Both the position numbers and the translations under genes were made by a program. The notes under the pieces were generated by a model that searched no databases, was not told the origin of the DNA, and was given only the letters and a program-made list of their open reading frames with translations. From Chlorobiota bacterium (GTDB lineage: Bacteria; Bacteroidota; Bacteroidia; Bacteroidales; JAADJA01): a DNA stretch of 39,459 nucleotides. Shown in pieces: positions 1 to 39,459 of the stretch (position 1 is its first letter; every line of letters starts with the position of its first letter). Where the stretch lies: the NCBI GenBank assembly GCA_013151015.1, contig JAADJA010000107.1, forward strand, positions 1 to 39,459, read 5' to 3'.

Positions 1-74
1 TGACCAGAGCGTTAATAATGGTGCAAATATACTGATATTGAATTAATTATACAATAAAAATTTATCTTTCTATT

Positions 75-371
75 TTAGTAAAGTAGAATTACTTGCCCCG
101 ATGTATTCATTTGTTTTGAACCATGTTTTTTCAAAGCTTCAAAAACATCTTCTGTAATTGAATCTGGATTAAGAGTTTCAGATGAATTAACATAAAAAGT
201 AAAATATCTCAATTTATTTTCTCCTTTGTAATAACCAATCTGTTCAAAATTTAAGTTAATTCCAGATTCTGTTTTTTCTCCTTCACTTTCACTTGAAGCT
301 ACTGCTAAAACAATAAAAGCAACAACCACTAAAAGTGAAACAAAATGTTTTAAATAATTTTTTCTTTTCAT
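75..371 (-). CDS. Small membrane-anchored or exported protein, unknown function
   Basis: A 98-residue protein with a basic start (MKRKNYLKH) and one hydrophobic segment at about residues 9-26, then a polar, mostly extracytoplasmic tail. The segment ends in VLAVASSES, which could be a signal peptidase site or leave a single-pass anchor; there is no lipobox cysteine. It overlaps the preceding 136-residue gene by four bases (ATGA), so the two are probably translationally coupled. Both genes are clearly richer in A and T than the genes that follow, which fits accessory or recently acquired DNA. I do not recognise the family. It could be a shortened member of a larger family, because it stops soon after a conserved-looking HGSKQM segment, but I cannot show a truncation. 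Confidence 0.6.
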   Translation of the reverse strand: MKRKNYLKHFVSLLVVVAFIVLAVASSESEGEKTESGINLNFEQIGYYKGENKLRYFTFYVNSSETLNPDSITEDVFEALKKHGSKQMNTSGQVILLY

Positions 372-778
372 TTTTTTACTCCTTTTAATTTAAATGTTAA
401 TAAAATTGGAAATATTGATGCTACTATTATAAATATTAAATCAATATAGTCAAATGTTCCTATAATAAATTTTGGTTTCTGTAAAATCTCAAATAAAATT
501 CCAGTCAAAAACGATATTATAATCCATATAATACAAGGTTTACTTAAAGTAAAGTTCCATATTGTAACAATCAACAAAATCAAAGCAAACATCCATAAGG
601 CATCAGGAAGTGAATATATAAACCAATTTGGAAGCTTAATAAGCGAACAATAATCTTTGATTACTTCCATATGTATCAGTCTGTTAATTATTAAGTTATC
701 TCTAAAACCTATATAAATTATCAATCCCAAAATTAGGGATACTGAAATTATCAAATATGTTATCGTCTTAATTCTCAT
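368..778 (-). CDS. Small polytopic membrane protein, possibly VanZ-like
   Basis: A 136-residue, very hydrophobic protein with about four predicted membrane segments, near residues 7-25, 55-75, 82-98 and 112-130. The pattern of aspartates near the membrane (YSLPDALW and later GTFDYIDL) resembles small VanZ-like membrane proteins, but the match is weak and no catalytic motif is visible. It is the first gene of a two-gene minus-strand pair, and its stop overlaps the start of the next gene by four bases. The role is unknown; the VanZ-like label is an inference from topology and residue pattern. Confidence 0.55.
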   Translation of the reverse strand: MRIKTITYLIISVSLILGLIIYIGFRDNLIINRLIHMEVIKDYCSLIKLPNWFIYSLPDALWMFALILLIVTIWNFTLSKPCIIWIIISFLTGILFEILQKPKFIIGTFDYIDLIFIIVASIFPILLTFKLKGVKK

Positions 779-946
779 TTATTATGCCTAACATGTTTAC
801 ATAAAACACGCCCTCTTTTTCCATGAAAAGGAGATTGCAATTAATTGTCCCGTTCAAATTCAGAAATTAAACCTTTTGCACTCGTTTACAAACGACTAAC
901 AACCTTTTGTTCCCGGATAGATCAATCACATTTAAAAAAAGCGTGC

Positions 947-1702
947 TTATTTCTTTTCCCCTGTTGCCGGTTCCTCCTTCTTTTCTGTTTCGGGCATATG
1001 GAAAATGGAATCGTCCACATCCATGTCGTATTCCACGGTTTCAACAATCACCTGGCTCTTTGTCTCGCCGTTCATTTTGCTTTCAACACTAAAGGGGACG
1101 ATAATTCCATCCATGTCTTTGTAATTGCCGAAATAGGTTTCACTTTCGATCTCGGCATCCCCCTGTTTCATAATGGAAGTCGTTTTTAGGAGGATGTGGT
1201 TTTCGGTATCGATAAATTGGTAAAAGACATTGCCGTTTTCGTTTGTGAACTTGAGCTTGTACACTTCAGTCCCTTCCATATCGTCCGTTCCCATCAATTC
1301 AAGCGTGTAACCTTTATCTGCATAGTCGTAAAGCATCCCGTCAAAATCGGCCTGCATTTTCATCGCATCCAGTCGTGTCCCTGAAAGCTCGACCGGGTCG
1401 GTGCTGCCCGTCCAGGGAGCAACCATCCAAGCGGTTTTCCCGTCAAAGGCCTGAATCATCGTGGCACCTCCTTGCATATCCACCTCAAGCCGAAACGAAT
1501 CCGGCCTTTTCTGAACCATCGTAAAGGGTGTTTCCATTCCCATTTGAATCGATTTTCCGGTGATCTTCATGCTGTTATGGGTCAGTTGTTTTTCCATGCC
1601 CACGGCTTCGTAATAAGAATTCAGTATTTCGTCCACACTTTGCGCCTGGATCCCAAAAACAGTTATTGCCACAAAAGCAATACTCATAAATAGTTTTTTC
1701 AT
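947..1702 (-). CDS. LolA-like outer-membrane lipoprotein-sorting family protein
   Basis: A 251-residue exported protein. A Sec signal peptide (MKKLFMSIAFVAITVFGIQA, then QSVDE) is followed by a LolA/LolB-like half-barrel body with the usual opening of the Bacteroidota family (VDEILNSYYEAVG), a KRPDSFRLEV strand region, an AFDGKTAWMV strand and a late IVPFSVESKMNGE segment. Such proteins bind lipoproteins or lipids in a hydrophobic cavity in the periplasm. Many Bacteroidota genomes have several paralogues, and this one need not be the true LolA. The last about 20 residues are charged and low in complexity (KKEEPATGEKK). It stands alone on the minus strand. A TATTTTTG box lies on the same strand at 1919-1912, but it is over 200 bases from the start. 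Confidence 0.8.
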   Translation of the reverse strand: MKKLFMSIAFVAITVFGIQAQSVDEILNSYYEAVGMEKQLTHNSMKITGKSIQMGMETPFTMVQKRPDSFRLEVDMQGGATMIQAFDGKTAWMVAPWTGSTDPVELSGTRLDAMKMQADFDGMLYDYADKGYTLELMGTDDMEGTEVYKLKFTNENGNVFYQFIDTENHILLKTTSIMKQGDAEIESETYFGNYKDMDGIIVPFSVESKMNGETKSQVIVETVEYDMDVDDSIFHMPETEKKEEPATGEKK

Positions 1703-2144
1703 TTGTTTGATTTTTAATTAGTTTGTTTTGTATTTATTAAATCGCCGTTGATGCGCTAATTATTGTTTGCACACCCGCCTGCCAAAGTTTACGGCGGACA
1801 GGTTAGCGGCCTGATATTATTTATTCCTATGTACGCCCATTTGTGTCATTAAGTCTAATGTGTCAAAAAAACCAACCATCGAAATTTTATTTTTATTGGT
1901 TAACAAGGATACAAAAATAGGCAAAAAACACAGCCAAACGATATGGGGCGGACAAAATAAGGATGAACTGTTGATTCCAAGGTGTGAACTGTATTCAATC
2001 TTTCGCCAATAGTGCGTTTGAGGCCATTTTGCTTTTTGCGTCCAAAGCCATTTCATTTATTTTAATAAATGTGGAAAATTTTATTTCATCATTTAAGTAT
2101 TTATTTGTAAAATTGCAGCCGTTTTCAAAACCGAAAATTGACAG
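1703..2144. other. Divergent intergenic region upstream of atpB
   Basis: A 442-base gap between the divergent LolA-like gene and atpB. I find no convincing coding region; a 79-codon minus-strand frame at 1817-2056 has an implausible composition. It must hold the promoters for both sides. For atpB, TTTC at 2084-2087 and TAAAATTG at 2108-2115, 20 bases apart, are an imperfect match to the Bacteroidota promoter. A short GC-rich palindrome lies at 1774-1802. Many Bacteroidota have small accessory genes (AtpZ-like or bactofilin) just before atpB; none is seen here. Confidence 0.5.
1774..1802. repeat. Short GC-rich imperfect palindrome
   Basis: CCGCC at 1775-1779 pairs with GGCGG at 1793-1797 around an AT-rich centre, in an otherwise AT-rich gap. 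The sequence resembles short palindromic interspersed repeats seen between genes of many environmental bacteria. No second copy was found in this window, so repeat status is only inferred. Confidence 0.35.
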
Positions 2145-3233
2145 ATGAAGATTAAATACAAAGGTTTAAGTTTTATTCGGCAAATCGCCCTGATAGTGGG
2201 GGTTATGATTATTTCGACGCAGGTATCGTTCTCCAATGAATCGGAAGGGCGTCACCTCACCAACGACGAGGAAGTTTATGATGCGGGCAAAATGATCATC
2301 GAACACGTAATCGATGCACACGAATGGCACATTATGACCATTGGCAAAACACATGTTTCCGTGCCGCTTCCGGTTATTTTATACGACGAGGGGGAATTCG
2401 TGGTTTTTATGTCTTCGAAATTCCACCATGGCCACGAGGAATACAAAGGCTATAAACTGGAACTTGATGGTGAAAACAAAGGGAAGATCGTAAATGTTGA
2501 GAGCGGTGTTTTGCCATTGGACCTCTCGATTACCAAAAATGTTGCCGCTATGCTGATGAGCATGGTTTTTATCAGTTGGCTTTTTATTTCCATTGCACGT
2601 TCCTATACGAAAAGAAAGGGCATGGCGCCCAAAGGGATGCAATCATTGCTGGAACCGCTTATTATCTTTATCCGCGACGATGTGGCAAAGCCTTCGATAG
2701 GGGAAAAGAAATATGAGAAATACATGCCTTATCTGTTGACACTCTTCTTTTTTATTTTCCTGAACAATATGTTTGGGTTGATCCCATTTTTCCCGGGAGG
2801 GGCAAACCTTACTGGCAATATTGCGATAACCGGTGTGATGGCCGTTTTTACATTTCTCATAACCACTTTTAGTGCGAACAAGAATTATTGGGTCCATATC
2901 GTGAATACACCCGGGGTTCCGTGGTGGTTGAAAATCCCGATTCCGTTGATGCCGGTCGTGGAGATAATGGGCGTATTCACAAAGCCATTTGTCCTCATGG
3001 TCCGTTTGTTCGCAAACATTACCGCCGGGCATATAATTGTTTTGGGCTTTATGAGCCTCATATTTATTTTCGGGAACATGAACGTAGGCCTTGGATATGG
3101 CGTTTCGGTTGTTTCGGTTGCCTTTGCAATTTTTATGGGACTGCTTGAATTACTGGTTGCCTTTATCCAGGCATATGTGTTCACTTTGCTTTCGGCCTTA
3201 TACTTTGGAATGGCCATGGAAGAAAGCCATTGA
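2145..3233 (+). CDS. atpB: F-type ATP synthase subunit a
   Basis: Subunit a of the membrane Fo sector, which forms the two half-channels that bring protons to the c-ring. It is 362 residues, longer than the about 270 of E. coli, because it has a cleavable-looking signal segment (residues about 10-30) and a roughly 100-residue charged, His-rich domain before the first conserved helix, as is usual in Bacteroidota. The conserved core follows from about residue 130: IFLNNMFGLIPFFPGG, then MVRLFANITAGH, where Arg287 matches the essential E. coli Arg210, and a final helix pair ending in QAYVFTLLSALYFGMA. It starts the ATP synthase operon, and a 25-unit heptamer array separates it from atpE. Confidence 0.97.
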   Translation: MKIKYKGLSFIRQIALIVGVMIISTQVSFSNESEGRHLTNDEEVYDAGKMIIEHVIDAHEWHIMTIGKTHVSVPLPVILYDEGEFVVFMSSKFHHGHEEYKGYKLELDGENKGKIVNVESGVLPLDLSITKNVAAMLMSMVFISWLFISIARSYTKRKGMAPKGMQSLLEPLIIFIRDDVAKPSIGEKKYEKYMPYLLTLFFFIFLNNMFGLIPFFPGGANLTGNIAITGVMAVFTFLITTFSANKNYWVHIVNTPGVPWWLKIPIPLMPVVEIMGVFTKPFVLMVRLFANITAGHIIVLGFMSLIFIFGNMNVGLGYGVSVVSVAFAIFMGLLELLVAFIQAYVFTLLSALYFGMAMEESH

Positions 3234-3261
3234 TCGTAAATATAAACTCAAAGCACAATAC

Positions 3262-3436
3262 ACATAACTCATAACGCATAACACACAACTCATAACTCAT
3301 AACTCACAACTCTTAACTCTTAACTCTTAACTTTTAACTTTTAACTCATAACTCATAACACATAACACATAACTTTAAACACATAACCCATAACACATAA
3401 CTTTAAACACATAACCCATAACACATAACGCATAAC
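3262..3436 (+). repeat. Heptanucleotide tandem array, 25 units
   Basis: Twenty-five gapless units of 7 bases (175 bases) between atpB and atpE. The consensus is NCATAAC, where the first base is T, A, C or G, with variant blocks TCTTAAC, TTTTAAC and TTTAAAC. The TTTAAAC-ACATAAC-CCATAAC-ACATAAC block is repeated once (3374-3401 and 3402-3429). There are no spacers, so this is not a CRISPR array. It has no start codon or strong hairpin on the plus strand and must be transcribed if atpB and atpE share a message. Confidence 0.95.
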
Positions 3437-3472
3437 AAATTTAGAAACTCAATACATTAATTATTCATTTAA

Positions 3473-3742
<270 letters not shown>

Positions 3743-3762
3743 TATTTTCAGCAACCTGGAAC

Positions 3763-3797
3763 ACTTTACACCTTGGCGGTTGGCCAAGGTGTAAAGT
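3763..3797 (+). promoter_or_regulatory. Perfect 15-bp stem-loop between atpE and atpF
   Basis: ACTTTACACCTTGGC (3763-3777) pairs without mismatch with 3783-3797 around a GGTTG loop. No T-run follows, so it is not a standard intrinsic terminator. Just after the c-subunit gene, such a hairpin could protect the upstream mRNA 3' end or act as a processing or partial-termination site, giving more c subunit than b or delta. The structure is seen; the role is inferred. Confidence 0.75.
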
Positions 3798-3859
3798 TGT
3801 TTGAAATAATTAATGAATAGTAGTTTTTTGAAAGGAATAATCATTAAAAAAACAACAGA

Positions 3860-4354
3860 ATGGAATTAGTACAACCGGGAATAGGACTTATATTTTGGAT
3901 GACCCTGTCATTTGCGGCCTTGATTTTTATCCTTGCAAAGTTTGCCTGGAAACCGATTTTAAAAGGGCTTCACGAACGGGAAGCATCTATTGACGATGCT
4001 TTGAACGCGGCCAACAAAGCAAGGGAAGACATGAAAGCCTTGAAATTCAGCAATGAACAAATGTTGAAGGAAGCCAAAGAAGACCGGGACGTGATTTTAA
4101 GGGAAGCAAGGGCCATAAAGGACAAGGTAATCGATGAGGCAAAAGAAAAAGCCAGTGCCGAAGCTGCCCGCATTGTTGAAGCAGCCAAAGAAAACATCCA
4201 GTACGAGAAGATGGCCGCCATCACCGATTTGAAAAACCAACTTGCAACTTTGTCCATCGAAATTGCCGAAAAAGTCCTGAAAGAGGAACTGTCGGCAAAA
4301 AACAAGCATAAGGATTTGGTGGAGAGGTTGATTGGCGAGGTGAAGTTTAATTAA
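3860..4354 (+). CDS. atpF: F-type ATP synthase subunit b
   Basis: The 164-residue peripheral-stalk subunit that ties F1 to Fo. One N-terminal membrane helix (about residues 8-28, IFWMTLSFAALIFILAKFAW) is followed by KPILKGLHEREASIDDAL, the conserved entry to a long charged coiled coil that runs to the C-terminus and binds the delta subunit. Length is typical (about 155-170). It follows the atpE hairpin by 62 bases, and atpH starts 17 bases after its stop. Confidence 0.96.
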   Translation: MELVQPGIGLIFWMTLSFAALIFILAKFAWKPILKGLHEREASIDDALNAANKAREDMKALKFSNEQMLKEAKEDRDVILREARAIKDKVIDEAKEKASAEAARIVEAAKENIQYEKMAAITDLKNQLATLSIEIAEKVLKEELSAKNKHKDLVERLIGEVKFN

Positions 4355-4371
4355 TAGGCAAGAGTTGTAAA

Positions 4372-4929
4372 ATGAAGGAAAAGAAAATTGCAAAACGTTA
4401 CGCTAAAGCATTGTTCGACCTTGCCGTTGAGCAGAATATCCTGGAAAAAATCAAGGCGGATGCCATGCTCGTGAACAGTGTGTGTGTGTCCAACCGCGAT
4501 TTCATGTTGGTTCTTCGCAGTCCCGTGATAAAAGACGTTAAGAAGATCAAGATCATAAAAGATATTTTTGGCGACAAGGTCCAGAAAATGACCCTGGTTT
4601 TTTTAAATATCATCACACGTAACCGTCGCGAAGCCTTTGTCCCGGAAATCACAACCCAATTTATTGAAATTTACAAGGAATATAAAAATATTATTACCGC
4701 ACATTTAACCACTGCCGTTAAGCTTGATTCAGGGATTAGCACAAAGATCAATTCCTTGCTGAAAGAGCAGACAAAGGCGGAAATTGAATTGCACGAAGAT
4801 GTCAATGAATCGATCATTGGTGGGTTTGTCCTCGAATTCGACGAGAAACAATACGATGCCAGCGTGGTCAAATACCTTCAGAACCTTCGGAAAGAATTTG
4901 ATAAAAACTTATATACAAAAGGATTATAA
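4372..4929 (+). CDS. atpH: F-type ATP synthase subunit delta
   Basis: The 185-residue delta (OSCP) subunit at the top of the peripheral stalk, linking subunit b to the alpha subunits. The opening AKRYAKALFDLAVEQ is the family signature, and the C-terminal GGFVLEFDEKQYDASVVKYL matches the conserved C-terminal domain. Length is normal (about 175-185). The gene lies between atpF and atpA with short gaps, as expected for one operon. Confidence 0.96.
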   Translation: MKEKKIAKRYAKALFDLAVEQNILEKIKADAMLVNSVCVSNRDFMLVLRSPVIKDVKKIKIIKDIFGDKVQKMTLVFLNIITRNRREAFVPEITTQFIEIYKEYKNIITAHLTTAVKLDSGISTKINSLLKEQTKAEIELHEDVNESIIGGFVLEFDEKQYDASVVKYLQNLRKEFDKNLYTKGL

Positions 4930-4953
4930 CCGAACAATAAACAAATAAACAAT

Positions 4954-6537
4954 ATGGCAGAAATTAAACCCGCTGAGGTATCGGCTATTTTACGACAGGA
5001 ATTATCAGGATTTACTGATGCCGCACAACTTGAGGAAATTGGTACAGTATTGCAAGTTGGTGATGGTATTGCCCGTATTTACGGATTGAACAATGTTCAG
5101 GCAGGAGAATTAATCGAGTTTGAGGAAACAGGTTTGATGGGGATTGTCCTGAATCTGGAGGAAGATAACGTGGGGGCTGTATTGCTCGGCGATTCCGTTG
5201 GGATCAACGAAGGCGATAAAGTAAAACGGACAGGCAGGATCGCTTCCCTTGATGTGGGTGAAGGAATGTTGGGACGTGTTATCAATACCCTTGGCGTACC
5301 CATCGATGGAAAAGGCGAGATCAAAGGCAAAACCTATGAATTACCCCTGGAAAGAAAAGCCCCTGGCGTAATCTACCGCCAGCCGGTGACAGAGCCTTTG
5401 CAGACAGGTATCAAAGCAATTGATGCCATGATCCCCATCGGAAGGGGGCAGCGTGAGCTGATTATTGGTGACAGGCAGACCGGGAAAACGGCTATTGCCA
5501 TTGACACAATCATCAACCAAAAAGAAAACTTTGAAAAAGGGGAACCCGTTTATTGTATTTATGTTGCCGTGGGACAAAAAGGTTCAACGATTGCCAATAT
5601 ACAAAAAACACTTGAGGCCCATGGCGCCATGGAATATACGGTGATAGTTGCCGCAACGGCTTCCTATCCGGCGGCCATGCAATTTTACGCTCCATTTGCC
5701 GGAGCTACCATTGGTGAGTTTTTCAGGGACACGGGAAGAGCTGCCTTGATTATTTATGACGACCTTTCTAAACAGGCCGTTGCTTATCGCGAGGTTTCCT
5801 TATTGCTCCGTCGCCCACCGGGACGTGAAGCATATCCTGGGGATGTTTTCTATCTTCACTCAAGATTGTTGGAAAGGGCAGCCAAAATCATCGCATCCGA
5901 TGAAATTGCCCTCAAGATGAACGATCTTCCAGAAGTGTTGAAACCCATTGCCAAAGGGGGGGGCTCTTTAACGGCCCTACCGATTATCGAAACACAGGCA
6001 GGTGACGTTTCGGCTTATATCCCTACAAACGTGATTTCCATTACCGATGGACAAATTTTCCTTGAGATCAACCTGTTCAACTCAGGTATTCGTCCAGCTA
6101 TCAACGTGGGTATCTCGGTTTCGCGCGTAGGAGGCAATGCCCAGATAAAATCGATGAAAAAGGTATCGGGCACATTGAAACTCGACCAGGCTCAATACCG
6201 CGAACTTGAGGCTTTTGCAAAGTTTGGGTCTGATCTCGATGCCGCCACCATGGCCGTCCTTGACAAAGGAAAGCGAAATGTGGAAATCCTGAAGCAACCC
6301 CAATACACACCATTCCCCGTTGAAAAACAAACTGCCATTATTTATTGTGGCGTGAAAGGTTTGTTGCTAGATGTTCCCGTGGAGCGCGTGAGGGACTTTG
6401 AGGATGCCTTCCTCCTTCATTTGGAGAAAAACCATAGCAATATCCTGGAAACGATCAAACAAGGGAAACTCACCGATGAGGTCATCAATGTACTTGAGAA
6501 AGAGGCGAAGGACATGGTGGAGCGATATAAAAAATAG
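4954..6537 (+). CDS. atpA: F-type ATP synthase subunit alpha
   Basis: The 527-residue nucleotide-binding alpha subunit of the F1 head. The N-terminal beta-barrel domain includes [19 protein letters not shown]. The P-loop GDRQTGKT is at residues 172-179, and the family signature around [14 protein letters not shown] is intact. Alpha sites bind nucleotide but do not hydrolyse it; catalysis needs the beta subunit, whose gene is not in this window. Length is normal. The neighbours are atpH upstream and atpG 59 bases downstream. Confidence 0.98.
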
Positions 6538-6596
6538 TGGGCTTTTTTGCCGGAACAACGGGTAACAAAAATTATCTGCAATAATAAGCTAAGTAA

Positions 6597-7493
6597 ATGG
6601 CCAATTTAAAAGAAGTAAGGATACGTATCACATCTGTGCAATCGACGCAGCAAATTACCAGTGCCATGAAAATGGTTGCTGCGTCCAAGTTGCGAAGGGC
6701 ACAGAATGCAATTTTGCAGATGCGTCCGTATGCAGCTAAGCTGAAAGAGATATTACAGAATTTGAGTGCGAGCCTGGATGTTTCCGATGACAGCAGCATC
6801 TATTCCGAAATGAGGGCTCCCAACAAAGTGCTCATTGTCGTGATAGCATCCAATCGGGGATTGTGCGGGGCTTTTAACGCAAATGTGATTAAAATGGCCA
6901 ACAACCTGATCAGGGAGAAATATCAGGAACAATTTGATAAGGGAAATTTGAGCCTTGTTACCATTGGAAAAAAAGTGTCCGAGTTTTTTGGTAAAAGGGA
7001 GGAGTTCAATGTGCTTGAGGTGCATGACGATATTTACAACGATTTGAGTTTTGAAAAAGTCAGCGTGATTGCTGAAAATTTGATGGATGGGTTTGAGGAT
7101 AAAAAGTTCGACCGCATCGAAGTGATTTATAACCAGTTTAAAAATGCGGCTTCCCAAATTTTGACAACCGAACAGTTTTTACCTGTGGAGAAAATTGGCG
7201 GTGACGAAGCTGAAGCCGAAAAACAAGAGAATATTGATTATGTTTTTGAGCCTGGTAAAGAAGAGATTGTGCACGACCTGATCCCAAAATCATTAAAGAT
7301 TCAACTGTATAAGGCAATCCTCGATTCCAATGCTTCGGAACATGGTGCACGGATGACAGCCATGCACAAGGCTACCGACAATGCCCAGGAAATGCTGAAA
7401 GACCTGAACCTTGCTTACAATAAAGCCCGTCAGGCTGCCATTACAAACGAAATCCTTGAAATTGTTTCGGGTGCCGAAGCCTTAAAAGGATAA
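6597..7493 (+). CDS. atpG: F-type ATP synthase subunit gamma
   Basis: The 298-residue central-stalk rotor subunit. Both conserved ends are present: the N-terminal helix (residues 1-36, with TQQITSAMKMVAASKLRRAQ) and the C-terminal helix (ARMTAMHKATDNAQ to AAITNEILEIVSGAEAL), which together form the rotating coiled coil. The middle domain includes SNRGLCGAFN. It is the last ATP synthase gene here. In many Bacteroidota the beta and epsilon genes (atpD, atpC) form a separate operon, which explains their absence. The gene is followed directly by a second simple-repeat array. Confidence 0.97.
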   Translation: MANLKEVRIRITSVQSTQQITSAMKMVAASKLRRAQNAILQMRPYAAKLKEILQNLSASLDVSDDSSIYSEMRAPNKVLIVVIASNRGLCGAFNANVIKMANNLIREKYQEQFDKGNLSLVTIGKKVSEFFGKREEFNVLEVHDDIYNDLSFEKVSVIAENLMDGFEDKKFDRIEVIYNQFKNAASQILTTEQFLPVEKIGGDEAEAEKQENIDYVFEPGKEEIVHDLIPKSLKIQLYKAILDSNASEHGARMTAMHKATDNAQEMLKDLNLAYNKARQAAITNEILEIVSGAEALKG

Positions 7494-7528
7494 AAAAAAT
7501 GTTAAAAGTTAGGGGGTAAAGGAAAAAC

Positions 7529-7670
7529 GCATAACACGTAACTCTTTAACCCATAACGCATAACTTATAACCCATAACGCATAACTTATAACCCTTTAAC
7601 CCATAACTTATAACCCTTTAACCCATAACTTATAACCCTTTAACCCATAACTTATAACCCTTTAACCCAT
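7529..7670 (+). repeat. Heptamer-derived tandem array upstream of ferritin
   Basis: About 142 bases made of 7-base units of the same family as the array at 3262 (GCATAAC, CCATAAC, TTATAAC) with 8-base CCTTTAAC units inserted. From 7579 to 7666 the units have grown into a 22-base composite (N-CATAAC, TTATAAC, CCTTTAAC) present four times. The array stops 6 bases before the ferritin start codon, so any promoter or ribosome site for ferritin must lie inside or upstream of it. Confidence 0.93.
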
Positions 7671-7676
7671 TGCCCT

Positions 7677-8195
7677 ATGATCTCAAAAAAAGTTGAATCT
7701 GCATTAATTTCCCAAATCCAATTGGAAGAACAATCTTCAAGGATATATATGGCCATGGCTTCATGGTGCGAGGTAAACGGCTTCCCCGGAGCTGCCAATT
7801 TCCTGTACACGCACTCTGACGAGGAACGTTTGCATATGACAAAATTAATCAAGTATGTAAACGATAAAGGGGGCTATGCAGTAATGCAAACACTGGAAAT
7901 GCCAGAAAGCAAATTTGAATCCCTGTTGGAGGTTTTCGAGAAAATCCTAAAACATGAGGAGTTCATTACCGAATCCATCAACCAGCTTTTTGAAACGGCT
8001 TTCAAAGCCAAAGACTTTACAACAAGCCAATTCCTGCAATGGTACATCGAAGAGCAAATTGAAGAAGAAAGCATGTTCAAAGGTATCCTTGATAAATTTC
8101 GGCTGGCCGGAAACCAAACCGGAGGTTTGTTCCACCTTGACAAGGAATTGGACGCCCTTGCTGTTGCGAAACCGGCAACCAATCCGGCACAATAA
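7677..8195 (+). CDS. ftnA: Non-haem bacterial ferritin
   Basis: A 172-residue ferritin of the bacterial FtnA type, which oxidises Fe2+ and stores iron in a 24-mer shell in the cytoplasm. The ferroxidase ligands fall at the same positions as in E. coli FtnA: Glu17, Glu50 and His53 (in DEERLHM), Glu94, Gln127 and Glu130. Length matches the family. The last about 15 residues (VAKPATNPAQ) are a low-complexity extension. The start codon lies directly after a simple-repeat array with no clear Shine-Dalgarno, so expression may depend on the array. An intrinsic terminator follows at 8221. Confidence 0.95.
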   Translation: MISKKVESALISQIQLEEQSSRIYMAMASWCEVNGFPGAANFLYTHSDEERLHMTKLIKYVNDKGGYAVMQTLEMPESKFESLLEVFEKILKHEEFITESINQLFETAFKAKDFTTSQFLQWYIEEQIEEESMFKGILDKFRLAGNQTGGLFHLDKELDALAVAKPATNPAQ

Positions 8196-8220
8196 TATTT
8201 GAACCCCAAAAGAATTAAAG

Positions 8221-8250
8221 GCCTTTGCATTTGCAAGGGCTTTTTTGTTT
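8221..8250 (+). terminator. Intrinsic terminator after ferritin
   Basis: GCCTTTGC and GCAAGGGC (8221-8228 and 8233-8240) form an 8-bp stem with one G-T pair around an ATTT loop, followed by a run of T from 8241. It lies 25 bases after the ferritin stop. Confidence 0.85.
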
Positions 8251-8397
8251 TCGTTTAAAGGATGATGCAGTAAGTGTCCCCGCTTGCATATAAATCAGGA
8301 TTATATTCTTGATAACAAAACGGTTTCGGTTATTTATGTACCTTTATGCAACGTTTTTGATTTCATATTAGTCAATTATGTAAGCCAATCAAATAGC

Positions 8398-11175
8398 ATG
8401 AGGAATGCATCTTCTACATATCGATTTCTTTTAATTGCGTTGCTGTTTTTATTCCCGGTTTATCTTTCTGGACAATATCTTGAAAACCCTTCATTTGAGG
8501 GGGAAATATTGATGATCGGGCCTCCAAATGCTTGGGATATCTGTATCGAAGGCAGTACGCCCAATGTGCAACCGGGGAAATACAATGTTTATGTACCGCC
8601 CTCTGATGGGAATACCTATATCGGGATGTTTACCAGGCAGGAAGGTACCTGGGAAGATATCCAGGCCGATTTCCTTGTCCCACTCTCCAAAGATTCCTGC
8701 TACATTTTCAAAATAGACCTTGCCTATCAGCAAACGCTTACATACAATAGTGTGGATCCTATTATGTTAAGGGTTTACGGGGACGATGTGAAATGCGAAA
8801 AGCAAAATATCCTGTGGCAATCACCGATTATAGACAATACAGATTGGATTACCTTCGAATTCCTTGTCCATAATGAAGATTTTGATATTACCGACCTTGT
8901 ATTGGAAGCTATTTTTAATAATCAAAACTATCCCACCTGGGGATATATTTTGATCGACAACATCAGGATTGAACCCACCCCTTTGATCGATCTTGGGAAC
9001 GATACCACTATTGTGGAATGCGATGGCGGGACTGGCTTTGATCTGGAAGCCGGTGAGGGCTTTGCCCAATATTTGTGGCAGGATGGTTCCAACGGGGAGA
9101 CTTTTTACGTGGATACAACCGGGGTTTATTGGGTGCAGGTGACCACATCGGAAGGTTGCACCGCAAGTGATTCCATAGAGGTGGTATTTGAAGAGTACGA
9201 AGAAATGCAAATTGTAACTTCCGGGGATATTGAAATTTGCCTTGGGATGTCAATCTCGATTGGCCTTGATGTCTCTTTTGGTTCACCTCCCTATGTTTTT
9301 GAATGGGATGGAATTCCCGATGTCAATGATACCATCATTGTGAGCCCGGATACAACCACAACCTTTTATGTTACCATCACGGATAATTGCGATGGAGCAA
9401 TGACGGATTCCATAAAGGTTACCGTTCTTCCTCTTCCCGAAATTGATTTGGGCAACGATACCATTTTGTGCGGTTCCGATACATTGATGTTACATGCCGG
9501 AGGTGGTTTCTATTCCTATTTTTGGCAGGACAATTCTACCGATTCCACCTATACCGTTACCGAAAATGGTACATATTGGGTGCAGGTAACCAATGAAAAT
9601 GGCTGTGCCGCAGCGGATGAAATTGACGTCAGTTTCTTTCCTCCCGTGGAAGTTAACATTGGAAATGATACAATTATTTGCCTGGGGGATTCCATCATAC
9701 TTGATCCCGGCAATGGCTATTTGGATATTGAATGGCAGGATGGCTCTACAAATCAGACATTTGAAGTATTTGAGACAGGTTTTTATGTTGTAATGCTTAC
9801 CGATATAAATGGCTGTGAGGGTATTGATTCAATTTATGTTGAAGTGGACGATACACCAACAGTTGTTGACCTTGGAAATGACACCATTCTTTGTGGTGGG
9901 CAAACCTATTTGATCGATCCCGGATTTTACAATCAATACATTTGGCAGGACGGGACAACAGCTTCAGTTTACAATGTTACCGAGGCGGGCACCTATTCTG
10001 TGAATGTCCTGGGAGATTGCAATTGGGCCACCGATTCCATAACGATAGGCTATTTTCCACCTGTCCAGGTTGATATTGGTTCCGACACAAATATTTGTTT
10101 TGGGCAATCCCTACAACTGGATGCGGGTTTTGGTTTTATATCGGTCGAATGGCAGGATGGTTCCACATCCAGCACGTACAATGTTTATGAAAGCGGGTTG
10201 TATTTCGTGGAAGTCGAGGATGTTAATTCCTGCCTTGGCAGCGATACAATTATGGTGGAGGTGGCAAGTGAAGTTGATTTGGGGGCAGATACCAGTTTTT
10301 GTGAAGGGGAAACCCTTGACCTCGATGCCGGCTTTGGTTATGATATTTATTCCTGGAACTCCGGTTCCAACGGTCGCTTTGAAAATATTGCGGAAACAGG
10401 TTTCTATTGGGTGGATGTGGGCTATACTTTCGGTTGTCCTTCTTCCGATACGGTTTATGTCGAGCTTATGGAGCTGCCTGTTTGTGACATCGGGGATGAA
10501 AACAATTTGTGCGAAGGGGATACCCTCGTCCTGCACGGGCCTGAAGGGGTTTTTGAATATTACTGGAACGGGGTTCAAGGAGGGCCAAATTTAATTGTCG
10601 CACATGGAGGGACCTACCAACTTCTTCTCATGAACTCCTGTGGGGATGATTCGGATGAAGTTGAAATCATCGAATATCATTTGCCAGAAGTTGATCTTGG
10701 GGAAGACATACTGTTGTTCCCGGGCGATGAAGTCCAGGTCAATGCCGGGGAGTTTGCTTCCTATCTGTGGCAGGACGGGGCAAATGGACAGTATTACCTT
10801 GTCAGCTATGACAACTGCCCCGATTCATTGGAAGTGGAGGTTTTTGATGGTTATTGCAAAAACACGGATATAATCAATGTGGAGGTTTACAATGTGGAAG
10901 TGCCCCTTGTGATTACACCCAATGGTGATGGCTATAACGATAGTTTTTTGCCCATTGGTGATTTTACCGGGATCAAAGAAAACAAAATGATCGTTTATAA
11001 CCGTTGGGGCGAAAAGGTCTGGGAATCTTCCGATTTTCTCTCCGGATGGGATGGGAAAAGTAATGGCAAGTTTGTTTCCGGGGGAACCTACTTCTGGGTA
11101 CTTGAAGTAAAATACGGCACTGAAAACCTATCCAGGATCTACAAAGGGAGTTTGACGGTTCTGGGGACGGAGTAA
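8398..11175 (+). CDS. Secreted repeat adhesin with gliding-associated (CHU_C) C-terminal domain
   Basis: A 925-residue secreted protein. I place the start at 8398 because the signal peptide (RFLLIALLFLFPVYLSGQ) begins there; an upstream in-frame ATG at 8284 would bury it. After a carbohydrate-binding-like N-terminal domain (about residues 25-190), eight or nine Ig-like repeats of about 70-85 residues follow, each opening with a variant of VDLGNDTILCG and holding a YxWQDGS core and a GxYWVxV strand. The last about 90 residues (from VITPNGDGYND to the end) form the gliding motility-associated CHU_C domain, a type B sorting signal for the type IX secretion system. Likely a surface adhesin or matrix protein. 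Known ligands of such proteins are sugars or other surfaces; none can be read here. Confidence 0.9.
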   Translation: MRNASSTYRFLLIALLFLFPVYLSGQYLENPSFEGEILMIGPPNAWDICIEGSTPNVQPGKYNVYVPPSDGNTYIGMFTRQEGTWEDIQADFLVPLSKDSCYIFKIDLAYQQTLTYNSVDPIMLRVYGDDVKCEKQNILWQSPIIDNTDWITFEFLVHNEDFDITDLVLEAIFNNQNYPTWGYILIDNIRIEPTPLIDLGNDTTIVECDGGTGFDLEAGEGFAQYLWQDGSNGETFYVDTTGVYWVQVTTSEGCTASDSIEVVFEEYEEMQIVTSGDIEICLGMSISIGLDVSFGSPPYVFEWDGIPDVNDTIIVSPDTTTTFYVTITDNCDGAMTDSIKVTVLPLPEIDLGNDTILCGSDTLMLHAGGGFYSYFWQDNSTDSTYTVTENGTYWVQVTNENGCAAADEIDVSFFPPVEVNIGNDTIICLGDSIILDPGNGYLDIEWQDGSTNQTFEVFETGFYVVMLTDINGCEGIDSIYVEVDDTPTVVDLGNDTILCGGQTYLIDPGFYNQYIWQDGTTASVYNVTEAGTYSVNVLGDCNWATDSITIGYFPPVQVDIGSDTNICFGQSLQLDAGFGFISVEWQDGSTSSTYNVYESGLYFVEVEDVNSCLGSDTIMVEVASEVDLGADTSFCEGETLDLDAGFGYDIYSWNSGSNGRFENIAETGFYWVDVGYTFGCPSSDTVYVELMELPVCDIGDENNLCEGDTLVLHGPEGVFEYYWNGVQGGPNLIVAHGGTYQLLLMNSCGDDSDEVEIIEYHLPEVDLGEDILLFPGDEVQVNAGEFASYLWQDGANGQYYLVSYDNCPDSLEVEVFDGYCKNTDIINVEVYNVEVPLVITPNGDGYNDSFLPIGDFTGIKENKMIVYNRWGEKVWESSDFLSGWDGKSNGKFVSGGTYFWVLEVKYGTENLSRIYKGSLTVLGTE

Positions 11176-11453
11176 CATTTTGAACAAAACTTATGGCTGC
11201 CCCATGTTGTTGTCACCAATATGCACGCTTATAAAAAGCAACGGAAGGTCTTGCGATTAAAAGCAGCCTCCTACCCATTAGGCCCTGGGGTGAGGAATCC
11301 CCTAACAATAAAAGACCGCCGATCAAATCCTGAAAACCACAATAAAGCGGGCTTCAATTTTAAAGCAGTTTTTTTACACATTATTAACATCTCAATCCAA
11401 TAATCAATCTAATTTTGCTAAAAATTAAAGATCATCCATAAAACAATCAGAAT
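11176..11453. other. Intergenic region with possible RNA structure
   Basis: A 278-base gap. I see no gene; a 60-codon frame at 11221 has no support. GGTCTT (11247-11252) can pair with AAGACC (11312-11317), enclosing a small GGGG/CCCC hairpin (11287-11302). This could be a terminator remnant or a small structured RNA. A TAATTTTG box at 11410-11417 is a likely -7 element for the next gene. Confidence 0.35.
11410..11417 (+). promoter_or_regulatory. Possible -7 promoter element (TAATTTTG)
   Basis: Fits the Bacteroidota TAnnTTTG box and lies 36 bases before the next start codon. No good TTTG -33 box is seen at the right distance, so the call is tentative. Confidence 0.35.
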
Positions 11454-11996
11454 ATGAACAAATCAATAACAATCGTAGTAATTCTACTTGGCATTGCCCT
11501 TAGCGCAATTCAAGGGCAAACGGGAACTGTCCGGGATTCCCTCAACCCCAAAGAAGAAAATGGGTTTACTGTTCAAGATGAAGAATATACCCTCCATTTT
11601 AAAATAGAAAACACGAATAAGCAGGAACCTGCTTTGGTGATCGTTGTGGAGCTGTATAACGGCTCCCACTACATATCCCCGTTGGCCAAAGGAGATTTCA
11701 CAGGAAAATTCAATTTGGATTTAGGGAGTTTCACCCATCTCGGTTTTGAAGGTGAAATAAAAGAAAACCCCCGATCAACCGAAGAGTTCAGCTCCGACCC
11801 TTTCGTGAAGGGCACTGTTAATTGGGTTCGTGTAAATAGCACTTACAAACAAGATTTACAGGTAAAATCACAAGAAGATTTTGAAGTATTTGGAAGTCTC
11901 AGGTTTACCATTGAACCTCGTTGTACTTTAGAGGTAATACGATTTACCATATCGTTTAAAGATGGGGAGTTGAAAATCACCTATCCCAAGTGCTGA
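11454..11996 (+). CDS. Secreted protein of unknown function
   Basis: A 180-residue protein with a clear signal peptide (TIVVILLGIALSAIQGQ) and a predicted all-beta body. Alternating strands such as LHFKIENT, ALVIVVELYNGSHY and LRFTIEP suggest a beta-sandwich. It ends with a cysteine three residues after TYP, and there is another at CTLEV near residue 156, so a disulfide is possible. No T9SS sorting domain and no lipobox are seen, so a periplasmic location is likeliest. I do not recognise the family. It stands alone between a terminator-like gap and the convergent prolyl isomerase gene. Confidence 0.7.
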   Translation: MNKSITIVVILLGIALSAIQGQTGTVRDSLNPKEENGFTVQDEEYTLHFKIENTNKQEPALVIVVELYNGSHYISPLAKGDFTGKFNLDLGSFTHLGFEGEIKENPRSTEEFSSDPFVKGTVNWVRVNSTYKQDLQVKSQEDFEVFGSLRFTIEPRCTLEVIRFTISFKDGELKITYPKC

Positions 11997-12075
11997 AAAA
12001 CAAAAATGCGGGAAACTGCGGTTTACAAAACCTGGTTTAACTGGAAAAACCCGCCATCCAAACCCTCGATTACGG

Positions 12076-12504
12076 CTAATTGATCGCCACCACCTCAACT
12101 TCAAAGCTGAGTTCCTTTCCGGCCAAAGGGTGATTTGCATCCACCACGATGGTTTCTTCCTTTACTTCGGTCACTACAAACTGCATCTGGTGGCCATCAG
12201 GGGTTTGGGAAGCAAGTGCCATCCCCACTTCGGGTTTTAAATCTTCGGGCAAATGCTGCCTTGGAACCTCTTGTTTCAGGTCTTCCCTTGTTTCGCCATA
12301 GGCTTCGGCAGCAGCAATTTTGAGGGTTTTCTTTTCGTTTAGGCCCATATCAAGCACCCCTTTGTCGAAACCAGGGATCATTTGCCCGGTGCCCACCGTA
12401 AACTCCAAGGGTTCCCTATTGATGGAAGAATCAAATATTTGCCCATCCGTTAGTTTTCCGGTATAATGCACTTTTACTTTGTCGTTGTTTTTAACTTTTG
12501 CCAT
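12076..12504 (-). CDS. FKBP-type peptidyl-prolyl isomerase, SlyD-like
   Basis: A 142-residue cytoplasmic FKBP of the SlyD type, which speeds cis-trans isomerisation of proline bonds and acts as a folding chaperone. The FKBP half shows [19 protein letters not shown] and the flap region [16 protein letters not shown]. Residues about 65-125 form the insert-in-flap chaperone domain ([11 protein letters not shown] to [11 protein letters not shown]), followed by [16 protein letters not shown]. It lacks the His/Cys-rich metal-binding tail of E. coli SlyD, as do many homologues. A TATCTTTG promoter box lies at 12537-12530 on its strand. Confidence 0.93.
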
Positions 12505-12529
12505 TTCAATAAATCTTAAAATTTGGCGG

Positions 12530-12537
12530 CAAAGATA
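12530..12537 (-). promoter_or_regulatory. -7 promoter element for the SlyD-like gene
   Basis: Reads TATCTTTG on the minus strand, a full match to TAnnTTTG, 25 bases before the start codon. No clear TTTG -33 partner is seen. Confidence 0.5.
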
Positions 12538-12580
12538 TCAAACTATTTTATCAGGATTTACCTTGATTGGATTATTTTCC

Positions 12581-12588
12581 TATTTTTG
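12581..12588 (+). promoter_or_regulatory. -7 promoter element for the lipoprotein and M4 protease pair
   Basis: TATTTTTG, a full TAnnTTTG match, 42 bases before the lipoprotein start at 12631. The -33 region is weak. Confidence 0.45.
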
Positions 12589-12630
12589 CCTTGATAAAAT
12601 TACCATGCGAAACCATCAAATTATCAAAAA

Positions 12631-13056
12631 ATGAAATACAAACACATTTACCTGATTGCTCTTGTTTTTATGTTTTTCACGGGTTGCTCCACTTCCCAAA
12701 AGTTGAAGGATTTTTCGGGGAACAAGATAATCTTTGGTTCGTACGGAGGCTTTACGGGTGTCAGCGATGAATATGTTTTGCACTACAACGGGCGTATCGA
12801 AAAAATAAACGGCCTGACCCGGGAATCGGATTATGCCCTAAAAATCGCAGACCAGAAAGCAAAGAAAATCTTTTTGCAGTTTTTAAGTAACGGCCTCGAC
12901 ACCCTGGAGTATTCTTCCCCAGGGAACATATCCTATTTTGTGGGTTATAAGAACGATTCCATCACAAAAAAAATAGTATGGGGCGGTGAAGGCAGTGCCC
13001 CTGAAAAAGCACGGCAAACATATACCAACTTAGTTCAATTGATCAAAAACAAATAA
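12631..13056 (+). CDS. Small lipoprotein of unknown function
   Basis: A 141-residue protein with a lipoprotein signal peptide: a hydrophobic stretch, then the lipobox FTGC with Cys19 as the lipidated residue. The mature part (GNKIIFGSYGGFTGVSDEYVLHYNG and IEKINGLTRESDYALKI) matches a pattern seen in small Bacteroidota lipoproteins that sit near proteases or inhibitors, but I cannot name a family. The gene is 11 bases upstream of the M4 metalloprotease and is probably co-transcribed with it. A role as a partner or inhibitor of the protease is possible but only inferred from position. Confidence 0.8.
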   Translation: MKYKHIYLIALVFMFFTGCSTSQKLKDFSGNKIIFGSYGGFTGVSDEYVLHYNGRIEKINGLTRESDYALKIADQKAKKIFLQFLSNGLDTLEYSSPGNISYFVGYKNDSITKKIVWGGEGSAPEKARQTYTNLVQLIKNK

Positions 13057-13067
13057 TCCACATTGTC

Positions 13068-16000
13068 ATGAAACAAAAACTACTTTTCACCTTTGTCATT
13101 GGCTTTGCAATCAGCTTTGCTGTGCAGGCACAAAACCAAAACCCTTTTGATGCCAAAAAGAAATCGGCGAACAACAGCCCTACTGCGGAAAGGGGTCAAT
13201 TACAAGCCCTTCCGGTTAGTACTGCCAGATCGCCAATAACTTCCATCAATTACCACAGTATCCCATTTCCCCCGGTCAATATGGGGGAAAACGAGGTTTT
13301 TCTTGCCAGGGAATTCAACAAAAAAGGCCAACCTGTTTTCATTGAAGGAAAACAAGAAACCTCATTGAAATTTATGCCCGACAATAAAGAAAGCGTTGAA
13401 GATGCCGCATTTGAATATCTCCAGGGAATTAAAAACATGATTGGGATAAGCAACCCGCTGGAAGAATTCAAAACCATGGAAGTCCATTCGGATAAGTATG
13501 GGTTTACCCATGTAAAACTTCAACAGTATTATAAGGATCTGAAAGTTTACGGAGGACAGGTTATCGTCCATGGGAAAAACCGGCAAATGACCAAGTTCAA
13601 TGGTGAATACTTCCCCACGCCCAAGCTGGAAGAACTTACACCGGCCATCACTAAAATACAGGCGTATGAAATGGCAAAAGACAATATTCCCACACCTTTT
13701 ATCGAACCTTCCACCTTTGAAAAATCCCTTGTTGGTTTTGAAGGGCTAATTTCTGAATTGGTAATCTACCATCCCGGTTTTGAATCAAACGAAACACGGT
13801 TGACCTGGCATTTGACCATCCGCCCAAACTTCCTGCGAAGGTTCGAATATTTTGTGGATGCCATCAGTGGCGAAATATTGAACCACTACGACCACACATG
13901 CAGTAATGGCCCTACCACGGCACAGGCCAACGATTTAAACGGGGTTACCCAAACCATACACACATATCAATTGGGCAACAATTATTTTTTGATCGATGCC
14001 TCAAGGCCGATGTACAATAGTGGACAATCCCAACTTCCCGATAATCCCGTGGGCGCAATATGGACCATTAATGCCAACAATACTTCTGTGGGCGACAATA
14101 TGAACCTGACACATTACACCTCTGCGAGCAACGCATGGAACAGCACGCCCGAAGCGGTTTCGGCACATTTTAATGCCGGGGAGACCTATGAATATTTCAA
14201 GAACACCCATGGCAGGAATTCCATCAACGGCCAGGGCGGGACCATTATCTCGATTTGCAATATCACCAACGAGGACGGCAGCAGTATGGAAAACGCCTTC
14301 TGGAACGGACAGGCCATGTTCTACGGAAATGGCGGAAATATTTTCAGCCCGTTGGCAGGTGCACTTGATGTGGGGGCACACGAAATGGGGCACGGCGTAA
14401 TCCAAAACACCTGCAACCTTGAATACCAAGGGGAATCGGGCGCACTGAACGAATCCATGGCCGATATAGCAGGTTGCATGGTTGACCGGGACAACTGGTT
14501 CCTGGGCGAAGATGTAATCATCAACACCACATATTACCCAACGGGCCACCTCAGGGAAATGTCGGACCCACATAACGGGGGGACTTCCTTCAACGATGTC
14601 TGCTACCAGCCCGCCCATGTAAACGAACAATACCACGGAAGTGCCGATAATGGCGGCGTACATATCAACAGTGGGATAATGAATTTTGCCTATTATAAAT
14701 TTGCTACCGAAATGGGGAAAGAGAAAGCCGAGGCAATCTATTACAAATCCATGACCGATTACCTTGTAAAATCATCGCAGTTTGTGGATGCGCGGGTGGC
14801 CTTTGTGCAGGCATCAACCGACATTTACGGGGCTTCCTCTAACGAAACCAATGCCGTAAAAGACGCATTTGCGGCTGTGGGGATCGGTGAAGGCAGTGGG
14901 GGAACGCCCCCCGGGCAAAGTGACTTGCCGGTTAACCCTGGCCAGGATTTTGTCCTTTCCGTTGATGTGAACAGTGCCGACCCGAACACCCTGTACATTT
15001 CAGGTACGGACGGAACTGGTTTTGTGCCCATTTCAACTACTCAGTTGCAACAAAAGCCAAGCATTGTTGACAATGGGGCAGTGGCCGTATTTGTCACCCC
15101 CCAAAACCAAATAAAGGGCATTGGCCTGAGCGAACCTTACGAAGAATTCCTGATCGACCCAAATTATTCGGATTATGACAATATAGCCGTGAGCAAAGAT
15201 GGGAACCGGCTTGCCATTGTGACCACCGAAATTGATTCGGCAATTTGGGTGTACGATTATGGAATGGGGCAATGGGCCAAATTCCATTTGTACAACCCCA
15301 CGTTTACCCCGGGCGTGGTCACCGAAAACGTACTTTATGCAGATGCCATTGAATGGGACTATACCGGACAATACCTGTTTTATGATGCTTATAACAAAAT
15401 GCAAAACGCATCAGGTGACGACATTGATTATTGGGACTTGAGCATTATCCGCATTTGGGACAATGGCTCAAACAGTTGGGGCGATGGTAAAATCGAAAAG
15501 GTCTTTTCCAATCTGCCCGAAGGTGTAAGCATTGGAAACCCCAGCCTGTCAAAAAACTCACCTTATATCCTTGCCTTTGATTATTTGGACAGCAATACCG
15601 GGGAAACGAATGTAATGGCCGCCAACCTTGAAACCGGGGATGTGGGCCTTATTTTTGAAAATGCAATACTTGGATATCCAAATTATTCGAAAAACGATGA
15701 CAAGATAATTTTCAGTGCCAATGACAATTCAGGCGGGGAGGTAATCGCGGAAATTGGCTTGCAATCAAACAAAATACTTCCAAGCGGCGATGCTTCTATT
15801 TTGATTGATGTTGCAAAATGGGGCATTTGGTATGCCACCGGCGACAGGAACCTGATCGGGATAGGGGAACATAAAACAGATAATTTGTTCACGGTTTACC
15901 CCAACCCCTCAGAAAATTCCTTGAATATCTTGTTCACAAAAAAAGCGGGCAACAAAGGCCAAATAACAATATACAATACATTTGGACAAATAGTATTGGT

Positions 16001-16124
16001 GAAAAACCTGACAAAAAACGATACGCTTTACCAGATTGACATTTCCAATCTGCCAAAAGGGAATTACTTTATCCGATGGATTGGCGACAGACAAAGTATA
16101 ACAAAGAAATTTATTAAGATCTAA
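13068..16124 (+). CDS. Secreted M4 (thermolysin-like) metalloprotease with beta-propeller and T9SS sorting domain
   Basis: A 1018-residue secreted zinc endopeptidase. The order is signal peptide (to about residue 22), FTP and PepSY-type propeptide (about 70-280) that keeps the enzyme inactive until secretion, and the M4 catalytic domain (about 290-620). It continues with a TolB/WD40-like propeller region with DG-type blades (about 640-930) and a T9SS type A sorting domain opening with FTVYPNPSENSL (about 945-1018). The zinc site is complete: HEMGH at 438-442 and Glu462 in NESMADIAG, the same 24-residue spacing as thermolysin His142 and Glu166. The catalytic histidine lies in GGVHINSGIMN. Likely a cell-surface or released enzyme for extracellular protein. 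The propeller is unusual for bacillolysins but known in Bacteroidota. Confidence 0.94.
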   Translation: MKQKLLFTFVIGFAISFAVQAQNQNPFDAKKKSANNSPTAERGQLQALPVSTARSPITSINYHSIPFPPVNMGENEVFLAREFNKKGQPVFIEGKQETSLKFMPDNKESVEDAAFEYLQGIKNMIGISNPLEEFKTMEVHSDKYGFTHVKLQQYYKDLKVYGGQVIVHGKNRQMTKFNGEYFPTPKLEELTPAITKIQAYEMAKDNIPTPFIEPSTFEKSLVGFEGLISELVIYHPGFESNETRLTWHLTIRPNFLRRFEYFVDAISGEILNHYDHTCSNGPTTAQANDLNGVTQTIHTYQLGNNYFLIDASRPMYNSGQSQLPDNPVGAIWTINANNTSVGDNMNLTHYTSASNAWNSTPEAVSAHFNAGETYEYFKNTHGRNSINGQGGTIISICNITNEDGSSMENAFWNGQAMFYGNGGNIFSPLAGALDVGAHEMGHGVIQNTCNLEYQGESGALNESMADIAGCMVDRDNWFLGEDVIINTTYYPTGHLREMSDPHNGGTSFNDVCYQPAHVNEQYHGSADNGGVHINSGIMNFAYYKFATEMGKEKAEAIYYKSMTDYLVKSSQFVDARVAFVQASTDIYGASSNETNAVKDAFAAVGIGEGSGGTPPGQSDLPVNPGQDFVLSVDVNSADPNTLYISGTDGTGFVPISTTQLQQKPSIVDNGAVAVFVTPQNQIKGIGLSEPYEEFLIDPNYSDYDNIAVSKDGNRLAIVTTEIDSAIWVYDYGMGQWAKFHLYNPTFTPGVVTENVLYADAIEWDYTGQYLFYDAYNKMQNASGDDIDYWDLSIIRIWDNGSNSWGDGKIEKVFSNLPEGVSIGNPSLSKNSPYILAFDYLDSNTGETNVMAANLETGDVGLIFENAILGYPNYSKNDDKIIFSANDNSGGEVIAEIGLQSNKILPSGDASILIDVAKWGIWYATGDRNLIGIGEHKTDNLFTVYPNPSENSLNILFTKKAGNKGQITIYNTFGQIVLVKNLTKNDTLYQIDISNLPKGNYFIRWIGDRQSITKKFIKI

Positions 16125-16134
16125 AATATTTAAC

Positions 16135-16142
16135 TATTTTTG
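16135..16142 (+). promoter_or_regulatory. -7 promoter element upstream of the TauE-type gene
   Basis: TATTTTTG fits TAnnTTTG. If used, it gives a leader of about 220 bases before the exporter gene at 16371. The -33 region is poor. Confidence 0.4.
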
Positions 16143-16370
16143 TACTTCATAATTGATGCATGACCGCATCATCTCCGAGCCTGCACACCTTCAATTTAAA
16201 TGGTTTGCCGGCCAATGGGACAAGCCGGAAACAGTTTGTCCTCCCGATTCCCGGAAAAACCGGGATGAATTGGAAAGGAGCAAGGATTGGCTGGATTGCC
16301 CATGGGGCAAGTCCGCACGGCCACATCTGCTATCTTTCCATAATATATAAAATCTTGAAAGGTGCCGGAT
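16143..16370 (+). promoter_or_regulatory. Structured leader of the TauE-type exporter gene
   Basis: A 228-base gap without a convincing gene that holds three hairpins in a row: GGACAA/TTGTCC (16218-16241, extendable by G-T pairs), TCCCGG/CCGGGA around five A (16249-16265), and GGATTGCCC/GGGCAA-G-TCC around ATG (16293-16314, one bulge). It does not match a riboswitch class that I can recognise. It may be a regulatory leader or a decayed repeat. Confidence 0.4.
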
Positions 16371-17126
16371 ATGTCCATGCTTGTCGAAATTACGCACATC
16401 CCTCAGTTTCCTTTGTTTCTGGGCCTGGTTTTTTTAATTGCAATATTGTATTCATCGGTTGGCCATGGAGGCGCCAGCGGGTACCTTGCCCTCATGGCTC
16501 TGTTCAGCATACCGCAAATGGTAATGCGGCCATCGGCACTTACCCTTAACATCTTTGTTTCGTCCATCGCCCTTTTTTCCTATTACAAGAACAATCACCT
16601 CCGGCCTAAGCTCCTTTGGCCTTTTATCGCCACTTCCATCCCTTTTTCGTTTTTCGGGGGCTTGATATCCATCAACACCCGTTTATATAAAATCATATTG
16701 GGCGTGTTTCTGCTTTTTGCGGTTTTACGGTTCCTGTTCAAACCCGAGCCTGGCGAAACCAGGAAAGCTGTCAATAATTCCCTCGCCCTTGTTATCGGGG
16801 CTTTGCTGGGATTTTTCAGCGGCCTTATCGGGATTGGCGGTGGGATTATCCTCAGCCCTTTGATCATTATCCTTGGTTGGGCCAACCTTAAAGAGACAGC
16901 CGCCCTTTCGGCAGCTTTCATTTTCGTGAACTCCCTTTCCGGTTTTGTCGGGATGATGTCACAAGGGGCGGTCCTGAGCCACGAAATAATTTATATGGTG
17001 GTGGCAGGGGTGTTTGGCGGGATCATCGGTTCATGGATGGGGAGTTTTCGTTTTTCCGAAAAAAAATTGCTCAATGTGCTTGCGGTGGTTTTGTTTTTTG
17101 CAAGCGTGAAGTTGATCCTGTTGTGA
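16371..17126 (+). CDS. TauE/SafE-family sulfite or organosulfonate exporter
   Basis: A 251-residue membrane protein of the TauE/SafE (DUF81) family, in which members export sulfite, sulfoacetate or related anions. About eight membrane helices are predicted, in two homologous halves. The first half has YSSVGHGGASGYLAL and the second has SGLIGIGGGIILSPLIIILG, the twin glycine-rich motifs of the family. I chose the ATG at 16371, with GAAAGG eight bases upstream; a GTG three codons earlier is possible. The substrate cannot be told from sequence, and no sulfur genes flank it. It is convergent with the surface-protein gene that follows. Confidence 0.85.
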   Translation: MSMLVEITHIPQFPLFLGLVFLIAILYSSVGHGGASGYLALMALFSIPQMVMRPSALTLNIFVSSIALFSYYKNNHLRPKLLWPFIATSIPFSFFGGLISINTRLYKIILGVFLLFAVLRFLFKPEPGETRKAVNNSLALVIGALLGFFSGLIGIGGGIILSPLIIILGWANLKETAALSAAFIFVNSLSGFVGMMSQGAVLSHEIIYMVVAGVFGGIIGSWMGSFRFSEKKLLNVLAVVLFFASVKLILL

Positions 17127-17160
17127 AAAATCCACGCCGTGACTTGAAGTCACGGCATGG
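17125..17160 (-). terminator. Intrinsic terminator of the minus-strand surface-protein gene
   Basis: GCCGTGACT/AGTCACGGC (17136-17144, 17148-17156) is a perfect 9-bp stem around TGA. On the minus strand the stem extends to 13 bp with a G-U pair and is followed by a T-run (17131-17127). On the plus strand no T-run follows. It overlaps the stop codon of the TauE-type gene. Confidence 0.75.
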
Positions 17161-17177
17161 GTATATTTGGAACATCT

Positions 17178-18335
17178 TTACCGATGCATTATTTTTTCGG
17201 TTTTCAATATTTTGCCATTTTTATCAAAAACCTTCACGACCAAAACGCCACGGGCCAACTTTTTTAGCGAAATCAAATTATTGCCGCCCTGTAAATCTTT
17301 GTTTTGCAACAATATGCCCTGCTCATTGTAAATGGCCACATAAGCTTGTCCCACATCAATAGGTATTTCGATATTCAGCTTTTTCCCGGCGGGATTGGGG
17401 AATATCCTTGTTGTTTGAAATTGGGTTTCCGAAACTTTGTTTTCACCTGTTATCAAATTGCAATCGATACTTTCAAAAGCAAAAGCGCCATTATTGTCGA
17501 TTGTCCCTTTCCAGCATTGGCCATCGGGGGATTTTAAAATCAGTCCTGAAAAAGGGTCATCAATAAACACATCACCATTCACTTGTAACTTTGCATCTGG
17601 GTCGAGTGTACCTATCCCTAATTTCCCATCTTCCGTAAGTTTCATTTGCGTACTTGTTGCAGCCTTTCCCTTAAACCTTAACCCTTCTTGACCTTTTAAT
17701 TCATCAATATTCTTAATATCAGATCCACCCAAATCAATGGTATTCATGAAAGACCAATCACTCACTTTAAATGTTCCGTTTACCTCAAGTTTTTCTGATG
17801 GAGTTGAAGTCCCAATACCAACTTTTCCAGTAGTACCCAATCCTGATGATGAACAAACAATAAAAGTGGGTATATTACTATTAAAACCAATCATGAGTGA
17901 TCCGCTTATATTATTTATGAGATACTCTTCATCTTCTTCATTGCCAAAACCAGTACCTATAACCATTGCATCACTGGTGTAGGTCTTAAGGAATCTGCCA
18001 ATGGCAATTGAGTTCCCTCCAAAAGCCCATACGTCCATTCCCTGGGCAAAACTCCTTAGTCCTTCTGATTGGGCTTTGTATCCAAAAGCAAATGAGTACT
18101 TTTGAGTTGATATGGACTCTTTGCCCCCTGCAAATGAATAATCACCTGTTGCTTCATTTTGATACCCCGAAGCCAAAGAATACATCCCTGTCGAAGTATT
18201 CCCTATACCAATGGCACTTGATGAATCGCCCACCGTATTTGAGTTACAGTAAATACAATCTTGTCCGTTTAGGTTTTGATTGGTTAAAACAAGGCTGAAA
18301 ATTGCCGTTAACAGAATTAAAGTTGTTCGTTTCAT
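17178..18335 (-). CDS. YadA-head-like surface protein with T9SS sorting domain
   Basis: A 385-residue secreted protein. After the signal peptide (to about residue 24, NQNLNGQ) comes a run of YadA/Hep-head-like repeats of about 14 residues (SSAIGIGNTSTGMYSLASG, GDYSFAGG, KYSFAFGYKA, NSIAIG). The same kind of left-handed coil forms the heads of trimeric adhesins. Two tail-fibre-like modules follow, each with VGIGTSTPSEKLEVNG or LGIGTLDPDAKLQVNG. A T9SS type A sorting domain closes the protein (TRIFPNPAGKKLNIEI to the end). Likely a trimeric surface structure. It shares the VGIGT-type modules with the S74 fibre at 34138, but has no S74 chaperone domain. Confidence 0.85.
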   Translation of the reverse strand: MKRTTLILLTAIFSLVLTNQNLNGQDCIYCNSNTVGDSSSAIGIGNTSTGMYSLASGYQNEATGDYSFAGGKESISTQKYSFAFGYKAQSEGLRSFAQGMDVWAFGGNSIAIGRFLKTYTSDAMVIGTGFGNEEDEEYLINNISGSLMIGFNSNIPTFIVCSSSGLGTTGKVGIGTSTPSEKLEVNGTFKVSDWSFMNTIDLGGSDIKNIDELKGQEGLRFKGKAATSTQMKLTEDGKLGIGTLDPDAKLQVNGDVFIDDPFSGLILKSPDGQCWKGTIDNNGAFAFESIDCNLITGENKVSETQFQTTRIFPNPAGKKLNIEIPIDVGQAYVAIYNEQGILLQNKDLQGGNNLISLKKLARGVLVVKVFDKNGKILKTEKIMHR

Positions 18336-18500
18336 TTTTTCTGGTTTTTATTGTTAATACTATTCAGAACACACAATTTTTTCATAGGGAAAGAACAGGC
18401 TATCAACCTGAAACAATCCTTAAAAAGCCCCTTTAACATTTTGCGGGCAGGGGCAATCATCCCATTATCAACCTGAATTTTGTGGGTAAGCTATGAATGG

Positions 18501-18531
18501 CAAATATAGTGAAAGTTTTTTTACAAACAAT
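18501..18531 (-). promoter_or_regulatory. Promoter for the YadA-head-like surface protein
   Basis: On the minus strand ATTG (18531-18528), 19 bases, then TATATTTG (18508-18501), a full match for the -7 box and a one-base miss at -33. It implies a leader of about 160 bases. Confidence 0.4.
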
Positions 18532-18718
18532 TCAACTTTTCCAATGTCTTAATGAGTCCATTAAAACACCTATATAAAACACGCTCTGTACCATATGTTT
18601 AAGGCCTTATCCAAAACCATTTCAAATTTCACCAAATAAGTTAAGGACGAAATGAAAAGGTTAACGGTAAGAAACCAAATACCACCAATGAAACGGATCC
18701 ATCCAATTCCGTTTCAAA

Positions 18719-18750
18719 CTTGTAAAAGGCATCTGCAATATATACCTTTG
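18719..18750 (+). promoter_or_regulatory. Promoter for the papain-like protease
   Basis: CTTG (18719-18722), 20 bases, TACCTTTG (18743-18750). The -7 box is a full match and lies 23 bases before the start codon. Confidence 0.6.
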
Positions 18751-18773
18751 CAGCACCCAAAAAAGCTTTAACG

Positions 18774-21700
18774 ATGAAAACAAAGTTACTCTCTTTATTA
18801 CTAATTGCACTTATCAACCTATCAGCCCGATCACAGGATTATCCCTTTTCAGCAACACCTTTATCGGCCACGGATTCGATCTTCCTTACAAACCTTCCCA
18901 GGATCAAGCTCCCCGAGGCCTACAAGTCCAAGGATCTGCCCGATTACCACAACAACAGTGAACTGCCCTGGTTCCGGCCTATTTTCAACCAGTTTGGATG
19001 GTCGTGCGGACAAGCATCCACCATCGGATATACCTATACCTATGAACTGAACCGTTTGCGGGACTTAGCTTCAAATACAGATACGACCCAGTACCACCCG
19101 GCTTTTACCTATAATTATTTTACAGGTGGAGAAAATTCCGTTGGCGTGTGTTACTATTTCACTTATGATGCGATTAAACATGCCGGCAACCCAACATTTC
19201 AGGACTTTGGGGAAATAGACAATGGGCTAACGGTGTGGATGGATTCTTACGACAAATACTATCGCGCCATGCACAACAGGCTCGAAGGGGTCTATTCGAT
19301 TTATGTGGGCGATGAAGAAGGCTTGCTGACATTGAAACATTGGTTGATGGATCATCTCGATGGCTCCGAAACTGGTGGCCTTGCCAATTTTTACACCGAT
19401 TTGTCGGGCTATACGACCCTCCCTCCCGAATCGCCGGAAGCAGGGAAACACGTCATTACCCAATTTGGGGAAAATACCGGGCACTCCATGACCTTTATTG
19501 GCTGGAACGATTCCATCCGTTACGATTATAATGGGGATGGCCAGTTTACCGTTGACCTGGATATCAACAATGATGGAACCGTAAACATGAAGGACCGGGA
19601 AATTGGTGGTGTTATCCTGGCAAATTCGTGGGGCGATGGCTGGGCCGATGAAGGCTTCTGCTATGTGATGTACAAGGTACTTGCCGAAGAAAAGGCAGAT
19701 GGTGGGATTTGGAACAAATCGGTGAACGTTATAAAAGCGAAGGAAGAATACGGTCCCTTGCTCACATTTAAAGTTACCCTGAAGCACGACAGCCGGGACA
19801 AAATAAAAGTGATAGCAGGGATTTCAAACGATACCATGGGTTTGATGCCCGAAAAAATAATGGACTTCCCCATTTTCAACTTCCAGGGCGGAAATTATTA
19901 CATGCAGGGCGATTATTCCGGTGAAGAGTACAAAACCCTTGAGTTTGGGCTGGATGTCAGTCCATTGTTAAGTTACATCGAAAGTGGGGAACCTGCACGC
20001 TTCTTTTTCCAGGTTTTGGAAAATGATCCTGATAACGAAGGGACCGGCGAACTTTTGGCATTCTCCTTATTTGATTACACCGATGGCAAAAACGAGATTA
20101 TCTGCCAGCAAACGCCCATGGGCCTTGTGGAAAACGGGCTTACGAACGTATCGGTTGTCCATACGATCACCATGGACAAGGTAAACATCGAAACGGAAAA
20201 CATACCGGCATTTACGCCAGGCGAACAATATTCGGTGCAGATGGGTGCAAGCGGTGGACAAGAACCCTACAAATGGGAAATTGCCCAGGATTATTTTGAA
20301 AGCCAGGAAGAAGAACCTTACCCCAACATTGAAGCAGAGCAACTCACCCCAACAAATAATGGCCACGGCTACGCAAAAAAAGGACTTGGTTTTCCCTTTC
20401 CTTTTTATGGAAAAACCTATGATACGGTCATGGTGCATACTGATGGGTTTATTATGTTCAGGGAAACGGACCTGCCCCTGCCCTATCAGGTTGATGACAT
20501 GGTATTGTTCAAATACGAAACCATGCTCGCCCCGTTTTTGAAGAAAGAACTACTGATTGCCAGTCCGGCCGATAAAATACTTTACGAAGGAAATGAAGAA
20601 TATGCCTCCTTCCGTTGGAAAGAAAATATTGTTACCGACGAAGGGATGGTCCCTATAGACTTCACTTGTACCTTGTTTCCCGATGGGCGGGTTGAGTACA
20701 ATTACGCCAACCTATCGCTCAATGGCAATGTGAATTGGATAACCGGGCTTTCAAAAGGTGATGGGAACAATTATCACATTTCGGGTTTTTCGAACCTGCT
20801 CCCCGTTGAAAGTGACCAAAAAACAACGTTCGTTCCCGATAATACGATTTCACAAATTGATATTGACGAGGATGGGCTGTTGACAGCTTTTCCTGAAGAA
20901 GAAACCCAGATTTACAACCTTAGCGTTCGGGTTACCGACAACAACGAAATTGCCAACACCCGGACTTATCAACTTTCGAGCGGGCTTCTTTATGAATATT
21001 CCATTTTTTCGGACGGCGACGATCAGGTTGATTTTGGCGATACAGCATATATCAGTTTTACGGTTACGAATACTTCTTCCCAAACGATAAACAATGTCGT
21101 GCTGAATGCCGGGCTTTCTGATGATTTTATGGATATGTTGGATGATTCGGAAAACATTGGGGATATTGAAAGCGGCCAAAGCATTGAAGTGGAAAATGCC
21201 CTCGCCATCGAAGTGAGCGAATTTGTGCCGGACGGGCATTCGGTAAATATCGACCTGGTTTTTGATGCCACGGAACAATCCTGGGAAGCCAACTTGAACA
21301 TAACCGCGAACTCCCCGAAAATAACAGCCGGGATGCTTGTTTTGGATGATGGGGACAATAACAAGCTTGACCCCGGGGACACGGTCAATATTATAATCCC
21401 GGTCAATAACCTGGGCCATGCTTCCATTGATGACGTTACGGGCCTCTTTGAAACAACAGACCCTTATATCAGTTTTCTGACCACTGGCAATTTGGATTTC
21501 GGGACCATATCGAACGGCGCCACGGTTTACGATACAGTGACAATTTTCGTGGACGAAAATACACCTGTCGGCCATATTGCCAATTTCAACCTTGAAGTAA
21601 CAGCCTTGCCACTTGTCCAGATTGAAGAGGTTTATGGATTTCCGGTGGGAAGGTTTCCCGTGCTGATCATTGACCTGGATCCCGGCCTGCTTTCAGGGCC

Positions 21701-22559
21701 TGCCATCGAGGAAGCCATGAACGAACTTGGCATAACCAATACTTATGTGGATGTACTGCCCATGAACCTGGATGAATACCTGAATATATTTGTTGTCCTT
21801 GGAAGGAAATTCGACCAGCATATCCTGAGTGAATATGAAGGACAAAAACTGGCCGAATTCCTTGAATCCAAAGGGAACCTGTACATGGAAGGGGGACTTA
21901 CCTGGAAAGATGACCCGCAAACCCAAGTCCATCCGATGTTCCACACGGGAATTGAAGCTGTTGACTGGTATGAAGTGGATTCCATTTTCGGGATACCTTT
22001 CACATTTACTTACGGTATGCAGTTCAGCTATTCGGGCGACCTGCCCTATTACGATTTCAATTTTGTACCGGATAGCCCTGCATTTACAATACTGACGGGG
22101 CAATCACCGAATAATATTTGTACAGTGGCTTATGATGGAGGCAATTACAAAACAATCGCTTCCATGCTCGATTTTGGAGGTTTTGATGATGGGGAATACC
22201 CTTCGTCAAAAAAGAAAATCATGGCAAGGATCCTGGATTTCTTTGGGATGGAAGGCCTGCTAACATCGGAAAACGAAATCCAGGCGGGCGATAACAAGCT
22301 TGGGTTCTCGTGTTTCCCAAATCCCACATCGGGCAAAACAGATTTTGTCTTTCATCTTGAAAAAGACAGTGAGGTAAGCCTTGACATCATCCCTATAAAT
22401 GGGACAGGGGAGATCAATGTGGTTTCCAATAAAGCATTTCAGCAAGGGCAAAACCGGATTTACTGGAATAGTGATGAAGGCAAGCTTACTCCAGGTATTT
22501 ATATTTGCAGGTTAAGCACACCGGAGGAATCAACATTGATTAAACTTGTTGTTTTTTAA
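18774..22559 (+). CDS. Secreted papain-like (C1) cysteine protease, multidomain, T9SS-exported
   Basis: A 1261-residue secreted protein. After a signal peptide (to about residue 20, LSARSQ) comes a C1-family peptidase domain (about 35-310) with Cys78 in GWSCGQAS, His237 in NTGHSMTFIGW and Asn284 in LANSWGDGW, a complete catalytic triad in the papain order. Between His and Asn lie two calcium-loop-like stretches, DYNGDGQFTVDLD and DINNDGTVNMKD. Next are beta-sandwich domains, including CARDB-like NEW/NPCBM-style strands (VDFGDTAYISFTVTNTS and LDPGDTVNIIIPVNN, about 745-945). A Rossmann-like segment with a GRKFDQHILSEYEGQ region follows, and the last about 85 residues are a T9SS type A sorting domain (SCFPNPTSGKTDF). 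It is probably surface-displayed or released. Substrate unknown. Confidence 0.88.
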   Translation: MKTKLLSLLLIALINLSARSQDYPFSATPLSATDSIFLTNLPRIKLPEAYKSKDLPDYHNNSELPWFRPIFNQFGWSCGQASTIGYTYTYELNRLRDLASNTDTTQYHPAFTYNYFTGGENSVGVCYYFTYDAIKHAGNPTFQDFGEIDNGLTVWMDSYDKYYRAMHNRLEGVYSIYVGDEEGLLTLKHWLMDHLDGSETGGLANFYTDLSGYTTLPPESPEAGKHVITQFGENTGHSMTFIGWNDSIRYDYNGDGQFTVDLDINNDGTVNMKDREIGGVILANSWGDGWADEGFCYVMYKVLAEEKADGGIWNKSVNVIKAKEEYGPLLTFKVTLKHDSRDKIKVIAGISNDTMGLMPEKIMDFPIFNFQGGNYYMQGDYSGEEYKTLEFGLDVSPLLSYIESGEPARFFFQVLENDPDNEGTGELLAFSLFDYTDGKNEIICQQTPMGLVENGLTNVSVVHTITMDKVNIETENIPAFTPGEQYSVQMGASGGQEPYKWEIAQDYFESQEEEPYPNIEAEQLTPTNNGHGYAKKGLGFPFPFYGKTYDTVMVHTDGFIMFRETDLPLPYQVDDMVLFKYETMLAPFLKKELLIASPADKILYEGNEEYASFRWKENIVTDEGMVPIDFTCTLFPDGRVEYNYANLSLNGNVNWITGLSKGDGNNYHISGFSNLLPVESDQKTTFVPDNTISQIDIDEDGLLTAFPEEETQIYNLSVRVTDNNEIANTRTYQLSSGLLYEYSIFSDGDDQVDFGDTAYISFTVTNTSSQTINNVVLNAGLSDDFMDMLDDSENIGDIESGQSIEVENALAIEVSEFVPDGHSVNIDLVFDATEQSWEANLNITANSPKITAGMLVLDDGDNNKLDPGDTVNIIIPVNNLGHASIDDVTGLFETTDPYISFLTTGNLDFGTISNGATVYDTVTIFVDENTPVGHIANFNLEVTALPLVQIEEVYGFPVGRFPVLIIDLDPGLLSGPAIEEAMNELGITNTYVDVLPMNLDEYLNIFVVLGRKFDQHILSEYEGQKLAEFLESKGNLYMEGGLTWKDDPQTQVHPMFHTGIEAVDWYEVDSIFGIPFTFTYGMQFSYSGDLPYYDFNFVPDSPAFTILTGQSPNNICTVAYDGGNYKTIASMLDFGGFDDGEYPSSKKKIMARILDFFGMEGLLTSENEIQAGDNKLGFSCFPNPTSGKTDFVFHLEKDSEVSLDIIPINGTGEINVVSNKAFQQGQNRIYWNSDEGKLTPGIYICRLSTPEESTLIKLVVF

Positions 22560-22600
22560 ACCATGATGTTCCTTCGAATATTAAACAAACATAAATCATA

Positions 22601-22634
22601 TTTGCCGCATTGAGCTTTTTTGCTAACTTGCGGC
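22601..22634 (+). promoter_or_regulatory. Possible promoter of the PqqD/ATP-grasp/decarboxylase genes, within a dyad
   Basis: TTTG (22601-22604), 19 bases, then TAACTTG (22624-22630), one T short of the -7 consensus. GCCGCA (22604-22609) and TGCGGC (22629-22634) form a 6-bp dyad that encloses the spacer. The dyad could be an operator or the stem of a terminator for the protease gene that ends at 22559. Both readings are tentative. Confidence 0.35.
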
Positions 22635-22703
22635 CTTTAACTTTTTAATCAAATTAAACCTTTCCTAATTTCAGGAATCATAAGGTCTTAAAATTTAACA
22701 TTT

Positions 22704-22958
22704 ATGAAAATAAAGAAAAATATTGCCCTAAGCGAATCGGGCTTTGTGTTCAACCCTTCCACGGGCGAATCGTTTTCGGTAAACCCCATTGGCATTGAGG
22801 TTTTCAATGCGATCAAGGAAGAGCAATCCTATGAGGAAATAAGCAAAACCATGTTGAGCAAGTACAATACGGATGGGGATACTTTTGAAAAGGATTACAA
22901 CGACTTTGTACAACTCTTGAACACTTACCAACTTATAGAACTGGCAAATGAAGGATAA
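22704..22958 (+). CDS. PqqD-like (RiPP recognition element) protein
   Basis: An 84-residue protein of the PqqD fold. It opens with IALSESGFVFNPSTGESFSVNPIGIEVFNAI, the beta-strand pair and first helix of the family, and continues with two helices ending in LLNTYQLIEL. PqqD and related RiPP recognition elements bind the leader part of a precursor peptide and present it to the modifying enzyme. Some Bacteroidota members serve other carriers, as in the HPr-rel-A type. The gene overlaps the next one, an ATP-grasp enzyme, by 11 bases and so is translationally linked to it. No separate precursor gene is seen nearby. The leader-like N-terminus of the decarboxylase two genes on is the best candidate ligand. 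Confidence 0.8.
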   Translation: MKIKKNIALSESGFVFNPSTGESFSVNPIGIEVFNAIKEEQSYEEISKTMLSKYNTDGDTFEKDYNDFVQLLNTYQLIELANEG

Positions 22959-23991
22959 GATATGTATTGCCGTAACCGGCCTGAACGCCATCGACAGTCC
23001 AGGACCCGGAATAGCTGTTATCAGGTCATTGCGCGAAGCCAAATCATTTGATGTAAAAATAATCGGGTTGGCCTATGAATCTTTGGAGCCGGGCATCTAT
23101 ATGCACGATGTGGTTGATAAAACCTATCAAATCCCATACCCCACAGCCGGCACCGAAAACCTGTTAAAGCGGTTGGAATATATCCATGACATAGAAAAAA
23201 TAGATGTCATCATCCCGAATTTTGATGCGGAGCTGTTCCCCATGATCAAATTGGAAGCCCAGCTAAAAAAAATTGGGATTAGCATGTTTCTTCCCACGGT
23301 TGAGCAATTTGAAGAACGTTTGAAAATCAACCTCCCCGAGTTTGGGAAAAAGTACGGGATCAAAGTGCCTCACAGCAAAGCCATCTTTTCAACGGCAGAG
23401 ATTGCCGGGTTGATCAATGAGTTTACGTATCCCATTGTCGTTAAAGGGAAACATTATGATGCCGAAATTGCACACACGCCCGAACAGGTAAACACCTATT
23501 ACAATAAAATAAGTGCGAAATGGGGGTTGCCTGTCATCATCCAGCAGTTTATCCACGGGATCGAGTATAACCTTACAGGTCTGGGCGACGGGAAAGGGAA
23601 CACGGTTGCAGCAGTGCCCATGCGCAAACAGTATATCACCGAAAAAGGGAAGGCCTGGGGCGGGATTTCCATTGAAGAGGAAAACATTTTAAAAATTGCA
23701 GAAAACTTTGTGTCTTCCACAAAATGGCGAGGCGGTTTTGAACTTGAACTCCTGAAAGACCCGAACAACAATTTTCACCTTCTGGAGATAAACCCGCGAA
23801 TGCCCGCATGGATTTACCTTTCGGTGGGCGTTGGGCAAAACATCCCCGAAGCTTTGGTGAAGCTTGCCCTTGGCGAAGACGTGAAACCCTTTGACACTTA
23901 TAAGGTCGGTAAAATGTTTATCCGTTATTCATGGGACATGATCGTAGATGTGGAGGAGTTCCATACGCTTTCGACATTGGGGGAACTTTAA
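22948..23991 (+). CDS. ATP-grasp ligase
   Basis: A 347-residue ATP-grasp enzyme, a fold that activates a carboxylate as an acyl-phosphate and joins it to an amine or thiol. The N-terminal Rossmann-like domain starts with ICIAVTGLNAID and has a DVIIPNFDAE strand. The ATP-grasp part shows Lys166 in YPIVVKGKHYDAE, QQFIHGIEYNLTG, and the metal-binding motif LEINPR with Glu280, Asn282 and Arg284. It resembles carbamoyl-phosphate-synthase-like stand-alone ligases rather than glutathione synthetase. It starts inside the PqqD-like gene (11-base overlap) and precedes the decarboxylase by 83 bases. The substrate is unknown. The linkage suggests that it acts on a peptide or amino acid bound by the PqqD-like protein. 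Confidence 0.85.
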   Translation: MKDKICIAVTGLNAIDSPGPGIAVIRSLREAKSFDVKIIGLAYESLEPGIYMHDVVDKTYQIPYPTAGTENLLKRLEYIHDIEKIDVIIPNFDAELFPMIKLEAQLKKIGISMFLPTVEQFEERLKINLPEFGKKYGIKVPHSKAIFSTAEIAGLINEFTYPIVVKGKHYDAEIAHTPEQVNTYYNKISAKWGLPVIIQQFIHGIEYNLTGLGDGKGNTVAAVPMRKQYITEKGKAWGGISIEEENILKIAENFVSSTKWRGGFELELLKDPNNNFHLLEINPRMPAWIYLSVGVGQNIPEALVKLALGEDVKPFDTYKVGKMFIRYSWDMIVDVEEFHTLSTLGEL

Positions 23992-24023
23992 TTGAAACAT
24001 TAAAATATTGAAGCATTAAAACA
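23992..24023 (+). repeat. Two-copy 16-base tandem repeat in the operon gap
   Basis: TTGAAACATTAAAATA (23992-24007) is followed at once by TTGAAGCATTAAAACA (24008-24023), and a weaker third copy begins at 24024. The short AT-rich tandem fills most of the gap between the ATP-grasp and decarboxylase genes. Confidence 0.65.
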
Positions 24024-24074
24024 CTGAAACAAGAACATCAATAAAATAGCATTAATAATAATATTTAAGACAAA

Positions 24075-25433
24075 ATGGAAAAACTAAGATACGAACGTCC
24101 GGTGATAAAAAAACTGGAGACCAACATGCCGAACAAATTTGGCTTGCGAACAGAATATGTTGCAAAAACCCACATTGACGGAGTTGCCGTAAAAGATTTG
24201 ATCAAAGACCATGGATCACCGGTTTTTGTTATTTCGGAGGAAACGATCCGCAAAACTTACCGACAGGCAAAAAAAGCGTTTACGACACGGTATCCAAAAG
24301 TACAGTTTGCCTGGTCTTACAAAACAAACTACCTGGGCGCCGTTTGCCGCACTTTCCACCAGGAAGGTTCCTGGGCCGAAGTGGTCTCTGGTTTTGAATA
24401 CGACAAGGCCCTGAACAATGGCGTGGAAGGGAACAAGATTATTTTCAACGGCCCCGACAAAACCGATGAGGATTTAAAAAAGGCCATCAAAAACGGATCC
24501 CTTATCCACATCGACCATTTGGACGAACTTTATTCGGTAATCGAACTTGCCGAAACAATGAGCACAAAACCAAGGGTAGCCATTCGCATAAATATGGATA
24601 CGGGAATCTATCCCATGTGGGACCGCTTTGGGTTCAATTATGAAAACGGTCAGGCCTGGGATGCGTTGAACAAGATCATGCGCAACAAAAACCTGGAACT
24701 GGTCGGGCTGCACTGCCATATCGGGACATTTATGCTGACGGCACAAGCATATGGAACGGCCGCCTACAAAATGGCCGACCTTGCCCTGGGCATTAAAAAG
24801 AAATACAAGCACGATATCAAGTACATTGATATGGGTGGCGGGTTTGCCTCAAAGAACACGCTCAAAGGATCCTATCTCCCGGGAGCTGACACCAACCCAA
24901 CTTTTGATGATTTTGCCGAAGCCATAACCAGCGCACTCATCAATTCCAACTTTGAACCGGACAACCTTCCTCTATTGATTTTGGAAACGGGCCGTGCCCT
25001 TATAGACGATGCGGGCTTCTTAGTGGGAACCGTAATTTCAAACAAACGCTCGTCCCTCGGAAAAAGGACAACCATTATTGATGTGGGGGTAAATATCCTC
25101 TTTACCTCGTTTTGGTACGAACATAAAGTAACACCGGCACAGCCTTTTACGCAATACACAGAAGACACGACCCTTTATGGACCTTTGTGCATGAACATTG
25201 ACGTGGTACGCGAAAGTGCCAATTTACCTTTATTGAACAAAGGCGACCATTTTGTGATCCACAGTGTGGGCGCATACAATATGACCCAGTGGATGCAGTT
25301 CATAACACTAAGGCCTGCGGTGGTCATGATCGACAAAAACAGCAAGGCACACGTAATCAGGGAAAAAGAGACCATTGACAATATTACCTTGATGGAAAAA
25401 GTGCCGGAGCATTTGGAAGAATTTGAATTGTAA
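24075..25433 (+). CDS. PLP-dependent decarboxylase (fold III, DAP/ornithine decarboxylase-like) with leader-like N-terminus
   Basis: A 452-residue alanine-racemase-fold PLP enzyme related to diaminopimelate, ornithine and carboxynorspermidine decarboxylases. Lys83 in AWSYKTNY is the PLP-binding lysine. LVGLHCHIGT, the glycine loop DMGGGFAS and ILETGRALIDDAG are the other barrel motifs. GPLCMNIDVV carries the catalytic Cys and the substrate-facing Asp of the beta domain. Unusually, about 45 residues precede the barrel. They begin MEKLRYERPVIKKLETNMPN, with the pattern Y-x-x-P-x-I at residues 6-11, the motif by which RRE domains bind lasso-peptide leaders. With a PqqD-like protein and an ATP-grasp enzyme just upstream, the enzyme may be tethered to the PqqD-like protein or be modified itself. 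Substrate unknown. Confidence 0.85.
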   Translation: MEKLRYERPVIKKLETNMPNKFGLRTEYVAKTHIDGVAVKDLIKDHGSPVFVISEETIRKTYRQAKKAFTTRYPKVQFAWSYKTNYLGAVCRTFHQEGSWAEVVSGFEYDKALNNGVEGNKIIFNGPDKTDEDLKKAIKNGSLIHIDHLDELYSVIELAETMSTKPRVAIRINMDTGIYPMWDRFGFNYENGQAWDALNKIMRNKNLELVGLHCHIGTFMLTAQAYGTAAYKMADLALGIKKKYKHDIKYIDMGGGFASKNTLKGSYLPGADTNPTFDDFAEAITSALINSNFEPDNLPLLILETGRALIDDAGFLVGTVISNKRSSLGKRTTIIDVGVNILFTSFWYEHKVTPAQPFTQYTEDTTLYGPLCMNIDVVRESANLPLLNKGDHFVIHSVGAYNMTQWMQFITLRPAVVMIDKNSKAHVIREKETIDNITLMEKVPEHLEEFEL

Positions 25434-25452
25434 CATGGTTTTTATATTTTTG
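25422..25452 (+). promoter_or_regulatory. Promoter of the toxin-antitoxin pair
   Basis: TTTG (25422-25425), 19 bases, TATTTTTG (25445-25452): a full match to the Bacteroidota consensus with ideal spacing. The -33 box lies inside the end of the decarboxylase gene, and the -7 box is 13 bases before the antitoxin start. Confidence 0.65.
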
Positions 25453-25465
25453 TGAAAAAAACACG

Positions 25466-25687
25466 ATGACAACATTACAATTTGAAAAAAAAATAATTGA
25501 CTACACGAGGGACTTACCTATAGAAGCTTTACAGGAAATATTGGATTTTATAAGTTTTATCCGGTCAAAAAACCAAAAAGCAAATGCTGACACTCTCAAT
25601 TCCGAGCTTTCATTTCTTAATGAATCGCAAAATGAACATTTAGAGGAAGAATTTGCAGATTATAAAACCTTATATCCAATTGAATAA
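25466..25687 (+). CDS. Antitoxin of a PIN-type toxin-antitoxin pair (DUF2281-like)
   Basis: A 73-residue protein that opens with FEKKIIDYTRDLPIEALQEILDFISFIR, the helix typical of short DUF2281/VapB-like antitoxins, followed by a charged, probably disordered tail (NSELSFLNESQNEHLEEEF) that would wrap the toxin. It overlaps the PIN gene by eight bases. It is richer in A and T than the operon on either side and has its own promoter, so the pair looks like an inserted module. The cognate toxin is the next gene. Confidence 0.75.
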   Translation: MTTLQFEKKIIDYTRDLPIEALQEILDFISFIRSKNQKANADTLNSELSFLNESQNEHLEEEFADYKTLYPIE

Positions 25688-26072
25688 GTACGTAACAGAT
25701 ACAATGGCAATTATCCTTCGGCTTGAAAAAAGGAAATTACCCGGGAAAGTAAAGGAAATCTTTAAAAAAGCTGAAAACAATCAATGTGAAATAGTTATTC
25801 CTGCGATAGTATTTGCTGAAATTGCATATCTATCTGAAAGGGGCAGAATTGATACCAATCTTGAAGAAGTCGGGTCATATCTTAAAAAACACAGAACAAT
25901 ATCCGAGTGTTCCCTAAATCTTAAAACCATTACTATAGCTTTTGACATTGATGACATTCCTGAATTGCATGACAAACTTATTTCAGCATCAGCAATGCAG
26001 CATAATCTAAAAATCATTACGAATGATCCTGATATTCAAAAATCAAAATATGTTAAAGCTATTTGGAAATAA
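25680..26072 (+). CDS. PIN-domain toxin (VapC-like ribonuclease)
   Basis: A PIN-domain endoribonuclease toxin, 130 residues from a TTG start at 25680 that overlaps the antitoxin stop by eight bases. This start gives the normal PIN opening (LNKYVTDTMAII); an earlier TTG at 25653 would add nine unusual residues. The acidic active site is complete: Asp7 in VTDT, Glu47 in FAEIAYL, Asp98 in ELHDKLI and Asp116 in ITNDPDI. Known VapC toxins cleave tRNA or rRNA and are held inactive by the antitoxin, which also represses the promoter. The RNA target here is unknown. Confidence 0.85.
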   Translation: MNKYVTDTMAIILRLEKRKLPGKVKEIFKKAENNQCEIVIPAIVFAEIAYLSERGRIDTNLEEVGSYLKKHRTISECSLNLKTITIAFDIDDIPELHDKLISASAMQHNLKIITNDPDIQKSKYVKAIWK

Positions 26073-26112
26073 CTCAGGATGATTAATAATAGCACAGGAA
26101 TCGTAAAATATT

Positions 26113-26159
26113 AAATATCGGATAATTTTAACGTTGCACATTAAATATATCCGATATTT
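26113..26159. promoter_or_regulatory. Perfect 12-bp dyad, operator candidate for the urea-transporter/M23 gene
   Basis: AAATATCGGATA (26113-26124) is exactly reverse-complementary to TATCCGATATTT (26148-26159), with 23 bases between. The right arm ends just before TATACTTTG (26161-26169), a near match to the -7 box, so a bound dimer or tetramer would cover the -33 region. The start codon is at 26196. The regulator is unknown. Confidence 0.65.
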
Positions 26160-26195
26160 TTATACTTTGCAGATTAAAGTTTCTAAAAATCATCA

Positions 26196-28403
26196 ATGGA
26201 AAAAACACTAAAAAAGATATTCCCCAGTTTTTTGAGCAGTACGCTCAATAGCTATTCACAGATATTTTTCTCGAACGATAAAATATTTGCGAGCATACTG
26301 GTATTGGTGTCTTTTTTTGACCTGAACGCAGGGATCAGTGGCTTGATGGCCGTAATGGCTTCCAATGCTGCCGCCTATCTTATCGGTTTTAACCGCAACA
26401 ACATTATTGCCGGATATTATGGGTTCAACTCCCTTTTGGTTGGGCTTGGGCTGGGGATTTATTACCAAATGAGCCCTATCTTCCTGATGGTCCTTTTGTT
26501 TGCGGCCATATTCACCTTGTTCATAACCATCATGCTCGAAGGTGTGATCGGAAAATATGGCCTTCCCTACCTCAGCATTTCATTCCTTTTGGGCATCTGG
26601 ATGGTCACCTTGGCTTCCCGGCAGTTTTCTGAACTCACCATAAGCGAAAAGGGGATTTATATGTCCAATGAGATTTATTCCATCGGAGGGTATTTTTTTG
26701 TCGGGATTTACAATTGGTTCAATAACCTGAACCTGCACGAATCGGTGGTGATTTATTTCAGGTCGCTGGGGGCGATTTTTTTCCAGTACCATTTATTTGC
26801 GGGCGTCCTCATTGCCATCGGGCTATTGATATACTCACGGATCGCATTCCTGCTTTCCCTGGTCGGGTTTTTCGGGGCTTATCTATTTTACAAGATAGTG
26901 GGCGGAAACCTTTACGAACTAAGTTATGCCTACATCGGCTTTAACTACATACTCACATCCATTGCGATCGGTGGTTTTTTTATCGTTCCGTCCCGCTTTT
27001 CCTTTCTTTGGGTTATTTTCCTTATCCCATTGATTTCGATAACGATTACCAGCACCATTGCCATTTTTGACATGTTCCAGCTTTCCATATTTTCGCTGCC
27101 TTTCAATTTCATCGTTTTGATGTTTTTGTACATCATGAAATTCAGGGAACGTTTTTACCATAACCCAGAAATTGTCAGCTATCAGCAGTTTTCACCTGAG
27201 AAAAACCTCTATTTCCAATTGAACAATAAGGAACGTTTCAATAATTTCAAATACATCCCCGTTGCACTGCCTTTCTGGGGCGAATGGAAAGTAACCCAAG
27301 GACATTATGGCGATATTACCCACCGTGACAAATGGGCCCATGCCTGGGATTTTGAAATTATTGACGATGAGGGCTTAAGTTTTAAAGAAGGGGGAACTGT
27401 GCTGAAAGATTATTTTTGCTACAACAAACCCGTAATTGCCCCTGCCGATGGTTGGGTAGAGGAGGTATTGGACGGCGTAGAAGACAATGACATAGGCGAT
27501 TCGAACCTTGAACAGAATTGGGGGAACACCATCATCCTGAAGATTGGGGAAAAGGTTTATTGCAAAATGAGCCACTTGAAACCAAATTCCTTTAAAGTAA
27601 AAAAAGGGGACACCGTAAAAAAGGGGGACATTCTTGCCGCCTGTGGAAATTCAGGGAGGTCGCCCATTCCGCATATCCATTTCCAGATGCAGGAAACGCC
27701 CTATATTGGTTCTGAAACCCTCAATTATCCAATAGGGAATTATGTACAACACCTTGAAAAAGGATTTGAATTCAAATCTTACGACAAACCCCGGATTACC
27801 GATATGGTCTCCAATATAGAAAAGGACCAAACCCTTTACAAGGCCTATCATTTTGTCCCTGGACAAGTCTTAAAGTTTAGCGTTTCGGGCGGGCAACCGG
27901 GAACCGCAGTAATTGTGAAATGGGAGGTACAAACCGATATTTACAACAACTCCTATTTATATTGCAAAGAAACAAACTCAAAAGCCTGGTTCAAAAACGA
28001 TGGGAGCATTCATTATTTTACCTTATTTGAAGGCGATCGCAGTTCAGTGCTTTTCTACTTCTTCCTTGGGAACTACAAGGTGATAAGTGGATTTTACAAA
28101 GGGATGACGGTAAAGGATGTTTTCCCGATCCATGTGCTGAACAAAAAAGCATGGATTCTTTTGCAGGATTTCATTGCACCGTTTTATATGTTCATGAAAT
28201 CGGAATACCGCATCGAATACGTGAAGATCAAAAAGGATTTTACCGACAGCAAAATTGAACTCAATTCCACGGCACGTGTTAAACGTTATGGAAAAACAAC
28301 AAGGGAAGTGCATTTCAAAATGGAAATCGAGGCAAAGTCTATCCAAATGTTTGAAATCACCGAAGGGAACAAAACAATTGTGGCAAAAAGGATAACGGAT
28401 TAA
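26196..28403 (+). CDS. Urea-transporter-like channel fused to an M23 (LytM) endopeptidase
   Basis: A 735-residue fusion. Residues 1 to about 315 form a polytopic domain of about ten membrane helices resembling the UT urea channel family (SSTLNSYSQIFFSNDKIFAS, AAYLIGFNRNNIIAGYYGFN and YLSISFLLGIWM). After a linker, residues about 355-530 form an M23 peptidase with its zinc ligands in place: His382 and Asp385 in HAWD, His460 in KMSHLKP, and His493 and His495 in PHIHFQ. A beta-rich domain of about 200 residues ends the protein. M23 enzymes cut peptidoglycan cross-bridges or glycyl peptides. The fusion suggests that a small-molecule channel and a cell-wall enzyme act together in the envelope. It begins a three-gene run to 30723. 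Confidence 0.88.
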   Translation: MEKTLKKIFPSFLSSTLNSYSQIFFSNDKIFASILVLVSFFDLNAGISGLMAVMASNAAAYLIGFNRNNIIAGYYGFNSLLVGLGLGIYYQMSPIFLMVLLFAAIFTLFITIMLEGVIGKYGLPYLSISFLLGIWMVTLASRQFSELTISEKGIYMSNEIYSIGGYFFVGIYNWFNNLNLHESVVIYFRSLGAIFFQYHLFAGVLIAIGLLIYSRIAFLLSLVGFFGAYLFYKIVGGNLYELSYAYIGFNYILTSIAIGGFFIVPSRFSFLWVIFLIPLISITITSTIAIFDMFQLSIFSLPFNFIVLMFLYIMKFRERFYHNPEIVSYQQFSPEKNLYFQLNNKERFNNFKYIPVALPFWGEWKVTQGHYGDITHRDKWAHAWDFEIIDDEGLSFKEGGTVLKDYFCYNKPVIAPADGWVEEVLDGVEDNDIGDSNLEQNWGNTIILKIGEKVYCKMSHLKPNSFKVKKGDTVKKGDILAACGNSGRSPIPHIHFQMQETPYIGSETLNYPIGNYVQHLEKGFEFKSYDKPRITDMVSNIEKDQTLYKAYHFVPGQVLKFSVSGGQPGTAVIVKWEVQTDIYNNSYLYCKETNSKAWFKNDGSIHYFTLFEGDRSSVLFYFFLGNYKVISGFYKGMTVKDVFPIHVLNKKAWILLQDFIAPFYMFMKSEYRIEYVKIKKDFTDSKIELNSTARVKRYGKTTREVHFKMEIEAKSIQMFEITEGNKTIVAKRITD

Positions 28404-28462
28404 ACATGAACGAAACGAACAACAATCCTTCGATGGCAATTGCGAAGGGACACCACAAAAAA

Positions 28463-28649
28463 GTCATTGCGAAGAATCCAAAAGTATGCATTGCGCTCAG
28501 CCCTATCGTCAATGCGAAGAACCAAAGGGCAGGCATATGGCAAAGGGGTTCTGTGGCAATCCGTTCATGGTTTGGGCTGCCACTTATAGTAGGCAGATTG
28601 CCCCGGTACTCCCTCCCACGGCCCTTCCTTTTGATGCTCCGCAATGACG
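28463..28649 (+). repeat. Interspersed palindromic element, copy 1
   Basis: An element bounded on the left by GTCATTGCGA-type sequence (28463, with further degenerate CATTGCG copies between 28438 and 28515) and on the right by CGCAATGACG (28640-28649). It contains GGCAGATTGCCCCGG (28592-28606). The last 58 bases match the second copy at 35831-36003 in length and, at both ends, in sequence. The left boundary is uncertain. It lies between the urea-transporter/M23 stop and the signal peptide of the next gene. Confidence 0.8.
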
Positions 28650-30112
28650 TTCGTTACTATAACTGGGCGCACAAGCCAATTATCCTTTCCCTCATATTAT
28701 TCGTTTTTTCATCAAATTTGTTTTCCCAAAACACAAAACCGGATTTCAATACCGTTGACCACCAAACCTACCGTTTTTATTTTTTGGAAAACTGGGATTC
28801 GCTAATCATTACAGGCGAAAAAGCCCTGAAACAGGACATTGATTATTTCTATTTGCGGATGCGGCTCGGGAGGGCGTATTACGAGAAAGATAACTTTTCG
28901 AAATCGGCACAGCATTTTGAAAAGGCATTGGAATACTCTGCCACGAATGCAACAGCCCTTGAATACCTTTACTACAGCTATCTTTTCACCAACCGTGAAC
29001 TGGACGCCAAATTACTGACGAAACAATTCCCGGAATCGCTCAACAAGAAAATCAATCCACCAAAAAACAAAGCCATCGACGAGATTTATTTGGAAACCGG
29101 CCCCACGTCCAGCAACAATATTTCATTGAACAAGAAAGACAACCTAATGGGAAAGGACAGTATTTATGGCGAACACGATTTGAACGACAATAAATATTAT
29201 TTCCATTTGGGCCTCAAAAAAAACATTGGAAAACGGGCTTCTGTTTATGTTGGGTACAGTAAGCTGTCTATTTCGAAGCTAAAGCAAATCCAGGTTTCGG
29301 AACTGGTTAAATCCGGTTACGACACCATCCCGTACAATGGCTGGTATTATGTGGACACGCTTTATTCCAAAGTATATGACCGTTTCGACCATAACTATAA
29401 ACTGTACCAAAATGAGCTGTACCTGAATGCGAACATAGCCCTGGGGAATGGTTTTTTGTTGGTCCCAGCCGCACACCTTGTCCAGGTTCAGTACAATGAA
29501 TTGCACACCCATGTGGACGAAGTGGAATTCTATGCCCAATCTTACGATACTGTCCCCACGACGAAATATGTGCCCCGCTTTCACAGAATCGACACATCCT
29601 TTGTAAATTATGTGGGATGGATGGCGCTCTATAAAAACATTTCGAATTACCGCTTCGGGCTTATGGGCTCCTATTCCGATCTCAACGGAAAAACCCAAGT
29701 CCAGGTGGGCGCCGAAATGGTATGGTTCCCACAAGGAAACCTCGACCTGTATTCCGTGACCAACCTGACCATGGCCATCGAAGACGGGAGAAAAAGGCCG
29801 GTCCTGAAGCAAAAAGTCGGGAGCCACTTGAGCGACAAGCTATGGGGCGAAGCATTGTTTTCGCTTGGAAGCATGATAAATTATACTGAAAGCAATGCTT
29901 TTGTCGTTCATAATTCCGGCGACAAAATTAATTTTAGCATCGGAGCAAACTTAATTTTATCTTTGTCATCAAAAATCGAAGTATCTGTCAGGTACCAATA
30001 TTTTGCGCAAAGCACTTATTGGTACAAATTGTTCAATGACGGTACCATTGCAAACACAACAATCAATTATCAGAATCATCAACTTATTGGAGGATTAAAA
30101 TGGAAACTTTAA
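28634..30112 (+). CDS. TPR-containing outer-membrane beta-barrel protein (YaiO-like)
   Basis: A 492-residue protein from the ATG at 28634. The open frame runs back to 28406, but those 76 codons are the interspersed repeat, and they would put the signal peptide (KPIILSLILFVFSSNLFSQ) far inside, so the shorter start is preferred. After the signal come TPR-like helices (about residues 35-125: YFLENWDSLIITGEKALK, GRAYYEKDNFSKSAQHFEKAL). A long beta-rich region follows, with alternating aromatic strands ending in QNHQLIGGLKWKL, as in outer-membrane barrels. The layout resembles YaiO-type proteins. It overlaps the next TPR gene by 13 bases and follows the urea-transporter/M23 gene closely, so the three probably act together in the envelope. 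Confidence 0.75.
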   Translation: MLRNDVRYYNWAHKPIILSLILFVFSSNLFSQNTKPDFNTVDHQTYRFYFLENWDSLIITGEKALKQDIDYFYLRMRLGRAYYEKDNFSKSAQHFEKALEYSATNATALEYLYYSYLFTNRELDAKLLTKQFPESLNKKINPPKNKAIDEIYLETGPTSSNNISLNKKDNLMGKDSIYGEHDLNDNKYYFHLGLKKNIGKRASVYVGYSKLSISKLKQIQVSELVKSGYDTIPYNGWYYVDTLYSKVYDRFDHNYKLYQNELYLNANIALGNGFLLVPAAHLVQVQYNELHTHVDEVEFYAQSYDTVPTTKYVPRFHRIDTSFVNYVGWMALYKNISNYRFGLMGSYSDLNGKTQVQVGAEMVWFPQGNLDLYSVTNLTMAIEDGRKRPVLKQKVGSHLSDKLWGEALFSLGSMINYTESNAFVVHNSGDKINFSIGANLILSLSSKIEVSVRYQYFAQSTYWYKLFNDGTIANTTINYQNHQLIGGLKWKL

Positions 30113-30723
30113 GAAAATCGATTATTATCGCACTTGCGCTCACAACACTTACGTTTACTGCTTTTTCGCAGGACTACAAAGGCATACAAAATGCCTTTGA
30201 GAAAAGTTATCTGTACGAATACAGTGGCGATTACCCCAAAGCCATCGACGAATTAAAGGAAGTTTATGACGAAACCTCCTATGAAGTCAACCTCCGTTTG
30301 GGATGGCTGACCTATATGGCCGGTTTTTTTACGGAATCGGCTGCCTATTACCAAAAAGCCATCGACCTGAAACCTTTGTCCATTGAAGCAAAATTTGGTT
30401 TCACTTATCCCGCTTCGGCACTTGGAAACTGGGAACAGGTAAAAAACAGCTACAAGGAAATCCTGAAGATTGACCCACAGAATTCTTCTGCCAATTACAA
30501 GCTGGGGTCCATTTATTATGGAAATGAAGATTTCACCACCGCCCTTAAATATTTTGAAAAAATCGTGAACCTGTACCCCTTTGATTATGACGGTTTGCTA
30601 ATGTATGCCTGGACCAACCTGAAACTGGGCAAATTCCGGGAAGCCGAAGTGCTTTTCAACAAAGTGCTGATGAACCGGCCCAGCGACAAATCGGCCATTG
30701 AGGGGCTGGGGCTGATTAAATAA
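30100..30723 (+). CDS. Exported TPR protein
   Basis: A 207-residue protein with a signal peptide (SIIIALALTTLTFTAFSQ) and four or five tetratricopeptide repeats (EYSGDYPKAIDELKEVY, GFFTESAAYYQKAIDLKP, GNWEQVKNSYKEILKIDPQN, EDFTTALKYFEKIVNLYP, GKFREAEVLFNKVLMNRP). Such repeats bind partner proteins. The start overlaps the barrel gene by 13 bases, so the two are translationally coupled. It is probably the periplasmic partner of the barrel. Confidence 0.88.
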   Translation: METLRKSIIIALALTTLTFTAFSQDYKGIQNAFEKSYLYEYSGDYPKAIDELKEVYDETSYEVNLRLGWLTYMAGFFTESAAYYQKAIDLKPLSIEAKFGFTYPASALGNWEQVKNSYKEILKIDPQNSSANYKLGSIYYGNEDFTTALKYFEKIVNLYPFDYDGLLMYAWTNLKLGKFREAEVLFNKVLMNRPSDKSAIEGLGLIK

Positions 30724-31006
30724 TATATTGATGCGGAACAGGCCTTAAGGGATAAACTTCGCAAAACATTATGCGAACTGTTTTGCCCTGCACGTCCATC
30801 TAAGCAAAGATACGGACAGGCCGCTTTATTTTGTGGGGGCATAATGGCTTTAATCAGCTTTTGCTTTGCAAAATTTATCCGTTAAGGGCTTGTTAAGTTC
30901 CAACATATTTTGTGCTGCTTTTTCCAACAGGTTTTAGGTTTTCATAAAACCAAAAGCATACTTGGTGTTTTTTTATATATCTTGCACATTATTAAGCGTA
31001 CAGCAA
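30724..31006. other. Intergenic region before the hybrid sensor gene
   Basis: A 283-base gap. A GCAAAAC/GTTTTGC stem (30761-30767, 30780-30786) is present but has no T-run. No gene is supported. The promoter of the sensor gene must lie here; TATCTTG at 30978-30984 is only a near match. Confidence 0.4.
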
Positions 31007-33946
31007 ATGAGAAAACTCTCCAGGCCATATCGACTTATTATTGTTGTCCCTTTCCTTTTTGTGTTTTCATCTTATTGCCAGTTTCCCACCCATACCGATT
31101 CTCTTTTAACAGAACTGGGCAAAGCCAGCGAGGATTCATCCAAAATAAAAATCCTCTCGAAACTATTTTGGGCTTACCAGAGGGCAAAGCCCGACACAGC
31201 ATTAATACTGGCAAAACAGTCGTTAAAACTTGCACAAACAAATAATTACATTAGTGATATTGCCGAATCAATACGCAATATTGGCATCATCAATAAAGCA
31301 AAAGGCAACTATCAAGCGGCACTACGTTTATTCGAAGAATCAAAACATAATTTCGTCGAACTATGTGATACTGGTGGGATATATGCCTGCCTCACCGATA
31401 TGGGGGATGTGTATTATAAACAAAATAATTTCCCACTTGCAGTAGATCATTATTATAAAGCGATGGAACTTGTTTTATTGTTTGAAGACAAAGAATCATT
31501 GGGACGTATATACCATAAACTCGGTGGGATTTATTATAAACAAAAGCAATACGATAAAGCTTTGAAATATCATCAAAAATCCTTGGAAATCAACCTTGAG
31601 GCAGGGTTTAAGCTTGGGTTGTCAGTAAATTACAACAACATTGGCAATGCTTACTTAGAAATGAACCAGTATTCCAAAGCCAAGGAGAATTACCTTAAAT
31701 CGCTCGAAATAAAAAAGGGGATCAATGATAAAAGGGGAATTGCCAGTACTTTAAACAACATTGGATTAATTTATATCCAAGAAAAAAACTTTCAAAAAGC
31801 AATAGATTATCACACCCGGGCATTGGATGGATACAAGGAATTAAATAACAAACCGGGCATAGCCATGTGCATGTGCAATCTGGGGAATGATTATTTAGAA
31901 GCAAATAACTTACCCATTGCCATTGAATTTGCCCAAAACAGTTTAAAGCTATCAGAAGATATAAATTCATTGCAACTGCAAAAAAAAAATTACTGGACAT
32001 TGTCAGAAGCTTATGCAGGTCAAAAGCAATTCAAGAAGTCCAGGGAACACCTCAAACTTTATCTGGTATTTAATGACAGCCTTATGAGCATCGAAACGGT
32101 AAGGGAGATTGCCGAAATGGAATCAAAATATGAAATGGAGAAAAAGGAGAAAGAAATTACCTTGCTAAACTCCGAAAAAGAAAAACAAAGTTTGCAGATC
32201 CAAAAACAAGATTTACAAAGAAACCTTATGTTCGGGATAATTTTACTCGTGCTCAGTATTTTGATATTCTTGTATTGGATATTCAGAAACAAGCAGAAGC
32301 TCAATAAAAAATTAGAAGAGCTTAATTTGACCAAGTCCCGTTTTTTTGCAAATATCTCCCACGAATTCCGCACACCCTTGGCCCTTCTCCTTGGCCCGCT
32401 TGAGAAACTTTTGAAAACCCCCGGCCAGGAAGAAAAAGAAATGATAAACATGATGCACCGCAATGCAACACGTTTATTGTTCCTCGACAACCAATTACTT
32501 GACTTGGCCAAACTTGAATCAGGTAAACTAAAACTGGAAGTAAGCAAATCGGAAATCAACCAAGCTTTGAAGGGGATGGCAATGTCGTTCAAATCAATGG
32601 CCGAAAAAAAGGGGATCGACTTTATATGTAGATTCCCGGAACAGGAAATCCCTGCTTATTTCGATCATGAAAAACTTGAAAAGATTGTTTACAACCTGCT
32701 TTCCAATGCCCTAAAGTTCACACCTGAAAACGGCAAGGTCATTTTTGAGCTTTCGTCATGCCCCTACAAAAGCAACAAAGAAATACCGTCAAGTTTCAAA
32801 AAAGTGCCCGGTAGATTAATTTGCATAAAAGTAAGCGACACAGGCCCGGGAATAGCCAAAGGGCACCTTGCCCATATTTTCGACAGGTTTTACCAGGCCG
32901 ATTCCGGCACAAGCAGGAAATTTGAAGGGACAGGCCTGGGGCTGTCCTTGTCAAAAGAACTGATAGACTTGCACCATGGGAAAATCATTGTTGAGAGCGA
33001 ACCCGGAAAAGGGAGTGTTTTCACGGTTTACCTTCCTATCGACAAAACAGCATTCAATGCAAATGAAATTATCAAGGGCAAAAAAGAACCTTCACGAACA
33101 TCGGCAATTACCGCCAACATGGAAACCGAAAACATTTTAGGCACGAAACAGATAAATGAGCCCTCCATTTCATCTGTTAAAAGAGAAGAGTCGCTGCAAT
33201 TGTTGATCGTGGAAGACAATTCAGACATGCGTTCTTATATCCGAGACTGCTTTGATGCGAAATTCACTATTTATGAGGCCGTGGACGGTGAGGACGGTTT
33301 CCTTAAAGCCACAAGCAAAATACCCGACATTGTAATTAGCGATCTGATGATGCCAAAAATGGACGGTATTGAATTGTGCAGGAAGCTCAAAACCGATGAA
33401 AGGAGCAGCCATATCCCTGTTGTCCTCCTTACCGCCTTGTCATCGGTAGAAGACAAAATACAAGGGTTGGAAACCGGTGCCGACGACTACATGGCCAAGC
33501 CCTTTAACCGCCAGGAACTTTTGATAAGGGTGCAAAACCTCATCAGGCAAAGGAAAATGCTTAGGGAACGATTTGGCAAAGAGATAAAAATAGAGGCGAA
33601 AGATATTACCGTCACATCGGCCGATGAAAAGTTCCTGAACGGGCTTATTTCTTTCATCGAAAAAAATATTTCAGACCCTGACCTGAACGTAGATTCCCTT
33701 ATTGGCGAAATCCACCTGAGCCGATCACAACTGCACAGGAAGCTAAAAGCCCTTACCGATTTGTCCACAACGGAATTTATCAGAAACATAAGGCTGAAAA
33801 GGGCAGCAAATCTACTGGAACAACATCCCGGCACTATTGCCGAAACCGTTTATGCCGTTGGCTTCAGCAGTCTTTCCTATTTTACGAAATGTTTCCAGAA
33901 ACAGTTTGGGATCAGCCCAAAAGAATTTGTTCAAAAATCAATTTAA
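31007..33946 (+). CDS. Hybrid two-component regulator: TPR sensor, histidine kinase, receiver, AraC-type DNA-binding domain
   Basis: A 979-residue one-protein signalling system; the ATG at 31007 gives a signal peptide (LIIVVPFLFVFSSYCQ). A periplasmic array of about seven tetratricopeptide repeats (about 50-370) and a coiled coil precede one membrane helix (about 407-427, GIILLVLSILIFLYWIF). The cytoplasmic part has the phospho-accepting His452 in SHEFRTPLALL, an HATPase with NLLSNALKFT and GTGLGLSLSK, a receiver with Asp779 in VISDLMMPKMDG and the phosphosite lysine in AKPFN, and a C-terminal AraC helix-turn-helix pair (about 873-979). Unlike polysaccharide-utilisation hybrids, it lacks Reg_prop propellers. 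Direct repeats upstream of the next gene are its likely target. Confidence 0.93.
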   Translation: MRKLSRPYRLIIVVPFLFVFSSYCQFPTHTDSLLTELGKASEDSSKIKILSKLFWAYQRAKPDTALILAKQSLKLAQTNNYISDIAESIRNIGIINKAKGNYQAALRLFEESKHNFVELCDTGGIYACLTDMGDVYYKQNNFPLAVDHYYKAMELVLLFEDKESLGRIYHKLGGIYYKQKQYDKALKYHQKSLEINLEAGFKLGLSVNYNNIGNAYLEMNQYSKAKENYLKSLEIKKGINDKRGIASTLNNIGLIYIQEKNFQKAIDYHTRALDGYKELNNKPGIAMCMCNLGNDYLEANNLPIAIEFAQNSLKLSEDINSLQLQKKNYWTLSEAYAGQKQFKKSREHLKLYLVFNDSLMSIETVREIAEMESKYEMEKKEKEITLLNSEKEKQSLQIQKQDLQRNLMFGIILLVLSILIFLYWIFRNKQKLNKKLEELNLTKSRFFANISHEFRTPLALLLGPLEKLLKTPGQEEKEMINMMHRNATRLLFLDNQLLDLAKLESGKLKLEVSKSEINQALKGMAMSFKSMAEKKGIDFICRFPEQEIPAYFDHEKLEKIVYNLLSNALKFTPENGKVIFELSSCPYKSNKEIPSSFKKVPGRLICIKVSDTGPGIAKGHLAHIFDRFYQADSGTSRKFEGTGLGLSLSKELIDLHHGKIIVESEPGKGSVFTVYLPIDKTAFNANEIIKGKKEPSRTSAITANMETENILGTKQINEPSISSVKREESLQLLIVEDNSDMRSYIRDCFDAKFTIYEAVDGEDGFLKATSKIPDIVISDLMMPKMDGIELCRKLKTDERSSHIPVVLLTALSSVEDKIQGLETGADDYMAKPFNRQELLIRVQNLIRQRKMLRERFGKEIKIEAKDITVTSADEKFLNGLISFIEKNISDPDLNVDSLIGEIHLSRSQLHRKLKALTDLSTTEFIRNIRLKRAANLLEQHPGTIAETVYAVGFSSLSYFTKCFQKQFGISPKEFVQKSI

Positions 33947-33970
33947 CCCTGTATTAAACCAAAGAAATCA

Positions 33971-34015
33971 ATTCGCCCAGTGACGATCAAACAAGCTATT
34001 AGTCACGGGGCGAAT
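33971..34015. other. Large imperfect dyad downstream of the hybrid regulator
   Basis: ATTCGCCC-A-GTGAC (33971-33984) pairs with GTCAC-G-GGGCGAAT (34002-34015): 13 base pairs and one A/G mismatch around a 17-base loop. No T-run follows. It may end transcription of the regulator gene, or act in control of the fibre gene. Confidence 0.6.
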
Positions 34016-34024
34016 AGGTATAAA

Positions 34025-34057
34025 TGCAACATTTGTATCAAAGATTGCAACATTTGT
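34025..34057 (+). promoter_or_regulatory. Two 12-bp direct repeats spaced 21 bp, AraC-type operator candidate
   Basis: TGCAACATTTGT occurs exactly at 34025-34036 and again at 34046-34057, a 21-bp step or two helical turns on the same face. AraC-family dimers typically bind direct repeats with this step. The pair lies just upstream of the -33 region of the fibre-gene promoter and just after the AraC-type hybrid gene. Confidence 0.75.
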
Positions 34058-34059
34058 GC

Positions 34060-34091
34060 TTTCAAAACACCTGTCCCTCAATGTACTTTTG
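34060..34091 (+). promoter_or_regulatory. Promoter of the S74 fibre gene
   Basis: TTTC (34060-34063), 20 bases, TACTTTTG (34084-34091). The -7 box is a full match, and the -33 box has one mismatch, as expected for an activator-dependent promoter. The start codon is at 34138. Confidence 0.6.
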
Positions 34092-34137
34092 ACAAATTAC
34101 TTTTTTTTAAATTTCAAAATCAAAAAAAACATCCAAT

Positions 34138-35820
34138 ATGAAAAAAATGTACGCATTAAGCTTCTTCCTTTTAACCTTTTCGGCAATTGTGTTCCTGCCG
34201 CGGCAAATAAGTGCGCAAGCTCCCCAAGGCTTCAAGTACCAGGCAGTGGTACGCGACAATGCGGGCGGAATCCTGCAAAACCAAGCGGTTGGAATATGGA
34301 TAGCCATCCATGATGCCACGGCAACAGGGACAACAGTCTATCAGGAAACCTTTTCCGAGACCACAAACCAGTTTGGGTTGGTGACAATTGAAATCGGGAA
34401 TGGGACACCCGGCCTTGGGGTTTTTGAAAATATCGATTGGGGAAACAATCCCAAATTCCTTCAGGTTGCCATTGATCCAACCGGCGGCACAACTTATTTT
34501 TCGGTAGGGACTTCGGAATTGCTTTCGGTCCCTTACGCACTTTATTCTGGCGCAACGGGCGACACATCAACATGGAGGAAGAACGGAAACAACATTTACT
34601 TTGGTTCGGGAAATGTGGGTATCGGGAAAACCGCCCCCCAAAAAAGACTGCATGTTTACAATGCAAGCAGCGGGTACAACGACCCAGTGGCAATTTTCGA
34701 AAGCGGGACACACACACGTATAGATATCCGCGGACCGGGCACTGATAAATCCATTGGGCTCCAGTTTTCCGATCCAAGTGACCCCTGGAAAGGTGGGATT
34801 GGCCTCAACGAAACAAACAACAACATCGAATTTGCGACCGATGCAAACGGCAGTTCCCCGAGAATGATAATCACCGATGGGGGAAATGTTGCCATTGGCA
34901 CTTCAAACCCTTTGTCCAAACTTAGTGTGGGAGGGGATGGCTCAAACCTGGCAACAATTTATGGCCATTCAAGCGGAGCTTACGACTTTAGCATTTATGG
35001 CCATGCATCAGGAACGGGCGGACGCGGCGTTTACGGTCTCGCCACTAATACGGGCGATGTTTATAATACCGGGGTTTATGGGGAAGCAAAAGGAACCTAT
35101 GGAAAGGGTGTTTATGGTGTTGTTTCTGGCAATGAAGCAAAGGGTGTTTATGGATATGCGACAGGTGCATATGGATATGGTGTTTATGGAGAAACTACTA
35201 CTGCCGATGGTTACGGTATTTACGGCAGAGCAGATTTTGGTGGAGTAGCTGTTCAGGGTGTGGCAAATGGAAATGGTTTAGGGGTAGCTGGGTGGTCACA
35301 GAACACAACCGGAACTTACGGAGCTTCCGATTACGGCAACGGCCTTAAAGGGTCTTCATTCTATGGCAACGCAATATATGGAGAATCATGGTATGAAAAT
35401 GGGATATACGGTAAAGCTCATGATCACTATAAATCTGGAGTTATCGGGGATGGTTCTTATGGTAACTCATACGATTTTTTTGCCATTGGCTCAGGTATCG
35501 ACTATGGTTCCCCTTCGTCTCTCCGGTGGAAAAAGAACATAACCGAAATAGATAAGCCTTTGGAAAAATTAGCACAAATAAGAGGGGTATATTTTGATTG
35601 GGACGAAAAACATGGCGGCAAGCACGATGTGGGTTGTATTGCCGAAGAGGTAGGGAAAGTCCTGCCCGAAATAGTCATATTTGAAGAAAACGGTACGGAT
35701 GTCAACGGAATGGACTACAGCAAACTGGCGCCGCTTTTAATTGAAGCCATAAAAGCACAACAAAGAAAAATTGAAGACCTGGAATCACGAATTGCTAAAT
35801 TGGAACTAACGAATAAGTAA
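34138..35820 (+). CDS. Surface fibre protein with S74 (endosialidase-type) intramolecular chaperone domain
   Basis: A 560-residue exported protein. After the signal peptide comes a domain common in Bacteroidota surface proteins (APQGFKYQAVVRDNAGGILQ to SVPYALYSG, about 25-140). VGIGKTAPQKRLHVYN modules are next. From about 265 to 435 there is a long run of short GVYG repeats (GKGVYGVVSGNEAKGVYGYA and similar), which should form a trimeric beta-helix shaft. The C-terminal about 110 residues are an S74 chaperone domain: SSLRWKKNITEIDKPLEKL, VGCIAEEVGKVLPEIV and DYSKLAPLLIEAIKAQQRKI, ending in a coiled coil. In phage homologues Ser and Lys of SDxRxK cleave the chaperone off; here the motif is SSLRWK, with Asp replaced by Ser. 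Likely regulated by the preceding hybrid sensor. Confidence 0.9.
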   Translation: MKKMYALSFFLLTFSAIVFLPRQISAQAPQGFKYQAVVRDNAGGILQNQAVGIWIAIHDATATGTTVYQETFSETTNQFGLVTIEIGNGTPGLGVFENIDWGNNPKFLQVAIDPTGGTTYFSVGTSELLSVPYALYSGATGDTSTWRKNGNNIYFGSGNVGIGKTAPQKRLHVYNASSGYNDPVAIFESGTHTRIDIRGPGTDKSIGLQFSDPSDPWKGGIGLNETNNNIEFATDANGSSPRMIITDGGNVAIGTSNPLSKLSVGGDGSNLATIYGHSSGAYDFSIYGHASGTGGRGVYGLATNTGDVYNTGVYGEAKGTYGKGVYGVVSGNEAKGVYGYATGAYGYGVYGETTTADGYGIYGRADFGGVAVQGVANGNGLGVAGWSQNTTGTYGASDYGNGLKGSSFYGNAIYGESWYENGIYGKAHDHYKSGVIGDGSYGNSYDFFAIGSGIDYGSPSSLRWKKNITEIDKPLEKLAQIRGVYFDWDEKHGGKHDVGCIAEEVGKVLPEIVIFEENGTDVNGMDYSKLAPLLIEAIKAQQRKIEDLESRIAKLELTNK

Positions 35821-35830
35821 ACTATGAAAA

Positions 35831-36003
35831 CGTCATTGCGGCGCCTATGCTAAAGCTTCGGCGACAGCATGAAATACTGAAAGGCCGGCCTGTGGGCAAG
35901 AGCATTGTGGCAATCTGATGGTTTTACGGGTGCAGGTCTTAAACTGGCAGATTGCCCCGGCATTCCTCCATACACCCAAGCCCTGCAATGCCTCGCAATG
36001 ACG
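35831..36003 (+). repeat. Interspersed palindromic element, copy 2
   Basis: A 173-base intergenic element with perfect 10-bp terminal inverted repeats, CGTCATTGCG (35831-35840) and CGCAATGACG (35994-36003). It holds GGCAGATTGCCCCGG (35946-35960), also present in copy 1 at 28592, and is in the same orientation. It encodes no protein. It begins 10 bases after the fibre gene stop. Confidence 0.85.
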
Positions 36004-36139
36004 TTTCATTCAAACAATGATCAAATGAGATAATCGAATTACAACTTAATGACCATCAAGAATGAACAATAAAACTTATTCAAATATTATCTATTTTTAC
36101 ATTATTAAAACTTCACACAACATTAAAAACCATAAGAAA

Positions 36140-37036
36140 ATGAAAAAAACAATTACAATCCTAACGGTAATGCTTATTTCATTGACCATATCGGCCCAAT
36201 CGGTTTCCCCTGAAGTGGTAGCTTCGGCAGGGGATTATTATGAAAACGGGAACTTGAGCATAAGCTGGACACTCGGCGAAATCGCAACAGAAACCTATTC
36301 AAACGGAGGCATCATTTTAACACAAGGTTTCCAACAGCCGGTTTCTGTTACTATTCACGGGATCGACCTTGACCTGCTCGTTTATCTCGAAGGCCCATAT
36401 TCCGGTTCGCATATGACAACCGGGCTTAATTCAGGGGGACTCATCCCTTTATCACAACCTTATAACACTGCTCCCTGGAATTATGCCGGGACAGAAAGTG
36501 TTGCAGCAATACCCAACGGAAATGTAGTTGACTGGGTTTTGATAGAACTGCGCGATGCCGCAAATGCAGGTACAGCCATTCCTGCTTCAACAATTAAAAC
36601 ACAAGCCGCATTTTTATTGAACGATGGTTCTGTTGTGGGCCTTGACGGTTCATCGGTGTTGCAATTCCCATCGGCTTCATTTTCACAAAACCTTTATGCG
36701 GTGGTTTGGCACAGGAACCATATCGGGATAATATCGGCAAGTGGATTGAGTGAATCAGGCGGGGTTTATGATTATGACTTTTCAACCGCAATTACGCAGG
36801 TCTATAATGGAGGTGCAGGATATAAGGAAATAGCGGCCAATGTTTACGGGATGGTTGGTGGGGATGCAAATGCAGACGGAAATATAAATACCGCCGACAA
36901 AACCCTCTGGGCAAATGATGCCGGGACAAAAGGATATAAATCCACTGACCACAACCTGGATGTCCAGGTCGATAACCGGGACAAGAACGATACCTGGGCC
37001 GAAAATGATTCGTATTCCAGTCAAGTACCGAAATAA
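36140..37036 (+). CDS. Secreted protein with dockerin-like C-terminal repeats
   Basis: A 298-residue secreted protein; the ATG at 36140 gives a standard signal peptide (KKTITILTVMLISLTISAQ), and an upstream frame to 36062 is an AT-rich leader. The N-terminal about 60 residues (SPEVVASAGDYYENGNLSIS to LTQGFQQP) match a short domain common in T9SS-exported Bacteroidota proteins. The next part (LVYLEGPYSG, APWNYAGTESV, VDWVLIELRDA, AVVWHRNHIGI) matches a recurring Bacteroidota surface domain sometimes annotated as haemagglutinin-like. The end carries two calcium-loop repeats, DANADGNINTADK and DLDVQVDNRDKND, as in dockerins. No T9SS sorting domain is visible at the C-terminus. Function unknown. 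Confidence 0.8.
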   Translation: MKKTITILTVMLISLTISAQSVSPEVVASAGDYYENGNLSISWTLGEIATETYSNGGIILTQGFQQPVSVTIHGIDLDLLVYLEGPYSGSHMTTGLNSGGLIPLSQPYNTAPWNYAGTESVAAIPNGNVVDWVLIELRDAANAGTAIPASTIKTQAAFLLNDGSVVGLDGSSVLQFPSASFSQNLYAVVWHRNHIGIISASGLSESGGVYDYDFSTAITQVYNGGAGYKEIAANVYGMVGGDANADGNINTADKTLWANDAGTKGYKSTDHNLDVQVDNRDKNDTWAENDSYSSQVPK

Positions 37037-37130
37037 CGATTCCACATCAGATTTCTTGGCAGTTATTACTTACCAAACATTTCATCGCAAACTCTTCCTG
37101 GTCATCCCGGCCCTGAAAAGCCTTTTGAAT

Positions 37131-37161
37131 TTTGGCTGTTAAATTATTTTGATTAGTTTTG
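37131..37161 (+). promoter_or_regulatory. Promoter of the first porin-like gene
   Basis: TTTG (37131-37134), 19 bases, TAGTTTTG (37154-37161): full consensus with ideal spacing, 33 bases before the start codon at 37195. One of the two best promoters in the window. Confidence 0.7.
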
Positions 37162-37194
37162 GTCTCCATTAAATCAATTATCAAAAATCAAATT

Positions 37195-37992
37195 ATGAAA
37201 AAATCAATCTTAGTTTTATTGGTTGTTGTAATAGGCCATAGCTATAACACAATAGCCCAAGTTACTTTCGGACCGAAAATCGGTTTAAATCTGGCAAAGT
37301 ATTCATATAGCTATAAGGATTCTGATCTTGAACCAGATGTCAAAATGCGTGTGGCCCCAATGGCCGGCTTGGCAGTCAATGTGCAATTCTCGGATCAATT
37401 GTCTTTGCAATCCGGCTTGTTTTATTCTGGCAAGGGGACTTCATATGATCTTGAAAAGATAAACTTTACGGATATAAACGGCAATACAATTGACGTTAAC
37501 ACTGAAGGCTATTGGAGGACCAGTACGAGCTACATTGAACTTCCGGCAAACCTTGCCTATGGGTTTCCGATAGGAAACAACCAATTGCAAATATTTGCAG
37601 GCCCTTATGTGGCTTACGGAATTACAGGACAAGAAAAAATGGACATTACCATTAAATCTGGTGGTGATAGTGAGTCAAATAAAGCAGAAAGAAAAATCAA
37701 GTTCAAAGGCACTATTGATGAAAGTGATTTTGAAGGGGATGAAGAGGTGGAATACCAAACAGCACTTGATTTCGGATTAAATTTTGGCCTTGGGTTTAAA
37801 ACAGGCCCTATTCTAATAAATGCCGGCTATGGGATGGGCTTCGTAAACTTAACACCCAAATGGGGAGGTGAAGAAGGTTCAGGGTACGACAACGCTGACA
37901 GGAAATTTACCAATACTGTTATTAATTTTTCCGTGTCCTATTTCTTTGGCAATAAACAGAGCAGTAAAAGAGGAAGGTACAGGGGAAGGTAG
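37195..37992 (+). CDS. Outer-membrane beta-barrel protein (porin family)
   Basis: A 265-residue exported protein; the ATG at 37195 starts a normal signal peptide (KSILVLLVVVIGHSYNTIAQ). The body is a small outer-membrane barrel of the PorT/OmpX-like class: alternating strands such as TFGPKIGLNLAKYSYSY, LSLQSGLFYSGKGTSYDL, YIELPANLAYGFPIG and TALDFGLNFGLGFKTG, ending in the aromatic strand VINFSVSYFFG and a basic tail (KQSSKRGRYRGR). Length and pattern fit the type. No binding site is recognisable. It has its own promoter and terminator, so it is a single-gene unit. Confidence 0.85.
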   Translation: MKKSILVLLVVVIGHSYNTIAQVTFGPKIGLNLAKYSYSYKDSDLEPDVKMRVAPMAGLAVNVQFSDQLSLQSGLFYSGKGTSYDLEKINFTDINGNTIDVNTEGYWRTSTSYIELPANLAYGFPIGNNQLQIFAGPYVAYGITGQEKMDITIKSGGDSESNKAERKIKFKGTIDESDFEGDEEVEYQTALDFGLNFGLGFKTGPILINAGYGMGFVNLTPKWGGEEGSGYDNADRKFTNTVINFSVSYFFGNKQSSKRGRYRGR

Positions 37993-38017
37993 TGGCAAAG
38001 GATAGAAGTAATACCTT

Positions 38018-38052
38018 AAAAAAGGGAAGCTAACAAATAGCTTCCTTTTTTT
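38018..38052 (+). terminator. Intrinsic terminator after the first porin-like gene
   Basis: GGAAGCTA (38025-38032) and TAGCTTCC (38038-38045) form a perfect stem around ACAAA, extended by A-T pairs and followed by seven T (38046-38052). Confidence 0.9.
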
Positions 38053-38246
38053 AGTTTGAAGCATAAAATTACCCATGGATTTATTATAAATAAAACCATG
38101 AAAGAATAAATATTACAACTCTCCGTTTTGAATGGTAATGTTTCTACATGTTATTACCAATTTAAAAAGCAACAACTCATAAGCTGTTATTGCTGTATCC
38201 TATCAGTTAACCAATTAATTTATTTACAAACTTAAACCTTATCGAA

Positions 38247-39104
38247 ATGAGAATCACAAAAGCAGCATTATTCGTATTTGCAATTACATTGTTCACAACT
38301 AATATTTTTGCCCAGGGGGCTTATGTTAATTTGAATGCCGGTTATGGATTTAGCATGAGTTCACAAGTTATGATGTTTAACACAAAGTATGACTATCTAA
38401 TTGATAATTCAACCGGAGAAGAATCTTTTTCGGGAAGCATTGAAAATGTTAAAGGTTCCCTTGGTGAAGGCTTTAATTTTGGAGGGGTATTTGGTTATAT
38501 GTTCAACAAACATATTGGATATGAAATAGGGGTTTCCTATTTATTGGGAAATACCATAGAAAGTGCAAGGGAGAGCACGACCAAAATAATTGAAGCAGAC
38601 GGCTCAATCACAACATCAACTGGAATTACTACAAACAGCCTGTCGTCCAATATGCTGCGATTTACTCCTTCGATTGTTTTCACACCAGGTTTTGAAGGTA
38701 TCGACCCTTATGTAAAATTCGGGATGATTATTGGGATTGGTTCTGTCAAATCAGAATTTGCGGGTGATCAATTTAATTCTATCCAAAAATCGAAATTTAA
38801 CGGAGGTGCGGCCATAGGATTGACCGGGGCTATCGGCGCCAATTTCCCGGTGAATGATAAGATGGTGTTTTTTGGTGAAATAAATATGGTCAACATGTCG
38901 TATGCGCCCACAAAAGGAGAGATTACAGAAGCAATTGTCAATGGTAAGGATGTATTGTCAGACAGTGACAAAGAAATTGAGTTTGTTGATAAAGTGTATC
39001 CTAGTTCTGAGTACACCCCTGATTCCGGGCCAAACCAGGAATTAAAGACAAAATATCCATTTGGTAGTGTGGGGATCAATATTGGGTTAAAGTTGAGTAT
39101 TTAA
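38247..39104 (+). CDS. Outer-membrane beta-barrel protein
   Basis: A 285-residue exported protein with signal peptide (RITKAALFVFAITLFTTNIFAQ) and an outer-membrane barrel: AYVNLNAGYGFSMSS, FNFGGVFGYMFNKHIGYEIG, IDPYVKFGMIIGIG, NGGAAIGLTGAIGANFPV, and a last strand FGSVGINIGLKLSI. It is a different family from the barrel gene upstream, although both belong to the broad PF13505-like group. Loops rich in Ser, Thr and Glu (residues about 105-130 and 225-265) would face outward. The gene has its own terminator. No partner is apparent. Confidence 0.85.
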   Translation: MRITKAALFVFAITLFTTNIFAQGAYVNLNAGYGFSMSSQVMMFNTKYDYLIDNSTGEESFSGSIENVKGSLGEGFNFGGVFGYMFNKHIGYEIGVSYLLGNTIESARESTTKIIEADGSITTSTGITTNSLSSNMLRFTPSIVFTPGFEGIDPYVKFGMIIGIGSVKSEFAGDQFNSIQKSKFNGGAAIGLTGAIGANFPVNDKMVFFGEINMVNMSYAPTKGEITEAIVNGKDVLSDSDKEIEFVDKVYPSSEYTPDSGPNQELKTKYPFGSVGINIGLKLSI

Positions 39105-39127
39105 GAAATTATAAAATTCACTCAATA

Positions 39128-39172
39128 AAGCGCACTAATGGGGTAAAACCGTAAGTGCGCTTTTCTTTTTAT
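39128..39172 (+). terminator. Intrinsic terminator after the second barrel gene
   Basis: AAGCGCACT (39128-39136) and AGTGCGCTT (39154-39162) form a perfect 9-bp stem around a 17-base loop, followed by TTCTTTTTATT. Confidence 0.85.
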
Positions 39173-39181
39173 TACTCAGAC

Positions 39182-39208
39182 TCTTCCAGGTCTTACAGAC
39201 GCTGGAAG
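39182..39208. repeat. Short palindrome between convergent genes
   Basis: CTTCCAG (39183-39189) pairs with CTGGAAG (39202-39208) around GTCTTACAGACG. The type of sequence (a CTGGAAGGTCT palindrome) is one I associate with interspersed repeats in Bacteroidota, but only one copy is in this window. Confidence 0.4.
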
Positions 39209-39214
39209 GTCTTG

Positions 39215-39459
39215 CTACAAGCCGCGTTGCCATTCTTCACGTAAAATGCCTTTGTTGGAATTGTTGATCCCAAAATCAATTTGTTGGAGAAGTTTCTCTT
39301 TGTCCCTGGATAATATCCCTTTAAGGGAAAGGTAATTGGAAGCATGGTCGCTTCGGAAAATCGAACTTTCAAGATTTGTTTCGGAAATAAACAAATACAT
39401 CTCCTTCAATAATTCAATGGGGTTCATTTCCACGAAATCGCCTTTGAATCTTTTTTTAT
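39215..39459 (-). CDS. C-terminal part of a radical-SAM-family protein, cut by the window edge
   Basis: The last about 81 codons of a minus-strand gene; the frame stays open past 39459 (KKRFKGDFVEMNPIELL), so the start lies outside. The text FRSDHASNYLSLKG, then LSRDKEKLLQQID and REEWQRGL at the end, matches the conserved C-terminus of a family of about 300-residue radical SAM proteins. The iron-sulfur CxxxCxxC motif would be in the missing N-terminal part. An internal GTG at 39433 is unlikely to be the real start. Confidence 0.8.
   Translation of the reverse strand, partial: KKRFKGDFVEMNPIELLKEMYLFISETNLESSIFRSDHASNYLSLKGILSRDKEKLLQQIDFGINNSNKGILREEWQRGL

Follow-up and report, generated by a model that had tools for sequence, protein, structure and literature searches.

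The cassette described here is characterized by three core components: a PqqD-like (RRE) protein, an ATP-grasp ligase and a PLP-dependent decarboxylase of the alanine-racemase fold extended by an N-terminal tail. This combination is conserved, and the decarboxylase itself very probably bears an RRE-type recognition sequence, as judged from the conservation of the tail, its match to the lasso leader motif, the RRE fold and groove of the neighboring protein, the covariation between the two and the fact that no conserved precursor ORF was found nearby. We favor, with a probability of about 0.62, a reading in which RRE-leader recognition has become a means of enzyme-enzyme docking without a precursor peptide: the tail of the decarboxylase would be docked by the PqqD-like protein together with the ligase. 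A literature search, judged by title and abstract, returned no description of such a cassette.

The window, i.e., the whole stretch of 39,459 nucleotides that was analyzed, derives from a Chlorobiota bacterium. As an earlier note on this DNA had observed, the three core genes lie in series on the forward strand: the PqqD-like protein (84 residues, 22704..22958; Pfam PqqD 5.6e-10); the carbamoyl-phosphate-synthase-like/ATPgrasp_Ter ligase (347 residues, 22948..23991; Pfam ATPgrasp_Ter 1.1e-10), which overlaps the former by 11 bases; and the decarboxylase (452 residues, 24075..25433; Pfam Orn_Arg_deC_N 2.4e-31 and Orn_DAP_Arg_deC 1.4e-12). The last of these begins with MEKLRYERPVIKKL, and its frame opens just two codons further upstream. 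The cassette extends past these genes, up to about 30723, with further forward-strand members: a 735-residue fusion of a urea-transporter (UT) domain with an M23-type domain, both assigned by Pfam (26196..28403; homologues in 101 of 109 loci); a protein combining TPRs, which score below the Pfam cut-off, with a probable outer-membrane region (28406..30112; 64 of 109); and a 207-residue protein with Pfam TPRs (30100..30723; 57 of 109), 27 of the 109 loci being too short to reach the latter two genes. The initial ~75-100 residues of the 28406..30112 frame probably lie outside the real gene, as four alignments begin at residues 76-104. In the 109-locus counts the window enters both as itself and as L001, and genome G124 both as L106 and as L109, which probably are the same contig ends repeated; these duplicates were removed from the 164-locus set used below. 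A DUF2281-like/PIN pair between the decarboxylase and the UT-M23 gene (25466..26072, forward strand; PIN above and DUF2281 below the Pfam cut-off) was rejected as a cassette member, being found among the 109 loci only in the window (L001) and its near-copy L003.

Across 164 unique decarboxylase loci, 161 show the ATP-grasp ligase within the sequence piece analyzed and 158 have the PqqD-like protein accounted for; in the remaining six (L003, L009, L024, L026, L043, L070) the sequence ends upstream of the expected PqqD position. Four further apparent exceptions were resolved: in L050 the PqqD and ATP-grasp genes are on another contig of the same genome, in L108 (genome G255) the PqqD gene lies upstream past one intervening gene, and L214 and L228 were settled by longer sequence pieces. 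ATP-grasp and decarboxylase occur in an identical set of 27 of the 296 genomes sampled from the phylum, and a sample of 295 genomes from the class of the window yielded 60 with matches, of which three (G602, G474, G610), having fragmentary matches, were left out. One of the sets of relatives used comprises the best 80 of 561. A plasmid search at E 1e-40 recovered a single record, a haloarchaeal lysA with 29% identity.

The tail comprises residues 1-33 of the decarboxylase (24075..24173, forward strand) and contains two conserved islands: the RRE-recognition-like motif YERPVI (24090..24107) and a second island, NKFG, with an invariant Lys21 (24132..24143), giving the consensus (Y/F)ExPx(I/L/V)...NKFG. 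The pattern [Y/F]xxPx[I/L/V] is present in every one of the 163 readable cassette tails: residue 6 is Tyr in 155 and Phe in eight, Pro9 is universal and residue 11 is always I, L or V; Lys21 is likewise found in 163/163 and Gly23 in 162/163. The spacing from residue 6 to Lys21 is 15 in all 109 tails measured. The motif recognized by lasso RREs, [Y/W]xxPx[L/V/I/F/A], is matched by 155 of the 163, the other eight having Phe; as a control, the broader [YWF]xxPx[LVIFA] occurs within the first 30 residues of only 24 of 714 predicted ORFs (redundancy kept). Both islands are under strong selection. When 57 gapless loci, which are related and hence not independent, were each compared with the window, the ratio of nonsynonymous to synonymous codon differences was 33/157 (0.21) for residues 6-11 and 5/117 (0.04), the lowest value, for residues 20-23, against 0.76 for residues 2-17 as a whole, 1.61 for the linker 24-33 and 0.62 for residues 34-452.

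Among the sequences examined, the tail is confined to the cassette enzyme. None of 21 non-cassette homologues (from 26 matches, the other five having no locus) has it in the aligned stretch, and these loci show neither a PqqD nor an ATP-grasp match; the search brought up no tail-bearing homologue outside the cassette. A tail profile run against the 296 genomes matched, below E 0.008, decarboxylases only. An AlphaFold2 model of the decarboxylase monomer, built from 46 similar rows, leaves the tail unstructured (mean pLDDT 31, 31 and 50 for residues 1-10, 11-20 and 21-30), though pLDDT likewise falls under 50 in the invariant catalytic loop 370-379, so that a low value is no proof of disorder. 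The earlier note's interpretation is supported in part, namely in its proposal that the enzyme carries its own recognition sequence, which could have foundered on a tail packed into the barrel or shared with homologues lacking PqqD neighbors; the predicted structure points away from the former and the latter was not seen, while the tail motif and the groove described next speak for the proposal.

The PqqD-like protein has the winged-helix PqqD fold (39.8 bits against a Pfam cut-off of 23.4; AlphaFold2 pLDDT 91), and its closest solved folds are the TbiB1-leader complexes 5v1u/5v1v (TMq 0.83-0.86), its profile matching TbiB1 (5.6e-13), TfuB1 (2.1e-6) and PbaB1 (9.8e-4). Of 13 groove positions mapped from PbaB1, through the weak profile alignment of 9.8e-4 on which the mapping depends, the hydrophobic ones are largely conserved. 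Three positions stand out: Asn27 (22782..22784; 100 of 100 aligned sequences), aligned with PbaB1 G42 and LppB N33; Asp64 (22893..22895; 96 of 102), aligned with PbaB1 Q79 and LppB D70; and Phe68 (22905..22907; 100 of 102), aligned with PbaB1 F83, all encoded on the forward strand. The counterpart of PbaB1 E75 is Thr60. As reported for PbaB1 and LppB, G42N and Q79D act as switches, with Asn and Asp at these sites favoring Tyr leaders, LppB D70 hydrogen-bonds the leader Tyr, and F83 divides two leader pockets (PMC13381572). The adjoining protein is well supported, on computational grounds, as possessing a groove that would match the tail.

A further link between the two proteins is the pairing of tail residue 6 with PqqD residue 64, for which the observed combinations are 144 Y/D, 1 Y/N, 8 F/non-D and no F/D; the second copy in the window genome (L002) pairs Tyr6 with Asn64. 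Among the 30,213 column pairs between the two proteins, this one ranks first by two normalized measures, second by APC-corrected mutual information and only 5,127th by raw mutual information. After residue 6, PqqD 64 pairs best with the barrel columns 380, 351 and 384, for which no contact accounts, indicating a contribution of shared ancestry. The co-changes represent only two or three independent events inside one group of 11 rows, and hence a sign test cannot reach significance. The top APC pair, tail 15 with PqqD 22, has a plausible strand-pairing register; we set it aside because it reflects mostly one deep split (agreement in a mean of 0.5 out of 3 independent pairs with support).

The absence of a separate precursor gene nearby, noted earlier, also held up: no conserved precursor ORF, i.e., no short RiPP-type gene encoding leader plus core, was found in the cassette flanks. 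The leader-recognition motif expected of a RiPP cluster is present, on the decarboxylase. A scan for leader-like motifs in the short ORFs of all loci and the window gave 37 matches, one of which is the split-off decarboxylase tail of L054. The recurring ones are on the minus strand: SYxRPMI (L006, L010, L068) and FxRPVL (L015, L025, L044, L046), both antisense to cassette genes, and FFPKPKL (L021, L023, L061). The most widespread small-ORF family outside the cassette genes is antisense and reaches 17 of 107 loci, and the most widespread same-strand families reach 9 of 107. These scans would miss a divergent or distant precursor retaining only YxxP. As a positive control for the motif we took genome G111, where L205/L206 probably represent a lasso cluster; no convincing precursor turned up among the short ORFs there, and this control is hence uninformative.

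The decarboxylase shows both Pfam domains of its fold, barrel and C-terminal sheet, above cut-off, and invariance (46 of 46) of Lys83 (24321..24323), which we take from the family to be the PLP lysine, and of Cys372-Met373 (25188..25193), both on the forward strand. Its nearest solved structure is 7kh2, an N-citrylornithine decarboxylase (1.2e-59 by sequence, 3.7e-37 by fold). Thr344, Tyr348 and Met373 align with T327, Y331 and M355 of FigC, in the numbering of PMC7857480, Met373 taking, as in FigC, the place of the acidic residue of diaminopimelate and ornithine decarboxylases. The same study describes an Arg that binds the distal carboxylate in diaminopimelate decarboxylase and an acidic residue following the catalytic Cys (PMC7857480); the former aligns, via 1twi, with the invariant Thr344. 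Likewise, FigC H357 and R387, which are proposed there to contact citrate (PMC7857480), correspond to Ile375 and Gln405, and the score of 250 bits lies below the curated NCBIfam cut-off of 500 for FslC. The substrate site appears to be FslC-like rather than diaminopimelate-like. The FslC/FigC enzymes are partnered by an NIS synthetase, whereas the cassette enzyme is partnered by an ATP-grasp ligase and has the additional tail.

Taking these features together, we propose that the decarboxylase begins with a leader-type RRE-recognition tail of ~30 residues, whose YERPxI segment would be bound in the groove of the PqqD-like protein, a reading strongly suggested by sequence and fold class as well as by the groove residues and the covariation. 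The latter protein may then hold the decarboxylase together with the ligase. An active site of FslC type, together with the unvarying pairing of ligase and decarboxylase, suggests that the ligase conjugates an amino acid, from which the decarboxylase would then remove the alpha-carboxylate. The product could be a specialized metabolite or an envelope component, perhaps handled by the UT-M23 and TPR/outer-membrane-type proteins. The lasso-peptide B1 RREs with their leaders (TbiB1, 5v1u/5v1v; TfuB1/FusB1, 6jx3; PbaB1, 9x90) and LppB share the RRE fold, the YxxPx[I/L/V] motif and the groove Asn and Asp that favor Tyr leaders; unlike in those systems, the recognized sequence here sits on a 452-residue enzyme, and the cassette, with no precursor, leader peptidase or lasso cyclase among its conserved genes, does not qualify as a lasso cluster. 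PEARL scaffold-peptide pathways and graspetides combine ribosomal scaffolds with ligases, whereas no scaffold or precursor peptide was found here and the cassette ATP-grasp matches other families.

Other readings account for parts of these data. Docking alone leaves the NKFG island unexplained, and the tail might be more than a dock, acting also as carrier or substrate: presented by the PqqD-like protein, it would be acylated at Lys21 by the ligase, and the decarboxylase that bears it would then decarboxylate the attached amino acid. In butirosin biosynthesis the ATP-grasp ligase is BtrJ, and the cassette would be an analogue of BtrI-BtrJ-BtrK in which carrier and decarboxylase form a single chain. 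The invariance of Lys21 (163/163) at 15 residues past residue 6 (109/109) and the ratio of 0.04 at NKFG fit this idea, as does the described action of BtrK, an alanine-racemase-fold decarboxylase, on a glutamyl group held by an 87-residue carrier protein (PMC7857480). Yet a second docking contact would account for the Lys21 conservation equally well, and the butirosin carrier is described as a separate ACP with a thioester bond (BtrI-S-glutamate; PMC7857480). As a system, the cassette differs from butirosin in having an RRE; no acyl-carrier protein was recognized among its conserved Pfam-named genes, and BtrK matches its decarboxylase more remotely (1e-26). We regard this reading as unlikely, and as slightly less likely still its self-loading variant, where the tail is a fused RiPP-like carrier: the ATP-grasp enzyme would load an amino acid onto Lys21 of the RRE-presented tail, and the decarboxylase would act on this substrate bound to its own tail ahead of release and export, the enzyme thereby being both precursor and catalyst.

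That the PqqD-like protein instead serves a precursor encoded elsewhere, the tail being a secondary or regulatory ligand, would agree with all characterized RREs of this fold, which to our knowledge bind precursor leaders; the tail profile, with no other match below E 0.008 in 296 genomes, and the flanks, where no conserved short ORF with the motif was found, make it distinctly improbable, within the reach of scans that a divergent or distant precursor could escape. Equally so is a structural or dimer-interface role, with a chance likeness to the RRE motif and some other function for PqqD: fixed spacing and strong conservation would be expected then too, and the AlphaFold2 model is a monomer that is not confident throughout, but same-fold homologues do without the tail, the mean pLDDT is ~31 over residues 1-20, and the Tyr6-Asp64 covariation and the groove conservation speak against it. 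The view that the enzyme is a common LysA (diaminopimelate decarboxylase) whose gene neighbors have nothing to do with it has in its favor the shared Pfam families and the fact that the lysA-family matches of the window genome are the two cassette copies only; in G124, likewise, the cassette enzyme is the sole match at E 1e-5. This view is effectively ruled out by the score of 223.5 bits against a curated cut-off of 297.9 and by Thr344 and Met373 in place of the distal-carboxylate Arg and the acidic residue; moreover, five of seven cassette genomes examined (G005, G037, G093, G150, G255) encode a separate tail-less LysA-like homologue.

The docking of the decarboxylase by the PqqD-like protein, if true, would extend leader recognition to the docking of enzymes, given that RREs serve as markers of RiPP clusters, and would explain PqqD-like proteins that have no precursor nearby. 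For the Bacteroidota, it points to a large cassette family whose product is possibly exported.

The cassette is composed of three plus-strand genes, which reading of the ORFs places where the earlier note had put them: a PqqD-like protein of 84 residues (22704-22958), an ATP-grasp ligase (22948-23991) sharing 11 bases with it, and a PLP decarboxylase of 452 residues (24075-25433), whose methionine lies only two codons after its frame opens. In Pfam, the first ORF matches PqqD (5.6e-10), the second ATPgrasp_Ter (1.1e-10) and the third both alanine-racemase-fold decarboxylase domains (2.4e-31 and 1.4e-12). Matches at 1e-80 occur in 27 of 296 genomes of the phylum sample, with the ATP-grasp and the decarboxylase marking the identical set of 27; in the overlapping class samples, matches are present in 60/295 genomes of the window's class and 8/215 of the class of genome G119. 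A wide gap sets the cassette apart in 25 genomes (weakest cassette match 7.8e-143 versus best non-cassette match 1.6e-39). With the best 80 of 561 relatives taken in the genome-contig scan, and once duplicates were removed, 164 decarboxylase loci were obtained, among which the ATP-grasp is present within the piece examined in 161 and PqqD in 154. Four of the ten loci without a visible PqqD are explained: longer pieces close the gap in L214 and L228, genome G255 accounts for L108, and L050 has both PqqD and ATP-grasp on another contig of the same genome; the other six pieces run out upstream. A further copy, 68% identical and accompanied by a PqqD and an ATP-grasp of its own, is encoded in the window's genome.

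The decarboxylase bears a distinctive N-terminal tail (residues 1-33) ahead of its barrel, with two conserved islands. In the 163 readable tails (the 164th, L054, has a split reading frame and was left out of these counts), Pro9 and Lys21 are invariant, Gly23 is found in 162, residue 6 is Tyr in 155 and Phe in 8, and residue 11 is always Ile, Leu or Val; Lys21 follows residue 6 at a constant distance of 15 in all 109 tails measured. The islands are under strong selection: across 57 related loci the codon-difference ratio is 0.21 for residues 6-11 and 0.04 for 20-23, compared with 0.62 for 34-452, 0.76 for 2-17 as a whole and 1.61 for 24-33. In a monomeric AlphaFold2 model built with 46 similar rows, the first three ten-residue blocks have mean pLDDT of 31, 31 and 50 and the next 94; residues 263-267 and 370-379 also fall below 50. 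The tail is missing from the displayed stretch of all 21 non-cassette homologues read out of 26 matches (22-27% identity; one, L128, is a short match to a different kind of protein), and no PqqD or ATP-grasp was detected at 0.01 in their pieces. A profile of 26 tails recovered the decarboxylases in all 27 cassette genomes with E-values of at most 5.5e-13, and no other carrier in 296 genomes, the next match being at 0.008 and 102 genomes having some match at 0.5; as it was built partly from the searched loci, only the absence of other carriers is informative.

The PqqD-like protein has the features of an RRE, the PqqD-type domain that binds RiPP leader peptides. The best fold matches of its AlphaFold2 model (pLDDT 91) are lasso B1 proteins solved with leaders, namely 5v1u/5v1v (TMq 0.83-0.86) and 6jx3 (0.81), and a profile of 71 PqqD-like sequences matches TbiB1 (5.6e-13), TfuB1 (2.1e-6) and PbaB1 (9.8e-4). 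The leader motif of lasso RREs, [Y/W]xxPx[L/V/I/F/A], and its groove contacts are described in PMC13381572. The 13 groove positions, mapped by way of a weak alignment to PbaB1, are for the most part conserved, including Asn27 (100/100) and Asp64 (96/102), with PbaB1 E75 replaced by Thr. These two residues correspond to the positions of the G42N/Q79D double change, with which PbaB1 binds a Tyr leader much better (PMC13381572).

Asp64 covaries with tail residue 6: in 154 unique loci the pairs are Y/D 144, Y/N 1, F/Y 6, F/S 1, F/H 1 and F/D 0, with one gap. Among 30,213 usable column pairs, this one leads the ranking by MI/sqrt(HH) (0.79 versus 0.55 for the next) and by MI/max H and comes second by APC-corrected MI; raw MI, a measure biased towards variable columns, places it 5,127th. 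After residue 6, PqqD 64 pairs best with columns of the barrel, which points to shared ancestry, and every Phe and non-Asp row falls inside one group of 11 rows. A fewest-changes count gives two to four changes each of Phe6 and non-Asp64; there are two supported independent pairs, too small a number for a test, in which agreement between the traits averages 1.5 and they never change in opposite directions. The covariation lends support, short of proof, to recognition of the tail by PqqD.

A conventional RiPP arrangement would require a separate precursor, which the earlier note had reported lacking nearby, and no conserved one emerged among short-ORF motif matches or small-ORF families around the loci. 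One of 37 short-ORF matches to the leader-like motif is the split-off tail of L054; the recurring ones form three sets, seen in three, four and again three loci, and all lie on the minus strand, with two sets running antisense to cassette genes. Small ORFs outside the cassette genes number 2,799 across 107 loci. Their most widespread family (17 loci) is antisense and lies ~2 kb upstream; on the same strand, two families extend to 9 loci, and the example shown of the one ~1.8 kb before the decarboxylase lacks the motif.

The nearest solved relative of the decarboxylase is FslC/FigC (1.2e-59 by sequence, 3.7e-37 by fold). According to PMC7857480, FigC has Thr at the position where the Arg of DAPDC binds the distal carboxylate, and its catalytic Cys is followed by Met instead of the acidic residue of other enzymes; its clade includes SbnH, AcsE, MccE and BtrK, acting on conjugated substrates, as well as DAPDC and D-ornithine decarboxylase. 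In sequence alignments the window enzyme shares this Thr (344) and Met (373), whereas the two citrate contacts proposed for FigC, a His and an Arg, are absent; hence, its substrate is probably a conjugated, non-citrylated amino acid, which would fit an ATP-grasp partner. When the window's genome (94.76% complete) was searched for the lysA family, the hits were limited to its two cassette decarboxylases, neither of which reaches the family cut-off; the genome may lack a canonical lysA, or the gene may not have been assembled.

Several further genes accompany the cassette. A fusion of urea-transporter and M23-type domains (26196-28403) is a near-constant member, lying downstream in 101/109 loci; five of the other eight have <1.2 kb downstream, and L028, L067 and L082 have ~6 kb. 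Its PHxH motif does not vary across the 83-85 rows that align in that region and, upstream, His376 and Asp385 are found in 92/92, but conservation does not extend to the His of the usual HxxxD motif. A TPR/outer-membrane-type protein and a second TPR protein occur in 64 and 57 of 109 loci, many being too short to reach these genes. HGSNAT-like genes are present in 6/109 loci, including the second cassette of the window's genome, where a membrane acyltransferase of this kind (L193:7905-8948) separates the decarboxylase from the fusion; elsewhere they occupy other places. A toxin-antitoxin-like DUF2281-like/PIN pair (25466-26072) inside the cassette is confined, among the 109 loci, to the window and its near-copy. 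At 28406-28690, the first ~75-100 residues of the ORF lie outside all four homologue alignments shown, and may, at a guess, represent a dispersed repeat misread as coding sequence. Directly upstream, a 1261-residue protein (18774-22559) has homologues in 5 loci and a match to a type IX sorting tail that falls short of the Pfam cut-off. One cassette-carrying genome has a second PqqD-like protein (L205/L206, G111:C6; E 1.2e-5) whose neighbours look, on visual inspection, like a lasso cluster.

The proposal that the decarboxylase itself carries the recognition sequence stands up well, and RRE-leader recognition used for enzyme docking is the best reading. The PqqD-like protein would then recruit the ATP-grasp ligase, and a product might be synthesized on the enzyme; on a bolder reading, Lys21 could serve as the loading site.
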